Assembly (NCBI GenBank): GCA_021790935.1
Contig: JAJYFL010000004.1
Span: 27,142-91,141, forward strand
Direction: 5' to 3'
DNA length: 64,000 nt
Origin: a bacterium
GTDB taxonomy: Bacteria > Vulcanimicrobiota > Vulcanimicrobiia > Vulcanimicrobiales > Vulcanimicrobiaceae
Within the stretch, counting starts at the first letter, position 1. The number at the start of each line of letters is the position of its first letter. Under the pieces are notes generated by a model. It saw nothing but the letters and a program-made list of their open reading frames with translations, had not been told where the DNA came from and made no database searches. Both the position numbers and the translations under genes were made by a program. Shown in pieces: positions 1 to 64,000 of the stretch.

Positions 1-366
1 CGCACCCGTCGCCAGATACCGCGCGATCTTCCTGGCGAGCAGATCTAGCCGCTGCGACGGCGAGCGCACCTCGGCGGCGATATCCGGCGCGAACGGCGGC
101 TCGTCGGCCTCCTCGTCGCTCAGCGGGCGCAGGCGATCGTACGAAACGTACGCGACATCCGGAACGAACGACGTGTTCGTACCGTCGACCGCCCCCACTC
201 TGAAGCGCCACTCCGTTCCGACCAAACCGCGCCGCCGCGCGCAGCGGTCGATCGCCGCGGCAAGCGCGAACTGCACGCGCGCGTGCACCCGTTTGGGGCT
301 CACCTTGGGATAGCGCCGGCCGTCGAGATATTCGGTCTCGGTCCGGTCGTCCAATAGCACTGCCAT
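1..366 (-). CDS. Uma2-family endonuclease-like protein, copy A (3' end beyond window)
   Basis: The translation is almost the same as that of the complete gene at 1340-1867, beginning MAVLLDDRTETEYLDG and containing FVPDVAYVSYDRL and PDIAAEVRSPSQ, the conserved core of Uma2/DUF820 proteins (restriction-endonuclease-like PD-(D/E)XK fold). The start is the ATG at 364-366, preceded by GGAG eight bases upstream exactly as in copy B. The C-terminal part lies outside the window, so I cannot say whether it is intact. Substitutions relative to copy B cluster in the first half of the gene. Family functions are poorly known; these genes are typically multicopy and mobile. Family assignment is confident, function is not. 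Confidence 0.75.
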   Translation of the reverse strand, partial: MAVLLDDRTETEYLDGRRYPKVSPKRVHARVQFALAAAIDRCARRRGLVGTEWRFRVGAVDGTNTSFVPDVAYVSYDRLRPLSDEEADEPPFAPDIAAEVRSPSQRLDLLARKIARYLATGA

Positions 367-416
367 CTCTCGCACTCCATCGGCATTCTATCACGCCCGG
401 CCGCCGGTCGTGCGAG
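1..416. repeat. Direct repeat, left copy of Uma2 duplication
   Basis: Bases 1-416 match 1502-1917 closely, covering the Uma2 coding part and about 50 bases upstream of its start. Identity breaks off just after the shared GGCCGCCGGTCGTGC. The two copies are in the same orientation and bracket the toxin-antitoxin pair and the first inverted-repeat element. The left end of the copy lies outside the window. Confidence 0.85.
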
Positions 417-441
417 CCCGTCGGCTCAGAGCAGCTGTGCC

Positions 442-477
442 TTGCGCCATTTAGACTGGTCTGTTAGACTGGCCTAT
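442..477 (+). promoter_or_regulatory. Promoter and probable autoregulatory operator of the phd/vapC pair
   Basis: TTGCGC (442-447), a 17-base spacer and TAGACT (465-470) form a plausible sigma-70 promoter ending 7 bases before the antitoxin ATG, so the mRNA would be leaderless or nearly so. The 9-base direct repeat TTAGACTGG occurs at 451-459 and 464-472, a 13-base period, overlapping spacer and -10. Toxin-antitoxin operons of this class are normally repressed by the antitoxin binding such repeats; here that is inferred. Confidence 0.55.
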
Positions 478-717
478 ATGAAGACCGTAGGTGCATTCGA
501 AGCCAAGACCCACCTTCCCGAGCTGCTCAAGCAGGCAGAGGCCGGGCAAACCATCGTCGTCACCCGCCACGGCCGCCCCGTCGCGCAAATCAGCCCGGTA
601 GTTATCGAATCGCCCGGCGTCTCGCCTAGAGAAGCAATGCAACGGCTCCGATGCCTCGGACTGCGCATCGACCGCGACGAGATTCGCGGCTTACGGGACG
701 CCGGGCGACGCGCGTGA
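478..717 (+). CDS. Phd/YefM-family antitoxin
   Basis: A 79-residue protein starting MKTVGAFEAKTHLPELL and continuing through TIVVTRHGRPVAQI, the standard N-terminal DNA-binding region of Phd/YefM antitoxins. The variable C-terminal half (about residues 45-79) would wrap the toxin. The ATG at 478 is preferred over an upstream in-frame start at 442 because homology begins there and a promoter -10 lies in between. There is no Shine-Dalgarno sequence, consistent with leaderless translation. Its stop overlaps the GTG of the toxin gene (GTGA), so the two are translationally coupled. It should neutralise the PIN toxin and repress the operon. Confidence 0.85.
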   Translation: MKTVGAFEAKTHLPELLKQAEAGQTIVVTRHGRPVAQISPVVIESPGVSPREAMQRLRCLGLRIDRDEIRGLRDAGRRA

Positions 718-1136
718 CCGGCGCTCCCGGACCCGCAATCGTTGTCGATGCGTCCACCACTATCGGGTGGACCCTCGCCGACGAACGAGATCGGTACGCT
801 CTCGCCGTCGCGGCTTACGTCGTGGAGAACGGCGCACTCGTGCCTGCGCTCTGGCGTTGGGAAGTGCAGAACATTTTGCTGACGGCTTGCCGGCGCGAGC
901 GGATAACAGAGGCGCAGATGACCGAGGCTGTCATGCTCCTAGCGCACTTGCCGATAGAGATAGACCCCACGATGACGTTCGGCGCGGAGCTCGCGCTTGC
1001 GCGTCAATACGGCCTCACGGCCTACGACGCCGCATACCTCGAACTCGCAATGCGCTCCAATTGCAAAATTGCAAGCAACGACAAAGCGCTCAGAAAAGCC
1101 GCGCGCGGTGCGGGCCTATTCTACGAAGTCGAATAG
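714..1136 (+). CDS. VapC-like PIN-domain ribonuclease toxin
   Basis: A 140-residue PIN-domain protein. The acidic catalytic residues are visible: Asp in IVVDASTTIGW near the N-terminus, Glu in WRWEVQNILL, Asp in GLTAYDAAYLELA and Asp in ASNDKAL near the C-terminus. PIN toxins are Mg-dependent ribonucleases that cleave tRNA or rRNA; the target of this one is unknown. The GTG start at 714 overlaps the antitoxin stop. Because the antitoxin is Phd-like rather than AbrB-like VapB, the pair is a mixed Phd/PIN module, a common combination. It looks intact. Confidence 0.85.
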   Translation: MTGAPGPAIVVDASTTIGWTLADERDRYALAVAAYVVENGALVPALWRWEVQNILLTACRRERITEAQMTEAVMLLAHLPIEIDPTMTFGAELALARQYGLTAYDAAYLELAMRSNCKIASNDKALRKAARGAGLFYEVE

Positions 1137-1144
1137 AGCGCGCC

Positions 1145-1170
1145 CTGTCATCCTGAGCCCGTCGAAGGGC
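1145..1170. repeat. Short CTGTCATCCTGAGC...GTCGAAGG-type repeat
   Basis: The stretch CTGTCATCCTGAG followed by CCCGTCGAAGGGC lies just after the toxin stop. The CATCCTGAGC...GTCGAAGG pattern is one I recall as a widespread dispersed repeat in unrelated bacterial genomes. Only one copy was noticed here, directly abutting the inverted-repeat element, so the call is tentative. Confidence 0.35.
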
Positions 1171-1174
1171 GCGC

Positions 1175-1343
1175 CTAGGAGCCTGTCGGAGTTAAGCGCG
1201 TTTCCGTCTTTGGGCCGCCTTTTGCCCGAATACTTCGTTGCTCATCAGTCACGAAGCTACGGCTTCGCTCCTTCTTCGCGCCTCGTCTCCGAACAAAATT
1301 CGGCGCCAAATCCGAAAACGGCTCAACTCCGACAGGCTCCTAG
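1175..1343. repeat. 169-bp inverted-repeat element, copy E1
   Basis: The ends CTAGGAGCCTGTCGGAGTT (1175-1193) and its exact complement (1325-1343) form 19-bp perfect terminal inverted repeats, with weaker pairing continuing inward. The interior holds no coding potential. The same element, in opposite orientation and of the same 169-bp length, occurs at 12265-12433, and a 74-bp short relative at 7940-8013. It lies between the convergent vapC and Uma2 genes and its terminal CTAG supplies the Uma2 stop codon. This looks like a non-autonomous MITE-like or structured repeat; no transposase is nearby. Confidence 0.85.
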
Positions 1344-1867
1344 CGCGGGATCTCGATATCCGCGAACAGCTCCGCCACTTCGAAATCGAGCCACGGAAGA
1401 GCCGGATGCGCGAAGCGCGCGCCCGCCTCGTAGGTTCGCGTTTCGCCGAACGCATGCGCCACGATCGTGCGTTTCATCGGATCGACGTCGAGCACGATCG
1501 TCGCACCCGTCGCCAGATACCGCGCGATCTTCCTGGCGAGCAGATCTAGCCGCTGCGACGGCGAGCGCACCTCGGCGGCGATATCCGGCGCGAACGGCGG
1601 CTCGTCGGCCTCCTCGTCGCTCAGCGGGCGCAGGCGATCGTACGAAACGTACGCCACATCCGGAACGAACGACGTGTTCGTACCGTCGGCCACGCCCACT
1701 CTGAAGCGCCACTCCGTTCCGACCAAACCGCGCCGCCGCGCGCAGCGTTTGATCGCCGTGGCAAGGGTGGACTGCACCAGTGCGTGCACCCGTTTGGGGC
1801 TCACCTTGGGATAGCGCCGGCCGTCGAGATATTCGGTCTCGGGCCGGTCGTCCAATAACATCGCCAT
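1340..1867 (-). CDS. Uma2-family endonuclease-like protein, copy B
   Basis: A 175-residue protein of the Uma2/DUF820 family (PD-(D/E)XK-like fold). Core motifs are FVPDVAYVSYDRL, with the conserved Pro-Asp, and PDIAAEVRSPSQRLDLLARK, where the Asp, Glu and the downstream Lys are the expected active-site residues. The ATG at 1865-1867 follows GGAG with good spacing; a GTG nine bases upstream is less likely. The TAG stop is the first TAG of inverted-repeat element E1, so the last codons abut the element. A second copy sits at 1-366. These families spread by local duplication; the biological role is unknown. Confidence 0.8.
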   Translation of the reverse strand: MAMLLDDRPETEYLDGRRYPKVSPKRVHALVQSTLATAIKRCARRRGLVGTEWRFRVGVADGTNTSFVPDVAYVSYDRLRPLSDEEADEPPFAPDIAAEVRSPSQRLDLLARKIARYLATGATIVLDVDPMKRTIVAHAFGETRTYEAGARFAHPALPWLDFEVAELFADIEIPR

Positions 1868-1917
1868 CTCTCGCACTCCATCGGCATTCTATCACGCCCG
1901 GCCGCCGGTCGTGCAAG
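1502..1917. repeat. Direct repeat, right copy of Uma2 duplication
   Basis: Right-hand counterpart of bases 1-416. It covers most of Uma2 copy B and about 50 bases upstream. Together the two copies form a roughly 1.5-kb repeat period that contains the toxin-antitoxin genes and element E1. Confidence 0.85.
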
Positions 1918-2324
1918 AACGCGCGGTTCGTAATCCTGCGAAATGCGCGCGTGATGCACTTGGGCGTTGGGGCGAGCGCCATCGCGCTGGTTCAATCGTG
2001 GCTGGTTTCGGCTCCGTCGCTCGGCATGCGCGGGCTGACCATCACCCCGAAGTCGAAGTCTTTGACCTGACGGCGAACGGCCCGGCCTCCGCCGCCGGAC
2101 TGCGCGCCGGCGACATCATCACCGAAGTCAACGGCCAAGCCTGCGTTTCGATGGACCAACGGCTCTCACTGATACGCGATCGACGAGACGGTATTCCGAC
2201 GCAGTTCGTGCTCATCCGCAACCATCAAAACATGAACCTCACGGCCCCGGTCGGAAGCAACTCGTGGACACCTCCGGTCGCCGGACCCGGCTTTATCCCA
2301 CCGGCGACGCCTCGACCGTCCTGA
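1911..2324 (+). pseudogene. PDZ-domain protein remnant
   Basis: The readable part contains a good PDZ core, FDLTANGPASAAGLRAGDII followed by TEVNG, and a proline-rich tail ending PPATPRPS. The upstream portion is unconvincing: the frame opens at a GTG inside the Uma2 duplicated segment, and a more PDZ-like beginning (GMRGLTITPKSKSLT, about 2026-2070) is in another frame and ends at a stop. That suggests a frameshift or a truncated gene whose N-terminus was replaced by the duplication. PDZ domains bind peptide C-termini, usually in periplasmic proteases; no protease domain is seen here. Confidence 0.4.
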
Positions 2325-2456
2325 AACGTCCCGGAGCATCCGGGACGAACGCGCTCTTCCCAGGACGTTCCCGTAGCTCCTATACTATGTAAAACCCCAG
2401 TTGGCGCCTGATTGAGGCGCCCTAGCCGCTCGGGCTGAATCGTTGGAGGGCTAGTC

Positions 2457-4790
2457 GTGTGTCAAACCCGTCGCCTTTTGACCATTTGCTTTTCAGCCGC
2501 CACTCTGGTGCTGTCCGCGTGCGGAAAACACCAGGGGCAGGGCGTGACCGCTGCCGCGAGTGCGCCGGCCTCGGCAGCCGCAACGGGAACGGCCGCTGCC
2601 TCACCGGCCGCCGGAGCGCTATCCGCGGCGCCGCCCGCCGCTACCGCGACGCCGCAGCCGAATCTGCTGTCATGGCAGAGCGGCACGATCGTACGCGAGT
2701 ATCCGGTCAGCCCCGACTCGGACCAGAACCCACAGGAGGCTCCTGAAGGGGGCTACTCCCCCGGCGACGCCGAGAAGGGGCCCTGGGTCTACCTCTATGA
2801 ACTCCCAGGCCCGGCAAAGCTCACGGGCATTGCCGCAGCGATGCCGGACAAGACCGAACAAGGCGACGGCGCAACCGCTACGTTCGCCGTTTCGACAACG
2901 GGCCCGGAGACCGGTTTCTCCGACGTCGGCACGATCTCGTCGCCGGCGACCCCGTTGCCGTGCTGTAGCGCCGCGCAGACTCTCGCGGTGAATTCGAACG
3001 CGCGCTGGGTGCGCGTGACCGTGAACCGCACCGGCACGGTAAAGCCAATCTCCTCGATGGCTGCCTACGGGGAGATCGCACCCTTGCCCGCAACCGCACA
3101 TCTAGCCGGAACGTACGTGCAGTACAGCAAACCGTACGACAAGAGCGGAAAGTTCCGCAACGCGCCGGACCAGAGCGATCCATGGTATCTGCGGGCCGTC
3201 ACGGCCGGCACCGACGGCGCCAACGGCGAACAGTGCTTTGACGGCCATTTAGGCGATTCGTATCCCGGTACGCGCAACGGGCGTGTGTGGAGTTGGCAAA
3301 GCGGCGATCAAAAAGGGACGTACGTCGTAAACGACGAGGCGACCCTGCTCGTCGGTACTCAGGACGATGAGTCGAGCTACTGGGTGCGCACCGACAAACG
3401 GCCAAAGTATTGCGTCCCGCAAACGGCCGGTGCCGGTCCGGTGAACGTGGTCGTCCTGCAGTCGAAGGTGTGGGACGCCAGTCTATACCCCATGGACGGG
3501 GACAGCGTGAAAGACGCACCGCGGTACAGGTTCTCGCATATCGGTGCAAGCATGGTCGATCAGGCGCTGCTCGATAGCGCCTCGACTCTCGTCTTCAACG
3601 GCCTATGCACCTCCGACGATCTCTTCGACGCCGCGCAGAACCAGATGATCTCGCAGTGGGTAGCAAACGGCCACAAGCTTCTGATCTACGATGCCGATAT
3701 GTGCGGCAAGCCGACGCACTACGCCATGTTGCCGTATCAGTTCCAAAGTAACAACCCGGGGGCGCAGGGCGCAAAGGGCGACCGGCTCATTCTCGTTGAG
3801 GACGATTCGCTCGGCACGTCCGATAAGAGCGAGAAAGCTCATTATTTCGATCCACTCCCGTATGCGCACGATGAATACAATCAACTCGGTGACGCAAACA
3901 CCGTGGTCACGCACGATCCCAATTGGTGCGGGCACCTGTTCGGCACGAACGTCAATCACGTCAACGGCTTCATGCAGATGTACGCGAATTATGGGAAAGG
4001 CCTTATCATCTACGACGGCTTCGACCACGACGATAGCAACCTCGCGGGATACCGGCGGGTACGCATGCTCGAGCTGACGCAGCCGATTCCCGCCGACTTA
4101 CCGTGCACGCAAAAAGCCTCACTGGCTTTCGTCATCGAACCGAACCGCTCGGGCAAGTTCGTTCCGGGCAAACCGATCACGCTGACTTTCGCGATGGAAC
4201 TCCTCGCGAATCAGGGCTGGAAGGGCCACGTGAACGTGACGACGAGCGGGGATTTCAAGGCGAACGTGACGCCGAACTCGTTCGATACCAACGGCGGTAC
4301 GCAGCCGCTGAAGATCGCGCTCGGCGTTCCCGGCAACGCGAAAGCCGGCACCTACGCCGTCATCGTTAACGGTGACGGAGGCAACAATCAGACCGCACAG
4401 GCGACGATTCAATTGACGGCAGCGGTTCCCGCCGTCAAGCAGTTCCAGCAGCGCCGCATTCGCATTTACGGCATCCATTTCGACGTCGACAAATCGACGA
4501 TCAAGCCGCAGTCCGAGCCCGTTATCGCGCAAATCGCGGCGGTGATGAAGCAGAACCCGTCGTGGCGCTTCCGCGTGGAGGGGCACACCGATTCGGATGG
4601 CGGCTATCGGCACAACATGGTGCTCTCACAGCATCGCGCGGAATCGGTCGTCAACGATCTTGTCAAACGCTATCGCATCGCGCGCTCTCGCCTGGTTCCG
4701 ATCGGATACGGTTACTCCCGGCCGGTCGCGCCGAACACGACCGATGCCGGCAAGGCACTCAACCGCCGCGTCGAGCTCGTCCGCCTATGA
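2457..4790 (+). CDS. OmpA-domain lipoprotein with large exported region
   Basis: A 777-residue protein starting at a GTG seven bases after GGAGGG. The signal peptide ends in the lipobox LSAC with lipidated Cys at residue 22, followed by an Ala/Pro-rich linker. A central region (about 330-530) contains short beta-strand/helix motifs such as LLIYDADMCG and LIIYDGFDHDDSN; I do not recognise its family. The last ~110 residues are an OmpA-like peptidoglycan-binding domain, with FDVDKSTIKPQS, FRVEGHTDSDGG and the closing ALNRRVELVRL. It should be tethered to a membrane by lipid and to peptidoglycan by OmpA. Its stop overlaps the next gene's ATG (ATGA), implying joint function. Confidence 0.75.
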   Translation: MCQTRRLLTICFSAATLVLSACGKHQGQGVTAAASAPASAAATGTAAASPAAGALSAAPPAATATPQPNLLSWQSGTIVREYPVSPDSDQNPQEAPEGGYSPGDAEKGPWVYLYELPGPAKLTGIAAAMPDKTEQGDGATATFAVSTTGPETGFSDVGTISSPATPLPCCSAAQTLAVNSNARWVRVTVNRTGTVKPISSMAAYGEIAPLPATAHLAGTYVQYSKPYDKSGKFRNAPDQSDPWYLRAVTAGTDGANGEQCFDGHLGDSYPGTRNGRVWSWQSGDQKGTYVVNDEATLLVGTQDDESSYWVRTDKRPKYCVPQTAGAGPVNVVVLQSKVWDASLYPMDGDSVKDAPRYRFSHIGASMVDQALLDSASTLVFNGLCTSDDLFDAAQNQMISQWVANGHKLLIYDADMCGKPTHYAMLPYQFQSNNPGAQGAKGDRLILVEDDSLGTSDKSEKAHYFDPLPYAHDEYNQLGDANTVVTHDPNWCGHLFGTNVNHVNGFMQMYANYGKGLIIYDGFDHDDSNLAGYRRVRMLELTQPIPADLPCTQKASLAFVIEPNRSGKFVPGKPITLTFAMELLANQGWKGHVNVTTSGDFKANVTPNSFDTNGGTQPLKIALGVPGNAKAGTYAVIVNGDGGNNQTAQATIQLTAAVPAVKQFQQRRIRIYGIHFDVDKSTIKPQSEPVIAQIAAVMKQNPSWRFRVEGHTDSDGGYRHNMVLSQHRAESVVNDLVKRYRIARSRLVPIGYGYSRPVAPNTTDAGKALNRRVELVRL

Positions 4791-7177
4791 AGCGCGTTGC
4801 GGTACTTCTCGTCGTGGCGATTTTCGTCGTCGCAGGTATCTACTCGTATCGCCTCTTCAGCGGGCGATCGGCACGCGGTATCTCGTCGGCCGACGCGGCG
4901 ATCTTCCCCACCGCGCCCGCACCGTGTCCGTCCGACCCGAACGATCTCGCCGGCATCGAAGGCTACGCGCCCGGCGCGGGCGGTGCGGAGAAGATCGGCC
5001 AAGCCGGCTCCGGAAACATGGGTGGCTTAGGGGGAGCACTCGGCGGCGGGGAACGAGCAACACCGAGCCCGCAAGCCACGGAAGCGTGCAGCGGTATCAC
5101 GCCCGAAGTCGCACAGTATTTCGATCGCATGGACAAGCGCATGGCGCTCATCCCGGAAGACGGGTACGACCCGAATCTACGCGCCACGGAGCTCGGCGAC
5201 GCCAATGCGGTCTTCGCTTTCGTGCGCGATCATATTCGCACCGAAGCTTACGAAGGAGAGATGCGCGGCCCCAGCGGCACGCTGCAATCGCGCGGCGGTT
5301 CGCCCATCGACAAAGCGTATCTGCTGGCCGGCATGCTCGGCGCAATCGGGGTTCCGGCGCGGCTGGTGCACGGGCAACTAGGCGACTCCGAAATGCTGCA
5401 ACTCGTCAATCAGGTGGCCACGTCCAGCCCCGTTGGACTGCCCGAATCGCCGCAGCTCGCCGATGCATTCAAACAGCTGGGCATCGACGCAAACGTCGCC
5501 AGGCGGCAGGCGTTGGACGGCGTTGTGAAAACCGACGCACGAGTCGACGCGACGATTACAGCGGCGCAAGCGCCGGCCGCCGAGCTCGCAGCGGCACTGC
5601 AGCAAGGCAACGCAGCGCTTTCAGCAGATGATACTGCGCTGCGCAAAGCGTGGGCTACGAATCTGCGCGACCACTGGTGGGTGCAAGTACGGCAAGGCGG
5701 CACGTGGAGCGATTGGGACCCCAGTACGCCCGACGCCAAACCCGGAACTCATCTCGGCGCCGCGCCGACGGCCGACGGCATCCCGGAGCCCGGTCGAGAT
5801 CAGCAAACCACGCTCGCTATTCGGGTTATCGCCAACTACGCAGGCGCATCACCGCAGAGCAAGACGCTCGTCGAAGCCTCCGCGCCCATGGCGAAAATCT
5901 ACGGGATGCCGATCTCGCTGGCGATCGGCGATCGCTCGAGGGGGACGCTGGACCTGAAGGCTGCCACGTCGTTCACGCCGAGCATCAGCATGGGCAGCGA
6001 CGAAACCACCGGCGACGCCTTCGCGCTGGACCCGCCCGGCGGGCCCCGCATCGCGGCGCTACACTTGCAGATCGAAACCGATATCCCGGGTCAAGCGCCC
6101 CGCATCGTGAACCGCACGATCCTCGATCGCCGCAACGCGCAAGGTGCAATCGACGACTCCTGGACTTCCGAGCGATCGGCCTACGCCGTGACGACGACCT
6201 ACTCGATGCTCGCCGTTTCGGGCGACTTCGACCCCGGCTTTGCCGCACAACGTGAAGGCGAGGGACTCAAGGCGGTGCACGCTTTCGTGGAATACGTCAG
6301 CGCCGGCGGATACGGCAAACAACTGCCGCCTGCCGGTATTGCGGCAGCATATCCAATGGAGGACCTGCACTACTACGAACAAGATGCCCTCGTGCGGCAC
6401 CGTTTGGAGGCGGCCGCCAACGGGACGCTGCACTTCTTCTTCGACCGCCCGCAGATCGTAATGATGCACCGCGCGCTGGCCATGCGCGATGGAAAGATCA
6501 GCGGCATCGAGCAGTTCGATATCGTCGAGAACGGCATGGCGGCAACGGGCGCCGACGCGCAGGCCGCGATCAAAGCTAACTTCGTGCGCGGCTACGTCGA
6601 CACGTCGATCGAGCAGCATCTGCTTGCCGCGCCGGGCGACGGCGGCACCATCGCTCTGTTTGCCGCAGCAAAACACGCAGGCATCGCGGCCACTGTCTCC
6701 ACCGATCCGAAATTTGGCGGTATTGCGATAGTACCGGCCGCTCCGGTTGCACTGGAAGGGCACGATCGCGTCGGCTGGTGGCAAGTCGAACCGGCCAGCG
6801 GCAACCTCGTCGGGCGCATGGACGACGGCGCGGGACAGGAGCTGGTCGAGTACGCCATCGCGCGCGCGAACGACTGGTCGACGCTGTATTCGATGCTGCA
6901 ATTCTACGGCGACTTCTTCCGGTGTATCGCCAGCGCCGTAGAAGCACCACTCGCCGGTGAAGGCGGTACGCAAGCACAGGCGGCCTTCAAGCAATGCGCG
7001 GGAGCGGCGCTTTGCAACTATTTGGAGGCGCTCGGCTCCGGGGAGGCGTTCTCGCGCCTGGACAGCGATACGCTCGCACTCATCTACAACATCATGGACC
7101 TTAGCGTTCCCGGATCGAAGGATTCGTGGCCTGGCACGCTTGGCGCCGCGTGCAGCCAACACTTTAGCAACCCATAG
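4787..7177 (+). CDS. Membrane-anchored transglutaminase-like protein
   Basis: A 796-residue protein with an N-terminal signal anchor (MKRVAVLLVVAIFVVAGIYS). Residues about 135-195 (AVFAFVRDHIRTEAY, GGSPIDKAYLLAGMLGAIG, VPARLVHGQL) resemble a transglutaminase-like/papain fold, and DHWWVQ...WSDWDPS near 295-312 matches the His-Asp part. The usual catalytic Cys before the DKA helix is replaced (GGSPIDK), so it is probably not a classical transglutaminase. The rest (about 330-796) is unrecognised and may be beta-rich. Translation is coupled to the OmpA lipoprotein by an ATGA overlap, so the pair likely works together in the envelope. Confidence 0.6.
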   Translation: MKRVAVLLVVAIFVVAGIYSYRLFSGRSARGISSADAAIFPTAPAPCPSDPNDLAGIEGYAPGAGGAEKIGQAGSGNMGGLGGALGGGERATPSPQATEACSGITPEVAQYFDRMDKRMALIPEDGYDPNLRATELGDANAVFAFVRDHIRTEAYEGEMRGPSGTLQSRGGSPIDKAYLLAGMLGAIGVPARLVHGQLGDSEMLQLVNQVATSSPVGLPESPQLADAFKQLGIDANVARRQALDGVVKTDARVDATITAAQAPAAELAAALQQGNAALSADDTALRKAWATNLRDHWWVQVRQGGTWSDWDPSTPDAKPGTHLGAAPTADGIPEPGRDQQTTLAIRVIANYAGASPQSKTLVEASAPMAKIYGMPISLAIGDRSRGTLDLKAATSFTPSISMGSDETTGDAFALDPPGGPRIAALHLQIETDIPGQAPRIVNRTILDRRNAQGAIDDSWTSERSAYAVTTTYSMLAVSGDFDPGFAAQREGEGLKAVHAFVEYVSAGGYGKQLPPAGIAAAYPMEDLHYYEQDALVRHRLEAAANGTLHFFFDRPQIVMMHRALAMRDGKISGIEQFDIVENGMAATGADAQAAIKANFVRGYVDTSIEQHLLAAPGDGGTIALFAAAKHAGIAATVSTDPKFGGIAIVPAAPVALEGHDRVGWWQVEPASGNLVGRMDDGAGQELVEYAIARANDWSTLYSMLQFYGDFFRCIASAVEAPLAGEGGTQAQAAFKQCAGAALCNYLEALGSGEAFSRLDSDTLALIYNIMDLSVPGSKDSWPGTLGAACSQHFSNP

Positions 7178-7185
7178 TAGTCATC

Positions 7186-7357
7186 GCAGAAGGCGAAAGA
7201 GGACGGCAAGCTCACCGAAGAGGTGATGCTCGACACGTTCAACTTCGGCCCCGCACCCGCAGGCGGCCGCGAGATCGCCGTTCTTTTCGACAAAGCACGC
7301 GGACTCATCGTCGTCCGGGCTTCCGCACGCCTGCAGTCCGCGGCATCGGCGCCATAG
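7186..7357 (+). pseudogene. Possible C-terminal gene fragment
   Basis: Directly after the transglutaminase-like gene, one frame reads EEVMLDTFNFGPAPAGG and AVLFDKARGLIVVRASARL before a stop at 7355-7357. The composition looks protein-like, but there is no plausible start: in-frame stops sit just upstream. It may be the 3' end of a deleted gene. I do not recognise the family. Confidence 0.25.
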
Positions 7358-7426
7358 CCTACTGCCAACGCAGCAGGATGTTCGCACAGAAGGGCCAGAC
7401 CCTCCTCACCGCTGCAACTTACAAAG

Positions 7427-7843
7427 TTAGAGTTGGGGGTTGCATCGGTCGTAGCGTCCGCCATAGGCGTTTGTGAACTCGTGAACGCGCTGCAACTCCT
7501 GTTGAACGCGCTCGATCATCGTCGCTCGGACGGCCAATAGCCAGTACTTCGTTCGCTTCTCGTACGTTTCCGCGGTCGTGGCCGCGAACCCGTTCTTCGT
7601 GAACACCTCGATGGCGGCAGCCCGGTTGCGCGGATCGTTGAAGTACATCTGATGTTCGAGGACGACCACTTCGGCTCCGGCCGGCAACCGCAGACGAATC
7701 GAAGCGATAATCTGATCCCAGCCCCGGGACTCGTCGCGCGCCCGACCGCGGCCTGCGCGGTTCCGGAAACGCCGAACGGCGAACGATGCCGAAAATGTGA
7801 CGGCCATCATTACAATCGCGGCTAGAAACGGAAACTGGTTCAA
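7427..7843 (-). CDS. RraB-domain protein with N-terminal membrane segment
   Basis: A 138-residue protein. Residues 1-23 (MNQFPFLAAIVMMAVTFSAS...) form one hydrophobic segment followed by an Arg-rich stretch. The C-terminal ~85 residues, with VVVLEHQMYFNDPRNRAAAI, NGFAATTAETY, the basic/aromatic YWLLAVRATMI and the closing AYGGRYDRCNP, match the RraB (ribonuclease E inhibitor B) fold, whose hallmark ending is YGGxYDGW. In Escherichia coli RraB binds RNase E; here the membrane anchor and absence of RNase E in the window leave the role open. It lies downstream of pheA in the same orientation, separated by element E3. Confidence 0.6.
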   Translation of the reverse strand: MNQFPFLAAIVMMAVTFSASFAVRRFRNRAGRGRARDESRGWDQIIASIRLRLPAGAEVVVLEHQMYFNDPRNRAAAIEVFTKNGFAATTAETYEKRTKYWLLAVRATMIERVQQELQRVHEFTNAYGGRYDRCNPQL

Positions 7844-7939
7844 TTCACCGGCTCCACGCCACGGAACGCTTGGGCGAGCGCTTGACGCTTTCCACTCAGC
7901 CGAGGTTCCCCATATGGCCGAAATTTCCGGCCCCGGCTC

Positions 7940-8013
7940 CTAGGAGTTTGTCTGACTTGAGCGCGTTTCCGTCTTCGGATCCAAAAAACGGCCCGAGCCA
8001 GACAAACTCCTAG
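7940..8013. repeat. 74-bp short inverted-repeat element, copy E3
   Basis: The ends CTAGGAGTTTGTCTG and its exact complement (999 bases are not needed to see it: 7940-7954 and 7999-8013) enclose GACTTGAGCGCGTTTCCGTC and AAAAAACGGCCCGAGC, related to the ends of E1 and E2. The interior of the longer copies is missing. Relative to E1, the terminal repeat differs at several bases, and each change is matched by the complementary change in the other arm. The element overlaps the pheA stop codon. Confidence 0.8.
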
Positions 8014-8804
8014 TAGACGCCCAGGATGCGGCTGTCGGGGCCGAGACCGATCGCAATATCGGCTGCGTCCGCGCCGCTCGGGCAATCGAACTCGATGTAA
8101 AATCTGTATTCGAATGGCACGCGCCGGCTCGGCCGGGCCACGAGGTTGCGAAGATTTAATGATTTCTCAGCAAGCCGTCCCAGCGCTTCGTGCAGGCTGC
8201 CGGCGCGGTGCGGCAGCTCGAAAGCGAGGAGTGCTCTGCCCAGATTGCGCCGCGCCATACGTTGGCGCGCGATTAGAAAGAAGCGGGTGAGGTTTTCGAC
8301 CGGGTCTTGAATCGCTTGCGCCAAAATCCGGCCGCCATACCGGTGCGCCGCCAGTGCCGGGCCGATGGCGGCGAGATGCATGTCTCCAGTCTCGACGACG
8401 GTACGAATGGCGCCCGCAGTATCGTCGGCAGTTTGTATGCGCAGATCGGGCCGCCTGGAGAGAAACTCACGGCATTGTTCGAGCGCCACCGGATGCGAAG
8501 CGATCGTGGTGATATCTTCGGGAGAAGAGTTCGGCGTTCCGACCAGGACCTGCACGATTGGATGGGTGGTCTCGTCGACTACCCTCAACTGCGGGTGTTC
8601 CGCGATCAGATCGTAGGACCGCGCGATCGATCCGTACATCGTATTTTCGCACGGCAACAGCCCAAAACCGACCTCCGCTGAAGCGACCGCTCCAACAAGA
8701 TCGTCGAAGGTACGATACCCGCGCGTCGGGAGATCGCCCATGAGAGCGACGATCGCCTCCTCACTGAAAGCGCCGGGTTCGCCCTGGAACCCGATCGCAC
8801 TCAT
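8010..8804 (-). CDS. pheA: Prephenate dehydratase
   Basis: A 264-residue monofunctional prephenate dehydratase, converting prephenate to phenylpyruvate in phenylalanine synthesis. It opens AIGFQGEPGAFSEEA, has the catalytic Thr-Arg-Phe in ENLTRFFLI, and an ACT domain near the end with HRAGSLHEALG. The usual ESRP phenylalanine-binding motif is changed to ARPSRR, so feedback sensitivity may be altered. The ATG at 8804 is favoured; a GTG at 8873 would overlap the upstream aminotransferase by 44 bases. The C-terminus ends RILGVY, a few residues shorter than usual, where the TAG of element E3 stops it. Last gene of the leuA-aminotransferase-pheA operon. Confidence 0.9.
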   Translation of the reverse strand: MSAIGFQGEPGAFSEEAIVALMGDLPTRGYRTFDDLVGAVASAEVGFGLLPCENTMYGSIARSYDLIAEHPQLRVVDETTHPIVQVLVGTPNSSPEDITTIASHPVALEQCREFLSRRPDLRIQTADDTAGAIRTVVETGDMHLAAIGPALAAHRYGGRILAQAIQDPVENLTRFFLIARQRMARRNLGRALLAFELPHRAGSLHEALGRLAEKSLNLRNLVARPSRRVPFEYRFYIEFDCPSGADAADIAIGLGPDSRILGVY

Positions 8805-8829
8805 GAGGCGCGAGCGGGGTGCGGATAGT

Positions 8830-10002
8830 TCAACCGGCGTCGCTTGGAACGGGCGCTTCTGCGCGAAAGACACGAAGCGCCGCCGCTACCCCCGCGCCCG
8901 CGCGAATCGGCACGCCGAGTTCCAGCAGTTCGCACTCGATCGCGCCGAGCGCACCCAGCACGTCGGCCTGCGACAGCTCGCCCATCGTGCCGATGCGCAG
9001 AATCTTGCCCTTCAACTCCGCCTGACCCCCGGACAGAACGATGCCGCGCTCTTCGCGCAACGCGCGTAACAAGCCGCCGGCGTCGATGCCGTCGGGAACG
9101 CGAGCCGCGACGACGGTCGGCGAATGCGCCCCCGGCTGCGAGAAGATCGAGATGCCGAGCGCCTCGAGACCCGTGCGAATAGCGCGTGCGTAGGTCTCCA
9201 GGCGCATCCAAACGTGGCGCGCACCTACGCGGCCATAGCGATCCAGCGCCTCGTCCAGCGCGAAGTACGCGCTGACCGGCGGCGTCCACGGTGTCTGCCC
9301 TTGCCGCGCAAACTCGCGCGCTTTGAGCAGATCGAAATAGAAGCGCGGCATGGGATTACGTTCGATTCGCTGCCAAACCTGCGCTCCGACTGCAACCATC
9401 GCCAATCCCGGAGGCGCGGCGAAGACTTTCTGCGGAGCCGTCACGACGACGTCGAATCCCCACTCGTCCATTCGGAACTCCGAGGCTCCCATGCCGCTGA
9501 CCGCGTCCACGATCGTAACCGCCCCGTGCTCGCGCGTCACCGCAGCGATTGCCGCCATGTCGTTTTGAACGCCGGTGGAGGTCTCGTTTTGCGTGAGCAG
9601 TACCCCCGCGATGCGCCGGCTTGCATCGGCTTTTAGGCGCTCGGCAAGTGCCTGCGGATCGAGCGCGTAGCCCGGCGCCGTCTCCAGCGTCTCCACCTCG
9701 CAACCGTGGGTCTGGGCGATCGCGGCGAGACGGCGGCCGAAGAAGCCAACCGGGCAGGCAAGCAGTCTCTCCCCGGGTGCAAACGTATTCACGACCGCCG
9801 CTTCGAGGCCACCCGTACCCGAGCAGCCAAGCAGCACGACGTCACCCGTCGTGCCGAAGATCGGGCGCAAGCGCTCTACCAGCCTCCCCTGCATCGCTGC
9901 GAACTGCGGGCCGCGATGATCGATCATCGCCTGACCAGCAGCCGCGAGGACCGATTCGGCAACCGTTACGGGCCCAGGTATGAAAAGGATTTGTTTTCTC
10001 AC
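8830..10002 (-). CDS. Class V aminotransferase (alanine/serine-glyoxylate type)
   Basis: A 390-residue PLP enzyme of aminotransferase class V, beginning KQILFIPGPVTVAESVL with DHRGPQF soon after, as in serine-glyoxylate and alanine-glyoxylate aminotransferases. IVDAVSGMGA precedes the PLP lysine in VVVTAPQKVFAAPPG (about residue 192). The start is the GTG at 10002 with GGAGGGG seven bases upstream. It sits between leuA and pheA, about 100 bases after leuA, in one likely transcript. Members of this family can act as phosphoserine, serine-pyruvate or alanine-glyoxylate transaminases; in this setting an amino-acid biosynthetic role is likely, but the substrate cannot be read from sequence. Confidence 0.8.
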   Translation of the reverse strand: MRKQILFIPGPVTVAESVLAAAGQAMIDHRGPQFAAMQGRLVERLRPIFGTTGDVVLLGCSGTGGLEAAVVNTFAPGERLLACPVGFFGRRLAAIAQTHGCEVETLETAPGYALDPQALAERLKADASRRIAGVLLTQNETSTGVQNDMAAIAAVTREHGAVTIVDAVSGMGASEFRMDEWGFDVVVTAPQKVFAAPPGLAMVAVGAQVWQRIERNPMPRFYFDLLKAREFARQGQTPWTPPVSAYFALDEALDRYGRVGARHVWMRLETYARAIRTGLEALGISIFSQPGAHSPTVVAARVPDGIDAGGLLRALREERGIVLSGGQAELKGKILRIGTMGELSQADVLGALGAIECELLELGVPIRAGAGVAAALRVFRAEAPVPSDAG

Positions 10003-10102
10003 GAAACGGCCCCTCCAATCGCGCCGTGCCGGCCTTTCGAGCCTCCGTTCCGTATCCTTTGCAGGCGATACGTAACCGTTCCCGCCCGGAAGACGCTCCA
10101 CA

Positions 10103-11272
10103 TCAGAGGGCCTCGCTTTGACGAACGTAGCCGACTTCCGCCGCCAAACGGATGAGATCGACGTCGCGGACCGACCGTCGTTGCGCAGCAAACTCTTTGA
10201 ATCGCTCTTCGAGGGCGTTACCACGCGACTCGTCGCCATGAAATCCGAGCCGCGCGGCCCGCTTCAGGAGCGCATGGCGGCCGGAGTTTCGGCCGAGCGG
10301 CAAGCTGGTCGCGACGCCTACCGAAGCCGGATCGACGATCTCGTAGGTCGTGCGCTCTTTCAGCACGCCGTCTTGATGGATGCCCGATTCGTGAGCGAAC
10401 GCATTCTTACCGACGATCGCCTTGTTTTTCTGGACGGGCATATGCGTTGCCGCAGATACAGTGCGCGAAAGCCGTTGCAATTTTGCCGCGTCGAAACGCG
10501 CATCACACAAAAACAGATCCCGTCTCGCGCGCAGCGCGCAGACGATCTCCTCGAGACCGCAGTTGCCTGCGCGCTCGCCGATACCGTTGATCGTGCATTC
10601 GACCTGCTGGACGCCTCTTTGAACCGCGGCTAGTGCGTTGGCCGTCGCCATACCTAAGTCGTCGTGCGTGTGAACGCTCATCGTAACTTCTCCGGCGCGA
10701 TCGACGTGATCGCGAAGATAGCCGATCAGTTCGGAAAACTCGGCAGGCGTCGTGTACCCGACCGTGTCGGGGACGTTGATGATCGTGGCACCGGCGGCGA
10801 TGACGGCGGAGAATACCTGCGCCAGATATGCTGGATCCGTGCGGGTCGCGTCCTCCGCGGAGAACTCGACCTCCGCGCAGCCTTTGCGCGCGTAACGCAC
10901 GCTCTCGACGGCTAACTCAAGCGCGCGCGCGCGAGAGATGCATAACTTACGTTGCAAATGAATGTCTGAGGTCGCCAGAAAGACGTGAACGCGCGAGCGC
11001 TCGGTGCCGCGTAAACTCATCACTGCCGCGTCGATATCGCCCCGGGTGCAGCGAGCGAGCGCCGCAACGCGAGAGGAGCGTACCGTTGCCGCGATCTGCG
11101 CGACGCTCTCTGCTACGACGGATGAGGCGGCCGGGAACCCCGCTTCGATCGTGTCCGCGCCTGCGGCGTCGAGCATTCTCGCGATCCTCAAGCGCGCGCT
11201 CACGCTCATTGCCGCGCCCGGCGACTGCTCGCCGTCACGTAAGGTCGTATCGAATATCTCGATCGCTCTCAC
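10103..11272 (-). CDS. leuA: 2-isopropylmalate synthase, short form without regulatory domain
   Basis: A 389-residue DRE-TIM metallolyase. IFDTTLRDGEQSPGA, the metal-binding HTHDDLGMATANAL and the GIGERAGNCGLEE signature are present, and NKAIVGKNAFAHESGIHQDG identifies the LeuA branch rather than homocitrate synthase. It condenses acetyl-CoA with 2-oxoisovalerate. Canonical LeuA is about 510 residues with a C-terminal leucine-binding domain; that domain is absent here, so allosteric inhibition is not expected. A citramalate synthase role is possible. The start is a GTG at 11272 with GAGGAG upstream. A leader ORF ends two bases before this start, so expression is probably controlled by attenuation and coupling. 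Confidence 0.85.
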   Translation of the reverse strand: MRAIEIFDTTLRDGEQSPGAAMSVSARLRIARMLDAAGADTIEAGFPAASSVVAESVAQIAATVRSSRVAALARCTRGDIDAAVMSLRGTERSRVHVFLATSDIHLQRKLCISRARALELAVESVRYARKGCAEVEFSAEDATRTDPAYLAQVFSAVIAAGATIINVPDTVGYTTPAEFSELIGYLRDHVDRAGEVTMSVHTHDDLGMATANALAAVQRGVQQVECTINGIGERAGNCGLEEIVCALRARRDLFLCDARFDAAKLQRLSRTVSAATHMPVQKNKAIVGKNAFAHESGIHQDGVLKERTTYEIVDPASVGVATSLPLGRNSGRHALLKRAARLGFHGDESRGNALEERFKEFAAQRRSVRDVDLIRLAAEVGYVRQSEAL

Positions 11273-11274
11273 GG

Positions 11275-11391
11275 CTAACCTTGCTCCTCGTTAAAGCAGA
11301 AGCCCCCGCCGGACGGGCGGGGGCTTCTGCTTGGTCGAATGATTATCGCGTTCTGCAGGGAGCAACCTCGACCGATCCGGACGACGGGCAT
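11275..11391 (-). CDS. leuA leader peptide
   Basis: A 38-residue ORF starting at an ATG eight bases after a -10 box and ending TAG two bases before the leuA GTG. It begins MPVVRIGRGCSLQNAIII, with tandem Val codons (GTC GTC) and three consecutive Ile codons (ATA ATC ATT) immediately before the hairpin at 11294-11332. Unusually, the frame runs through the hairpin to its stop, so ribosomes both reach the hairpin and could couple to leuA. Control by isoleucine/valine supply is inferred from codon content. Confidence 0.6.
   Translation of the reverse strand: MPVVRIGRGCSLQNAIIIRPSRSPRPSGGGFCFNEEQG
11294..11332 (-). terminator. leuA leader hairpin (attenuator)
   Basis: AAGCAGAAGCCCCCGCC pairs perfectly with its complement across the 5-base loop CGTCC, followed by a short T-poor run (TTTAACG). 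Lying between the leader control codons and leuA, it is a probable attenuator. The Ile-Ile-Ile codons end six bases before the left arm, so a stalled ribosome would cover the arm directly. Confidence 0.7.
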
Positions 11392-11399
11392 CTTCGACT

Positions 11400-11429
11400 A
11401 CGCTATCACGGCGGCGCACGGCCGGTCAA
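11400..11429 (-). promoter_or_regulatory. leuA promoter
   Basis: On the minus strand TTGACC (11429-11424), an 18-base spacer and TAGCGT (11405-11400) precede the leader ATG by exactly eight bases, predicting a leaderless transcript. Confidence 0.65.
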
Positions 11430-11432
11430 CGC

Positions 11433-11448
11433 ATTAACGAAGGTTAAT
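11433..11448. promoter_or_regulatory. TTAA-N6-TTAA box shared by leuA and proC promoters
   Basis: ATTAAC-GAAG-GTTAAT is a perfect 6-bp palindrome and also two TTAA cores 10 bases apart. It sits between the divergent -35 boxes, three bases from that of leuA and four from that of proC. Similar boxes lie upstream of the ilv (17363-17377) and thr (21418-21432) promoters. Confidence 0.6.
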
Positions 11449-11452
11449 CCAT

Positions 11453-11482
11453 TTGACAGCCGCACGTTTTCTCTGGTATGGA
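11453..11482 (+). promoter_or_regulatory. proC promoter
   Basis: TTGACA (11453-11458), an 18-base spacer and TATGGA (11477-11482) end eight bases before the proC ATG, predicting a leaderless proC mRNA. Confidence 0.65.
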
Positions 11483-11490
11483 GAGTCATC

Positions 11491-12285
11491 ATGGAAAACG
11501 TAGGAATCATCGGACTGGGAACGATCGGCACGGCCATCGCCGAGGGTCTGCACGCCGCGCTCCCGGATCTCGAGATTCTCGGGACGCGGCGCCAAGGCAC
11601 CATGCCGGCGTACGTAACACCGTGTGCCGGTAATCGCGAGTTGTTGCAACGGGCGCGGCTGGTCCTCTTCTGCATCAAGCCCCAGCACGCAACGGCGATC
11701 CTCGAGGACCTGCGTCCCGGACTCGGGCCCGAGCATCTCGTGGTTTCGACCTGTGCCGGGCTCGATATCGACACGCTCTACAAACATGCCGGTAACGCGA
11801 AGGTCGCGCGGGCGATGCCGAATCTTCCATGTCAGATCGGCGAAGGGATGACGGCGCTCTGCTTCCCGCCCGCCTGGACCGCCGCAGCGCGCGATCTCGT
11901 TACCCGTCTTTTCGATGCGATCGGCAAGACCGTCGTCGTCGAAGAACGGCATTTCGATGCCGTAACCGCGCTCAGCGGATGCGGGCCGGCGTACGTCTAT
12001 ACGATCATCGAGGCTCTAAGCGACGGCGGCGTGAAGCAAGGCCTGCCCAGGGATATCTCTAAGCTGCTCGCCGCGCAGACGGTTCTCGGCTCCGCGCAGC
12101 TCGTTTTGAGCACGCATCTTCACCCCGCGGAGCTGCGCGACCGCGTGGCCACGCCGGCCGGCTGCACGATCGACGCGCTCGCGTGCCTGGAGGACGGGCG
12201 TCTGCGGGGCACGCTGATCTCCGCGGTCGCGGCGGCGGCCGAACGGAGCGCGGTTCTCACGCGTATAGGAGGCTGTCGGAGTTGA
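11491..12285 (+). CDS. proC: Pyrroline-5-carboxylate reductase
   Basis: A 264-residue NADPH-dependent reductase for the last step of proline synthesis. The Rossmann motif is NVGIIGLGTIGTAIAEGL, followed by KPQHATAIL, ARAMPNLPCQIGEGMTALC and the substrate-site signature LSGCGPAYVYTIIEALSDGG; the tail has RDRVATPAGCTIDAL. The ATG at 11491 has no Shine-Dalgarno sequence but lies eight bases after a -10 box, so translation is probably leaderless. The final residues (IGGCRS) and stop are encoded by inverted-repeat element E2, so the element inserted at or near the natural end. Divergent from leuA with a shared TTAA box. Confidence 0.92.
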   Translation: MENVGIIGLGTIGTAIAEGLHAALPDLEILGTRRQGTMPAYVTPCAGNRELLQRARLVLFCIKPQHATAILEDLRPGLGPEHLVVSTCAGLDIDTLYKHAGNAKVARAMPNLPCQIGEGMTALCFPPAWTAAARDLVTRLFDAIGKTVVVEERHFDAVTALSGCGPAYVYTIIEALSDGGVKQGLPRDISKLLAAQTVLGSAQLVLSTHLHPAELRDRVATPAGCTIDALACLEDGRLRGTLISAVAAAAERSAVLTRIGGCRS

Positions 12286-12433
12286 GCCGTTTTCGGATTT
12301 GGCGCCGAATTTTGTTCGGAGACGAGGCGCGAAGAAGGAGCGAAGCCGTAGCTTCGTGACTGATGAGCAACGAAGTATTCGGACAAAAGGCGGTCCAAAA
12401 ACGGAAACGTGCTTAACTCCGACAGCCTCCTAG
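12265..12433. repeat. 169-bp inverted-repeat element, copy E2
   Basis: Same element as E1 but in the opposite orientation and of identical length. Ends TAGGAGGCTGTCGGAGTT and its exact complement are perfect 18-bp inverted repeats. Where E1 has TAGGAGC...GCTCCTA, E2 has TAGGAGG...CCTCCTA, so one substitution is compensated in the other arm. It lies between convergent proC and ilvD and encodes the end of ProC. Confidence 0.85.
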
Positions 12434-12550
12434 CAGCCAGCGCTCGCGCCGCCGATTCTGACCGCGCGTCGCCTTCAGGTACGCCGGGCGCAGGGATCCC
12501 GTAATCGGGCGTGCGGCCGGGAACTGCGCGCCGTGAGCGCGCCGATGCGA

Positions 12551-14230
12551 TCATCGAAGATGACGCGCGCTCGTCACCGCGCCGTCCGCGGCGGACCCGA
12601 CGAGTGCAACGTATTTTGCAAACACCCCACGGGCATAGCGCCCTGGCGGAGCAACCCAGCTCTGCAGGCGTTCGCGCAGCAAAGCGTCCTCGACCGCGAC
12701 GTCGATGCGGCGTGCTGCGATATCGATCGTGATGACGTCGCCGTCGCGCAGTACCGCAATCGGCCCGCCGGCCGCAGCTTCGGGCGCGGCGTGTCCGAGC
12801 ATGAATCCGCGCGTGCCGCCGCTGAACCGACCATCGGTGACCAGGGCTACGTCGGGGCCGAGGCCGGCACCCACGATCGCACCGGTAACCCCGAGCATTT
12901 CGCGCATCCCCGGCCCGCCTTTGGGCCCTTCGTAACGAATGACGAGCACGTCGCCCGCGACAATGCGCCCTTCCATCACGGCGCGCATGGCGTCTTCCTC
13001 GCAATCGAAGACGCGCGCCGGCCCCTCGTGTCGCGTCCGCGTGAAGCCGGCGAATTTCATGATCGCGCCGTCGGGCGCGACGTTACCGCGCAAGACCGCC
13101 AAGCCCCCATTAGGTTTGAACGGACGGCCGGCGGTAGCGATGACGCCCTGTCCCGGCGATTCGACTACCGTCGCCACGGCTTGCTCGAGCGTCGTTCCAT
13201 GCGCAGTGGCAGCCCCGCCATGGACGAGATTACCCTCGACGAGGCGCTTGATTATGAGCGCCGTTCCGCCAGCCCGATCCACGTCGAGCGCGACATACTC
13301 TCCAGCCGGGCGAAGATCCGCGATGACCGGCGTCTGCCGGCTGATGCGATCGAACTCATCCAACTTCAAAACGACGCCGGCTTCCCACGCAATTGCGATG
13401 AGATGCAGGACGGCATTCGTCGAACCTCCGGTGCCCGTCACGAGCGCGATTGCATTTTCGAAGGCTTCTCGCGTCAACAGATCGCGCGGCACCACGTTTC
13501 GTTCCAGCAGGTCCATGACGAGCGCTCCGGCTGCGCGCCCGACCTGCTCGCGGCGCATATCGGTCGCACCGACGCTCGAACTTCCTAGCGGCGAGAGACC
13601 GAGCATCTCGAGCGCCATGGCCATCGTATTGGCCGTATATTGCCCGCCGCATGCACCGGCGCCGGGACACGCGCTATCCTCGATGCGTTTGAGTTCCACC
13701 TCATCGATCGTGCCTGCTCCACAGGCGCCGATCGCCTCGAACACGTCGACGATCGTCAAATCGCGGCCGTCGAGCTTTCCCGGAGCGATCGGGCCGCCAT
13801 AGAGAACGACCGACGGAATGTTTAGGCGAGCGAACGCCATCGCGGCCGCGGGAATCGTCTTGTCGCAGCCGACCAGCCCGATCATCGCATCGAAGAGGTA
13901 GCCGCGCCCACAAAGTTCGATAGAATCCGCGATCACTTCACGCGAGACCAGCGAGGCCTTCATGCCCTCGGTGCCCATCGCGATTCCATCACTGATGGCG
14001 ATCGTGTTAAATTCCATCGGCGTCCCGCCGGCAGCACGAACGCCGGCCTTCACGTGTTCGGCGAGTTCGCGGAGGTTGTACCCGCACGGCATCGTCTCAG
14101 CCCACGTGTTGGCGATGCCGACGAGCGGCTTTGCCAGATCGCCGTCGGTAAACCCGATCGCCTTGAACATCGCCCGCGCCGCGGCGCGTTGAGGCCCCTG
14201 CGTGAGCGCTGCGCTTCGAGGTTTCAACAT
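12551..14230 (-). CDS. ilvD: Dihydroxy-acid dehydratase
   Basis: A 559-residue Fe-S dehydratase making 2-oxoisovalerate and 2-oxo-3-methylvalerate. The three cluster/active-site cysteine motifs are present: [31 protein letters not shown] and [17 protein letters not shown]. The C-terminal [22 protein letters not shown] motif is also intact. The start is the ATG at 14230, which overlaps the end of ilvC by seven bases; longer frames upstream only read through ilvC. It is the last gene of the ilvB-ilvN-ilvC-ilvD operon. No terminator is obvious, but element E2 lies about 120 bases beyond its stop. Confidence 0.95.
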
Positions 14231-15243
14231 ACGCGAAACTTCAACTCCTCGTCCTGCGGCGCCAGCCACGGCATCAGCGCCCGCAACCGTTCGCCGACCT
14301 GCTCGATCGGATGCGACCGCGCGGCTTCGCGGAACCGGTCGAATCCACCGGAGCCGGCCGCATGTTCTCGCACCCATTCGCGCGCGAAGCTCCCGTCCTG
14401 AATCTCGCCGAGCACCGCTCGCATGGCCTGGCGCACCTCTTCTCCGACGATGCGCGGTCCGCGCGTATAGTCGCCGTACTCGGCGGTGTTACTGATCCCC
14501 TCACGCATGCCACCGATACCCCGTTCGTGCATGAGATCGACGATCAGCTTGAGCTCGTGCAAACATTCGAAGTACGCCATCTCCGGCGCATAGCCCGATT
14601 CCACGAGCGTCTCAAAACCCGCCGTAACGAGCGACGAGACGCCGCCGCACAACACGGCCTGCTCTCCGAACAGATCGGTCTCGGTCTCGTCTTTGAAGGT
14701 CGTTTCCAGGATCCCCGCACGCCCGCCGCCGATGGCGCCGGCATACGCGAGCGCCAGCTCGCGCGTGTTGCCGGACGGATCTTGGTGTACGGCGATCAAG
14801 CAAGGGGCGCCGCGCCCTGCTTCATATTCAGAGCGCACGAGCCGCCCGGGGCTCTTCGGGGCGACCATGAACACGTTGGCGCTCTTCGGCGGGACGACGG
14901 TCCCGAAATGGATGGCGAACCCGTGTGCGAACGCAAGATAAGCGTTCGGGCGCAAACGGTCGCCGACGGAGTGCAAATAGACGGCCGGTTGTTCTTCGTC
15001 GGGAACCAACAGCATCACGACATCGGCCATCGCGGTTGCTTCCTCGACGCTCGCGTAGCGCAAGCCGTCTTCGCGTGCGATCGCTTCCGATCGCGAATGC
15101 GCACGCAAGCCTACGACGACGTCGGCACCGGAATCCTGCAGGTTACGCGCGTGGGCGCGCCCCTGGCTGCCATAGCCGATCACGGCAATCGTCTTGTTCG
15201 AGAGCACGCGGCGGTCGGCATCGCGGTCGTAAAATACTTTCAT
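14224..15243 (-). CDS. ilvC: Ketol-acid reductoisomerase, class I
   Basis: A 339-residue short (class I) enzyme converting acetolactate or acetohydroxybutyrate to dihydroxy acids. The NAD(P)H-binding motif is [17 protein letters not shown] with [10 protein letters not shown] as the cofactor-specificity loop, whose Arg and Ser residues suggest NADPH. Metal-binding acidic residues appear in [19 protein letters not shown] and the later [12 protein letters not shown]. The ATG overlaps the stop of the small ACT-domain gene (ATGA), and the 3' end overlaps ilvD. Confidence 0.95.
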
Positions 15244-15455
15244 GGGTTGTTCTCCTTGTCTTCCCGAGCGAGTTTGTCTATTTGCATACGCAGACGTGCG
15301 AGCGCCTCGGAGGGGCCGTCGAGGTGGATACGAACGCGAAACGAACCATCGCGCTGCAATGCTTCCGCACGCGTGTAGACGCAGCCGAAGCGATGCGCGA
15401 GATGAATGAGACGCGCGAGGATCCTACCGTCGCGTACGTCCAACGCTGCAATCAT
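15240..15455 (-). CDS. ilvN: Short ACT-domain regulatory subunit of acetolactate synthase
   Basis: A 71-residue protein with beta-alpha-beta pattern: [20 protein letters not shown], then [20 protein letters not shown] and a lysine-rich end. This resembles the single-ACT small subunits (IlvM type, about 85 residues) more than the 160-residue IlvN. It lies exactly between ilvB and ilvC with ATGA overlaps on both sides, which is the main reason for the call. The usual glycine-rich ACT loop is weak, so valine feedback is uncertain. Confidence 0.65.
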
Positions 15456-17152
15456 CGCTCCGCCTCCATCATCTCGTGCATCGCCTGGCCGGCCGGAACG
15501 ATCGGCCAAACGTTCTCCTCGGGATAGCAGGCGCAGTGCAGAAGCATTGCCGACGGATGCTCTATCAGCCGGTTGAGAGCGTCGGCGAGATCCTCCGGTA
15601 CCCGTACCGATTCGGCGCGTATCCCGTACGCGTGCGCGATCTCGCAGAACTCCGGGTTGTCGCTCAGGTTGGTCGCCGAATAACGGGCGTCGTAGAACAA
15701 CTGCTGCCATTGCCGCACCATACCGAGGTTGCGGTTGTCGATGAGCACGATTTTTACCGGCAGATCGTAGCGCCGAATCGTCGCGAGCTCCGCGAGCGAC
15801 ATCTGAAATCCACCATCTCCGACGATCGCCACCACCGGGCGCCCCCCAGGAACAAACGCCGCTCCGATCGCCGCGGGAAGGCCGAAACCCATCGTACCCA
15901 GTCCCGCAGAGGTCAGAAAATTGCGTGGATGCGTCGGGCGCGCGCGCTGCGCGGCCCACATTTGATGCTGGCCCACATCGGTCGCCACGATGGCGTCCGG
16001 CGCTAGCCGTTCGAAGAGTCCGCCGATTGCATCGGTAGCGCTGAGCCTCCCAGATTGAGATCGGTCGCGCGGTAGTGGTCCTCCGAGCGCGCGCACGCGC
16101 TCGCACCAGTCGTCGAACGTGGGAATCTGCTGCCCATCGAGCGCCGTAACCAATTCGCGGAGCGTTTCGCGTAGATCGCCGTGCAGGCACACGTCCGCGC
16201 GAACGATCTTTCCGAATTCGCTGCTGTCGATATCGGCGTGAACGATCTGCGCGCCGGGCGCGAAGCGATTGGCCGGCCCCGTCACGCGGTCGTCGAACCG
16301 CATGCCAAAAGCCAAGATGAGATCGGCCTGCGCGACGGCGAGATTGGCGGCTTTCCATCCGTGCATTCCGAGCATCCCGAGAAAGCGTCCGTCCTGCGGA
16401 TCGGCGGCGCCCAATCCGTTGATCGTCGCCGCATGCGGCAGGCGCACTCGCTCGCAAAAGCGCCGGTAGACCGCGCTCGCATCCGCAGCGCGCACGCCGC
16501 CGCCGATTATCGCAACGGGCTGCCGTGCGCTGCGAATCAATTTGACGGTCGCGGTAACCGCCGCGTGCGACGCACGGGGCAACGTCCTCGAAGCAAGCGA
16601 ACGAATCGGCGGCGAATCCTCCAGGACGATCGTTTTCAAGACATCGGTCGGCAGATCGAGTAACACGGGTCCCGGGCGCGGTCCGCGCGCCAATCGAAAC
16701 GCCGTCCGCAACGCGGGCAAGAGATCGCACGCGTTGCGCACGACGAGGTTGCGTTTGGTGATCGCATGCGTGATTGCGGCGATGTCGGCTTCTTGAAAGC
16801 CGTCGGTTCCCATCAGGGTAGTGCTGACCTGGCCCGTGATGGCGACGAGTGGAATGCTGTCCATCATCGCATCGAGGATCCCGGTAACGAAATTCGTGGC
16901 ACCGGGACCAGATGTCGCCACGCAGACGCCGACCTCGCCGCTAGCGCGTGCGTATCCGCCCGCTGCAAATACCGCCGCGGCCTCATGGCGAACCAGAACG
17001 TGGCGAAGCCGGTGTCCGAAGAGCGCGTCGTAAAGCGGCATGATCGCGCCGCCCGGGTAGCCGAAGATCACCTCGACGCCCTCGGCCCAAATCGCGTCAA
17101 GAACGACCCGCGCGCCGGTACGCTGGGCTCGCTCGGCTCGCTCCGCAATCAC
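15452..17152 (-). CDS. ilvB: Acetolactate synthase, large subunit
   Basis: A 566-residue ThDP enzyme, first common step of branched-chain amino-acid synthesis. EVIFGYPGGAIMPLYDAL begins the PYR domain, with catalytic Glu in VRHEAAAVFAAGGYAR. GFQEADIAAITHAITK supports acetolactate synthase rather than other ThDP enzymes. The Mg/ThDP motif is IVGDGGFQMSLAELATI...NRNLGMVRQWQ. The GTG at 17152 overlaps the stop of a short upstream reading frame (GTGA) and follows GGAAGAGGG. A 27-residue leader ORF and attenuator precede it. Confidence 0.95.
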   Translation of the reverse strand: MIAERAERAQRTGARVVLDAIWAEGVEVIFGYPGGAIMPLYDALFGHRLRHVLVRHEAAAVFAAGGYARASGEVGVCVATSGPGATNFVTGILDAMMDSIPLVAITGQVSTTLMGTDGFQEADIAAITHAITKRNLVVRNACDLLPALRTAFRLARGPRPGPVLLDLPTDVLKTIVLEDSPPIRSLASRTLPRASHAAVTATVKLIRSARQPVAIIGGGVRAADASAVYRRFCERVRLPHAATINGLGAADPQDGRFLGMLGMHGWKAANLAVAQADLILAFGMRFDDRVTGPANRFAPGAQIVHADIDSSEFGKIVRADVCLHGDLRETLRELVTALDGQQIPTFDDWCERVRALGGPLPRDRSQSGRLSATDAIGGLFERLAPDAIVATDVGQHQMWAAQRARPTHPRNFLTSAGLGTMGFGLPAAIGAAFVPGGRPVVAIVGDGGFQMSLAELATIRRYDLPVKIVLIDNRNLGMVRQWQQLFYDARYSATNLSDNPEFCEIAHAYGIRAESVRVPEDLADALNRLIEHPSAMLLHCACYPEENVWPIVPAGQAMHEMMEAER

Positions 17153-17170
17153 CGCATCTGCCCTCTTCCA

Positions 17171-17204
17171 AGAAAAAGGCCCCTCGCCGGACCGGCGGGG
17201 GCTC
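17171..17204 (-). terminator. ilv attenuator hairpin
   Basis: Minus-strand GGAGCCCCCGCCGG pairs with CCGGCGAGGGGCC (one bulged base) and is followed by TTTTTCTT, a proper intrinsic terminator between the leader ORF and ilvB. It matches the expected position of an attenuator. Confidence 0.8.
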
Positions 17205-17227
17205 CTGCGTCTTTCTTCATCAGAGTC

Positions 17228-17311
17228 TTACGCAAAGGCCGATCTGCACGGATCCGAACGGAACCGCCTGGTAAGGAGTACGCGTACGAGAAATCGAGTC
17301 GCTGTCGGCAT
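17228..17311 (-). CDS. ilv operon leader peptide
   Basis: A 27-residue ORF starting eight bases after a -10 box. It begins MPTATRFLVRVLLTRRF: the control cluster is Leu-Val-Arg-Val-Leu-Leu, codons CTC GTA CGC GTA CTC CTT. The stop at 17230-17228 is about 24 bases before the terminator hairpin. Length, position and codon content are those of a classical branched-chain leader peptide. No Shine-Dalgarno sequence is present, consistent with leaderless translation. Confidence 0.75.
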   Translation of the reverse strand: MPTATRFLVRVLLTRRFRSDPCRSAFA

Positions 17312-17319
17312 GTGCAGGA

Positions 17320-17348
17320 ACCGTATCACGCGCGCCCCGGCGCGTCAA
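17320..17348 (-). promoter_or_regulatory. ilv operon promoter
   Basis: TTGACG (17348-17343), 17-base spacer and TACGGT (17325-17320) end eight bases before the leader ATG at 17311. The -10 is a moderate match, but the eight-base distance matches the leuA, thr and regulator promoters. Confidence 0.6.
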
Positions 17349-17362
17349 CGAATCCGGTTCAT

Positions 17363-17377
17363 ATTAATCGGGATTAA
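17363..17377 (-). promoter_or_regulatory. TTAA-N6-TTAA box upstream of ilv promoter
   Basis: TTAATCCCGATTAAT on the minus strand has TTAA cores 10 bases apart, ending 14 bases upstream of the ilv -35. It overlaps the last codons and stop of lysC (Asn-Val-Asn-Pro-Asp-stop). Confidence 0.55.
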
Positions 17378-18107
17378 CGTTTTCACCACCGACGTACGTT
17401 CCCAGGCCGCTGCGCAGGCCAATAATGCGCAGGCTCGTCCCCGTTCGGTATGCCAATTCCGCGGCGCGCTCTTGCATCACACGTGCGCCGCTGCGCGCGA
17501 GATCGCGCAATTGTCGCAGCGATAGGCGCTCGAAAGCAGAGGCGCCCGGCTGTTCGCGCGGGTCCGCGTCGTACACACCGTCCACGTCGGTATAGATTTC
17601 GAGCGGAACGTTGCCGAGGGACCAGGCGACGGCAACGGCGGTCAAATCGCTGCCGCCGCGCCCGATCGTGGTGAGCCGCCCATCGCCGGTCGAGCCCTGG
17701 AAACCCGCCACCACCGGAACGACACCCTCGGCAACGAGCCGCTCGAGCAGTACCGGGCGTACCGCGACGATCTCGGCATCGCCGTGCGCATCGTCGGTGA
17801 CGATACCGGCCTGCGCTCCGCTCAGTGCGGTCGCGCGGACGCCGCGCGCACAGAGTTCCTCGGCAAACAGGCCCGCACTGATCAATTCACCGCAGGCGAG
17901 CACCAAATCGCGATTCGCGCTGCCCGGCGCACTTCCGACCAAGGCCGCCAGCGCATCGGTCGAATACGGCGAGGGCGCTCGACCGAGTGCCGACACGACG
18001 ACCACCGGATCGCGTCGTTCCCGAGCGGCGGCCAGCACTCGCCCGATGGCGATCTCCCGCAGTTCGCGAGTCGCAAGCGACGAACCACCGAATTTCTGAA
18101 CGATCAT
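17364..18107 (-). CDS. lysC: Aspartokinase, catalytic domain only
   Basis: A 247-residue aspartate kinase with intact catalytic motifs: MIVQKFGGSSLATRELRE at the N-terminus (Lys and Gly-Gly-Ser-Ser), TTIGRGGSDLTAVAVA for ATP/aspartate, and EIYTDVDGVYDADPRE. Bacterial aspartokinases normally carry two C-terminal ACT domains (total about 400 residues or more) for Lys/Thr feedback. Here the protein ends right after the kinase fold at GENVNPD, so it should be feedback-insensitive unless a partner supplies ACT domains. The ATG overlaps the hom stop (ATGA). It is the last gene of thrC-thrB-hom-lysC. Confidence 0.9.
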   Translation of the reverse strand: MIVQKFGGSSLATRELREIAIGRVLAAARERRDPVVVVSALGRAPSPYSTDALAALVGSAPGSANRDLVLACGELISAGLFAEELCARGVRATALSGAQAGIVTDDAHGDAEIVAVRPVLLERLVAEGVVPVVAGFQGSTGDGRLTTIGRGGSDLTAVAVAWSLGNVPLEIYTDVDGVYDADPREQPGASAFERLSLRQLRDLARSGARVMQERAAELAYRTGTSLRIIGLRSGLGTYVGGENVNPD

Positions 18108-19054
18108 AGGCGACTCACTGCGACCAAATCGCCGACGATGGCCGACGCCGTTTGCTCGCGCCCCGCTCCAGGACCGATCAAGGTTAGAGTACCGCATCCA
18201 CGCCCAATCACGCGAACCACGTTCTGCGCTCCCGTCGCCGCGGCCATCGGATCGGCAAGCGGCACGACGACGGGCTCGACCGCCGCGTCCAATCGAGTGC
18301 GATTCCCTTTGAGCGTGGCAACCAGACGCAACGCGCCGCCGCCGGCACGCGCGTCGCGGACCTGCCGGCGATCGATCGCCTCGATTCCGGTGCGCGCAAT
18401 GCTTTGCCACGGGAGCCAGCGCTCGAACGCGGCGTGAGCGAGCAGCGAGAGCTTTTGCGCGGTGTCGGTGCCGTTGAGATCGTTCGCGGGATCGGACTCG
18501 GCATATCCGTGGGCCCGCGCCGATTCGAGCGCGGCGCCGAAGTCGCAGCCGGCTTCCATTGCGACCAAGATGTAGTTGGTCGTGCCGTTCAGGATTCCGG
18601 ATATTTCGAGGATCTCTTCGCCGGCCAGCGCCGAGCGTAGCACGGAGAGCGCCGGAATAGCACCGCCCACGGCTGCGTCGAACAGCAGCTGGACGCCGCG
18701 ATCGCCGGCAAATGCGATCAGTTCCGGTCCGTGCGTTGCGATAAGCGCTTTGTTGGCAGAGACGACGTGCTTGCCGCAGGCTATCGCCTCCTTTACGAGA
18801 TCGTATGCCGGCTCGAGCCCGCCCATGCATTCGACGATCACGTCGGTGCGCGAGTCTCGAATAACATCCATGGCATCGGTGGTCACGTGCGCCATAACGG
18901 CCTGCGGGCGACGCGTCTTTCGAACGTCCCGCACGAGTACGCCCCGAAGCGAAAACGCCGCTACGTCGCGATCGTGCGCCTGTAGTAGACGCTCTGCTAC
19001 GCCGCTGCCGACGGTTCCGCAGCCAAGGAGACCGACGTTCAAGGCGCGCTTCAT
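18104..19054 (-). CDS. hom: Homoserine dehydrogenase without ACT domain
   Basis: A 316-residue enzyme reducing aspartate semialdehyde to homoserine. LNVGLLGCGTVGSGVAERLL is the nucleotide-binding motif; VVSANKALIATHG and the signature ISGILNGTTNYILV with YAESDPANDLNGTDTAQKL identify the catalytic core, including the catalytic Lys/Asp region. Typical bacterial Hom is about 430 residues with a C-terminal ACT domain for threonine inhibition; this one ends after the catalytic core. The start is the ATG at 19054, overlapping the thrB stop (ATGA). Confidence 0.92.
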   Translation of the reverse strand: MKRALNVGLLGCGTVGSGVAERLLQAHDRDVAAFSLRGVLVRDVRKTRRPQAVMAHVTTDAMDVIRDSRTDVIVECMGGLEPAYDLVKEAIACGKHVVSANKALIATHGPELIAFAGDRGVQLLFDAAVGGAIPALSVLRSALAGEEILEISGILNGTTNYILVAMEAGCDFGAALESARAHGYAESDPANDLNGTDTAQKLSLLAHAAFERWLPWQSIARTGIEAIDRRQVRDARAGGGALRLVATLKGNRTRLDAAVEPVVVPLADPMAAATGAQNVVRVIGRGCGTLTLIGPGAGREQTASAIVGDLVAVSRL

Positions 19055-19941
19055 GCCGTAGCCTCCGTAACGAGCAATCCTTGCGATGCGATCGCCGTGG
19101 GCACGATCCGCGCACCGACTCCGGCACGCCGAAAACAGGCAGCTACGCGATCCGGCGCGTCGCCGGCGCCACCCTCCGAGAGCAGCAACACGCTTGGCCC
19201 GGACCCGGAAAGCACGACGTGCACGCCGGCAGCCGATTGCCCCAGCGCCTCCGACAGGCCCGGGAAAAGCGCTGCCCGGTACGGTTGATGAACGCAGTCG
19301 CGAGTGGCGAGATCGAGACGTGCGAGGCGTCCGCTCGCGAGGCACGCCGCCAGCATGCTCGCGCGCTGCAAGGATCGGCCGACGTCGGCGCGCGCGTACG
19401 ATGCCGGAAGCGCCCGTCGGGCGGCAGCCGTATCCAACGGCCGATCGGGTACGACGAGCGTGCAGCGTAGCGCCTCCGGCGCCGGCAACGGCAACGCGCA
19501 GAGATGCGGCCCTTCTTGCAGCACGAAACACAAGCCGCCGTAAAGTGCCGCCGCTGCGTTATCGGCGTGACCTTCGGCCCGCACGAGCAAGCTCAACATC
19601 TCATCTCTCGAGACGGCGTCGCCCCGAGCTCGGTTCGCAATCGTCATACCGCAGAGCAAGGCCGCAGCGCTACTCCCCAAACCGGCTCCAAGCGGAATAT
19701 CGTTGTGAATATCGACTTCGAAGGCAAACGATTGTGGACCCTCGGCGATCAACGCCATTCCTGCGCGAACGCGCTCGGCCAACCCGCCATGCGTCGGAAG
19801 CTGCGAGCCGGTGACGCGTACCTGCAGCTGAGCACCGCCGGCTCTCGCGCGCGCCGTCATGCGCAGGTCGAGGGCCACTGCGACGGCATCGAAGCCCGAG
19901 CCGAGATTCGCGGAGCTAGCCGGGACGCTGACTTCGATCAT
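19051..19941 (-). CDS. thrB: Homoserine kinase
   Basis: A 296-residue GHMP kinase phosphorylating homoserine. VPASSANLGSGFDAVAVAL opens the fold, the ATP-binding loop is IPLGAGLGSSAAALLCG, and the C-terminal VVLSGSGPSVLLL is GHMP motif 3. The ATG overlaps the thrC stop and the 3' end overlaps the hom ATG, so expression is tightly coupled. No unusual feature. Confidence 0.93.
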   Translation of the reverse strand: MIEVSVPASSANLGSGFDAVAVALDLRMTARARAGGAQLQVRVTGSQLPTHGGLAERVRAGMALIAEGPQSFAFEVDIHNDIPLGAGLGSSAAALLCGMTIANRARGDAVSRDEMLSLLVRAEGHADNAAAALYGGLCFVLQEGPHLCALPLPAPEALRCTLVVPDRPLDTAAARRALPASYARADVGRSLQRASMLAACLASGRLARLDLATRDCVHQPYRAALFPGLSEALGQSAAGVHVVLSGSGPSVLLLSEGGAGDAPDRVAACFRRAGVGARIVPTAIASQGLLVTEATA

Positions 19942-21206
19942 CGAAGCGCCTCCGCGATCGCGCGTTCCAGCGACGCCATATCGCCGGCAACGCGGCGTAA
20001 CGGATTCGCTAACGTCTTGCTAGGATCGCCGTGGTAGCGCTCGATGCTCGCTACGTCTTTAAGGCTCGACCCGGTAAGAAGCGCGACGACGTCGGCGGCT
20101 TCGTCGATCGTGCCGCGCTCGCGTAACGCCAAGGCGCCCGCCAGCGTTGCGGCCGAAGCGGGCTCGCACGCCAGCCCATCGCGCGCGAGCACGGCACGCG
20201 CTTCGGCAATCCGATCGTCCTCGATTGCGATCGCGGTGCCGCCAGTCGCATGCAGAGCGCGCAGCGCCGGACGCCAGGAGACCGGATTGCCGATTTTGAT
20301 CGCGGTCGCGAACGTCGTGGCATGCACCGGGACGAGCGGCTCGTTCTGCTGCCATGCGCGCACGAATGGCGCCGCACCTGCAGCTTGCACGACGGCGATT
20401 CGGGGCACGCGCTCCGCCAAACCGAGCGCTTGCGCTTGCGCAAATCCTTGCGCGAGCGCGACGCAATGCCCGAGATTGCCGCCCGGAACGATCACCCAGT
20501 CGGGGACCCGCCACCCACGGGATTCGAGCAATTCGAACGCCACGGTCTTCTGTCCCTCGCGCCGGAACGGATTGAGGGAATTGACGAGATAGACGGCGCC
20601 GCGTAACGCGAGCTCACGCGCGGCCTGCATCGCAACGTCGAAGTCGCCGTCGATGCCGAGCGCGATCGCGCCGGCATCGAGCGCCTGTGCGAGCTTCGAT
20701 GTCGGCACGTGCCCCGCAGGTAGGAGTACTACCGCCGGCAACCCCGCGCGCGCTGCATAGACGGCCAAACTCGCCGAAGTATTCCCCGTGCTCGCGCACG
20801 CCAGAACCTTTGCGCCGGCGACTCGCGCCCGGGTGACGGCGACGGTCATCCCAGCGTCTTTGTACGAACCTGTCGGGTTGCAACCGAGATTCTTGACCGA
20901 AAGTCCCTCGAGCCCGCTCCAGGCCGCCGAGCGTTCCGCAGGCAACTCCGGAGCGTTCCCTTCTTGAAGCGTCACGATCTGCGAATCGTTCACGGGCGGC
21001 AAGAGCTCGCGAAATCGCCAAACCCCGCTCCGTTCGTGCAATGCATGCGATGTGAGCCTCGACCGGAACACCACGCGCGCGTCGCGCGGCAGCGTGAGGC
21101 CTCGGTCGTACGTGACGTTAAGCACGTCACCGCATGAGGCACACGGCATGCATTCCGATCCGTCCGGCGCATTTGTCGCGCACGTCCCGCACGATAAGAC
21201 CAGCAT
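19938..21206 (-). CDS. thrC: Threonine synthase
   Basis: A 422-residue PLP enzyme converting phosphohomoserine to threonine. It starts with a small cysteine cluster (CGTCATN...CMPCASCG), a rubredoxin-like knuckle seen in one threonine synthase branch. The PLP lysine is in NPTGSYKDAGMT, followed by ASTGNTSASLAVYAARAGL and the phosphate-loop PGGNLGHCVALAQG. The start is the ATG at 21206, preceded by GAGGAGCG; an upstream start at 21281 would lie inside the leader. First structural gene of thrC-thrB-hom-lysC, behind a leader peptide and terminator. Confidence 0.93.
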   Translation of the reverse strand: MLVLSCGTCATNAPDGSECMPCASCGDVLNVTYDRGLTLPRDARVVFRSRLTSHALHERSGVWRFRELLPPVNDSQIVTLQEGNAPELPAERSAAWSGLEGLSVKNLGCNPTGSYKDAGMTVAVTRARVAGAKVLACASTGNTSASLAVYAARAGLPAVVLLPAGHVPTSKLAQALDAGAIALGIDGDFDVAMQAARELALRGAVYLVNSLNPFRREGQKTVAFELLESRGWRVPDWVIVPGGNLGHCVALAQGFAQAQALGLAERVPRIAVVQAAGAAPFVRAWQQNEPLVPVHATTFATAIKIGNPVSWRPALRALHATGGTAIAIEDDRIAEARAVLARDGLACEPASAATLAGALALRERGTIDEAADVVALLTGSSLKDVASIERYHGDPSKTLANPLRRVAGDMASLERAIAEALR

Positions 21207-21221
21207 CGGGTATCGCTCCTC

Positions 21222-21256
21222 TATAAAACGGCCCTCACCGTCTCGGTGAGGGCCGT
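21222..21256 (-). terminator. thr operon attenuator hairpin
   Basis: ACGGCCCTCACCG and its exact complement form a 13-bp stem with the loop AGA, followed by TTTTATAG. It lies 25 bases after the leader stop and 16 bases before the thrC ATG. Confidence 0.8.
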
Positions 21257-21281
21257 CGTCGACTGCTACTACTTCCTGCAC

Positions 21282-21365
21282 TTACGACAATAGCACGCTC
21301 ATCGAGCTCCAAAAGGCGCTCGTAGACATCGTCTGCAAAGTGCTAATCATCGCGGCTGCGTACAT
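21282..21365 (-). CDS. thr operon leader peptide
   Basis: A 27-residue ORF beginning MYAAAMISTLQTMSTSAFW, eight bases after a -10 box and with no Shine-Dalgarno sequence. It has four Met, three Thr and one Ile codon; the cluster ATG ATT AGC ACT TTG CAG ACG ATG TCT ACG holds most of them. It has the same length as the ilv leader. It is followed by an intrinsic terminator. Control by Thr/Met/Ile availability is inferred. Confidence 0.65.
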   Translation of the reverse strand: MYAAAMISTLQTMSTSAFWSSMSVLLS

Positions 21366-21373
21366 GTGAGGCT

Positions 21374-21402
21374 ACCCTAGCATGCTACCGGTACGGTGTC
21401 AA
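21374..21402 (-). promoter_or_regulatory. thr operon promoter
   Basis: A perfect TTGACA (21402-21397), 17-base spacer and TAGGGT (21379-21374), ending eight bases before the leader ATG at 21365. Confidence 0.75.
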
Positions 21403-21417
21403 TCGTTCCACGGCGGT

Positions 21418-21432
21418 ATTAAATCATATTAA
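21418..21432 (-). promoter_or_regulatory. TTAA-N6-TTAA box upstream of thr promoter
   Basis: TTAATATGATTTAAT on the minus strand, with TTAA cores 10 bases apart, 15 bases upstream of the thr -35 and just after the stop of the regulator gene. Confidence 0.55.
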
Positions 21433-21441
21433 CGATCTCGC

Positions 21442-22722
21442 CTACCGCACGAACAGATAGCCTTGGTTCGGAATCGTCAGGATGTAACGAGGATTGGCGG
21501 GATCCTCCTCGATCTTCTTCCGGAGGTTGTGCATGTGGACGCGCAGCGCCGCGAGTTCGTCCTTACCGTCCGAACCAAATAGGCAACGCGCTGCCTCCTC
21601 CGCTTCGACGACGCGCCCGACGTTATCGACGAGCACCTTGAGCAACGTCGCTTGGCGCACTCCTAAACGCACTTCGCGGCCATTGACCCGCAGCTTCCGC
21701 AACTTCAGATCGAACAGTATCGACGCCGCAGCCGGGAGCGTGCTGCCCGTAACGAACGCTTCGTGCAGGGCCTGTTCGGCTACGGCCGCCTCGTGCTCCT
21801 GAAGCAGCAGTGAAATCGTGACGTTGCTGTCCGTAAAATGGAGGACCGTGATATCACGCTCCCGGAGCGCGGCAAAGACTTTGCAGAAGACACCGACCGT
21901 GCTTCTGATCCCACTTCCAACGACGCACACTTTCGCGCAATGGGTCGTGGCGTGCGAGTGTAGCGAGAGTTCTGCAGCGATGTCTTGCGCGAGATCTACG
22001 CGATCCGCGTCGACCGTGAACCGCATTCGCTTGGGAAAGAACTGCAACATCTCGAGCGACACGCCGCGTGCCGCAAGCTGCTCGACCATCCGCGTCCGCT
22101 GCCTCCGCCACCGATCGCCGTCGTCGTGCGTCGGGCGCACGCTTACGAATGCAGCCCCCGTCGATATTGTGATAGACGTAACTGGCTTCGACCGTTCTTC
22201 GAATGCGTCATCTCGAACGATCGTCCCGCGGTTTTCAACAATGCTGCGGATTTCGTAGGGAACGCCCAACGCACGTGCCCGCTCGGCCGCGACTGGCGGA
22301 AGCGCTCCGGCGCGCAGGTCCGCCAGTTCCATCAGCTCCATGTAGCTTGCGAATTCGACGGGGGTCGCCGTCGGCACGCGTTCCGGATCCGCAGACATTA
22401 CGCCATGCGCGTCGGCGAACACGATGACGCGTGCCGACTCGAACGTAGCGGCGAGCGCCATCGCCTCCTCCTGACCGCCTCCGACCAGGAGCGGGATCCC
22501 GCTGCGCGCTAGCTCGTCGAAGGATCCTACCGCGAAATGATCTGGAAGCCGCATCGACGCGTAGCCCCGCTGTGCAAGCGCATCGGCGACGACGGCGGGC
22601 GATGCGCAGACTACGATAACCATCGCTCCACCGTCCCGAAGGTCGGCGATTCGCACGACGATTGCGTCCGTTAACCGCGCACTTTGCACGACTGGGCGCC
22701 CGAAGGTGACGACGTTAACCAT
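21442..22722 (-). CDS. Degenerate aspartokinase-ACT-ACT fused to OmpR-type winged helix
   Basis: A 426-residue protein with no family name I know. Residues 1-165 follow the aspartokinase fold (FADAHGVMSADPERVPTAT and MELADLRAGALPPVAAERA align with the DVDGV...ADPR and LASLGAKVLHPRA regions), but the N-terminal KFGGTS motif has become TFGRPVV and the fold is shortened, so catalysis is unlikely. Residues about 181-250 and 262-325 are two ACT domains; the second has KVCVVGSGIRSTVGVFCKVF, nearly canonical for aspartokinase. Residues about 338-426 are an OmpR/PhoB C-terminal winged helix (LRVHMHNLRKKIEEDP, YILTIPNQGYLFVR). It lies directly upstream of the thr operon and has its own Thr/Ile/Met leader. 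Likely an amino-acid-sensing DNA-binding regulator; ligand and targets are inferred. Confidence 0.8.
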   Translation of the reverse strand: MVNVVTFGRPVVQSARLTDAIVVRIADLRDGGAMVIVVCASPAVVADALAQRGYASMRLPDHFAVGSFDELARSGIPLLVGGGQEEAMALAATFESARVIVFADAHGVMSADPERVPTATPVEFASYMELMELADLRAGALPPVAAERARALGVPYEIRSIVENRGTIVRDDAFEERSKPVTSITISTGAAFVSVRPTHDDGDRWRRQRTRMVEQLAARGVSLEMLQFFPKRMRFTVDADRVDLAQDIAAELSLHSHATTHCAKVCVVGSGIRSTVGVFCKVFAALRERDITVLHFTDSNVTISLLLQEHEAAVAEQALHEAFVTGSTLPAAASILFDLKLRKLRVNGREVRLGVRQATLLKVLVDNVGRVVEAEEAARCLFGSDGKDELAALRVHMHNLRKKIEEDPANPRYILTIPNQGYLFVR

Positions 22723-22768
22723 TGGTGAGAATGTTGGCTAAGAGCGTCATGGAATCTCCGCATCTTCC

Positions 22769-22808
22769 AAAACGAAGAAGCCCCCGCCGAACCGGCGGGG
22801 GCTTCTTC
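22769..22808 (-). terminator. Attenuator hairpin of the ACT regulator gene
   Basis: GAAGAAGCCCCCGCCG and its exact complement form a 16-bp stem with loop GTT, followed by GTTTT. It lies between the leader ORF and the regulator start. Confidence 0.8.
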
Positions 22809-22826
22809 TGCTGTGAACCGCTGTCT

Positions 22827-22904
22827 CTACGCAGTCGCCATCCATCGCCGGTCCGATACGGAACCGAGCATCGTAATGGTAGCAAGCGTAAAAGCACTGG
22901 ACAT
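22827..22904 (-). CDS. Leader peptide of the ACT regulator gene
   Basis: A 25-residue ORF beginning MSSAFTLATITMLGS, eight bases after a -10 box. The cluster ACG CTT GCT ACC ATT ACG ATG reads Thr-Leu-Ala-Thr-Ile-Thr-Met, precisely the aspartate-family end products. Its stop is 18 bases before the terminator hairpin. It implies that the regulator is itself attenuated when these amino acids are plentiful. Confidence 0.7.
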   Translation of the reverse strand: MSSAFTLATITMLGSVSDRRWMATA

Positions 22905-22912
22905 TTCTGGAT

Positions 22913-22942
22913 ACTCTACCATGTGAGACCGGCAGGCGTCAA
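22913..22942 (-). promoter_or_regulatory. Promoter of the ACT regulator gene
   Basis: TTGACG (22942-22937), 18-base spacer and TAGAGT (22918-22913), eight bases before the leader ATG. No TTAA-N6-TTAA box was seen upstream, unlike the thr, ilv and leuA/proC promoters. Confidence 0.65.
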
Positions 22943-23329
22943 GCCGAGCGGACGCCTCGCGCGGCGCATCCGCCGCACGCGACGGGCGCACCATAGCGAA
23001 CGCAAAGTATATCTGGCAACGACAACCGGTCGAGCATTCTCTGCGCGCGATGCTTCCGCATACCGGACGATCGCCGCCAAATCGACGTTGCACGTAAGCA
23101 GGCGATGCGCGGCGCCACATCTCCGCAGGCGATGCCGGTGCCTAGGGGGAAAGGCAACACCCTGAGCGTCGCACATCTAGAAGGCCTGGTCCGCACGCGG
23201 AGAACACCCGGAGGAGAACGGGCCTTACGAATAGGTATTCCAGGGCGGCGCTAGCAGGTCCGTGACGCCGGGGGGCTCTCGCTGGCTCCCAGCCGAGGGG
23301 AGGGCGCTGCAGGGCAGCAACGTGCGGTC
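22943..23329. other. Intergenic region without recognised gene
   Basis: Between the divergent regulator promoter and the next plus-strand gene. I see no convincing ORF, repeat or RNA. The G-rich run around 23267-23310 has some local pairing (GCTGGCTCCCAGC) but no clear function. The promoter for the gene at 23330 should lie here; I could not place it. Confidence 0.4.
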
Positions 23330-25531
23330 ATGATCGCTTCGCCACGCCGGCAAGAACTGGCGAACGAGCTGCGGCGTGCAGGGCGCCCGATAACGTTGTG
23401 CGCTCCGCCGGGCTACGGCAAATCAGCGTTTGCCGCGATGCTGCGCGATAACGGCGTGCACACCCCCATCGAGGAGTCCCGTGCGCGTCCGAAGCGGAGC
23501 GGAGCCGTGATCGTCGGACCTTCGCAACTTGCCTTCGACGAAGTTGAGATGCGCCTGCTCTTCGCCCCCTTCGGCCTCTCGCGAGCCGCACTCGGGCAGA
23601 TCGTGGAGTTGACGCGTGGCTGGCCCGCCGGGGCGCTTTACTTCCGTCGCCTGGTCCATCTGGGACTCCTCGATGAGGCGCTGACCGACCTCCGCTCGGC
23701 GGCATACGACGATCTCTACGACTACCTCGAGGAACAGGTGCTGCGGCCGTGCACGCGACGGACGCGTGGAGCGCTGCTGCTTCGAACCGCCTGCGAGCGC
23801 GATGAAATCCTGCTCGTTGAGGATCCGGCGTCACGGGTGACAGACGTGCCGATGCTGCTCTGCGATGCCGATGGGCACAAGTGGGTACATCCGTTGCTGA
23901 AGGCCGCCGTCCGAGCGCGGCACGGAACAGCACTGATCGCGTACTGTCTGCGGCGTTCGTTCGCGTCCGAGCGGCACGGTAAGCCGCTGCTCGCGGCGCG
24001 CTGGGCGATCGTAGTTGACTATTTCGAGCGCGGGGCGAGGTTGTTCGATGGGATCGCGCTCGGCGAAGACGACCGAGCCAGGGCGGCGACATTGCCCTTT
24101 GTGGTACTCTTGCAGCACCCACGGCTGTGGACGGCGGCGCTCAAAGAACGAGAGGCGCGCAGCACGCCACACGAACGATTGGCCGAAGCCACGGCAATCG
24201 CCCAAGTCGCCTCGCAGACGCTGTCGCCTGCGGCGCACGCGACCGTGATCGCCTGCGTCGCGCGCGCCCACGCGGCGATGGGAAACGTGACGGCCGCAGT
24301 GGCAGCATGCGAAGACCCGCGGATCGCGGACCACGCATCGTCCGAGGTTCGTGCGCTGACGCTCTATCGTTCCGTGCTGCTCGATCGCCTGCACGGCGGT
24401 CGAGCAGCGGAGATACGGGCGGAATTGCAGGCCTTGGCGGAAGAATGCTCGGCGGTCGTCGCCGTGGCACACGCGCAGTTGGCGCGCAATGCTGCGTTGC
24501 AGGGCGCCCAGGGTATCGCGGACGAGCATTGGACTATTGCGTGCGCGATCGCGCAGGCATTGCCGGATGCGGCGTTGGTATACGAGGTGCGCGCCGAGCG
24601 GGCGCTCGTGACGACGTTCCTCGGAGGCGACGTGCCGCGCATCCCTATCCCGCCAGGAGAGGACGAATCGAGCATTCGTGCGCAAGCACTCGCCGCACTC
24701 CTGCAACTCACCCGCTCGCCGACGAATGGCGCGCGGCAGATAGAGGATGCTTTGCGCTTGGCGTTTGAAATCGGCGACCGCTTCGTCGAAGATGCGGCGC
24801 GTATGCTGGCAAACCGCGAGCGGGGCCGTGGAACGATCGAGATAGCGCTTTTCGGAGGTGAGGTTCGAAAGAACGGCATCGCGCTAGCCTGCTCGCAGCG
24901 AGAATGTGCCGTGCTCTTTACGCTGGCCGCCGCCCCCGATCGGACCATGAACGCAGAGCGGTTAGCCGAAAGCATATGGACCTATCACGACAGCCAGTCC
25001 TCGCGGCGGGCCCTCAAGGTCGCCGTCTCGCGGCTGCGCGCGCGTACGGAAGATCCTGCGCTGGTGAGTTTCCGGGACGGCGGCTATGTGTTGTCTGCGA
25101 CCGTTACGATAGACCTGGCGGATCTTACCGCCGCCTTGAGTGCTGCCACAGCAGACGGCAACTACGAGCGACTTTGGCGATCCCGGAACCTGGTGAAGGC
25201 GGTTCGTCCGCCGCGCCTGCGCGACGCCGAATGGTTTGCCCCGATCGAGGCGCACTTGCGCGCCCTCAGTCACCAACTTGCGCGGGCGCTGGCAGATTCC
25301 CCGCGTGCGCGCCACAATGCGCAAGAACTGAGCGCGCTCGGCCTGGACCTGTTGGCTGCCGATCCCTGCGACGAGTACGGCTGCGAGCTGGTGCTCCGCA
25401 GCTATGCATGGGAAGCAGACGGACGAGCAGCCGTCGTCGCGTACGAACGCTTTGCACAGGTGGTGCGCGACGAACTCGGCACCGTGCCGTCGCCCGCGCT
25501 ACGTGCCCTTGCGGAGCGCTTCCGGCAATGA
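23330..25531 (+). CDS. P-loop ATPase regulator with C-terminal winged helix and BTAD domain
   Basis: A 733-residue protein. A Walker A motif (CAPPGYGKSAFAA) lies at residues ~24-36, a middle helical region (about 250-480) looks repeat-like, and the C-terminal ~220 residues resemble a SARP: a winged helix (FGGEVRKNGIALACSQRECA ... RRALKVAVSRLRAR) followed by a bacterial transcriptional activator domain (ELSALGLDLLAADPCDEYG, AYERFAQVVRDELGTVPSPA). No Walker B is obvious. This is the inverted version of the usual SARP order, with the ATPase first. The stop overlaps the next gene's ATG. Target genes are unknown. Confidence 0.65.
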   Translation: MIASPRRQELANELRRAGRPITLCAPPGYGKSAFAAMLRDNGVHTPIEESRARPKRSGAVIVGPSQLAFDEVEMRLLFAPFGLSRAALGQIVELTRGWPAGALYFRRLVHLGLLDEALTDLRSAAYDDLYDYLEEQVLRPCTRRTRGALLLRTACERDEILLVEDPASRVTDVPMLLCDADGHKWVHPLLKAAVRARHGTALIAYCLRRSFASERHGKPLLAARWAIVVDYFERGARLFDGIALGEDDRARAATLPFVVLLQHPRLWTAALKEREARSTPHERLAEATAIAQVASQTLSPAAHATVIACVARAHAAMGNVTAAVAACEDPRIADHASSEVRALTLYRSVLLDRLHGGRAAEIRAELQALAEECSAVVAVAHAQLARNAALQGAQGIADEHWTIACAIAQALPDAALVYEVRAERALVTTFLGGDVPRIPIPPGEDESSIRAQALAALLQLTRSPTNGARQIEDALRLAFEIGDRFVEDAARMLANRERGRGTIEIALFGGEVRKNGIALACSQRECAVLFTLAAAPDRTMNAERLAESIWTYHDSQSSRRALKVAVSRLRARTEDPALVSFRDGGYVLSATVTIDLADLTAALSAATADGNYERLWRSRNLVKAVRPPRLRDAEWFAPIEAHLRALSHQLARALADSPRARHNAQELSALGLDLLAADPCDEYGCELVLRSYAWEADGRAAVVAYERFAQVVRDELGTVPSPALRALAERFRQ

Positions 25532-28158
25532 TCGTTACGTCGCCACACGTCGTCGAACGCGACCTCATCGATGCGCTCGTCGCCTGCGACGCCAAAGTCT
25601 ATCGATTGATCGCTCCAGCGGGCTTCGGCAAGTCCGTCATGGCGGCGCAGATCGCAAGCCGCTTTCCGAAGAACGCCTCCTGCGATTGTCGCGGAGTACG
25701 GGATACCATCGAGCTGACGCGGCGCTTGATCCACGCCTTCTCGATCCTTGCGGGCGAACGTGGCCGGCGAATCAAAGACGAGGAGGCGACTCTCGCATTT
25801 TCGAACATCGACGATCGGCGAGCCTACCTGGAACAGATCTGGGATGTGTTGCCAGAATGCGGCGTCTTGATCGTCGAAAACTTCGAGGATATCGGCGAGC
25901 GACCGGAGGCGCTTGCCCTATTGGCAGCGCTGTTCGCGAAGCGCCCGCGCGGGAGGCTCGTACTGTGCAGTCGCGGCGACCTTCCCGTGCGCTGGGGCGA
26001 TGCGGTATTCCCGCACGAAAACCTCGCCGTACGCGAACGGCACCTACGCTTTTCGAAGCGCGAGTTCGCGGCGCTCTTTGACGACACTGCAGTTTCTTCC
26101 GTGGAGATCGCTCGCACGTACAGATGGACTGGCGGGTGGCCGTTCGCGGCGGCTCAGGCGGCACGATACATGCGTGACGGCGGTGACATAACGGGCCTCA
26201 TGGCGAAAGGAACGTCGCCGCCGGAGCTGGCCGATATCCTGCTAACGCAGTTGTTCGGCTCGCTGCCGGATGACCTGCGTGCGGGAGTGGTGTGCTGCGC
26301 CGCGATCGAACGGGCCCGCGAGGAAGATCTTCCCGGCACCGGCGATGCGCTCGCAACGCGGGCCTTCGCCGATCGCCTGGTGAGCGCGTTTCCCTTCATT
26401 ACGCGCCGCAACGATGGGATCTACGAGATGCATCCGATAGCGCGTACGGCGCTCGCGCGCCTGCATGGAACGGCGTACGACCAGATAGTGGCAGACACCG
26501 TCGCACGCGCGCGGCACCGGGGCGACCATCTGCGATGCGCGGAGCTGCATCTGCAATGTGGCAACGACTACGAAGCCGCACGCGCCCTCGTTCGCCTGAA
26601 GACGGACATGATGGATATTCCAACGCCCCGGTACCTCGCGGTACTCGAACGTTTAGGGCGAACCGTCGTCGTCCACTTCCCAAAGCTTTGGGCGCTGTCG
26701 TCAATCTATTGGCAGAATCGCTTCGGCACGCTCGCGCGGGAGGTTCGCGATATCGTCTTGCGGCTGCCCCAGAGCGTTCCCCTGGGGACCCGTGCCGCAT
26801 GCATTGCGATTGCGTGCTATCACCTCTCCGATCGCGGAGAATGGCAAGAGGCATCTCGCCTGCTCGATTCGTTCGAGGCGTTACCCCTCCCCAGAGGGAA
26901 AGCGGCCGAGTGCGACGATGCAGGCGCGTATATTCCGCTCTTTCGTGCGTACGCTGCGGTCAGCAACGGGAAGGAGTACGATGATGCAGAACTGTGGCGC
27001 CGTCACGGCTCTGCGATCTCGCGTTCCAACATTGCCCTGACCGAACATTATACAACGGAAGCGCGCGTTGCTATCTTGCGCGGACGGCCCGAACTCGTTG
27101 CAGCAGCGCTCGAGCGAATGGTCGCCGCGGCTCGCCGAACTCGCTACCCCGTACACGAACGAATCGCGCTCGGCAAGGCGATACAAACCGCATGGCTGCT
27201 CGGCGACGACAGAGCGCTCGAGCGCTATCGTACGGATCTCCTGGCGCTGCTGTCAGATCCTACGGTTCCGTACGATCTCGCCGCACATGAGGCGCAGCAA
27301 ATGCTTGAGGCTTCGTGGGGTTTGCCGTGGAGCGGCATGGAGCGCACGAGGGGCGATGCGTTTTTCCTACGTTTGATGTACGCCGCTGCCGTTCCGGAAG
27401 AGAACGCCGCGTTGGCTGCGCTTGAAGAGGCGCATCGAATCGCCACTGCGACACGTGGCTTCTGGGGGGTCACCCTCGCATATACCGCCCTGGCGTCCTT
27501 CGATCCCGAACGAATCGCGTTGCTCGACGAGGCTTTGAGCTATGCCGAGCGCAGCGACTTTCCTGCATATCGAAGCGCCATCGCGTCGGCCCGAAACGGT
27601 CACGCTTCGTGCGGTTCTCTGACGCGCTTCGCGCAACGGTTCCGCGAAGCCGGAGTACGCGCGCGTACGTGCGTACACATCGATCTCGTGTCGGGGTGCC
27701 TACGCCGCAACGGCGAGGTGCTTCGCCTGGGGAAGCAGGAGCGCGAGCTCGTCTACCTGCTCGCGGCCCGCGGCCAGCCCGTTCAACGCATGGAACTGGC
27801 CGACACGCTCTGGCCGGGGCGCGACGAAGACGCCGCATTCAACGCGTTGAAAGTTTGCGTGAACCGAATACGCCGGCGCACGCGCAGCCAGGAGTTGATC
27901 GTGGCGACGGCCGGCGATTATGCGCTCTCCCCGCAGGTCGCATGCGTCGATCTCGACGTCGCGGAACACTATGCCGAGCTTGCCAAGCGCGGCTGCTTTG
28001 CCGCTATGCGCGCGGGTAAGAAGTTATTGCGCGAGGTCCCCGATGGACTCGACATGCCCGCATCGTGGGGCCTCCGGGCGGCGGAACGCGTGCGCGTTAT
28101 GCGCGCACGCGCGTCAAGAGCCGCGTCTGTCCCGCTCGCGGCTCAGTGGGCATACTGA
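25528..28158 (+). CDS. STAND-type (MalT-like) ATPase regulator with C-terminal winged helix
   Basis: An 876-residue protein. Walker A is LIAPAGFGKSVMAAQ (~residues 31-45), Walker B is GVLIVENFEDI, and CSRGDLPVRWGD plus WTGGWPFAAAQAARY are the sensor and winged-helix-linker motifs of MalT/LAL-type STAND ATPases. A long alpha-helical repeat region follows. Instead of a LuxR HTH, the C-terminus has a winged helix (HIDLVSGCLRRNGEVLRLGK, FNALKVCVNRIRRR). The ATG overlaps the stop of the preceding regulator, so the two are made together and may form one complex. Signal and targets are unknown. Confidence 0.65.
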   Translation: MIVTSPHVVERDLIDALVACDAKVYRLIAPAGFGKSVMAAQIASRFPKNASCDCRGVRDTIELTRRLIHAFSILAGERGRRIKDEEATLAFSNIDDRRAYLEQIWDVLPECGVLIVENFEDIGERPEALALLAALFAKRPRGRLVLCSRGDLPVRWGDAVFPHENLAVRERHLRFSKREFAALFDDTAVSSVEIARTYRWTGGWPFAAAQAARYMRDGGDITGLMAKGTSPPELADILLTQLFGSLPDDLRAGVVCCAAIERAREEDLPGTGDALATRAFADRLVSAFPFITRRNDGIYEMHPIARTALARLHGTAYDQIVADTVARARHRGDHLRCAELHLQCGNDYEAARALVRLKTDMMDIPTPRYLAVLERLGRTVVVHFPKLWALSSIYWQNRFGTLAREVRDIVLRLPQSVPLGTRAACIAIACYHLSDRGEWQEASRLLDSFEALPLPRGKAAECDDAGAYIPLFRAYAAVSNGKEYDDAELWRRHGSAISRSNIALTEHYTTEARVAILRGRPELVAAALERMVAAARRTRYPVHERIALGKAIQTAWLLGDDRALERYRTDLLALLSDPTVPYDLAAHEAQQMLEASWGLPWSGMERTRGDAFFLRLMYAAAVPEENAALAALEEAHRIATATRGFWGVTLAYTALASFDPERIALLDEALSYAERSDFPAYRSAIASARNGHASCGSLTRFAQRFREAGVRARTCVHIDLVSGCLRRNGEVLRLGKQERELVYLLAARGQPVQRMELADTLWPGRDEDAAFNALKVCVNRIRRRTRSQELIVATAGDYALSPQVACVDLDVAEHYAELAKRGCFAAMRAGKKLLREVPDGLDMPASWGLRAAERVRVMRARASRAASVPLAAQWAY

Positions 28159-28784
28159 CTACTCGGTGCCCGCTGCATCGCCATCACATGAACGGTGCGA
28201 CTCACGAAGGCGGTAAAAGTTTTTGATGGAGCGAGCACCACGTTGCGCCCTTTCACCCAGTTGTGAAAGAACAGCCCGCCCAACCCCAGCGTGGCGTACC
28301 CGACGATCGTAGCAGTCGAAGCCGCGCCGGTCTTTTGCTCGCCCCGTACGTTACCGCTAGCGTTGGAGAGCCGTACCTTCTCGCCGTCTACGGCGTAGAC
28401 GAAGTCGAACTTCAAGCCGAGGCTTCCAGAGTGCCCGTTCCCACCAGCACGATCGACCGAGACGACTTCGCCTTGGCCGCCGGCCCCTTTGGGAATGACG
28501 ATCCAGCCGTTCGCGGTAACGTCTGCGTCTACGGCGAAATTGAAGATATCGCCGACCTTGGCCGTTCCCGAGTCGAGCTTCTGAACCAGGCTCACGGCCA
28601 CTGGTGTGCCTCCGGGGATCGTCACGCGGGTAGCGGCCATGACCGGTCGGGCGATTAACAAGAAGATCGTCAGCAGTGCGGCAAGCGCGTGCCGTCCTAC
28701 GCGATCGATTTCGTGGTCACGAGGGCTACGCAGGGCCGACTTATCCGCAAGGTCGCCCGTATTCCTAGCCATCGAAGTCCCCAT
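28143..28784 (-). CDS. Exported protein of unknown function
   Basis: Up to 213 residues, with a hydrophobic segment (AALLTIFLLIARPVMAATR) that could be an internal signal peptide ending MAA. The mature part begins TRVTIPGGTPVAVSLVQKL and continues GDIFNFAVDADVTANGWIV, a pattern of short beta strands seen in secreted beta-sandwich or TrbI-like domains. I do not recognise a family. The true start may be internal, as the first ~30 residues are charged. It converges on the STAND regulator with a 16-base overlap. Confidence 0.5.
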   Translation of the reverse strand: MGTSMARNTGDLADKSALRSPRDHEIDRVGRHALAALLTIFLLIARPVMAATRVTIPGGTPVAVSLVQKLDSGTAKVGDIFNFAVDADVTANGWIVIPKGAGGQGEVVSVDRAGGNGHSGSLGLKFDFVYAVDGEKVRLSNASGNVRGEQKTGAASTATIVGYATLGLGGLFFHNWVKGRNVVLAPSKTFTAFVSRTVHVMAMQRAPSSQYAH

Positions 28785-28970
28785 TGTGCCTCCACTGTGG
28801 GAAAAGGACGTCGCCGCACGACATTTGTTGAACGCCTGAGTAATACGATGACGGAGTCCCGGCGCCGAGCTGCACCGTTGTTTGGATGACTGGTGCAGAT
28901 CCTTGCAGCGCGACGCTTGTCGAGCCTCCGCTTCCCGCTAGCACCCGCTGAGAGAGATTCATCTCGAACG

Positions 28971-29552
28971 TCAACCAACGACGAAGTGGGCCATCACCAC
29001 GATGATGGCGACCTGCATGAGGCCTTGGGCGCCGGCCAAGATGACGTTGGTGCGATTGAGTCGCATGATGCGCTCGCGATTCGGCTCGGGGCCCCGTAGC
29101 TCGCGCCAGATGCGCAGACTGTTGGGCAGCATAATGGCCAGTCCTTGGATCGTCATGATCGTCACGAGGACCAAGGCAGCGATCGCCCACGGGAACTGTG
29201 CGTTGCCAGGAACAAGGAAGCCCAACGATGAGGCCAACAGCCAGCCGGCCGTGCCCGTGGTGAGCGAAACCATCGGAAAGTAGAGCAGCGTGCGCGGCAC
29301 GAGGTAAGCGATGACCGCCGTGCGCGCGCGCATGTCAAGGCTTCTGAGGACCGGCCCGATGACGAAGCCCATGAAGAGATCGGCGCCAGTCCAGAGTGCT
29401 CCCGAGAGCACGTGGATCCAGTTGAGCAGATAGAAGCTGCGCTCGACGACCGCGACGATCATGACGACGGGGAAGGCGACCGTCCACCACATCAGTTGGC
29501 GGTGAAGTGGAAGCGGGGCGAAGAGCGGTTGGGCTTCGGCTGTCGCCGTCAC
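28971..29552 (-). CDS. Multi-pass membrane protein, DUF2269/CopD-like
   Basis: A 193-residue protein with about five hydrophobic segments: WWTVAFPVVMIVAVV, NWIHVLSGALWTGADLFMG, the segment around YLVPRTLLYFPMVS, WAIAALVLVTIMTIQGLAI, and AGAQGLMQVAIIVVMAHFV. The HVLSGALWTG motif resembles the heme- or copper-linked WxH...G patterns in DUF2269, CopD and cytochrome-like membrane proteins. It lies 12 bases after the c-type cytochrome on the same strand, so the two may form a small redox module. Function is not established. Confidence 0.5.
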   Translation of the reverse strand: MTATAEAQPLFAPLPLHRQLMWWTVAFPVVMIVAVVERSFYLLNWIHVLSGALWTGADLFMGFVIGPVLRSLDMRARTAVIAYLVPRTLLYFPMVSLTTGTAGWLLASSLGFLVPGNAQFPWAIAALVLVTIMTIQGLAIMLPNSLRIWRELRGPEPNRERIMRLNRTNVILAGAQGLMQVAIIVVMAHFVVG

Positions 29553-29564
29553 GATCAGAACCCC

Positions 29565-30089
29565 TCACGGCCTCCTGGCGGGTTGCTGGGGCTCGAAGAG
29601 GATGTACGGTTCCGTGGGCTCGCGATTGGGCGGAACGTAGGCTGCGGCCTCGGCGCCAGCCGGGCCAAGCGCTTTAATGAAGGCGTAGATCGCTCGCGCG
29701 TCCCTCGTGCTCAAGGCGTGCAGGTTCGTCCACGGCATCGGTGGGTTGCCCGTGCCAGCGCGCACGAGGTGCAGCCACTCCGCCTCCGAGATGTGAGCGA
29801 CGAACAGCCGCAGGTTTGCCGGAAACGACGTGCCCCAGGGCCCGCGGAAACCAACGTCGCTCCCCATAAGCCACTTCGACTCCGGAAGACGGCCCTGAGA
29901 CTGATCCCAGCCCGGGGTATGGCAGTCGTTGCAGCCGCCGGCGATAACGAGATATCTCCCCGCATCGAGGGTAGAGTCGGCGCGGACGTACGGCCGCGAC
30001 GCCGCGCTTGCGCGAACGATCGGCCCACAGGCCGCCAAAAGCCCCAGAGATACCAGGACGATCGCGATTCTCATCCGCAAAGCGCTCAC
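29565..30089 (-). CDS. Monoheme c-type cytochrome lipoprotein
   Basis: A 174-residue exported protein. The signal peptide ends LGLLAACGP, a likely lipobox with Cys at about residue 21. The heme-binding motif is CNDCH, in YLVIAGGCNDCHTPGWDQ; a Met axial ligand could be the NPPMPW motif. This is the class-I type often found as cytochrome c in dehydrogenase or oxidase complexes. The membrane protein gene follows 12 bases downstream. A 250-base divergent gap separates it from the cupredoxin lipoprotein, so the region may serve extracytoplasmic electron transfer. Confidence 0.75.
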   Translation of the reverse strand: MSALRMRIAIVLVSLGLLAACGPIVRASAASRPYVRADSTLDAGRYLVIAGGCNDCHTPGWDQSQGRLPESKWLMGSDVGFRGPWGTSFPANLRLFVAHISEAEWLHLVRAGTGNPPMPWTNLHALSTRDARAIYAFIKALGPAGAEAAAYVPPNREPTEPYILFEPQQPARRP

Positions 30090-30343
30090 GGTGATGTGCC
30101 TCCGCTCTGAATAGGTCGAGGACGAGGGAGGGCGGCTTATCCGCTGAGACGCCCCCTGTTCCCCGTCGTCCGCGTCTTCATTTTACGTCCCGCGCGGTTA
30201 CAGCGGAGTTACAAATTGGATCGGGGGGATGCCCAGCCTGTCTGTAACTTTGCTGCAACCGCGCGCGAGGTACAATGGGAACCCGTGCATGCTTGATGCG
30301 GGCATATCGAGCAGATTCTTTCGGGAAGATGCGAGTGTATTGT

Positions 30344-31330
30344 ATGGAAATTTTGAAGCGGCAAGCCATTCCGCTCGTCGCGCTTGTCATAGCGGCAGCT
30401 GCCGCGTTGGCGGGCTGCGGACCGACGGGCACGGTCTTTCAACCTCTGCGTCCGTCATCGTGGCAAGTGATAGCCGGCTCCTCGAGCCAGCAGGAAGCGC
30501 TCCAGGCGCTGCAGTTCTTCCCTGCCACGATCACCATCAATGCTGGCGACACGGTCACCTGGACGTTCCCCGCGGGCGAGCCACATACCGTGACCTTTCT
30601 CGGCAACGGGCAGGCGACGCCACCGCCCCCAACCGATCCGAACGATGCTAAGCCAGCGGGTGGATCGACCTACGACGGCTCAACGTATACGAGCTCTGGT
30701 TTCCTGCTTAGGGGGAAGAGCTACTCGCTGACGTTCACGAAACCCGGCACTTATTCGTACTACTGCCTGATTCACGTGCCGGAGATGGAAGGCAGCGTCG
30801 TGGTGCAGCCCGCGGGTTACACATACCCGGCAACTCAGGCGGTCTACGGCGCACAGGCACAGGCGGGCATCGCCACCGCCCTCGGCTCCGCCACCTCCTC
30901 AATCGCGCTCTTTCCATATGCGAGCGGCGGACCGCAGTTGGCCAACGGTATCTCCCCCGGACTCGCCACGGGGACGCCGGCGCCTGCGACCGTTATGCGC
31001 TTTCTCGACGGCCCCAGCCTTAGCGCCACCTCAGTCACGGTGGCAGTCGGCACAACCGTCACGTGGACCAACCTATCCAACAACGCGCCGCATACGGTGA
31101 CCTTCCCGCCGGCGGGGCAGACACCGCCTCCGACGTTGAGTCCGTTCTCTCCCCCTTCCGGCGGCTCGTCATACGACGGAACCACGTTGACGAACTCCGG
31201 CGTGATGTGGCCGGGCGCCAGCTACAGCCTGACGTTCACCAAGGCAGGTTCGTACACGTACTACTGTCTGTTTCACGACGACGAGGGCATGATCGGCACG
31301 GTGAATGCGGTTGGGGGGACTCCAGTATGA
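30344..31330 (+). CDS. Lipoprotein with two cupredoxin domains
   Basis: About 328 residues. The signal peptide ends ALAGCGPTG (lipobox). Two plastocyanin-like domains follow, each with type-1 copper ligands: first GEPHTVTF and YYCLIHVPEMEG; second NAPHTVTF and YYCLFHDDEGMIG (His, Cys, His, Met). Both include GGSTYDG/GGSSYDG and a long loop. It should bind copper at the cell surface and shuttle electrons, perhaps with the divergent c-type cytochrome. Start chosen at MEILKRQ; ATGs at 30329 and 30275 are alternatives. The second domain may have arisen by duplication. Confidence 0.75.
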   Translation: MEILKRQAIPLVALVIAAAAALAGCGPTGTVFQPLRPSSWQVIAGSSSQQEALQALQFFPATITINAGDTVTWTFPAGEPHTVTFLGNGQATPPPPTDPNDAKPAGGSTYDGSTYTSSGFLLRGKSYSLTFTKPGTYSYYCLIHVPEMEGSVVVQPAGYTYPATQAVYGAQAQAGIATALGSATSSIALFPYASGGPQLANGISPGLATGTPAPATVMRFLDGPSLSATSVTVAVGTTVTWTNLSNNAPHTVTFPPAGQTPPPTLSPFSPPSGGSSYDGTTLTNSGVMWPGASYSLTFTKAGSYTYYCLFHDDEGMIGTVNAVGGTPV

Positions 31331-31483
31331 CCAACCGCATCCGGGAACGCTCCCAGTAGGCGCAGGCGCCGCACGCCGCGCTCCTGGAGTAGCCGAGGCG
31401 GCGGCAGGCCCCGGCGCACGCGAAGGTGGAAGCCACGCGGATGCGCTCCTCCGGCAGCGGTCTCTAAAGCGGGCGGATCTTTC

Positions 31484-32302
31484 GTGGACGCCTTGGCGCT
31501 ACGCGAGCGCATGGTCGGCCGCCTCAAAGCCGCCGGCACCATCCGCAGCCCCGCCGTCGAACGCGCCCTGCGTGCCGTGCCGCGCCATGCCTTCATACCG
31601 AACGTACCCATGGAGGAGGCGTACGCGGACGGCGTCGTCTTCGTCAAAGCCCACGCCGGGCTTACGATAAGCTCCGCATCGCAGCCCACGATGATCGCGC
31701 TAATGCTCGAACAACTCGAGGTGGCGCCCGGTTCGCGAATTCTGGAGATCGGTACGGGCAGCGGCTACAACGCGGCGCTGCTGGCGCACCTCACCGGCCC
31801 AAACGGTTTCGTAACCACCGTGGAACTGGAGGCAGATCTCGCCGGCGCCGCGCAGCACGCACTCGCGCTGTTCGGTACCGCGAACGTGCGCGTCGTAACC
31901 GGCGACGGATCGGGCGGATACCCCGGGGACGGACCCTACGATCGCGAGATCGTTACGGCGTGCGCGCTCGATATTGCGCCCGCTTGGTGGGAACAACTGC
32001 GCGACGGCGGGCGCCTCGTCGTCCCGCTGGCGCTCGACCAGGTCCAGCGCTCGATCGCCTTCGAACGCGACGGCTCGCTGTTACGCAGCGCGAGCGTCAT
32101 CGATTGCGCCTTCGTCGCACTGCGCGGAAGCGCGGCCCAAACGCCACATGCCGCCGGCGACCGGGCGATGGCGATCGCATCGGGCACGATGCACGTCACC
32201 GCGATGCGCCGCAACGCTATCGATCCCGCCGTCCTCGCACGCGCCGAGATCGTCCTCGAACGCGCGGCGACGATCTTTGCGATCGGTAGCCGGCGCGCCT
32301 AA
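31484..32302 (+). CDS. Protein-L-isoaspartate O-methyltransferase-like protein
   Basis: A 272-residue SAM methyltransferase. RSPAVERALRAVPRHAFIPN and the SSASQPTMIALMLEQLEV helix, followed by ILEIGTGSGYNAALLAHL (SAM-binding), are the PCMT signature; GDGSGGYPGDGPYDREIVTA and GGRLVVPL complete the core. It would repair isoaspartyl residues, but a C-terminal extension (about residues 205-272) is longer than usual. GTG start at 31484 (weak ribosome-binding site). Related enzymes include methyltransferases of peptide modification; context gives no hint of that. Confidence 0.75.
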   Translation: MDALALRERMVGRLKAAGTIRSPAVERALRAVPRHAFIPNVPMEEAYADGVVFVKAHAGLTISSASQPTMIALMLEQLEVAPGSRILEIGTGSGYNAALLAHLTGPNGFVTTVELEADLAGAAQHALALFGTANVRVVTGDGSGGYPGDGPYDREIVTACALDIAPAWWEQLRDGGRLVVPLALDQVQRSIAFERDGSLLRSASVIDCAFVALRGSAAQTPHAAGDRAMAIASGTMHVTAMRRNAIDPAVLARAEIVLERAATIFAIGSRRA

Positions 32303-32548
32303 TTACGATTTCTTGAAGTAGGCGGCGTTGATCTCGACGTAGTTCTCCCACTTCGCGGGGACGTCGGAATCCGCGAAGATCGCTTCGACCGGGCAGGCGG
32401 AGACGCACGCACCGCAGTCGATGCAGACCTCCGGGTCGATGTAAAGCATCTCATCCGCGTCCTCACCATGGATGCAATCGACCGGACAGACGTCGACGCA
32501 CGACTTGTCCTTCGTTCCAATGCACGGTTCGGTGATGATGTACGTCAT
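32303..32548 (-). CDS. fdxA: 7Fe-type ferredoxin
   Basis: An 81-residue ferredoxin. The first cluster motif is CIGTKDKSCVDVCPVDCIH and the second CIDCGACVSACPVEAIF, matching 3Fe-4S/4Fe-4S FdxA-type ferredoxins. The C-terminal tail (VPAKWENYVEINAAYFK) is typical. The start is the ATG at 32548; longer frames upstream are not ferredoxin-like. It converges on the preceding methyltransferase gene with no gap. Confidence 0.88.
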   Translation of the reverse strand: MTYIITEPCIGTKDKSCVDVCPVDCIHGEDADEMLYIDPEVCIDCGACVSACPVEAIFADSDVPAKWENYVEINAAYFKKS

Positions 32549-32766
32549 GTGAGCCGATCGACCCCTCTGTCCGGTTATAGTGAAGTGAAGCGAAACGCTA
32601 TCGGCAACTCTATTAGAAGCGCTCGGGCCGGAGGCCTTCCCCGAAAGCGCCCTCGAGCGCGGGCCGAAGCGGGCAACGCGGCTCCGGCGGTCGAAATCAG
32701 GCTGGTGCCGGCTGGCCCCACCGCCCGCATCGGCTCGCCCGTTCGCTTGGAGAGGTGCCAACCGCT

Positions 32767-33489
32767 ATGAAAACGATGCTCGTAATCGCGACCGCGCTGC
32801 TCCTCGGTACGGCCCCGTTGCCGGCGGGAGCCGCGGTTCCGCCCGTTGATATCACCGTTACCGGGACGGGCAGCGTATCGAACGCCCCAAACGTCGCGAC
32901 CGTCGACGTCGGGGCAACCACGAACGATGCCGTCGCGAACGTCGCCACCTCGCAGAACAACGCCATCTACGAAAAGACCGTCGCCCGGCTCGCTGCGCTG
33001 GGCATCGCTCGCGCCGACGTACGCACGACGTACTACAATCTGAATTACGTGCCGCGACCGAAAACCGAAGGCGCCCCGGCGCAGCCCCAACCATATGCGG
33101 TCCGCTACGGCTACGTGGTCACCCGCAGCATTACCGTAACGGTTCACGACACGAATATCGTCGGCAAGGTCGTCGACGCGTGCGTTGCAGCCGGAGCGAC
33201 GAACGTCAACGGCGTCTCCTTCGGCCTCTCCGACACGCGGGACGCCTACGTACGCGCACTCGGCCGCGCGGTGGACGACGCAAGGACGAAAGCACAGGCC
33301 ATCGCCGCCGCCGCGCACCTGCGCATCGTCGGCGTCAAGTCGATCGACCAAAGCACGGGCTACGCGGGCCGGCCGATGCTGAGCATAGCCGCTGTACGGG
33401 CGGACTCATATGCCGTACAGCCCACCCAGATTCAGCCGAGCAACGTGAACGTGCAGGCGACGGTCACGGCCACGTACGAAGCGCAATAG
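32767..33489 (+). CDS. SIMPL-domain (DUF541) exported protein
   Basis: A 240-residue protein with a signal peptide ([22 protein letters not shown]). The mature part is a SIMPL/DUF541 domain: [60 protein letters not shown] and [19 protein letters not shown]. Such proteins are periplasmic; some interact with signalling proteins, but function is undetermined. The ATG at 32767 is preferred over a GTG 12 bases upstream. A promoter probably lies in the 220-base gap to the ferredoxin gene. It is followed two bases later by the Clp-like gene. Confidence 0.8.
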
Positions 33490-33491
33490 AT

Positions 33492-35453
33492 ATGGAGACG
33501 CTTTGCGAGCAGTGCGGGCAGCGCCCCGCTCGCATCTTCGACCCGGTCGCACGGCCCGGGCAGAACAACCTCTGCGAGGCGTGCGCGGGCCGTGCGAACG
33601 CCACCGCAGCGACGCTTCCGCTGCTCGGCATGGCGCTGGGTGCCGCCGCGCTTGTCGCCGGCGGCGCGTTTCTCGTCGACCGGCTCCAGCGCGGCGGCGG
33701 CGAGACGCCTGCGGGCGTCGGCCCGTTCGAGGAGTTTACGCGACGCCTGCGCAGCGCCACGCCGACGCTCTCGGCATTTTCGCGCGACCTGACCGAGCTC
33801 GCGCGGGCGGGCAAACTCGACCCGGTCATCGGCCGTGACACCGAGGTCGAGCGCGTCGTGGCCATCCTCGCGCGCCGCAGCAAGAACAATCCCGTTCTCG
33901 TCGGCGAGCCCGGGGTTGGCAAGACCGCCATCGTCGAAGGCCTCGCGCAGCGCATCGTCGCCGATACGGTTCCGCCGACGCTGCGCAACAAACGCGTGCT
34001 CGCGCTCTCGCTCGGCCCGCTGGTTGCCGGAACGAAGTACCGCGGCGAATTCGAAGGCCGTGTAAAGAAGATCCTGGACGAGGTCCGGCGCGCCTCCCGC
34101 GACGTCATCTTGTTCATCGACGAACTGCACACGCTGGTCGGGGCCGGCGCCGCCGAAGGCTCGCTCGACCTGAGTTCGATGATCAAGCCCGAACTCGCGC
34201 GCGGAGATTTGCAATGCATCGGCGCGACGACCTTCGACGAATACCGCAAATACGTCGAATCCGACGCCGCACTCGAGCGGCGCTTCCAGCCGGTGATGGT
34301 CGAGGAGCCCACCATCGCTCAGACCGCGCGAATTCTCCGCGGCCTGCGCGACGGCTACGCCAAACATCACAACGTCGAGATCCGCGACGACGCGATCGAG
34401 GCAGCCGCCACGCTCTCGGCGCGCTACATCGCCGACCGTTTTCTGCCGGACAAGGCCATCGATTTGATGGACGAGGCCGCCGCGTCGGTAGCGTTGGCCA
34501 ACAAAGGTGCCGTGGCACGACCGCCGGTAACGGCCGAGAACGTCGCGGCCGTCGTAACGAAGTGGACCGGTATCCCGCCGGCTACGCTCTCCGAATCGCA
34601 GGCAAATAACCTGCTCGCGCTTGAAACGACGCTCGCCAAACGTGTCATCGGTCAGAGCGGCGCGATCGCGGCCGTCAGCGAAGCGATTCGCCGCGCGCGT
34701 GCCGGCCTGCACGACCCACGCAAACCGCTAGGAAGTTTTCTGTTCCTGGGTTCGAGCGGCGTCGGCAAGACCGAACTCGCGAAGGCATTGGCAGAGGCGC
34801 TCTTCGGCAGCGAGGCGGCGCTCGTGCGCATCGATCTCTCCGAGTTCACCGAATCGCACACCGTCTCGCGCCTGCTCGGAGCGCCGCCGGGATATCAGGG
34901 GCACGAAGAGGCGGGGCAACTCACGGAACCCGTCCGCCGGCGCCCGTACTGCGTCGTGCTCTTCGACGAACTTGAGAAGGCGCACCCGGACGTCGCCGCG
35001 CTTCTGCTGCAGATTCTCGACGATGGCCGCGTCACCGACGCGAAGGGGCGCACCATCGATTTCCGCCACGCGCTCCTCATCATGACGACCAATCTCGACG
35101 AAGCCGAACTTCCGCTAGCGTTCCGCCCGGAGTTTCTCAACCGCGTCGACGAGACCGTGCGCTTCAACGATCTCGGCGTCGTACAGATCGAGCAGATCGT
35201 GGCGATTCACGTGGACGCATTGGCCGAGCGTTTGGGCGCGCGCAAGGTGACGCTGCGATTATCTGAAGACGCGCGGGCTTTCCTGGCACGCGAAGCGATG
35301 CAGGCCGGCAGCGGCGCGCGCCACGTTCAGCGCACGGTTGCGCGGCACGTAAGCACGCCCTTATCGACGGCGATCCTGCGCGGCGATCTGCGCGCCGGAA
35401 ACGCCGCAGACGTCACGCTCGAGGGTGCGTCTTTGGTCGTGAAAGCGGCATAG
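33492..35453 (+). CDS. Membrane-anchored ClpE/ClpC-like double AAA+ ATPase
   Basis: A 653-residue protein. Residues 1-35 form a zinc-finger-like CEQCG...CEACAG pair, as in ClpE. Residues ~43-65 ([21 protein letters not shown]) are one transmembrane helix. D1 has [39 protein letters not shown] and [12 protein letters not shown]2 has [34 protein letters not shown] and [15 protein letters not shown]. There is no ClpB M-domain and no Clp-N domain. The D2 segment between MTTNLD and FRPEFLNR is only seven residues, where Clp proteins usually have about 35 including the ClpP-contact loop, so partner-independent unfolding is likely. Confidence 0.8.
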
Positions 35454-35482
35454 GTCTCATCGCCAGGCTTGACACACGGGCC

Positions 35483-36316
35483 TCACTTCGTGAGCCACGC
35501 ATATCGCTGGAAGTTGAACGTGACCGTTGCCTGCCCGGGAGCCATTCCGGAGCCTTGAACCTGGATCTCGCCGATCAAGACATTCGTAAAGACATATTTC
35601 GTGCCGGGCGTGAGCAGAGTGACGTGCTTGAGGGGATGACCTTCGAAAGCCCATCTCTGCAGCATTGCCACTTGCGAGCCGAGGGTGGCGCTGAACGTCA
35701 ATTGTGACGCCCGTCTATTCGAGGTGTTAAGGCTCCAGGAGCCCACCACGATCGGTCTCAATTGCGGAAAGCAGATCAGCGGGCTGGCGTCCGCCGCCGG
35801 ACATGGCGCCGTATACGTGGTGCCGCCCTGCGTCGTCTCCTCGATCCTCGCGGAACTCAGTGTGAATTGGGCAGTCGTTTGGTTCCCCGAGCTGTTGATG
35901 GAGAACGACGAGACGCTTGCATTCCTGAGCGTGAACGTCTCGTTGGGCGTCTTGAGTACGACCGTTGCCTCGAGGCGGTTCGCGGCGGCATCTTGCTGGA
36001 GGAATCGCGAAGTCTTGTCAAGCGGCACCGTCACGTTGGCCGTCATTTTGACCGGCGAGATACCGAAGCGTGAGGCACTCATGCCGCTCTGGCCTCCCGA
36101 ACCGACGGAGGTGGAGGTCGACCAATTCAAGACGGCGACGGCACCATGTCCCTTGACGGAGAGGGTCGCTCCCGAGCTGAAGGACGGCGCGGAGTTGAAT
36201 CTTGGAAAGACGGGGCTCGGGCGTCGTCCGAGCTGCGGAGGGCCTGGAGCCGCGTTGCTCGCCAAGGGCGGCGAAGTGGCCAGCATGCAGATCAGCAGAA
36301 TCAGAAAATTACGCAT
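35483..36316 (-). CDS. Exported beta-rich protein of unknown function
   Basis: A 277-residue protein with a signal peptide (MRNFLILLICMLATSPPLAS). The body is Ser/Thr-rich with alternating beta patterns; the end GHPLKHVTLLTPGTKYVF and TNVLIGEIQVQGSG...VTFNFQRYAW faintly resembles Hcp/tail-tube-like folds, where a final strand ends in a Trp/Tyr core. That resemblance is weak and secretion makes it unlikely. A gene 6 bases downstream (upstream in reading) encodes another exported protein. Confidence 0.5.
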   Translation of the reverse strand: MRNFLILLICMLATSPPLASNAAPGPPQLGRRPSPVFPRFNSAPSFSSGATLSVKGHGAVAVLNWSTSTSVGSGGQSGMSASRFGISPVKMTANVTVPLDKTSRFLQQDAAANRLEATVVLKTPNETFTLRNASVSSFSINSSGNQTTAQFTLSSARIEETTQGGTTYTAPCPAADASPLICFPQLRPIVVGSWSLNTSNRRASQLTFSATLGSQVAMLQRWAFEGHPLKHVTLLTPGTKYVFTNVLIGEIQVQGSGMAPGQATVTFNFQRYAWLTK

Positions 36317-36322
36317 TCCAAA

Positions 36323-37405
36323 TCACCGGTGCGGCAGTGCAGAGTACCAGCGCTCGGCCAGGCGCCGCGTGATGCCCTCGCATGCAGACGATGTCTTGCC
36401 GAACGGTGCCGCGCAGAACACGTCGCCGACAAACGGTCCGCGAGCGAACTGCAACTCGAAATAACTCCCCTTGCTCCCCTCTTCGAAGGCCGAGCGCTTA
36501 CCGGTCAGCCCAGGATGCAGGCCACCCTTTCTCTTGGCATCGTTGATGAAACTCTGCACCCAGGAACTCGCCCCGGAAGGCGAGGCGAAGCGAAACAGGA
36601 CGACGCTCACGTCGTTCTGCGGCACGTTGCCCGGCCGATAGGTGCGCGTAAGCAGCGTTCCCAACCCATCGCGCTGCAGCGTGCGCAGCGTCTGCTGGGG
36701 ATTGTGGCTGCTATCTTCCACCGCCCACGCCGCGGCGGGAACGCTCGTCGTCCCGACCACGCGCCACGGCGCAGCGCGCGACGAGGGCAGCAGCGCCGCC
36801 TCCGGCGCGGAGAGCGCCGGTGCGTGCAGGTGCCCCGCGAGAAGCGCTCGAGTCCGCTGCGAAACCGGGCGGAAGAGCCCCGCAAGGGTACTCGCAGTCC
36901 AGGGTTTGCGGTCGATCAAAGCAACGCGCCCGACCGCCTGTCCGATGCGCCAGCGCAGCGTGAGCTCCGTCAGTTTGCCCGACGTTTTCCGCGAGTAGCG
37001 CCACTGGCTCGCATCGACGCGCGGGCCTGCAATCGTTCGGCCGCGATCGTCGACGCGCGAGTAACGCGCGTAGGCGGCTTGCGCTTGCGCAGAGTTGCCG
37101 AGGACGACGACGGTACTATCGATTTCGGCGCCGGCGCGCTCGGCGTCGGGGCCGACGTAATCGTACAGCTGCACGGCCTCCGCGACCGGCAGCGGTCCTG
37201 CCTCCAGGCCGAGGTTGAATTGCGGCAGGACGGGCCAGAAATCGCTTCCGCCCGGCAGTTGTTTCACCTCGCTCCATGTGGTCGCGGCCGCGAGCGCATC
37301 CTGCCCGGCGATGGTTGCGCCTCTGGCAGCCGAAGCGCACACAACGCCGGCGCTGGTGACGAACGCGAAAAGAGCCAGCGAGCAAAGAACCTTACGCTGA
37401 AGCAT
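36323..37405 (-). CDS. Exported protein of unknown function
   Basis: A 360-residue protein, starting MLQRKVLCSLALFAFVTSAG with a signal peptide ending ASAARG. A GGAG six bases before the ATG at 37405 supports this start over a frame that continues upstream through unrelated DNA. Repeated lipocalin-like pieces (LYDYVGPDAERAGAEIDSTV, FRFASPSGASSWVQSFINDA, YFELQFARGPFVGDVFCA) resemble the DUF-type exported proteins of ligand-binding or surface type. I recognise no family. Seven bases separate it from the next exported protein gene. Confidence 0.55.
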   Translation of the reverse strand: MLQRKVLCSLALFAFVTSAGVVCASAARGATIAGQDALAAATTWSEVKQLPGGSDFWPVLPQFNLGLEAGPLPVAEAVQLYDYVGPDAERAGAEIDSTVVVLGNSAQAQAAYARYSRVDDRGRTIAGPRVDASQWRYSRKTSGKLTELTLRWRIGQAVGRVALIDRKPWTASTLAGLFRPVSQRTRALLAGHLHAPALSAPEAALLPSSRAAPWRVVGTTSVPAAAWAVEDSSHNPQQTLRTLQRDGLGTLLTRTYRPGNVPQNDVSVVLFRFASPSGASSWVQSFINDAKRKGGLHPGLTGKRSAFEEGSKGSYFELQFARGPFVGDVFCAAPFGKTSSACEGITRRLAERWYSALPHR

Positions 37406-37567
37406 CCCACTCTCCATCCGGCACCTACTGCGCGGACAAGCGCGCTCGCGCGGAGCCGTGCCGGTCGCTTTGGCGCCCCGCCTTAGGCCTCCTCTGTCCC
37501 CGGGCTTCGTGGTGCTGCAACGTACGCGCTCCATCAATCTCGCCGGGACCACGTTCGAAGACGGCGC

Positions 37568-37696
37568 AACCGGTACCCGTGCATCGGAGCAGCCGAGGAT
37601 CACCGCGAACGGCTCCTGGCCCCAAGCGAGTTCGGCTTGCCTAATGGCGGCCATCCCTGCAGCGAAGCGGAGGTTGCCCTCGAGCAGCAGGTCGAG
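37568..37696 (-). pseudogene. Beta-carbonic anhydrase fragment
   Basis: A reading frame gives LDLLLEGNLRFAAGMAAIRQ then WGQEPFAVILGCSDARVPV. LLEGNxRFAAG and the Zn-binding CSDARVP motif are hallmarks of beta-carbonic anhydrase (with Cys-Asp-Arg). The match stops right after CSDARVP, an in-frame stop lies upstream, and the second Zn-binding His/Cys motif is absent. It is a short relic about 42 residues long. It lies between two unrelated genes. Confidence 0.7.
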
Positions 37697-37832
37697 GCAG
37701 GCCTAGGCGGTCTCCGGCATACGGCCCGGATTGCTGGCGCCAGTCGTCTCGGCGTCCTCCACCCGCTGGAGAAGCGCGGGAGCGTGCGAAGGCACGCCGC
37801 TCCCGCAAACTTACCTCACCGCGTTGCGGGCT

Positions 37833-38024
37833 TCACCCGCCAACGCGAAAATGCGTGATGTAACTCCATAATCCAAAAACTCTGAGCAACCAGATGACGA
37901 CGAAGATCACCACGACGGCATTCAACAGGGACTTTATCGAACCAGCCATCGGTATGAAGCTGTTAATCAGCCAGAGAAGAACTCCAACGACTACGAGAAC
38001 TATGACGACTTGGATTAGTGCCAC
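37833..38024 (-). CDS. Thivi_2564-family small membrane protein
   Basis: A 63-residue protein with two hydrophobic segments: ALIQVVIVLVVVGVLLWLIN and LNAVVVIFVVIWLLRVFGLW, separated by SFIPMAGSIKSL. This is the pattern of the small Thivi_2564-type membrane proteins widespread in Proteobacteria and others; function is unknown. GTG start, 4 bases after GGAGGTGGG. The gene ends close to a truncated carbonic anhydrase fragment. Confidence 0.65.
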   Translation of the reverse strand: MALIQVVIVLVVVGVLLWLINSFIPMAGSIKSLLNAVVVIFVVIWLLRVFGLWSYITHFRVGG

Positions 38025-38126
38025 GACCCACCTCCCCTATATTGCGAAGAGCGCCTAGCTCGGCTGCCTAGCCGGACGTTCTAGTCTACCCCGAATAGGG
38101 ACGTTTCTCACGCGCGCCCACGCACG

Positions 38127-38651
38127 TCACAAAATAGATTCGATCGCCCGTTTGATCTCGGGGCGCGTCATCTCGCCGATCTCAATCTTCTTTATCACGC
38201 CGTCCCGCTCGATGAAAACGTGTACGGGCAAGCCGTTGACGCGGTACTGGCCTTCCAACTCGCCGCTATCGACGACGATCGGATAGACGAGGCCGTATTT
38301 CTCGCGAAACTCGTTGGCATTCGCCGCGTTCTCGAGCTCGTCGACGCCGATCACCAACAAGCCGTCTTTCGAAAATTTCTTCTGCAGCGCGTTGATCGTC
38401 GGTGCTTCCTCGTTGCACGGGGGGCACCAAGACGCGAAAAAGTTCAAATAAACCGGCCTCCCGCGTAGCGACGCTGAATCGAGCGTGCCGCCGGTCGACA
38501 GCGGATCGCTGAAGCGCGGAGCGTCTTGGCCGACCTCGGCGATCGAGGAGGCGCCCGGGGCCGATCCCCCCGTCGTGCCCGTCCCGCGGCTGCAGCCCGC
38601 CAGGGCCGCCAGCAACGCAGCCACCGCAAGCAACGCAATCGGTCGACGCAT
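38127..38651 (-). CDS. TlpA/ResA-like thioredoxin lipoprotein
   Basis: A 174-residue protein. Signal peptide with lipobox ALAGCSRG (Cys ~20). A thioredoxin-like fold follows, with active site FFASWCPPCNEEAPT and the cis-Pro region GLPVHVFIERDGVI. Such proteins reduce cytochrome c apo-protein cysteines or other periplasmic disulfides. ATG at 38651, with AGGAG eight bases upstream. It lies 16 bases after ribF, downstream of the translation cluster; no cytochrome maturation gene is in the window. Confidence 0.85.
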   Translation of the reverse strand: MRRPIALLAVAALLAALAGCSRGTGTTGGSAPGASSIAEVGQDAPRFSDPLSTGGTLDSASLRGRPVYLNFFASWCPPCNEEAPTINALQKKFSKDGLLVIGVDELENAANANEFREKYGLVYPIVVDSGELEGQYRVNGLPVHVFIERDGVIKKIEIGEMTRPEIKRAIESIL

Positions 38652-38667
38652 CAATGCTCTCCTGCTG

Positions 38668-39582
38668 CTAGCCGTATGACGGGAACGCCACCGCGTTTTG
38701 GTCTTCGTTCATCTGCTTGAGAAGCGCCGCAACGTCGTCGTACTTGCGCTGCTCGCGGATGTAGCGCAGATCCCGTATGACGAGCTCGCGCCCGTATATC
38801 GTTTCGTGAAAATCGCGCAACCACGTTTCGATCGTTCGCGACGAGCCGTCGAACGTTGGGTTCGTGCCGATCGAAACCAGCGCCGGCCGATCGCAGCCGT
38901 CGTAGCGCGCGGTCGCAGCGTATACGCCATCCTTGGGCAGCAGTTTGGAGGGCGGCTCGAGGTTGGCGGTCGGGAAGCCGAGGTCGTGCCCGCGACCGGC
39001 ACCGAGCACCACGCGGCCTCGCAGTTCGTAACTGTGCCCGAGCAGCCGGTCGGCATCACCGGTACGGCCCTCGCCGACGAGCCTACGAATCCGCGTGCTG
39101 GAGATGCGCTCCCCGCCCTCCGTGGTGTCGGCAACGCGCACGAGCGCTACTCCGCGTTCCGCGAAGAAGCGCGCCATGAGTGCGGTATCGCCCGCGCGCT
39201 CGTGCCCAAACCGAAAGTGCTCGCCGACGACGACGCCGCGCACGCCCAGACCCCCGATCAGGACGTCGCGCAAAAAATCTTCGGCGATCCGCGAGGCCAC
39301 CGAAGCATCGAACGGTATGAGAAAGCATTCCTCGAACCCGTAGCGCGCGAAGAGATCGACGCGCTCCTCGCGCGTGCAGATGAGCGGCGGCTGGGAGTCC
39401 GGGCGCAAGTATGACGAGGGATGATTTGAAAAAGTGAGCACGCCCGCTCGCCACCCCGGCTTGCGCAGGCGCAGCGTCTCCCGCGCGATATCCTGGTGCC
39501 CGCGATGCATGCCGTCGAAGAAGCCGATCGCCAAGACGAGCGGGTCGCCGGCATCGCGCTGGAGCGCGTGGCGAACGTTCAC
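38668..39582 (-). CDS. ribF: Bifunctional riboflavin kinase/FAD synthetase
   Basis: A 304-residue protein producing FMN and FAD. The N-terminal nucleotidyltransferase has LAIGFFDGMHRGHQDIAR and VVVGEHFRFGHERAGD, and ISSTRIRRLVGEG is the FAD synthetase signature; the C-terminal kinase has GRVVLGAGRGHDLGFPTANL and GTNPTFDGSS. It begins with a GTG overlapping the truB stop (GTGA). Typical bacterial truB-ribF arrangement. Confidence 0.93.
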   Translation of the reverse strand: MNVRHALQRDAGDPLVLAIGFFDGMHRGHQDIARETLRLRKPGWRAGVLTFSNHPSSYLRPDSQPPLICTREERVDLFARYGFEECFLIPFDASVASRIAEDFLRDVLIGGLGVRGVVVGEHFRFGHERAGDTALMARFFAERGVALVRVADTTEGGERISSTRIRRLVGEGRTGDADRLLGHSYELRGRVVLGAGRGHDLGFPTANLEPPSKLLPKDGVYAATARYDGCDRPALVSIGTNPTFDGSSRTIETWLRDFHETIYGRELVIRDLRYIREQRKYDDVAALLKQMNEDQNAVAFPSYG

Positions 39583-40472
39583 ACGAACACCTTACGTGGA
39601 GCGAGCAACGCCCCGCGCATCTCGCCGATGCCGACCAGCGTGCGCGATTCGTCGCGCACGAAGACATGCTTCGCACCCGAACCGGCGGGCAGCGGCACGA
39701 AACGTCCGGCACGGAAATCCGCCGACCCGCGCAGGTCGAGCACGATGGTCGGAAACGGAATGATGTTCTCCGGAGGGATAAGCGCTTCCGATGGCCGGTC
39801 CGCGATCTCCTCGAGCGTCCAGCTCTCGCACAGCACGAACGGTCCCGACCCTTCGCGTACGAGCGCACCCATATGCGCCGGCACGCCGATCGCCGTTCCG
39901 AGGTCTTCGCACAGCGTTCGCACGTAGGTACCTTCACCGCACGCTACGCGCAGGCGCGCGACGGCACACGTGCTCGTCGCGGGATGGCGCTCGACCCCGA
40001 GCAGCGAGATCGCGTAGACGGTTACGGGCCTGCGTTTCCGATCGACCGTCTTGCCTTCTCGCGCCAACTCGTAGAGCCGGCGCCCTTCGTGGTGCACCGC
40101 GCTATACATCGGCGGCGACTGCTCGATCCTCCCGATAAACCGCGGCAACGCATCGCACAGACGGCGCTCCCAGTCCTCCGGAACGGGCCCGGTCTCCAGC
40201 GTCTCGCCAAGCGCGTCGCCGGTCGCCGTCGATCGCCCGAGCACGATTGTGCAGACATACGCCTTCCGGCGATCCTCTAACAGCGCGATCAAGCGCGTGG
40301 CTTTGCCGACCGCAATCGGCAACACGCCCGCCGCCTGTGGATCGAGCGTCCCAAGATGCCCGACCGGGATTTTTCGGTCGCGCGCGTACACACAATAGAT
40401 CCGTCGCAGGCGCGCCGCCACATGCGCCGAGCTCGGGCCGGCCGGCTTGAACACGTTGACGAACCCTAACAC
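39579..40472 (-). CDS. truB: tRNA pseudouridine-55 synthase
   Basis: A 297-residue enzyme making pseudouridine-55 in tRNA. FVNVFKPAGPSSAHVAARL, GHLGTLDPQAAGVLPIAVG (with catalytic Asp) and VACGEGTYVRTLCEDLG identify TruB, and RIEQSPPMYSAVHHEGRRLY is also present. The GTG at 40472 places the start just after the nrnA stop; a longer frame would overlap nrnA. The C-terminal PUA-like portion is short. Confidence 0.92.
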   Translation of the reverse strand: MLGFVNVFKPAGPSSAHVAARLRRIYCVYARDRKIPVGHLGTLDPQAAGVLPIAVGKATRLIALLEDRRKAYVCTIVLGRSTATGDALGETLETGPVPEDWERRLCDALPRFIGRIEQSPPMYSAVHHEGRRLYELAREGKTVDRKRRPVTVYAISLLGVERHPATSTCAVARLRVACGEGTYVRTLCEDLGTAIGVPAHMGALVREGSGPFVLCESWTLEEIADRPSEALIPPENIIPFPTIVLDLRGSADFRAGRFVPLPAGSGAKHVFVRDESRTLVGIGEMRGALLAPRKVFV

Positions 40473-40482
40473 GATCCCCCGT

Positions 40483-41463
40483 TCACAACCCTTCGGCAAC
40501 GAGCGCGTCGTCGACCGCTTTCAGCGCATCTGCGACCGAACCACGGAAGGTCAGGCCGGAAGCGCGAAAGTGTCCGCCGCCGCCCAAACGCGCGGCCGCC
40601 GACTGCACGTTGACGCGCCCGCTGCTCCGCAGGCTGACGCGCACCTCACCGTCGAACGCCTTGAAGAGCGCCGCGACCTCGACGTGCTCGATGGAACGCA
40701 GATGGTTCACGATCTCCTCCGTATCTTCCCCGTCGGCACCGCAGCGCTCGAGCATCTCATCGTCGATGCAAGCCCAGATGTAGCGGCCTTCGTGCGCGAC
40801 CTGCGCCGCGTCGATGGCGCGCCCGAGCAACCGCATCGCCGGCCATCGCTTGTTGGCAAATATCTGTTCGGTTATGAGTTCCTTATCCGCGCCCGCGAGC
40901 ATCAGTTCGGCAGAGAGTCGCAGCACGTCGGGAGTGGTGTTGCTGTGCATGAAGCCGCCGGTATCGGTCATGATCGTAGCCAGCAGGTTGGTGGCAATAT
41001 CGCGGTCGATCTCGATATCGAGTCCGCGCAGGAGGCGCATCACGCAGGTACCTGTCGAACACTCCGACGGTAGCACGTAATTAAGCTTGCCGAAGTGCGA
41101 GTTTCCCAAGTGATGGTCGATATCGAGCATATTTTCGCGGGAGATCGGCGGTAGAAACTCGCCCGCTCGTGAAAAGTCGCTCATGTCGCAAAAGACCCAA
41201 AGCGTATCGGCCGGAAGATCGGCGGGAACGGAACGCGAAACGAACTCCGCTTCGCGAAGAAAGCGTAGATTTCGCGGCACCTCGTCCTGCTGAAAATAGT
41301 GGACGCGTTTGCCGATCTTCTTGAGCGCGAGTCCAAGCCCGAAGCCCGCTCCCAAGGTGTCGCCGTCCGGTTTCACATGACTGACCATCACGAAAGCGGA
41401 GCGCCGGCGCAACTCCGCGACTACTTCCTCCGTCGTGGCGGCTCCGGCGCGTTCGTCAATCAT
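40483..41463 (-). CDS. nrnA: DHH-family phosphoesterase (NrnA-like)
   Basis: A 326-residue DHH/DHHA1 phosphoesterase. The N-terminal motif is VMVSHVKPDGDTLGAG, with CDMSD, then MLDIDHHLGNSHFGKLNYV (DHH motif) and the C-terminal GRVNVQSAAARLGGGGHFRASG (DHHA1). NrnA-type proteins hydrolyse short oligoribonucleotides and 3'-phosphoadenosine phosphate. The position between rbfA and truB is the common one. Start ATG 41463, overlapping the rbfA stop by 8 bases. Confidence 0.9.
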   Translation of the reverse strand: MIDERAGAATTEEVVAELRRRSAFVMVSHVKPDGDTLGAGFGLGLALKKIGKRVHYFQQDEVPRNLRFLREAEFVSRSVPADLPADTLWVFCDMSDFSRAGEFLPPISRENMLDIDHHLGNSHFGKLNYVLPSECSTGTCVMRLLRGLDIEIDRDIATNLLATIMTDTGGFMHSNTTPDVLRLSAELMLAGADKELITEQIFANKRWPAMRLLGRAIDAAQVAHEGRYIWACIDDEMLERCGADGEDTEEIVNHLRSIEHVEVAALFKAFDGEVRVSLRSSGRVNVQSAAARLGGGGHFRASGLTFRGSVADALKAVDDALVAEGL

Positions 41464-41827
41464 GCGAAGGTTCCACCGGCGCGGCGCCGCGCGTATCGTT
41501 GCGTAACTTCTGCGCGAGTACGATCGCGCGTTCGACGGAGCGGTCCTCGACGAACTGCAGCTCCGGTACGTGTCGCAAAACGATCTGATGTCCGAGTTCG
41601 CCGCGCAAGAACTTGCTCGCGTGTTCGAGTGCGTCCATCGACTGGCGCGCGACGTGCCGGTCGCCGATGATCGAGACGAAGACCTTGCAGTGGTGCAGGT
41701 CCTGTGTGATCTCGGCGCGCGTTACCGTCACAAATCCCAAGCGCGGGTCCTTGAGCTCGCGGGAGATCAACGTCCCGAGCACGCGGCGGATCTCGTTGTC
41801 GATCCGCTGCATACGCTGCTGCTTCAT
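41456..41827 (-). CDS. rbfA: 30S ribosome-binding factor
   Basis: A 123-residue KH-like cold-shock factor. IDNEIRRVLGTLISRELKDP, FVTVTRAEITQDLHHCKVFV and KFLRGELGHQIVLRHVPELQFV are the full RbfA signature. It assists 16S rRNA 5' processing and 30S maturation. It lies between infB and nrnA, 43 bases after infB. Confidence 0.93.
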   Translation of the reverse strand: MKQQRMQRIDNEIRRVLGTLISRELKDPRLGFVTVTRAEITQDLHHCKVFVSIIGDRHVARQSMDALEHASKFLRGELGHQIVLRHVPELQFVEDRSVERAIVLAQKLRNDTRGAAPVEPSHD

Positions 41828-41870
41828 CGATGCTTCGATGCACTTAGCATAACGCGAGGGGCATCCAGCC

Positions 41871-44615
41871 TCATGCGTTGGCGAGCTCCGCGGCTACTTG
41901 TTCGGTCGTATACGCTTCGATGACGTCACCCATCTTGAGGTCCTGGAACCGCGCGACTTGGATGCCGCACTCGTAACCTTCGGCGACCTCGCGAACGTCG
42001 TCTTTGAAGCGCCGCAGCGACTCGAGCTCGCCGTCGAAGACGACGGCGGAATCGCGTAAGACGCGTACCTTGGCGCTCCGTGCGACCTTACCGTGCTGCA
42101 CGTAGCAGCCTGCGATCGTCCCAACCTTGCTGACCTTGAAGACTTCGCGCACTTCGGCGCGGCCGAGCGTGATCTCGCGCGTGATGGGCGCGAGCATGCC
42201 GCGCATCGCCTTCTTGAGATCGTCCTCAACGTCGTAGATGACCTGATAAAACCGCAAGTCGACGCCTTCGTTCTCGGCCAGGCGCTTGGCGGTCTCGTCG
42301 GGGCGGATGTTGAAGCCGATGAGGACCGCGTTGGACGCGCTCGAGAGGTTAACGTCGTTCGGCGTGATCGCACCGACGCCCGCGAGGATGACGCGAATCT
42401 CGACCTCCTCGGTCGAGAGCGACTCCATGCGCGCGCGCAGCGCCTCGACCGAGCCTTGCCCGTCCGCCTTGATGATGAGGTTGAGCGTTTTCTTGCCTTC
42501 GGTCGGCATCTGCATGAAGGTTTCCAGCGATACGCGCTGCGAGCTCGTCGCGGCGATACGCACGTCGCGGCGGCGCGTCTTACGTTTCTCGGCGGTCTCG
42601 CGCGCGACGCGTTCGTCGCTCACCACCATCATCGTGTCGCCGGCGGCCGGAACGTCCTGCAGCCCCATGATCTCGACAGGAATCGACGGGCCGGCCTTCT
42701 TGACTTGCTTTCCCTTGTCGTCGACCAGCGCGCGAATCTTGCCGAACGTGCCGCCGACGACGACGACGTCGCCGACGCGCAGCGTGCCGTTCTGCACCAA
42801 GACCGTAGCGACGGGGCCGCGTCCTTTGCTCAGCGCCGATTCGATGACGACGCCGGTCGCGCGGCGGTTCTTGTTGGCCTTGAGGTCCCTGATGTCGGCT
42901 TCGAGCAAGACGGTCTCGAGGAGTTGATCGATCCCCGTTCCCGCTTTTGCCGAGACCGGGACCATCTCGATCTTGCCGCCCCAGTCGACCGGCTGCAGAC
43001 CTTGGTCCATCAGCTGCTGCTTGACGCGGTCGGGCTGCGCGTCGGCCTTGTCCATCTTGTTGATGGCCACGACGATCGGCACGCCCGCGGCTTTCGCGTG
43101 GCTGATCGCCTCGCGGGTTTGCGGCATCACGCCATCGTCCGCCGCAACGACGAGCACCGCAACGTCGGTAACGCGCGCGCCGCGCGCGCGCATCGCCGTG
43201 AACGCTTCGTGACCCGGCGTGTCGATGAACGTGATCTTGCGGTCGCCGTGCTCGACGGTGTACGCGCCGATCTTCTGCGTGATACCGCCGGCTTCGCCGC
43301 CGGCGACGTTCTCGCGGCGGATCTTATCGAGCAGCGACGTCTTGCCGTGATCGACGTGACCGAGAACCGTCACGACCGGCGGACGCGGCGTGAGCATCTC
43401 GGGCTTGTCTTCCTCTTGCTCGACGGTAACTTCTTCGCCGGCCTCCTTGACGACGGCGTTGAACCCAAACTTCTTCGCGACTTGGATGGCTACGTCACTT
43501 GGAATATTCTGGTTGATCGTGGCCATCGTGCCCATCTTGATGAGCTCTTTGATGACGTCCTTGGCCGGAACGATCATCGACGTCGCGAGTTCCTGGACCG
43601 TCAGCAGGTCGGGAATCTCGATCGCCTCCAACTTCGTCTGCGCAACGGCCGGTGCCGATTCGACGCGCCGCTTGCGGTTGCGCTCCTTCTCGAGCAGCAG
43701 ATCCTTCTCGCGGTCCTTCTTGTTGATCTTGTCGTCGCGGTCTCGGCCGTGCGGACCGGGGCGTCCACCGGCCGAGCCGGAGCTCGGCGCAGGCACGTCG
43801 CCCGGCAGCGGCACGCCGGCCGGGCGTGGGGTAAACGGGCGCGTACCCGGACCGCTGAGCGGACGGAACGGACCGTTTCCTTGCGGGCGGCGCTGCGGTG
43901 CGGCTTGGATCAGGCGTCCGGGTTGCGGCACACGCGGCTGGCCAGGGAGGCCGACGGCGCTCCCGGCTTGGCCCGGCGGCGGCGCGACCCCGGGACGCCC
44001 CGGGATTCCCGTCTGGGGGCCTGGGGAGGCCGATGCGCTGGTCGTCGGTGGCGGCGGCGCAGGGCGGTGCGGAGGTAAAACGGTTGATTGCCCGGACGGG
44101 ACCGGCCGCAGTTTCGAAGGCACCGGCTCGGTGCGCGCGGGTGCGACGGGTTTGGGCGCGGCAGGTACCGCAGCCGCCGCACTCTCGACGACGGCGGGCA
44201 CCACGACCTCGGCCGATGCGGAGGGGGGCGCGGTGGCGACGGGGGCGGACGGAGGCGCGGCGGGTGCGGCGGCCTTCGCAGCAGCCGTGCGCTTCGCAGC
44301 GGTGGGGACGCGGCGTAGCTGGGGGATCGGCTCGACCGTTGGAGGGGGTGTCGTGAGCCGCGGCACCGCCTTCTTCGCAGCGGAGGTCTTAGCGATGGCG
44401 GGTTTCGCCGCTTCTGCGGGAGCGGGTTTGGCCGGGGCGGCCGGCTTGGCGAGGACGCTTCGAACCAGATCAGCGATGTGATCCGGGACGACGCTCAACT
44501 GATTTTTCGCCTCGAAGATGCCGCCCAAGCGCTCGTTGAAGAGCGTCACCAACTCCTTCGAGGAGAGCCCAACCTCTTTTGCGAGCTCAAAAATCCGTAC
44601 TTTTCCCGTAGCCAA
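41871..44615 (-). CDS. infB: Translation initiation factor IF-2
   Basis: A 914-residue IF-2. The N-terminal IF2N domain ([20 protein letters not shown]) is followed by a long Pro/Ala-rich linker (to ~residue 310), then the GTPase with G1 [18 protein letters not shown]3 [14 protein letters not shown] and G4 AINKMDKAD. The start is TTG at 44615, just before ATGKVRIF, with AAAGG five bases upstream. No unusual deletion. Confidence 0.95.
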
Positions 44616-44783
44616 GATCTGCCTTTCTGTCCCGGCGACGCTCCGCGTTCCGGGGATCCCACGTTACCTCATCGGCATGGCCTCCGCATCGAAGCGGCTC
44701 GCCTGCAACCAGGCTCCGTAGCGCTGCTACCAAGCATGGTCGTCGGTCGTGGCGTTCATTTCAGTACAAACATACGTTGACGA

Positions 44784-45020
44784 TCAACCTCTGTCGAACC
44801 CATATTCGGCGGCGGCGGATGCAAGACCCGGATACTTTCGATTTTTCGCCGTCCGAGCTCCGCATTCGCGAGAGCAGAGGTAGGCTCCGCGCCCCGGGCG
44901 GCGCCTCGCGCCCGGCGGATCGCCCTGCCAGCCCTCGGGCGTCCGCACGAAGCGAACCAGCGCCGATTGCTCCCGCACCGCGCGGCATCCCACGCAGCTG
45001 CGCTTTGGAACCCGCGCCAC
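44784..45020 (-). CDS. ylxR: YlxR-family RNA-binding protein
   Basis: A 78-residue protein with the YlxR (DUF448) core: RVPKRSCVGCRAVREQSALV, PGARRRPGRGAYLCSRECG. It lies between nusA and infB as in many bacteria; YlxR binds RNA and can influence RNase P. A GTG at 45020 follows TAGGAGG nine bases upstream; this SD overlaps the nusA stop. Confidence 0.85.
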   Translation of the reverse strand: MARVPKRSCVGCRAVREQSALVRFVRTPEGWQGDPPGARRRPGRGAYLCSRECGARTAKNRKYPGLASAAAEYGFDRG

Positions 45021-45033
45021 TCTTAGGAGCCTC

Positions 45034-46263
45034 CTACGCACCGTCGCCCAAGCGCTCGCGCTTGAACTCCTCCAACTTACGAATAAGGTCCTCGTCGATA
45101 GCCGGTGCCGCGAGCGCTTCCTCGCCCGGTGCCGTCTCGACTTCCTCTTCTATGATCTCGGCGGCCGCGGCGGGCTCCGCCTGCCGCTCCGCCCTCTCCG
45201 CGAGGTAGCGTTCGCGGGCCTCTTCGGCCTCGCTCTCGCTTGCGATATCTAATCGCCAGCCGCTCAGATGTGCGGCCAGACGCACGTTTTGCCCGTCACG
45301 CCCGATGGCGAGCGAAAGCTGATAGTCCGGGACTACCACGAGCGCCACGCCATCGTCCTCGAAGAGTTCGACCGAAAGCACCTTCGCCGGAGCGAGCGCG
45401 TTCATGATGAACGTCGTTACGTCGGCGTCCCAGCGGATGACGTCGATCTTCTCGCCACGCAACTCATCCGATACGTTCGCGATGCGGCTGGATTTCGGTC
45501 CCAGGCACGCACCTATCGGGTCGACTTCCGGGCGATTGCTGCGTACCGCAACTTTGGAGCGGCTGCCGGACTCGCGCGCGATCGCCATGATCTCGACGAT
45601 ACCGTCCTCGATCTCAGGCACTTCGAACTCGAGCAGCCGCTGCACCAACCCCTCAGCCGCACGCGAAAGCACGACCGTCGGCCCTTTCGGCGAGCGCCGC
45701 ACGTCGCACACGTAAGCGCGAATAAAATCGTTGATGCGAAAGTTCTCGCGCGGCACCTGTTCGGAGAGCGGCAGCAGCGCCTCGTCTTTACCGTCGAGCA
45801 GCACGTACATATTGCGCTGCTCGTAGCGCTGCACGGTACCCTTCACCACGTCGTTCAACTTCGCCGCATACTTGTTGTAGACCGTGTCGCGCTCGGCTTC
45901 CCGGATTCGCTGTACGATAACCTGCTTGGCGGTCTGCGCGGCGATTCGGCCGAAGTCTTTCGGTTTGACGACTTCGTCGAAAAAATCGCCGACCTGATAC
46001 TGCGGTCCGGCCTGCGACGGCGAAACCTCGAGATTCGGGTCGACGACCTCGCCGACCACCGTGCGGCGATGGAATACCTTGTATTCGCCACTCTGCCGGT
46101 CGACCGTCACGATGGCGTTCGCTTCGCCTCCGAAATGCCGTTTGTACGCCGTCAGCAACGCCGCCTCCAGCGCTTCGACCAGCATCTCGAACGGAATGTT
46201 GCGTTCCTTGGAGATGAACTGCAGAACGTCGATGAGTTTCTCTTCGCTAACCGTTTCAGCCAT
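45034..46263 (-). CDS. nusA: Transcription termination/antitermination protein NusA
   Basis: A 409-residue NusA. N-terminal RNAP-binding domain (LIDVLQFISKERNIPFEMLV), S1 domain (VVKGTVQRYEQRNMYVLLDG), KH1 (DPIGACLGPKSSRIANVSDEL) and KH2 (LSLAIGRDGQNVRLAAHLSG) are present. The C-terminus is an acidic/Ala-rich tail with LDERLGDGA-like end, lacking the acidic repeats of E. coli. It overlaps rimP by 8 bases. It probably starts a rimP-nusA-infB transcript. Confidence 0.95.
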   Translation of the reverse strand: MAETVSEEKLIDVLQFISKERNIPFEMLVEALEAALLTAYKRHFGGEANAIVTVDRQSGEYKVFHRRTVVGEVVDPNLEVSPSQAGPQYQVGDFFDEVVKPKDFGRIAAQTAKQVIVQRIREAERDTVYNKYAAKLNDVVKGTVQRYEQRNMYVLLDGKDEALLPLSEQVPRENFRINDFIRAYVCDVRRSPKGPTVVLSRAAEGLVQRLLEFEVPEIEDGIVEIMAIARESGSRSKVAVRSNRPEVDPIGACLGPKSSRIANVSDELRGEKIDVIRWDADVTTFIMNALAPAKVLSVELFEDDGVALVVVPDYQLSLAIGRDGQNVRLAAHLSGWRLDIASESEAEEARERYLAERAERQAEPAAAAEIIEEEVETAPGEEALAAPAIDEDLIRKLEEFKRERLGDGA

Positions 46264-46762
46264 TTTTCTGACCTGCTTTCTTGTGGCGGTTGAGGTCGTT
46301 CCGAACGTCGTACTCGAGATGAGCTATTCTTATCGTCGCGAGCGGCAGGGGCAATTCGCCCGTGGCGGTCTCCAGCACGACGTTCGTGCCGCGGACTCCG
46401 CGCAGCACCCCGCGGTGCGTCTTGGCGCCCTTGACGAACAGCGTCGTCACGATCTTGGCGTTGCGGCCCGAGAAGCGCTCGTAATCGCCGGGCTTGGTGA
46501 GCGGCCGGTCCAAACCGGCCGACTCGACTTCGAGCACGTACGGTGCATCGCAAGCGTCTAGCCGCGCGTTGATCGCGCTCGCAACCCGCTCGCATGTGGC
46601 GATATCGACGCCGCCCTCACGATCGATCGTGACGACGAGCGCGCTCGCGCGCTTTGCGCGCCTCACGGCGTGCCGCACGAACTCGACGTCCGCGAAGAAC
46701 GGATCGTGCGCGAGCGCGTCGACGCACCGCTCGAAGGCGGTTCCCACATCGATTATCTCCAT
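46256..46762 (-). CDS. rimP: Ribosome maturation factor RimP
   Basis: A 168-residue RimP. RKASALVVTIDREGGVDIATC, LDACDAPYVLEVESAGLDRPL and YERFSGRNAKIVT are characteristic. It functions in 30S assembly. The ATG at 46762 is preferred over one at 46837; the extra upstream segment is not RimP-like. First gene of the rimP-nusA-ylxR-infB cluster. Its promoter should lie in 46763-47169. Confidence 0.9.
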   Translation of the reverse strand: MEIIDVGTAFERCVDALAHDPFFADVEFVRHAVRRAKRASALVVTIDREGGVDIATCERVASAINARLDACDAPYVLEVESAGLDRPLTKPGDYERFSGRNAKIVTTLFVKGAKTHRGVLRGVRGTNVVLETATGELPLPLATIRIAHLEYDVRNDLNRHKKAGQKNG

Positions 46763-47169
46763 GGCGTTACGCCCTTCGCCCAAAATGCTCCTAGACAACA
46801 AGGAAGCGCGGGACCTGCCCACGCTCATCAAGACCAACCTCGTCTAAGGATACCCTAAACGAGCGGCGGGCCGCAAGCCCATCGTGGGTGCGGCCCCCCC
46901 TCTTTGTTCCAAGCTATTCCCACGAGCATGCGCCGAGATGCCGGATACGTCCGGCGGCCGTCGAGCGCTCGTCTAGCGCCCCTTCGTACGGCGTGCCCGT
47001 CCAGGCTCGGTGGCCCGGTGGATCCTGCGGTTCCAACCGCCCTCCTTTACGCTGCTATGCTCGTCTGTCTCGCAATGGAGACGCCTTTAGTTTACTGCCG
47101 CTGGAGATAGGAGCACAACAGGCGAGCGGCGCATCGGTAGCGGCGCGTGCCGGGCGGCACCGCTCGCCG
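46763..47169. other. Intergenic region without recognised gene
   Basis: 407 bases between rimP and the TonB-like gene. It holds a hairpin near 46871-46903 (GGCCGCA...TGCGGCC) that could end the TonB-like transcript. No tRNA, SRP RNA or 6S-like sequence was recognised. The rimP promoter should be here but was not placed. Confidence 0.4.
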
Positions 47170-48393
47170 CTATGGGGTCGGCGCCGGCTGTACGAAGGGC
47201 TCGAGATGTCCCGTGCAGAGCGCAGTCACGTTGGGCTCGACGATCGCGAATGCGTTGCCGGCGGCCGGCACGCGCACGAGCCAACCGGTGCAGAAGACCG
47301 CCGGACCCACCCGCCTGATCGAGGTAACGTACATCTTGATATAGCGTTCCTCGGGCGCCGCGCCAAACGGCCAGATCTTCCAGTGCTGGGCACCCGGCGA
47401 CTCCTGGAAGATGTACTTCGTTCGCGCCAAGACTGAGGGCGGCGGCGTCGGCAGCGCAGGTACCATCGCGCCCAGGTTACCTTCGTACCTCTTGCTCCGG
47501 GGCGTGACGGGCCCCGTAGGAATCAGTCCCCGCAGGCGAGCGTTGAGCCCCGACGGCCGCTTCGCAGGCGGCTGCGAGGTGGGCCTGGGCGTCGGCGGCA
47601 CCTGTACGGGGCGGACGGGGCTCGGGCGGGTGGCCCGGCTGCGCGGGCTCGGCCCCGGCGACCCGGTGGCCTTCGGGCCCGGCTGCAGGCTGCGGCCATG
47701 CGCCTGCAGTGTAGCGGAGGGTGCCGTCGTAGGGCCGGGACTCGGTACGCCGGGTTTGCGCTCGCGAACCTGCGCCTTGGGTGCCGTACGCGCGAGGACA
47801 GCGGCCGGCTTCGCCGGTGCGGCGCTCGGAGCGGGCGGCGCAGGCGGGGCGGGCGTCGCGGGCGCCTGCGTCGGCGCAGCGCTCGGAGCGGCGCTTGGCC
47901 CGGCGGTGGGCGGAACCTTGATCGCTACCGCTACGGCCTGCGCGGTCGGCACGGAGATCGGTACGGCCGCCATCGTTGGCTCCACAACCGGTGCGGAGAC
48001 CTGCTGAGTCGGCATCGGGTTGGGCAGCGCCGAGGCCACCGGTGCCGGCGTCGGGTTGGGCGGTGCGGTCGGTGCAAACTTTGTGAGCTCGTGCAGCACG
48101 GGCGGATGGTGGGCAGAGGCCTGCCGAGGCCGAGCTCGCGGCGGCGCCGTCGCCTCCGCGTGGGGGACCGGAGGTGCGGCGTGCCGCACGGGGACCGGCC
48201 GGCTTGGAAGGAGCGCGCGGCTGCTCACGGTTACGATCTCGTTCCCCATCACCGACTCCGGCGACGCCTGCTCCGACGACGAGCTCAGCGTTGAGATCAC
48301 AAAGAGCGCGATGAGCGCGTGCAAGACGAGCGAAGCTAGATAGCTCCCAGCCAACCGTTCGGATCTTCGCCGGTCCGTTGGATCGCGCCGCAT
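47170..48393 (-). CDS. TonB-like proline-rich protein
   Basis: A 407-residue protein. Residues ~17-40 (SYLASLVLHALIALFVIST) form an N-terminal membrane anchor preceded by basic residues (MRRDPTDRRRSERLAG), as in TonB. A long Pro/Ala-rich region (~90-300) follows. The C-terminal ~90 residues (KIWPFGAAPEERYIKMYVTS, TGWLVRVPAAGNAFAIVEP) could be a shortened C-terminal domain, but lack the usual TonB YP motif. It may energise a receptor such as the one at 54941-57298. Start chosen at the MRRDPTD methionine. Confidence 0.55.
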   Translation of the reverse strand: MRRDPTDRRRSERLAGSYLASLVLHALIALFVISTLSSSSEQASPESVMGNEIVTVSSRALLPSRPVPVRHAAPPVPHAEATAPPRARPRQASAHHPPVLHELTKFAPTAPPNPTPAPVASALPNPMPTQQVSAPVVEPTMAAVPISVPTAQAVAVAIKVPPTAGPSAAPSAAPTQAPATPAPPAPPAPSAAPAKPAAVLARTAPKAQVRERKPGVPSPGPTTAPSATLQAHGRSLQPGPKATGSPGPSPRSRATRPSPVRPVQVPPTPRPTSQPPAKRPSGLNARLRGLIPTGPVTPRSKRYEGNLGAMVPALPTPPPSVLARTKYIFQESPGAQHWKIWPFGAAPEERYIKMYVTSIRRVGPAVFCTGWLVRVPAAGNAFAIVEPNVTALCTGHLEPFVQPAPTP

Positions 48394-48449
48394 TTTGCAC
48401 GCATTACGACGGGATGTCGGCAACGGCCCGCTAACAGTACACTCCGGTC

Positions 48450-49883
48450 ATGAAAACAACGCAAGACAAACGCACCAAGATCGTCGCAACCATAGGGCCG
48501 GCCTCGCGCGACCCTCAAACCCTCCGCGCCTTGATCGCCGCCGGAACGAACGTCGTCCGCTTGAATTTCTCGCACGGGACCCCGGAGGAGCACGGCGAGG
48601 TCGTCGATCTCGTCCGCCGGATCGGCGCCGAACTCGACGTGTATGTCGCCGTCCTACAGGATCTCCCCGGGCCGAAAGTGCGTACGGGGCCGCTGGCCGA
48701 TGGGCTGGCGTCGGTGCACCTCGAGCGCGGCGCCGCCTTCACGCTTGCAACGGACGAGGTTGCGGGGACCCCCGAGCGCGTCGGGGTCTCGTATGCAGAC
48801 CTGCCGAACGACGTCACCGTCGGAACGCGCCTCTACCTGCAGGACGGCGAGATCACGCTACGCATCACCGGTGCGACCACAACGCAGATCCACACGACGG
48901 TCGAAGTCGGCGGCGAACTGCGTGGACAGCAAGGCATCAACTATCCCGACGGCACGCTCAACCTCGAAGCCGTCTCCGAACGCGATCTCGCCTTCCTGGA
49001 ATACGGCTTGCAGAAGGACGTCGATTACGTCGCCGTCTCCTTCGTGCGCAGCGCCGAGGACGTCAACCGCGTAAAGCAGTTCATCGCCGAGCGCGGCAAG
49101 AAAGCGCGGGTGCTGGCCAAGATCGAAAAACACGAAGCGCTCCAAGACATCGACGACATCGTCGACGCGGCCGATGGTATCATGGTGGCGCGCGGCGATC
49201 TCGGCATCGAGGTGCCGCTGGAGACCGTGCCGATCATCCAAAAGGATCTCATCGCACGCTGCAACCGTCTGAGCAAACCCGTCGTAACCGCGACGCAGAT
49301 GCTCGAATCGATGATCGCGAGCGCCCGGCCGACGCGCGCCGAGACGACCGACGTTGCCAACGCGATTCTCGACGGCACCGACGCCGTGATGCTCTCCGGC
49401 GAGACGGCGCGCGGCGCCTATCCCATCGAGGCCGTGCGCGTGATGGCTCAAATCGCGCGCGAGGTCGAGAAGCACTACCCGCACGCGGCGATGCGGGAGC
49501 GGCGCATGGAAAATGCGGGCGCAGGCATAGCGACGTCGATCGCCGAGGCGGCGACACGCTCGAGCGAGGAGCTGCAACTGCCGTTCATCGTCACGGGCAC
49601 GACCACCGGGAACGCGGCACATCACATCTCGGCGTTTCGGCCGCGCGCGCGGATCATCGCGCTTACCCCCGAAATCCACGTCGCTCGGCGGCTCGCGCTG
49701 CTCTGGGGCGTCGAGGCGATCACGATCGAACGGTACTCGTCGATCGACGTGCTGCTGCACATAACCGAGCAGCGCATGCTCTCAGAGGGTTTGGCGCGCA
49801 GCGGCGACTACCTCGCCTTCACGACCGGCATGCCTGTCGGTGCCGGCGGCACCAACCTCCTCAAGATCCACCAGATACCCTAA
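48450..49883 (+). CDS. pyk: Pyruvate kinase
   Basis: A 477-residue glycolytic pyruvate kinase. TKIVATIGPASRDPQTLRAL at the N-terminus, VRLNFSHGTPEEH, the K/Mg motif IMVARGDLGIEVPLETVP, and TATQMLESMIASARPTRAET are present. The C-terminal domain (FIVTGTTTGNAAHHISAFRP, GLARSGDYLAFTTGMPVGAG) is complete. The likely -10 TACACT lies six bases before the ATG, hinting at a leaderless mRNA, but no clear -35 is seen. Divergent from the TonB-like gene. Confidence 0.95.
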   Translation: MKTTQDKRTKIVATIGPASRDPQTLRALIAAGTNVVRLNFSHGTPEEHGEVVDLVRRIGAELDVYVAVLQDLPGPKVRTGPLADGLASVHLERGAAFTLATDEVAGTPERVGVSYADLPNDVTVGTRLYLQDGEITLRITGATTTQIHTTVEVGGELRGQQGINYPDGTLNLEAVSERDLAFLEYGLQKDVDYVAVSFVRSAEDVNRVKQFIAERGKKARVLAKIEKHEALQDIDDIVDAADGIMVARGDLGIEVPLETVPIIQKDLIARCNRLSKPVVTATQMLESMIASARPTRAETTDVANAILDGTDAVMLSGETARGAYPIEAVRVMAQIAREVEKHYPHAAMRERRMENAGAGIATSIAEAATRSSEELQLPFIVTGTTTGNAAHHISAFRPRARIIALTPEIHVARRLALLWGVEAITIERYSSIDVLLHITEQRMLSEGLARSGDYLAFTTGMPVGAGGTNLLKIHQIP

Positions 49884-49888
49884 CATTT

Positions 49889-51583
49889 TCACCGCATAGC
49901 GCGGCGCCGCTTCGTCTGGTCGAGCAGCGCGGCCGCGTGTCGCACGGCGGCGTCGTGCGCCTCGCCGGAGAGCATGCGCGCAAGTTCTGCGGTACGTTCC
50001 GGGACGCTATCGGCTCGCCGAAGCTCGATCGTCGTTCCGCCACGCCGTTCGATCTTCTCAAGAACGTAGTGGCGGTCCGCCCAGGTAGCTATCTGTGCGA
50101 GGTGCGTCACGGAGACGACCTGCGCCGCGGTCGCGAGACGGCCCAAACGGACGCCGACCGCGGTGGCGGTCGCGCCGCCGATTCCGGTGTCGATCTCGTC
50201 GAAGACCAGCGCCGTGCGTTCGCGCGTCGCGGCGAGCACGACGACCAGCGCCAGCAGCACGCGCGAGAGCTCGCCGCCCGAGGCGATGCGAGCGAGGGGG
50301 CGCTCCGGCTCACCCTTGTTCGCGGCGAACACGAATTCGACGCGCTCGGCACCGCCCGGCCCGATCTCCGGCAACACTTCGAAACGGACGTCGAAGCGAG
50401 CCGAGGGCAGCGCCAGGTCGGCGAGCTCCGGCGCCATCGCGCCGCGCAGATGCTTGGCCGCCGCACGGCGAAGGCGCGCGAGTTCGGCGGCCTCGTCTCG
50501 AAGCTGCGCCCGCGCGGCATCGAGTTCGGCACGAACCTGCGCGCGGCGCTCGCCGCGATCGCCGCACAGTTCGACGGTGCTCGCAAACTCGGCTGCCGAT
50601 GCCAATACCGCTTCTATGCTACCGCCATACTTGCGTTTGAGGCGGTCGAGTACGTCGAGCCGCGCGTTGATCTCCTCGAGCTCCGCCGGGTCGAACTCCG
50701 TCGACTCCAACTCCCGCGCTACGCGTAGAGAGAGGTCGTTCGCTTCGCTCTGCAGCGCCGCCGCCTGCCCGGCCATCTCGGCCAAATCGCCACCGATCTC
50801 GGCGATACCGCGCAGCGCTGCCGAGGCGGCACCGAGCGCGTCGCCCGCGCACGGCTCTCCTCCGGCAAGCGCCTCGTACGCGGTTCGCAGGGCGCTCGCG
50901 ACGCGTTCGACGTTGTCGAGAAAGCGGCGCCGCCGCATCAGCGGCTCCTCTTCGCCTACCGCCGGCGCGCTCTTCTCGATTTCGTCCAGCGCGAAGCGAG
51001 CGAAGGCGAGTTGTTCCTCCGCACGCCGCTCGTCTCCGTCGAGCGCGTGCAGCCGTTGCGCAAGCGCCTGAACGCGCGCGTGCGCCGTAGCGACGCGCTC
51101 GCGGGCGCGCTCCGCCGGATCGCCGGCAAAACGATCGAGCAGCTCGACCTGATAGGCCGGCGCGAGCAGGCGCTGCGCGTCGTGCTGGCCCACCACGTCG
51201 GCGATCGACGTCGCGATCTCGCGCACGTACGCGGCCGTCGCCGGCCGACCGTTGAGCCGCAGCGCCGATTTACCGCTCTCGCTCAGTTCGCGCGCGAGCA
51301 CCGCATCTTCGCCCGGGTCGAGTTCGTACCCATCGCGCCCCAGCCGCTCGCGCAGCGGATCCGAGGGTTCGAACTCGAGCGTTACGACGGCGCGCGGCGC
51401 GCCGCGGCGCACCGCCCCGGCACCGGCGCGGTCGCCCAGCACGAAGCCGAGCGCGCCGAGCACCATCGTCTTGCCGGATCCGGTCTCGCCGGTGAACATC
51501 GTGGCTCCCGCGGCAAACTCGATCTGCGCGCGAGCGATCAAGCCGTAGTCCTCGATGGTCAGCCGGCGCAGGCTATCGGGCAC
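49889..51583 (-). CDS. recN: DNA repair protein RecN
   Basis: A 564-residue SMC-like ATPase in double-strand break repair. Walker A is FTGETGSGKTMVLGALGF; the coiled-coil region (~150-380) and the C-terminal signature with ARIASGGELSRVLLALVVVL and LVFDEIDTGIGGATATAVG are complete. It starts at a GTG at 51583 overlapping the nadK stop by 11 bases. It belongs to the tlyA-nadK-recN operon, common in many bacteria. Confidence 0.93.
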   Translation of the reverse strand: MPDSLRRLTIEDYGLIARAQIEFAAGATMFTGETGSGKTMVLGALGFVLGDRAGAGAVRRGAPRAVVTLEFEPSDPLRERLGRDGYELDPGEDAVLARELSESGKSALRLNGRPATAAYVREIATSIADVVGQHDAQRLLAPAYQVELLDRFAGDPAERARERVATAHARVQALAQRLHALDGDERRAEEQLAFARFALDEIEKSAPAVGEEEPLMRRRRFLDNVERVASALRTAYEALAGGEPCAGDALGAASAALRGIAEIGGDLAEMAGQAAALQSEANDLSLRVARELESTEFDPAELEEINARLDVLDRLKRKYGGSIEAVLASAAEFASTVELCGDRGERRAQVRAELDAARAQLRDEAAELARLRRAAAKHLRGAMAPELADLALPSARFDVRFEVLPEIGPGGAERVEFVFAANKGEPERPLARIASGGELSRVLLALVVVLAATRERTALVFDEIDTGIGGATATAVGVRLGRLATAAQVVSVTHLAQIATWADRHYVLEKIERRGGTTIELRRADSVPERTAELARMLSGEAHDAAVRHAAALLDQTKRRRAMR

Positions 51584-52448
51584 GGTCCCCTTGCTTGATC
51601 GAAACGCCCCAGCGCATCTTCTGCTCCAACCGGTCGAAAAAGTGTAAGCGAGAGGTGCGAGCAAAGCGCACCGCTCTCGGATACCGCTCGATCACGACGC
51701 TGGCACCGGGCGCAAGCTCTGCGACCAGACCGCCGTCGCACTGGAGGTGCGCGCCCGCGATCTCGGATCCGCAACTCACGACGATGCGCGAGGTCGCCGG
51801 CACGATCAGCGGCCGCGAAAAGAGCGTGTGCGGCAGCAGCGGTACGATGCCGAATGCCTCGACCCACGGGGAGATGATCGATCCGCCCGCCGAAAGGAAA
51901 TAGGCCGTCGAACCGGTTGGCGTCGCGACGCAGATGCCGTCGGCCGGGATGTGCACGGCGTCCTCGTCGTTCAGGCGCAGCCCGAACTGCACGATGCGTG
52001 AGAGACCGCCTTTGCTCGCGACGACGTCGTTGAGCGCAAAGTATGTGCGGCCGTCGTACGCCGCTTGAAGCGCCACGCGCTCCTCTATCTCGAGCCCCCG
52101 TTCGAGCGCCTGCGGCAGATCGTCGATGCGCGCATCGTCCTCGTCGAACTCCGTCAGGAAGCCGAGGCGGCCCGTGTTGATGCCGAGCAGCGGGATGCCG
52201 TCGTCGACGGCCAGGCGCGCGGCCCGCAGGAGCGTGCCGTCGCCGCCGACCGTGACCAGCAGCGCGGCATCGCGAAGTCGCGCGCCCTCGGTCGCAAGCG
52301 TCAGCCCGTCGCAACCGGGGCAGAGCGCGATACCGTATCCCCGCGCCCGAAACCGTTCGGCGACGCGGGCCGCGATCGCGCGCGCGTTCTCGCGGTTGAC
52401 GTCGACGTACAACGCGACGGTCTTTTGGGTGACCTCGACGCTCTCCAT
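51573..52448 (-). CDS. nadK: NAD kinase
   Basis: A 291-residue ATP/polyphosphate-dependent NAD kinase. VTVGGDGTLLRAARLA is the GGDGT motif, with LLGINTGRLGFLTEF, and ICVATPTGSTAYFLSAGGSII near the middle. The start ATG overlaps the tlyA stop (TGATG). Confidence 0.95.
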   Translation of the reverse strand: MESVEVTQKTVALYVDVNRENARAIAARVAERFRARGYGIALCPGCDGLTLATEGARLRDAALLVTVGGDGTLLRAARLAVDDGIPLLGINTGRLGFLTEFDEDDARIDDLPQALERGLEIEERVALQAAYDGRTYFALNDVVASKGGLSRIVQFGLRLNDEDAVHIPADGICVATPTGSTAYFLSAGGSIISPWVEAFGIVPLLPHTLFSRPLIVPATSRIVVSCGSEIAGAHLQCDGGLVAELAPGASVVIERYPRAVRFARTSRLHFFDRLEQKMRWGVSIKQGDRAR

Positions 52449-53230
52449 CAGCCTGCCGCTTCGCCGACGACGGCGTCGATCGCGTCATCGTTCAGAGGCG
52501 TGCCTTCACAGCGAAGCTGCACGAGGAACTCGCGGTTCCCAGCCGGACCACGGAGCGGAGAGGCGACCAGCGCCACGGCGGAGAGCCCTAAAGCCTTCAT
52601 AGCATCCCGGACTTCGCGCAAGACCGCACGGTGTACTTGCGGATCGCGCACCACGCCTCCACGGCCCAGGCGCTCCCGGCCCGCCTCGAACTGCGGCTTG
52701 ATAAGCGCCACGATCTCGCCGCCGGGGCGCAGGTAACCGAGCGCGCGCGCGACGATCGTGCGCACGGAGATGAACGACGCGTCGATGGCAACCACGTCGA
52801 AGCCCCCGGGGAACGCGCCGTCGGGAAGGTGGCGAAAATTCGTTCGCTCCATCACCACCACGCGCGGATCGTTGCGCAAGCGCCAGTCCAGCTGCCCGTA
52901 GCCGACGTCGACCGCGGTGACGCGCGCCGCGCCGCGCTGCAGGAGAGCGTCCGTGAAGCCGCCGGTCGAGGCGCCAACGTCGAGCGCGTCGCGCCCTCGC
53001 ACCTCTATCGCGAAGGCCTCCAGCGCGTAGTCGAGTTTCTCACCGCCGCGGCTGACGAACCGGCGCGGCCGCTCGATCTCGACCTTTGCGCCCGCGGGAA
53101 CGTGATGTCCCGGCTTTGTGGCCGGCTGGCCGGCGACGCGCACGCGGCCCTCCATGATGAGGCTGCGCGCCTGAGAGCGGGTGAGCCCCGACAGCGCCGC
53201 AACCACCCCGTCCAAACGCTCTGCCGCCAT
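52448..53230 (-). CDS. tlyA: TlyA-family rRNA 2'-O-methyltransferase
   Basis: A 260-residue protein. N-terminal S4 domain (LTRSQARSLIMEGRVRVAGQ) and an FtsJ-like methyltransferase (ALDVGASTGGFTDALLQRGA, VDVGYGQLDWRLRNDPRVVV, LIKPQFEAGR). TlyA proteins methylate 16S and/or 23S rRNA cytidines. ATG at 53230; a longer open frame upstream lacks homology. Confidence 0.92.
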   Translation of the reverse strand: MAAERLDGVVAALSGLTRSQARSLIMEGRVRVAGQPATKPGHHVPAGAKVEIERPRRFVSRGGEKLDYALEAFAIEVRGRDALDVGASTGGFTDALLQRGAARVTAVDVGYGQLDWRLRNDPRVVVMERTNFRHLPDGAFPGGFDVVAIDASFISVRTIVARALGYLRPGGEIVALIKPQFEAGRERLGRGGVVRDPQVHRAVLREVRDAMKALGLSAVALVASPLRGPAGNREFLVQLRCEGTPLNDDAIDAVVGEAAG

Positions 53231-53308
53231 GCCCAGCCGCTTCTCCGGGCACAGCGGGCTCACCCGGGCGCGAGAGGTTTCCGGTCGATCGGTATCGGAG
53301 CGACGCAG

Positions 53309-54919
53309 ATGCCGACGAGCGCCAGCACGCAGCCCCCCGGCGCGGTCAATCTGCGCCGCCTCGATCCCATCGACTTCCTCGAGCGCAGCGCCTACGTCTA
53401 TCGTGAGAAGGCGGCGGTGGTCGACGGGGACCTGCGACTCACCTATCCGCAGATGCTCGCGCGCGTCTACCGGTTCGCGCACATCCTGCGCGACGCCGGC
53501 GTGCGGCCCGGGGATCGCGTCGCCGTGCTGGCCCCGAACGTCCGCCAAGGCCTCGAGGCACACTTCGCAGTACCGCTGGCCGGCGGAGTGCTCTGCGCGC
53601 TCAATATTCGCCTTACGCCCGGCGAGATCGCCTATATCCTCGAACACTGCGGCGCGACGGTCGTCGTCTACGACGGCGAGCTCGAACGCCTGCTCTCCGA
53701 ACGGCGCACGAATCCGACGCTGCTGCGGATCGGCGACGGCACCGGCGATGGCGCGACCGACTTCGAAGCACTCATGGAACGTGCGTCCGACGAGCCTTTC
53801 CGGCATGCACCCATCGACGAAGATGCGACCATCTCCATCAACTACACGAGCGGCACGACCGGAACGCCTAAGGGCGTAATGTACACCTATCGCGGAGCAT
53901 ATATGTGCGCGCTCGCGGAGATATTCCACGCGAACTTGAGCCCCCAAAGCGTCTATCTGTGGACGCTGCCGATGTTCCACTGCAACGGCTGGACCTTTCC
54001 GTGGGCCGTCACCGCCGCCGGAGCGACGCACGTCTGCCTGCGAAAGGTCGAGCCTGCGAACGTCTTGGCCCTGATCGCGCGGGAAGGCGTCACGCATTTC
54101 TGCGCCGCACCGACCGTTCTCGTTGGTCTCGCCAACCATCCCGGCGCGCAGCCGTTCCAACGTCCGATTCACGTGACGACGGCGGGCGCGCCCCCTGCAC
54201 CCCGCACCATCTTACAGATGGAACGTCTCGGCGCGACCGTCACGCAAGTCTACGGTCTCACGGAAACCTACGGGCCGATCACGGTCTGCGCGTGGAAGAG
54301 CGAAGTATGGGACGACCTTACCCCCGAGGAGCGCGCCCAGCTCAAGGCCCGCCAAGGAGTCGCGATGATCGCCGAAGCGGCGCACGATATACGCGTCGTC
54401 GACGAAGCGATGAACGACGTGCCGCCTGACGGACAGACGCAAGGCGAGGTCGTGATGCGCGGCAACATGGTCATGAAGGGCTACTACAACGATGCCGAAG
54501 CGACGGCCAAAGCGTTCGCCGGGGGATATTTCCATAGCGGCGACATCGCGGTAATGCATCCCGACGGATACATCGAGATTCGCGACCGAGCCAAGGACAT
54601 TATCATCAGCGGCGGCGAGAACATCTCGACGGTTCAAGTTGAGAAAACAATTATGGAGCATCCAGCCGTGCTCGAATGCGCGGTGGTCGCCATACCGGAC
54701 GAGACGTGGGGTGAGGTCCCCAAAGCGTTCGTCACGCTCAAAGCCGGCATGCATCTCGACGCGGTAGAACTGGTTGCGTTCTGCCGCTCGAAACTGCCCG
54801 GGTTTAAGACGCCCAAAGCCGTCGAGTTCGGCGAACTCCCGAAGACCTCGACCGGGAAGATTCAGAAGTTTCTCTTGCGCGAACGGGAGTGGGCAGGCCG
54901 CGACAGACGTGTGAACTGA
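53309..54919 (+). CDS. AMP-dependent acyl-CoA synthetase (medium/long-chain type)
   Basis: A 536-residue ANL-superfamily enzyme. P-loop TSGTTGTPKGVMYTYRGAY, the VYGLTETYGPITVCAW motif, YFHSGDIAVMHPDGYIEIRD and RAKDIIISGGENISTVQVEK match fatty-acyl-CoA ligases of the AcsA/FadD3-like type (short WTFPWAV region suggests medium chain or related). The Lys of STGKIQKFLLRE is the catalytic lysine. Start ATG after GGAG with 8-base spacing. It is divergent from tlyA, with about 80 bases between. Confidence 0.85.
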   Translation: MPTSASTQPPGAVNLRRLDPIDFLERSAYVYREKAAVVDGDLRLTYPQMLARVYRFAHILRDAGVRPGDRVAVLAPNVRQGLEAHFAVPLAGGVLCALNIRLTPGEIAYILEHCGATVVVYDGELERLLSERRTNPTLLRIGDGTGDGATDFEALMERASDEPFRHAPIDEDATISINYTSGTTGTPKGVMYTYRGAYMCALAEIFHANLSPQSVYLWTLPMFHCNGWTFPWAVTAAGATHVCLRKVEPANVLALIAREGVTHFCAAPTVLVGLANHPGAQPFQRPIHVTTAGAPPAPRTILQMERLGATVTQVYGLTETYGPITVCAWKSEVWDDLTPEERAQLKARQGVAMIAEAAHDIRVVDEAMNDVPPDGQTQGEVVMRGNMVMKGYYNDAEATAKAFAGGYFHSGDIAVMHPDGYIEIRDRAKDIIISGGENISTVQVEKTIMEHPAVLECAVVAIPDETWGEVPKAFVTLKAGMHLDAVELVAFCRSKLPGFKTPKAVEFGELPKTSTGKIQKFLLREREWAGRDRRVN

Positions 54920-54940
54920 TCGCGACCCGCCCCTCTGCCC

Positions 54941-57298
54941 TCACGGCATCTTGTGCGTGACGCTCAAGAAGAACGACGGCGGGCCCAGCGGCATACCGAC
55001 CTGTACGGGAACCGTGTTGCCGTTGACGTCGGTAAACGCGCTGCTGATGTAACTGAACACCTCGCCTTGGTCGTTCAGCAGATTGGTTCCGCTGAGCTCC
55101 AACTGATAGGCTCCCGACGGATCCAGGTCCATCGAGAGATACCCGTCCATGACCGAATACGTCGGCAAAGCCACCGTCGACGGCGCACCGGTCGTGTTGT
55201 CGAAGATCTGCTGGGGCCCGACGATATGCACGCCGAGCCTTCCGCTCACGCGCGCGCCCCGATAGTACATTCCGAAGTTCCAGAGATGATTCGGCGTGTA
55301 CGGCACGAGCACGCCCGGCGCGATCGACGCGCCGGCTGCGGACGTGTACGGGGAGATGTAATCGGCCGTGTTCTGCGAGACGTTGAAGTAGCCGAAGAGA
55401 TTACGCGGTGCAGCGATCAGGGGAATGTGGCTCACCGAGAGCTCGTAGCCCTTGTAGCGGGCGTTTCCGGCGTTCGTCGTGAGGGAGATGGCGCCGCTAG
55501 CGGCGGATTGCTGCGCCTGCGCCGGCGTCTCTCCGAGCCCGATGTAATACGCGACCGAAGCGGGCGACGTCGAAAACGTGTTGTTGAAGCGATCGTTATA
55601 CGCATCCACGGTCCAATCCATGCCGTGCAGCTTCCCGCGCAGGCCGAAATCCATGTCGAGGGAGTACTCGGGCTGAACGACCAACGGCGCGACCCTCCCG
55701 GTATATTGGTCGAGTACGTCGTTGTAGTAGGCCGAGATCTCGGGTGGCTTAGCGCTCTGTCCGAAGCCCGCGTAGGCAACCAGGTTGTTGTTGAAAGCGT
55801 AGCGCGCGCCGACAGACGGTTCCGTGAAGTTGTAGGTGTTCCCGACGGCAAAGGGGGTGCTGTAGAAATATCCTACCGTGGGCGTGTAATCGACCGTCAC
55901 CACGTTGTCAAAACGGATGCCGGGGTTAAAGAGCAGCTTCCCGCTGTGGAACTTGTCTTCCACGTACTCGACCGTAGAGTTCCGGTCACCCGGCTGGTTC
56001 CACGCATCGTTGGTGCCGTTCAGCGGGGTGAAGTTGAGCGTCCCGCCCCAGTACTCCTGGCTGATCTCGTAGCCGTGCTCGTACTGCGACCCGAAGACGA
56101 TCGAGTTTTCCGACGACGTGTTGTACACCCCCCGGAAGACGTAGCCGTTGCGCTGGTCGCCGTTCCGGTACAAGTGGAACGCGAAGTCCGCCGGATTGCT
56201 CGAAATCGTGCCGTTCATGTACGGCTGCGCGAAGGTCGGTGCGAACGGGCTGTTCGGCAGGTAGAAGTCGTTGGCGTTCGTGTACGACATACGGTGGTAG
56301 CTCGTGTCGTATCTGAAAAACGTAAGGCGCGTGGTGAACCGCGGCGAAAATTCGTGTGCGAAGTCGACGATCGCCAGGCTCACGTTGGCGGTATTGAACG
56401 AATAGGTCTGCGATGCAGGCCATTGGAAACCGATGCCGCCGTTCTGAAGGGAGTAGGGAGGGTAACCGGCCGTCGGGATATTGTCGATCGGCACGTCGTG
56501 CGGAACGTATCCCACGTTCTGATCCCGGCTGTAGATCAGCCTTAGGAAGTTATGCCCCTTGAGCGGGACCACGCCATTGATATACACGTACCGGTTGGAA
56601 TCGGGAACATCGCTCTGGAAGCCCCGGTAATAATCGCTTCCAAGCCCGATAGCGAACTTGGTGCCGAAGAGCGCCGTCGGCCCGGTCTGGATGAATGCGT
56701 CTCCGCCGAGTCCAACGTTGTAGGTCAGCCTGGTCGAGGGCGTGTTGGTCGGGTCGATCAAATGATAGGCGACGCTGCCGCCCAGCGAGTCGATCGAGGT
56801 ATGCTGCGGATCGTTCACACCGCGGTAGATGTTGACGCTGTTCAGCAGGCTCGTGACGAACGGCGTGGCATTGCGCTGCGATGCCGAGTTGCTGACGCCT
56901 CCGTTGAAGAGGCCGTTCAGCGGAATGCCGTCCATCGTTTCGCCGAACTGCCCGCCCGTGAAACCACGGAACGAAAAGTGCGAGCGCACGTAGGGGCTCC
57001 CGCCGAAGCCGAAGACTTGCACGCTGGGCTTGCTAGAGAGAATGCTCTGCATGCTCTCCTGCGGCCCGAGCTCGCGGATGTCTGCGCGGTCGAGTACCGA
57101 TCCGCTGTACGACGACTTGAACTGTTCTTGGCGCGAGGCCGAGGCGCCGGTCACCTTGACGGACTCGATGACCCGTAACGGTGCGGGGCTCGGCGACGGA
57201 CTCGGTGTTGCGCCGGGCGATTGGGCCGCCATCGCGGGTGCGACGGCGGCGAAGAGTGCGACGACGGAAAGCGCTGCACCGCGTGCGAATCTTCGCAT
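54941..57298 (-). CDS. TonB-dependent outer-membrane receptor
   Basis: A 785-residue receptor. Signal peptide ends PAMAAQS. A Pro-rich linker follows, then a plug domain (SVLDRADIRELGPQESMQSI, VRSHFSFRGFTGGQFGETMD, GIPLNGL), and a 22-strand-type barrel up to the terminal FFLSVTHKMP. It transports an unidentified ligand, likely a siderophore or a vitamin. Neighbour at 57410-58315 is a beta-propeller protein, a frequent companion of such receptors. The ATG at 57298 has GAGGGGG five bases upstream. Confidence 0.9.
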   Translation of the reverse strand: MRRFARGAALSVVALFAAVAPAMAAQSPGATPSPSPSPAPLRVIESVKVTGASASRQEQFKSSYSGSVLDRADIRELGPQESMQSILSSKPSVQVFGFGGSPYVRSHFSFRGFTGGQFGETMDGIPLNGLFNGGVSNSASQRNATPFVTSLLNSVNIYRGVNDPQHTSIDSLGGSVAYHLIDPTNTPSTRLTYNVGLGGDAFIQTGPTALFGTKFAIGLGSDYYRGFQSDVPDSNRYVYINGVVPLKGHNFLRLIYSRDQNVGYVPHDVPIDNIPTAGYPPYSLQNGGIGFQWPASQTYSFNTANVSLAIVDFAHEFSPRFTTRLTFFRYDTSYHRMSYTNANDFYLPNSPFAPTFAQPYMNGTISSNPADFAFHLYRNGDQRNGYVFRGVYNTSSENSIVFGSQYEHGYEISQEYWGGTLNFTPLNGTNDAWNQPGDRNSTVEYVEDKFHSGKLLFNPGIRFDNVVTVDYTPTVGYFYSTPFAVGNTYNFTEPSVGARYAFNNNLVAYAGFGQSAKPPEISAYYNDVLDQYTGRVAPLVVQPEYSLDMDFGLRGKLHGMDWTVDAYNDRFNNTFSTSPASVAYYIGLGETPAQAQQSAASGAISLTTNAGNARYKGYELSVSHIPLIAAPRNLFGYFNVSQNTADYISPYTSAAGASIAPGVLVPYTPNHLWNFGMYYRGARVSGRLGVHIVGPQQIFDNTTGAPSTVALPTYSVMDGYLSMDLDPSGAYQLELSGTNLLNDQGEVFSYISSAFTDVNGNTVPVQVGMPLGPPSFFLSVTHKMP

Positions 57299-57409
57299 AG
57301 TATCCCCCTCAAAGAGCTGCGGTATCTTCAGTTGCGACCTGTGCCTCGTAGATTTCCCCGGCGAAACAAAACCTTCCTAGGCTAAACAGCTCAAAATGCC
57401 AAGACGCCG

Positions 57410-58315
57410 TCACTTAGCGCGATAGGCGAAGTGCTGAATGAACGAACCGTTCGGTGCGCTCCAGACCCCCCAGATGTCGCCCGTCTTCGGATCGATGGCC
57501 AGCGAGTGGAATCCCGGTGAGACGTAGCGCTGCGCGAGCACGACGGGTGCCGAGCGCGCCGCGAGCTTGACTAAAGTTATGTTCTTCCCGGCGCATGCGA
57601 GCATGTGATCGCGCGGGTCGAGGTTGCACTGGTCCACCCAGCCCGCGAGGCCGATCGTCCAGCGGTGCCGGCCGGCCGAATCGTAGACCGAGAGTCTTCG
57701 GTTCTCGCCGGCCACCACGAGCTCGTCGAATGCCGGATCGTACTGCAGCGGATGGTCGTTCCGCAGCTCGGGCGTTCTGATCGTACGCACGATCTTGAGA
57801 CTGTGAGGATCGATGACGACGATCTCGCTGAGGTTCGCGATATTTTGGTAGACGTCGTGCGTCTTGGGGTCGACCGCCAGATATTCGGGTTTGTGCCCCG
57901 GCAACTGCACCGTAGCAACGACTTTGAAGGTTCGCGAATCGACGACGAAGAGGCGGTTGCCGTCGTCTTCGTCCGCATAGATGCGATGCATCCCGGAATC
58001 GTAGGCGATCGCGTCGACCGGGCCACCCACCTTGACGCGCCGGATCTCTTTCATCGTCGTGGGATCGACCTCCGAGATCGCATCGGCGTGATCCCCGGTA
58101 TAGACGTTCCCGTTCGCCTCGTTCACGGCAAGGCCGTGCATACGCCCGACGCGCACCGTACCGACAACCTTCCCGGTCTCGGCATTCACGACGAGCAGTC
58201 CGTGGGTCCCGGCGTCGGCGGCGTAGACGCGCCCTCGGCGTGCGTCTACGGCGACGTAATCGAAGCCGCCCGGAGCGGATACGCGAACGGGCGGCGCGGC
58301 GGCAAAGATCGGCAT
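57410..58315 (-). CDS. YncE/YVTN-type beta-propeller protein
   Basis: A 301-residue protein from ATG at 58315, with several YVTN-like blades: YVAVDARRGRVYAADAGTHG, GLAVNEANGNVYTGDHADAI, KPEYLAVDPKTHDVYQNI. Such proteins are usually exported. The frame continues upstream to the xseB stop without an ATG/GTG/TTG, and reads LLAAVFAFGGIPMPIFAAAP, a convincing signal peptide, so a CTG start at 58351-58349 directly after the xseB TAG is possible. Function may involve metal or ligand handling with the neighbouring TonB-dependent receptor. Confidence 0.7.
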   Translation of the reverse strand: MPIFAAAPPVRVSAPGGFDYVAVDARRGRVYAADAGTHGLLVVNAETGKVVGTVRVGRMHGLAVNEANGNVYTGDHADAISEVDPTTMKEIRRVKVGGPVDAIAYDSGMHRIYADEDDGNRLFVVDSRTFKVVATVQLPGHKPEYLAVDPKTHDVYQNIANLSEIVVIDPHSLKIVRTIRTPELRNDHPLQYDPAFDELVVAGENRRLSVYDSAGRHRWTIGLAGWVDQCNLDPRDHMLACAGKNITLVKLAARSAPVVLAQRYVSPGFHSLAIDPKTGDIWGVWSAPNGSFIQHFAYRAK

Positions 58316-58351
58316 GGGTATTCCTCCGAACGCAAAAACGGCAGCTAGCAG

Positions 58352-58594
58352 CTAAAAGGGGATCTCTTCTCCGGCGGCCGGATCGGCGCTCTGCGCGGCG
58401 CCGGACTCCATCGCCCGATCGATCTGTTCCTGGGCGACCTTCAACAGCGACTCGCATTCGCGCGCCAGCGCCTTGCCCTCTTTGAAGAGAGCGACGGCGC
58501 GGTCGAGCTCGACGCTCCCGCCCTCGAGCTCTTTGACGATCGATTCGAGGCGCTGCACTCTCTGCTCGAAGGCGCCTCCGGCCGGTTCAGTCAT
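58352..58594 (-). CDS. xseB: Exodeoxyribonuclease VII small subunit
   Basis: An 80-residue protein: FEQRVQRLESIVKELEGGSV and ALFKEGKALARECESLLKVA are the two-helix XseB pattern. It forms the multimeric part of exonuclease VII with XseA. It overlaps the xseA stop by 8 bases and its own stop abuts the possible CTG start of the propeller gene. Confidence 0.92.
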   Translation of the reverse strand: MTEPAGGAFEQRVQRLESIVKELEGGSVELDRAVALFKEGKALARECESLLKVAQEQIDRAMESGAAQSADPAAGEEIPF

Positions 58595-59927
58595 CGAGGG
58601 TGACCCGTTCGACGCGCGCGGCGAGCGTCCCGCGCCTCAGCCTAGCCTCGATCGTTTCGCCGGGAACGACGCCGGCCGCGCTGCGCAAAGCGCGCCCGGC
58701 AACCACAACGATCGCGTAGCCGCGTTCCAGCGGAGCGCTGGGATCGCTGCCCGTCAACCGGGCAGCGGCAAGCTCGAACCGTTGCCGCGCATCCGCGAGC
58801 GCGCGTCCGCGCGCCTGCTCGAGGTCTCGCCGCGCCGTTGCGAAGCGCCGCGCCGCAGGAGCGAGCGCGTATTGGGCGGCGGCCTGCAGCCGCGATGCGG
58901 CGCGGTTCAAGCGCTCTGCACGCCGCGCGACGCGCAGCAGCGGCGTCTGCGCGTCGAGGCGGCGTTCCAGGAGCAGCACTCGCTGCCGGCGCCCATCGGC
59001 GTACCGCTGCGCGACGTGCCGCAGCGATTCAGCGGCGGCGTCGTATCTCTGCGCGCGCCCGGTCGCGAGCGTTCGCACGGCTCGCTCCAAGCGCGCGGCG
59101 AGGCTAGCGAGCAGTTGCACGAACGAGTCGCGAATCGCGCCGAAGTAGTGCGCTGCATTCGAAGGCGTCTCGCACGCGCGGTCCGCGACCAGGTCGCAGA
59201 GATGAACGTCGCCGGTGTGCCCGATCGCCGAGAGCACGGGGCGCGCAGACTCCACGATCGCGCGCACGACCGGCTCGAGATTGAACGGAAACAGGTCTTC
59301 ATAGGAGCCGCCTCCGCGCGCGACGACGATCGCGTCGACGTCCATCCGCGACGCCGCGCCGATCGCCGCAGCGATCTCGTACTCCGCACCCTCACCTTGC
59401 ATGCGGGTCTCGACGAACTCGACGACGATCTGCGGCGCGCGGCGCGCCAGCGTTGTCAGAAAATCCTCCGCCCCCTTGGCGCGCGCGGAGACCAGCGCCA
59501 CCCGCAGAGGGAATGCGGGCATCGGCCGCTTGCGTTCGGCGGCGAACAAACCTTCCTTGCGAAAGCGCTCTTTGAGCGCCTCGAACTGAACGTACAGCTT
59601 GCCGAGGCCCGTGTGCTCGAGCGACGTGACGTACAGCTGGTACGTGCTGCGTTGCGCGTAGGTGCCAAAATCGCCGCCGGCAATCACCTCGTCGCCGTCT
59701 TTGAACGGCGGCAGCGCGTCCGCGTTGCTCGACCACACCACGCACTTAAGGATGTCCGTATCTTCCTTGAGATCGAAGTAGACGTGTCCTGCGGCCGAGC
59801 GCGCCCAGCCCGAAACTTCGCCGCGTACGAGCAGGCCGGCCAGCGTCTTGTTCTGCGCGACGAGCCGTCCGATGTAGGCTACCACGCGGCTGACGGACTC
59901 GACTCTCCCGGCGGGTGCGCCGCTCAT
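58587..59927 (-). CDS. xseA: Exodeoxyribonuclease VII large subunit
   Basis: A 446-residue protein. N-terminal OB-fold (VRGEVSGWARSAAGHVYFDL, LKCVVWSSNADALPPFKDGD), catalytic core (VARGGGSYEDLFPFNLEPVV, SAIGHTGDVHLCDLVADRAC) and a long C-terminal coiled coil. The ATG at 59927 overlaps the PBP1A stop (ATGA). It cleaves single-stranded DNA as the XseAB complex. Confidence 0.95.
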   Translation of the reverse strand: MSGAPAGRVESVSRVVAYIGRLVAQNKTLAGLLVRGEVSGWARSAAGHVYFDLKEDTDILKCVVWSSNADALPPFKDGDEVIAGGDFGTYAQRSTYQLYVTSLEHTGLGKLYVQFEALKERFRKEGLFAAERKRPMPAFPLRVALVSARAKGAEDFLTTLARRAPQIVVEFVETRMQGEGAEYEIAAAIGAASRMDVDAIVVARGGGSYEDLFPFNLEPVVRAIVESARPVLSAIGHTGDVHLCDLVADRACETPSNAAHYFGAIRDSFVQLLASLAARLERAVRTLATGRAQRYDAAAESLRHVAQRYADGRRQRVLLLERRLDAQTPLLRVARRAERLNRAASRLQAAAQYALAPAARRFATARRDLEQARGRALADARQRFELAAARLTGSDPSAPLERGYAIVVVAGRALRSAAGVVPGETIEARLRRGTLAARVERVTLDD

Positions 59928-62086
59928 GGCTGCGGCGACGCCTTCGGGGGCGGGGAGCCGAGCAAGATGTAATGCGTGCCGTCCCCGACGCTGTTGGGCG
60001 GCTGCGTAGCCGAAGGTGGCTGCGTGACCGAAGGCGGCGTCGGTGCCGAGCTCGCGGTTGCGTATGGATCTGCCTCGATCGGTACGCCGATACCCTTTGC
60101 GCTGGAAGCCGTCGGCTTTCCGGTGGGCACCGGAGCGGCGCCTCGTCCACACGCCGTCTCCGGCTGCGTGCCGTCGAGATAGTATTCGTAGCCGCCGCGG
60201 CACGATGGAGCCTTTACGACCTCGCCCGTGGGGAACGGGAAACGGTGTTTGGGCACCTTGGCGAGGGCCGCTTTCATGAAACGTGCCCAGATGCGCGCCG
60301 GGATGTCGCCGCCGTAGGACTCGTTCATCGGCGAATAGTCGTCGTTGCCGATCCAGACCGCCGTCACCAAATCGGGCGTGTACCCTACGAACCATGCGTC
60401 GCGAAAATCCGACGTGGTGCCGGTCTTGCCGGCAGCGGGGCGGCCGATGATCGCGTTCGGGTAGCCGGTCCCGTGCTCGATGACGTCTTCTAGCATCGTA
60501 TCCATGATATACGCGGTACCGGCGCTCACGACTTCGGTCTGCTGCGGATAGCGATCGTCGAGAACGACGTTGCCGAGCGAGTCGCGCACGACCGTCAGCG
60601 CCGTCGGATCGATATGCACGCCTTCGTCGGCAAGCGTTTGATAGCCGCTGGCCTGGTCGAGCGGCGTAACCACGGACGTCCCCAGAACCAGCGATAGATC
60701 GGCGTCGAGCGGGGACTTGACGCCCATTCGGTGCGCGTACTCGATTGCCCGGCCGATCCCTACCCGCTGTAGCAATTTGACGGCGACGACGTTACGGCTC
60801 AGGGCCAGCGCCGTGCGCAGCGTGATCGGCCCCATGAACCGGTCGTCGTCGTCGTGAGGCGACCAGGTCTGCCCGTTACCCGCCGGGTAGCTCACCGGCG
60901 AATCGTCGATGATCGTCGACGCCGGCATGCCGCCGTCGATCGCCGCGGTATACACGTAGACTTTGAAAGACGAACCTGGCTGCCGCCGCGCTTGCCAGGC
61001 ACGGTTGAATTGGTTGTCGATCGAGAAATTCGTGCCGCCTACCATCGCCAGAATCTGACCGGTCGCCGGCGCGATGGCGACCAACGCGCCCTGATGGGCA
61101 TCGATCCCCTCGGCTTTCGCGGCAGCGATCCCCCAATCGATCTGACGCTGCGCGATCCGCTCCAGATGCGGGTCGACGGTCGTATAGACTTGCAGACCGC
61201 CTTCGTAGAGCTCGCGCGTACCAAACGCCTTCTCGATCTTCGCTATGACGTACGTTGTGAACCACGGATCGCGATAGCTCGCGAGCCCCTGCGGCCGCGC
61301 GCCGATCAAACCGAGCGGAGCAGCGAAGGCCGCGGCAGCCTGACCGCGCGTGATGTATCCGCTCGCAACCATGCGGCCGAGAACGTGTCGCTCGCGTTCG
61401 CGAGCGAGTTTCAAATTGACGTACGGAGAGTAATCCGACGGCGCAGCCACCAAGCCGGCCAGCAGCGCGCCCTGCCCAAGGGTCAACTTCGAGACGCTCT
61501 TGCCGAAGTACGTGTGCGAGGCCGCGTCGACGCCGTAGGCTCCCGCGCCCAGATAGATCAAGTTGAGATAACGATCGAGGATCTCGTCCTTGGTGTAGTA
61601 GCGTTCGATCTCCATCGCCAGCAGCGCTTCTTCGATCTTGCGCGATATCGAAATCTCGTCATTGAGGAACAGCCCGCGTGCCAATTGCTGCGTGATGGTC
61701 GAGGCGCCCTGGAACTGCCGGTGCGTGAGATCCGCAATCGCCGCGCGCGCGATGCCCTCGAAGTCTACGCCGTCGTTATAGTAAAAACTGTGGTCCTCGT
61801 TCGCAACGAAGGCTTCGCGGACGAGATTCGGGATGCGCCCGATCGGCACCACGATGCGGTTTTGCGTGTAGAGCGTCGCGAGCAGCTGCCCGTTGCGGGC
61901 GTAGATGCGCGTCGACCGCGCCGGCTGGAAATCCGCCATGCGGTTGATGTTTGGAAGATTGCGCGAGTAGGCCACCACGATGCCGGCGACCGTTCCGGCG
62001 GCAAAGAGCGCCAGCAGCAGCGCCCCGACGAGCGCGAAACGCACCGCGCGTCTCCAGCGCTCCCGCTTCGGCCTACGCTTGGGCAT
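59924..62086 (-). CDS. Class A penicillin-binding protein (PBP1A type)
   Basis: A ~720-residue bifunctional peptidoglycan synthase. A short cytoplasmic basic tail and one TM helix (FALVGALLLALFAAGTVAGI) precede the glycosyltransferase (FVANEDHSFYYNDGVDFEGI, GASTITQQLARGLFLNDEIS, LIYLGAGAYGVDAASHTYFG) and the transpeptidase (Ser in RQPGSSFKVYVYTAA; SRN: LALSRNVVAVKL; KTG: AAGKTGTTSDFRDAWFVG). C-terminal Pro/Ser-rich tail. Start taken as ATG at 62086; a GTG two codons upstream is possible. It overlaps nusB by 14 bases. Confidence 0.93.
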   Translation of the reverse strand: MPKRRPKRERWRRAVRFALVGALLLALFAAGTVAGIVVAYSRNLPNINRMADFQPARSTRIYARNGQLLATLYTQNRIVVPIGRIPNLVREAFVANEDHSFYYNDGVDFEGIARAAIADLTHRQFQGASTITQQLARGLFLNDEISISRKIEEALLAMEIERYYTKDEILDRYLNLIYLGAGAYGVDAASHTYFGKSVSKLTLGQGALLAGLVAAPSDYSPYVNLKLARERERHVLGRMVASGYITRGQAAAAFAAPLGLIGARPQGLASYRDPWFTTYVIAKIEKAFGTRELYEGGLQVYTTVDPHLERIAQRQIDWGIAAAKAEGIDAHQGALVAIAPATGQILAMVGGTNFSIDNQFNRAWQARRQPGSSFKVYVYTAAIDGGMPASTIIDDSPVSYPAGNGQTWSPHDDDDRFMGPITLRTALALSRNVVAVKLLQRVGIGRAIEYAHRMGVKSPLDADLSLVLGTSVVTPLDQASGYQTLADEGVHIDPTALTVVRDSLGNVVLDDRYPQQTEVVSAGTAYIMDTMLEDVIEHGTGYPNAIIGRPAAGKTGTTSDFRDAWFVGYTPDLVTAVWIGNDDYSPMNESYGGDIPARIWARFMKAALAKVPKHRFPFPTGEVVKAPSCRGGYEYYLDGTQPETACGRGAAPVPTGKPTASSAKGIGVPIEADPYATASSAPTPPSVTQPPSATQPPNSVGDGTHYILLGSPPPKASPQP

Positions 62087-62495
62087 CGTCACCTTGCAGT
62101 GCGACCGCGACGACCGCAGCGAGTACGCCGTTCACGAACCGCCCGGAATCTTCCGTCGAGTACTTCTTCGCGAGTTCGACCGCTTCGTTAATGACGACCG
62201 GTCGCGGCATCGCGGGGCGGTGATGCAACTCGAACGTCCCCATGCGTAACAGAAGCCGATCGATCGTGGGCAGCCGGTCCACGCTCCAGCCTTCGAGCAG
62301 CGGGCCTACGGTGAGATCGCTCTCGCGGGCGTACTCCATCGTACCCAGCACCAGATCTTTCACGAAACGGCGCTGCTCGCTCTCGCCGTAGGAGGCCAAG
62401 TATTCGTCGAGTACTTCGACGACGTCGCGGTGACCGATTTCGATGCTGAACAGCGCCTGCAGCGCGAGTTCGCGAGCCATACGACGCGACGGCAT
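62073..62495 (-). CDS. nusB: Transcription antitermination factor NusB
   Basis: A 140-residue NusB. MARELALQALFSIEIGHRDV, VKDLVLGTMEYARESDLTVG, WSVDRLPTIDRLLLRMGTFE and PVVINEAVELAKKYSTEDSG with RFVNGVL are diagnostic. NusB-NusE bind boxA RNA. Start ATG 62495, 14 bases after the accC stop. Confidence 0.95.
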   Translation of the reverse strand: MPSRRMARELALQALFSIEIGHRDVVEVLDEYLASYGESEQRRFVKDLVLGTMEYARESDLTVGPLLEGWSVDRLPTIDRLLLRMGTFELHHRPAMPRPVVINEAVELAKKYSTEDSGRFVNGVLAAVVAVALQGDDAQA

Positions 62496-62509
62496 GCCTA
62501 TCGGCTCCC

Positions 62510-63862
62510 TTACGCGACCGGTGCGGCGTGCAGGAGGCTCGGCAGAAAATCGATGTCGTAATCGCCCGAGCGAAAGCGCTTCGTGGCGAGGACTTCCAAA
62601 CACTGACCGATCGTCGTCGGCGTTCCTTTAACGACCGTTTCGCGCAGCGCGCGCTCCATTCGCGTGATGGCCGCATCGCGCGTCTCGGCGAACGCGACCA
62701 CCTTCGCGATCATCGAGTCGTAGAAGGGCGGCACGGCAACGCCCGAATAGACGTGCGTGTCGACCCGAATCCCGGGGCCACCCGGAAAAACCACGTGCTC
62801 GAGCGTTCCGGCAGCCGGCGCGAAATTGTTGCGTGCATCCTCGGCATTGATGCGGCACTCGATCGCGTGTCCGGTCGAACGCAGATCGCCCTGAAGGTAA
62901 CCGAGCGGCTCGTCCGCGGCCACGCGAATCTGTTCCTTGACCAGATCGATGTTATAGACCATCTCGGTCACCGGATGCTCGACCTGGATGCGCGTGTTCA
63001 TCTCCATGAAATAGATCTGCTCGCCGCTCACGAGGAACTCGAGCGTTCCGGCATTGGTATACCCGACGTGCGCGCACGCACGGACCGCCATCGCGTGCAG
63101 CGCGTCGCGCGTCTTCGGCGGCAGGTTCGCCGCCGGCGCTTCTTCGATCAGCTTCTGATGCGACGGCTTCTGCACGGAGCAGTCGCGTTCGCCCAGGTGG
63201 ACGATCGCGCCGTAATTGTCCGCGAGCACCTGAACCTCGATGTGGCGCGGCCGCAGTATCAATTTCTCCATATACACCCGGCCGTCTTTGAAACTCGCTT
63301 CCGCCTCGGCCGTTGCGCTCGCGTAAGCCCGTTCCAACTCCTCGGGGGCGTTGACCACGCGCATCCCCCTTCCGCCGCCTCCTGCGGTGGCTTTCAGCAA
63401 TACGGGGTAGCCGATGCTCTCGGCGGCACGGGCGGCTTCCCGCACCGAAGCGAGGATATCCGTGCCGGGGGTCGTGGCGACGCCGGCCTCGCTCATGACG
63501 CGCTTGGCCGTTGCTTTATCTCCCATCGCCGCTATGACGCTAGGCTTCGGGCCGATGAACGTTATGCCGTGGTCGTTGCAGATCTGCGCGAACCGAGCGC
63601 TCTCCGAGAGAAACCCGTACCCCGGATGAATGGCGTCGCAACCGGTGATCAGAGCGGTCGAGATGATGTTTGGAATGTTGAGGTACGAGCGCGCCACCGG
63701 GCCCGGGCCGACGCAGAAAGCCTGGTCCGCGTGCCGCACGTGCAACGACGTGCGGTCGGCTTCGGAATAGATGGCAACCGTATGCACGCCCAGTTCCCGG
63801 CACGCACGGTTGATGCGAAGCGCGATCTCGCCGCGGTTGGCAATCAGGACTTTCTTGAACAT
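62510..63862 (-). CDS. accC: Biotin carboxylase subunit of acetyl-CoA carboxylase
   Basis: A 450-residue ATP-grasp enzyme. [60 protein letters not shown] (ATP-binding) and the active-site region [20 protein letters not shown] are intact. It carboxylates biotin on the carrier protein (AccB). The gene immediately upstream encodes a biotinyl-like domain that lacks the acceptor lysine, so the actual carrier may be elsewhere. Confidence 0.95.
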
Positions 63863-63870
63863 CGTCCCGG

Positions 63871-64000
63871 CTAACTCCGGTCGATCTCAAAGAGGACTTG
63901 GCCGTACTCGACGGCCTGTCCGTCCCGGCACGCAACCGTACGAATGCGCCCGCTCCCCGAAGCGCGCACGGGGTTGCGTATCCCCAACGCCTCGACGTAG
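63871..64000 (-). CDS. Biotinyl-like (BCCP) domain protein, C-terminal end
   Basis: Only the last ~42 residues are in the window. [20 protein letters not shown] and [17 protein letters not shown] match the biotinyl domain of AccB, but the hallmark MKM tripeptide is changed: EAMKM-position residues read EALGI, so the biotin-accepting lysine is missing. The stop TAG lies eight bases before accC. It could be a non-biotinylated regulatory analogue, or a degenerate gene; the rest of the sequence is outside. Confidence 0.65.

Follow-up and report, generated by a model that had tools for sequence, protein, structure and literature searches.

A candidate amino-acid-responsive transcription factor descended from aspartokinase, with an ACT pair and an OmpR-type winged helix, in Eremiobacterota

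The window, a stretch of 64,000 nucleotides of bacterial DNA, carries on its reverse strand a single intact open frame of 426 codons whose product combines an aspartokinase (AK) remnant, a pair of ACT domains and a winged helix. We refer to this protein as the regulator. Next in line are thrC, thrB, hom and an AK gene, which confirms the position directly upstream of the thr operon given in the initial annotation. Beyond these lie ilvB and the divergent proC and leuA (Table 1). The best model for the acetolactate synthase large subunit is isozyme 2, which we take to be valine-insensitive. The small subunit, at 15240-15455 (-), is very short (71 aa) and has only a sub-cut-off ACT_5 match. On the other side of the regulator gene, two large frames at 23330-28158 (+) are divergent from it; by eye they resemble ATP-binding regulators, and both appear to have a winged helix and a BTAD-like part.

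Table 1. Features of the regulator, thr, ilv, leuA and proC regions (window coordinates; spacing is counted from the second TTAA to the -35 box).
Feature	Position	Strand	Remarks
Promoter-like TTGACG-18-TAGAGT of regulator gene	22913..22942	-	aligned in three sister genomes
Leader peptide MSSAFTLATITMLGSVSDRRWMATA (stop) before regulator gene	22827..22904	-	Thr/Ile-type
Attenuator-like hairpin before regulator gene	22771..22808	-	fold z -4.7
Pseudo-aspartokinase/ACT/winged-helix gene (426 aa)	21442..22722	-	ORF, Pfam, NCBIfam; relatives
Aspartokinase remnant, residues 1-177	22192..22722	-	KFGG and GRGGSD absent; ADxxGVMSADP segment retained
ACT1-ACT2 pair, residues 178-326	21745..22191	-	ACT2 most constrained (dN/dS 0.00-0.02)
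OmpR-type winged helix, residues 348-424	21451..21681	-	recognition-helix segment nearly invariant (26 aligned members)
Candidate operator TTAATATGATTTAATA	21417..21432	-	upstream of thr operon promoter
Promoter-like TTGACA-17-TAGGGT of thr operon	21374..21402	-	
thr leader peptide MISTLQTMSTSAFWSSMSVLLS (stop)	21282..21350	-	3 Thr; 5 and 4 Thr in two sister genomes
Attenuator-like hairpin before thrC	21227..21257	-	fold z -3.5
thrC, threonine synthase	19938..21206	-	start likely ATG 21206 (ORF opens at 21281)
thrB, homoserine kinase	19051..19941	-	
hom, homoserine dehydrogenase, 313 aa	18104..19045	-	no ACT
Aspartokinase, 248 aa	17364..18110	-	KFGG and GRGGSD present; no ACT
Candidate operator TTAATCCCGATTAATA	17362..17377	-	15 nt from ilvB promoter
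ilvB promoter TTGACG-17-TACGGT	17320-17348	-	
ilv leader peptide MPTATRFLVRVLLTRRFRSDPCRSAFA (stop)	17228..17311	-	then hairpin before ilvB
ilvB/ilvG-type acetolactate synthase large subunit	15452..17152	-	
proC	11491..12285	+	
proC promoter TTGACA-18-TATGGA	11453-11482	+	
Candidate operator TTAACCTTCGTTAAT	11433..11448		between divergent leuA (-) and proC (+) promoters
leuA promoter TTGACC-18-TAGCGT	11400-11429	-	
leuA leader ORF MPVVRIGRGCSLQNAIIIRPS...	11275..11391	-	38 codons; unusually extends through hairpin to leuA
leuA, 389 aa	10103..11272	-	ends after HCS_D2; no C-terminal regulatory domain

The initial annotation had described a protein that keeps the AK fold and two ACT domains and carries a C-terminal winged helix. 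Three Pfam domains match the regulator above their cut-offs, namely: AA_kinase (residues 66-144), ACT_9 (265-323; 50.8 bits against a cut-off of 27) and Trans_reg_C (PF00486, 348-424; 60.1 bits against 26.2). Neither a receiver domain (PF00072) nor a PLP-enzyme domain gives a Pfam match at E<=1. The best NCBIfam models are aspartate kinases, which score far under their cut-offs (NF006068, 150.2 of 474 bits; TIGR00656, 125.3 of 402). Sequence matches in the PDB are to AKs over residues ~77-327 and to KdpE-like regulators over residues 320-425, and the latter, together with the Trans_reg_C score, uphold the winged helix. An AlphaFold2 model built from a 26-row alignment has a mean pLDDT of 77.8 and a pTM of 0.47, too low to fix the spatial order of the domains. 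Its residues 1 to ~172 superpose on amino-acid-kinase folds and residues 181-325 on the regulatory ACT pairs of AKs (best rmsd 2.1 Å, with an AK regulatory subunit); the best 50 Foldseek rows are all AKs or their regulatory parts. Both the kinase fold and the ACT pair are thus kept in the predicted structure. Upon re-ranking by fold, the rows are taken up by kinase and ACT folds, with no winged-helix chain among them; since those folds fill the rows, this does not bear on the winged helix.

Aligned to AKs, the regulator has TFGR in place of KFGG, does not retain GRGGSD and has a deletion of ~70 residues between the two positions. Its ADxxGVMSADP segment is the counterpart of TDVDG..ADP in AKs. 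KFGG and GRGG[ST]D are absent from all 17 long family members, whereas both are present in 27/27 AKs (from 26 relatives and the window's genome). The loss of the catalytic KFGG motif noted at the outset therefore extends to the long members as a group, and kinase activity has presumably been lost. The ACT2 stretch H-x-TDSN-[IV]-T-[IV]-S is common to the regulator and all 27 AKs of relatives. Both the regulator and the relatives' AKs depart from the D-x-P-G loop that ACT1 has in the C. glutamicum enzyme, so the ligand is not readable from the residues. The window's genome encodes two further AKs of this type, i.e. the ACT-less enzyme of the thr operon and an ACT-bearing one that adjoins frames resembling dapB, asd and dapA (neighbours assigned by eye).

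The same fusion is found well beyond the window. Orthologues with 95% and 90% identity occur in both other genomes of the genus (3/3 in all), and G027 has a relative with 38% identity. By profile search the family is present in 8/99 family-level and 8/149 phylum-level genomes, namely: the sisters G000, G001 and G002, together with G027, G071, G073, G103 and G110 (hereafter, carriers). Ten more profile-search matches stop short of the winged helix and are ordinary AKs. A protein database search, limited in scoring to the 7998 candidates with most words in common, listed 50 matches, of which 31 belong to the family; two are the window's own protein, leaving at least 29 further proteins. A scan of named genomes with two peptide patterns, both in the winged helix, gave at least six family loci (four labelled Candidatus Eremiobacterota, from which the phylum name used here is taken, and two ‘bacterium’); it missed the G103 member and is thus not exhaustive. 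In that scan 43 further loci have the winged helix alone in common.

Among the three sister genomes, residues 1-87 evolve fastest (dN/dS 0.18-0.34), followed by residues 88-177 (0.04-0.14), the winged helix (0.04-0.11) and ACT1 (0.03-0.06). Purifying selection is strongest on ACT2 (0.00-0.02), which as the best-guarded segment behaves as expected of a putative sensor. A database copy of the window's protein, P0003, has 339 aa and lacks the first 87 residues; we favour the long form of 426 aa because both selection and the relatives agree with it. Across 26 members the winged-helix segment AALRVHxHNLRKKIE hardly varies, and a common operator is predicted from this.

In a tree of 27 regulators and 28 AKs computed without the winged helix, the regulators form one clade (100/97); 10 of the 37 regulator rows were omitted to limit the size of the set. 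A rooted tree was built with 13/37 regulators, 17/27 AKs and 5 outgroup AKs, of which one is from Pseudonocardia and the other four come from different families of the phylum. Here, the regulators and the AKs of their own family, order and class stand together against the outgroup (100/100), and the 13 regulators are again one clade (100/100), nested among the AKs of the class (inner fork 93/92). The long P0012, P0013, P0014 and P0016 form one group (100/100) with the members that lack a kinase part altogether (at trp and metX loci) and those in which it is shrunken, so the kinase part was shed later.

The gene neighbourhoods, read for the eight carriers, differ between genera. In the window's genus the regulator gene is followed by thrC-thrB-hom-AK. 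The G027 member sits between sat and a gene resembling UDP-sulfoquinovose synthase, with cysH close by, and that of G110 lies after a pabB-like gene and across from sat, cysI and cysH. The member of G071 is the final gene of a trp operon, where its ORF overlaps trpA (trpG and trpA assigned by eye), and that of G073 is on a 3.9-kb contig, 3′ of the trpB end (by eye). The G103 member is directly 3′ of metX. Two fragments were seen by eye on the same stretch: one before metX (L111 8232-8516), like the end of O-acetylhomoserine sulfhydrylase, and a second, metX-like one after the regulator (L111 10826-11200). Taken together, the domain content, the lost catalytic motifs, the trees, the gene context and the candidate operator described next lend good support to the earlier proposal of a transcription factor evolved from the enzyme.

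Ahead of the thrC promoter, TTAATA-N4-TTAATA is conserved among the three sister genomes. Allowing up to one mismatch, this sequence occurs in three places in the 2.65-Mb genome, i.e. at thr, ilv and pstB, and TTAATN5TTAATA, with one mismatch allowed, has 2 matches in the window vs. 0.03 in shuffles. It should be noted that the thr site is training data, as the motif was first noticed there in the window's genus. The operator form TTAATANNNNTTAATA was dropped as too narrow. The four promoters singled out for DNA-binding assays in the initial annotation (thr, ilv, leuA and proC) all carry the shared candidate operator.

A composite pattern that adds a -35 box, TTAAN6TTAA-N3..20-TTGAC, was searched in 99 genomes. 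It has 18 matches in 7/8 carriers vs. 9 matches in 9/91 non-carriers (Fisher test by genome, p 5.6e-6), and the reversed control has 1 and 10, respectively. The three sisters are near-copies; counted by genus, the pattern is present in 4/5 carrier genera, G027 being without it. Among the carrier matches, 17/18 lie at thr, ilv, leuA, proC, trpD, cys or his, and one lies before the G110 regulator gene. All 13 matches of the sisters are at thr, ilv, leuA or proC (the ilv site of G002, present on two contigs, is counted twice). In G071 and G073 the match is between trpG and trpD (placed in G073 by 392/424 identical flank bases), and in G103 matches precede the his genes and the cys operon, where CysI lies ~0.8 kb downstream of the site with no gene identified in between. 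Inspected by eye, 1/9 non-carrier matches is at an amino-acid or sulfur gene (cysI-like, in G007), another, with TTAAG repeats, precedes a pstS-like gene in G090, and the remainder lie elsewhere.

The looser pattern TTAAYN5TTAAY gives 44 matches in the 8 carriers vs. 111 in the 91 non-carriers (means of 5.5 and 1.2 per genome; Mann-Whitney p 1.7e-6, or 1.1e-4 with one row per carrier genus), sites identical on both strands being counted twice; its reversed control gives 9 and 162 (means of 1.1 and 1.8). The carrier matches reduce to 32 separate places; amino-acid genes or the regulator gene account for 21, and 11 are elsewhere. Among the 21 are cysH in G027 and G110 and, in G071 as well as G073, trpE and DAHP synthase. 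The DAHP synthase site is at most 20 nt from the start codon, with no recognised -35 box behind it. Because carriers share a promoter-upstream motif and most relatives without the gene do not, the regulator likely controls amino-acid operons.

Three of the 11 places elsewhere are the Pho-box-like pstB sites of the three sisters. TTAAT repeats stand before the pstB-like gene in L149 5210-6130 (G000 C11, about 21110), as they do in the two other sisters. We dropped pstB as a target of the regulator: its third half-site, and the site at the pstS-like gene of a non-carrier, point to a Pho box. As the pstB sites look like Pho boxes, these bacteria probably have another OmpR-type regulator with half-sites of a similar kind. 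Separately, a conserved TTAATGC[AG]GCTTAAC is found in G071 and G073 near a gene for a 257-aa membrane protein (L223, about 1383, and L224, about 1517).

A promoter scan finds 6 sites vs. 0.8 expected. We measured the spacing from the second TTAA of the candidate operator to the -35 box, the latter picked by a simple score. In the three sister genomes it is 16, 16 and 16 nt for thr, 15, 15 and 15 for ilv, 4, 4 and 4 for leuA, and 5, 5 and 14 for proC. Elsewhere it is 5 nt for both trpE and trpD, 15 nt for cysH of G027 (a second, imperfect site), 5 nt for cys and 16 nt for his of G103, 6 nt for the regulator gene of G110 and 8 nt for cysH of G110, the one promoter outside both classes. Thus 10/11 promoters fall into two classes, 4-6 and 14-16 nt, that differ by one helical turn (binomial 1.3e-4 against a uniform 3-20 nt, chosen post hoc and restricted to sites with a recognisable promoter). 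Sites with no recognised promoter stand outside this count, namely: pstB; the DAHP synthase and 257-aa membrane protein sites of G071 and G073; the trpE site of G073; G027 L041 404, 5098 and 12034, and C222; G103 C24, C38 and C127; and G110 C61. None of the 11 measured sites overlaps the -10 box or the start.

Both the regulator gene and thrC are preceded by predicted leader-peptide attenuators, each an ORF with end-product codons and then a hairpin. When folded, the two hairpins beat 200/200 and 199/200 shuffles, and Rfam Thr_leader (RF00506) matches 22771-22900 with 31.7 bits (E 0.0078), under its gathering score of 55. The Rfam matches to rnk_leader and ncS011 were set aside as weak. A short leader ORF follows 8/11 operator-linked promoters: Thr-rich before thrC, Leu/Val before ilvB, Val/Ile before leuA, Cys before cysH of G110 and the cys operon of G103, with three Trp before trpD of G071, and Val-rich before the G110 regulator gene. 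The his leader of G103 (L111 300-1240) has five successive His codons, then a hairpin and HisG (Pfam), behind the same candidate operator. For proC, trpE and cysH of G027, no leader ORF was found among the 11 promoters inspected. By eye, a hairpin follows the leader at each of the seven leader promoters inspected, i.e. those other than trpD; a simple terminator scan, with 5 sites vs. 5.4 expected, lends the hairpins no support. Pathway-specific attenuation would thus appear to be layered with the shared candidate operator.

The initial annotation had further proposed that the regulator takes over feedback by transcription, given that the AK and homoserine dehydrogenase (Hom) of the thr operon lack ACT domains. 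The latter holds, as neither gives a Pfam ACT match. Full-length LeuA has a regulatory C-terminal domain, which is absent here, so that AK, Hom and LeuA are all without a Pfam-detectable regulatory domain; with the ilv subunits, these enzymes fit a putative shift of feedback to transcription. The idea that an ACT-less Hom is special to the window's genus was rejected, since none of 9 relatives' Homs has a Pfam ACT match. Of the 27 hom loci inspected outside the genus, two of which are flagged as truncated by the end of the locus, none has an AK gene within ~1.5 kb of hom. The proposal is therefore supported in part. It is weakened by the nine ACT-less Homs, by the use of the family at cys, trp and met loci in other genera, and by the leader-peptide attenuators that appear to serve these operons too.

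We consider it somewhat probable that the regulator is an AK descendant without catalytic motifs which acts as an amino-acid-responsive transcription factor at TTAAY-N5-TTAAY sites immediately 5′ of amino-acid biosynthesis promoters. It is probably an activator tuned by its ACT pair, a reading based mainly on the two spacing classes one helical turn apart. A regulator that represses from the same sites, alone or with a corepressor amino acid, is on balance unlikely. Biosynthetic operons are commonly repressed by their end products, as by TyrR- or ArgR-like regulators, and at those sites that are just 4-6 nt from the -35 box a bound dimer could get in the way of polymerase; but no measured site covers the -10 box or the start, and the spacing classes, together with the switch from 5 to 14 nt at proC, point to polymerase contact. 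The Thr-type leader would also boost synthesis of the regulator under threonine shortage, which fits an activator better.

That the sites belong to another OmpR/Pho-type regulator, this protein having other targets, seems improbable. The repeats before pstB in the sisters and before the pstS-like gene of G090 speak for it, but in non-carriers the motif is no commoner than its backwards control, few composite matches there (1/9) are at amino-acid or sulfur genes, and carrier sites fall at the pathway adjoining the regulator gene (thr, cys, trp). It is very improbable that the protein serves mainly as a regulatory subunit lending its ACT pair to the ACT-less AK of the thr operon next to it. AK regulatory subunits consisting of an ACT pair alone do exist, as the structure matches show, but the winged helix is kept in 26/26 aligned members, none of the trp and cys loci read has an AK gene next to the regulator, and the kinase part is missing altogether from some members. 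As for a decaying pseudogene or an assembly error fusing two genes, the shortened kinase part and the fast evolution of the first 87 residues could suggest it, but its probability is next to nil: the fusion recurs in separate assemblies and other genera and dN/dS is at most 0.34 in every segment, by which sequencing error and pseudogene are ruled out.

For the activator, we infer DNA binding, activation, the ligand and the direction of response as follows. The ACT pair would bind an end-product amino acid, with Thr, a branched-chain amino acid and Lys as first candidates; sensing is here suggested by homology and the constraint on ACT2. The winged helices of a dimer would bind the two TTAA half-sites, and from there, 4-6 or 14-16 nt ahead of the -35 box and on the same helix face, the protein would help RNA polymerase to start. 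Ligand binding would weaken this help, and the Thr-type leader may raise synthesis of the regulator when charged Thr-tRNA is short. In the window's genus the predicted regulon is thr, ilv, leuA and proC.

In a wider reading, to which we give about an even chance, the family would be a new class of global amino-acid regulator that arose once in Eremiobacterota, when a feedback-inhibited AK lost catalysis, kept its ACT sensor and gained an OmpR-type winged helix. Its descendants would have been handed on to the circuits of thr/ilv/leu, cys, trp/aro and his while keeping a single conserved operator, and some would have dropped the kinase part; the regulon enzymes, here without allosteric domains, would have had their feedback moved from enzyme to promoter. 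If true, this would be a clear case of an enzyme's allosteric module carried whole into a transcription factor, with the intermediate stages (long form, shrunken kinase, kinase-less) persisting in relatives. It would suggest a route by which enzyme feedback is traded for transcriptional feedback, and the candidate operator and regulon form a testable prediction in this phylum. In the open-access literature we found no paper on a fusion or regulator of this kind and, in one narrow search, none on the regulation of amino-acid synthesis in this phylum.

Among known systems, the regulator shares with the monofunctional, ACT-bearing aspartate kinases (TIGR00656/LysC type) the kinase fold, the ACT1-ACT2 arrangement, the ACT2 stretch and its grouping in the trees; it differs from them in the absence of KFGG and GRGGSD, the deletion of ~70 residues, the added winged helix and scores far below the model cut-offs. 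With the OmpR/PhoB/KdpE response regulators it has the same winged helix (PF00486), KdpE being the best PDB sequence match there, but an ACT pair and a kinase remnant stand in place of the receiver domain. TyrR and Lrp are ACT- or RAM-domain regulators that couple a small-molecule-binding domain to DNA binding in amino-acid control; they have other DNA-binding folds and no AK ancestry. The candidate operator, like that of PhoP, is a pair of like half-sites, but these are 10 bp apart here, compared with the direct 7-bp repeats and 4-bp spacer given for PhoP (PMC4832192). The principle of joining an enzyme fold of amino-acid metabolism to a winged helix is that of the MocR/GabR regulators (PMC6677901), which have an aminotransferase fold with a GntR-type helix; the protein described here is built instead from an aspartokinase/ACT part and an OmpR-type helix.
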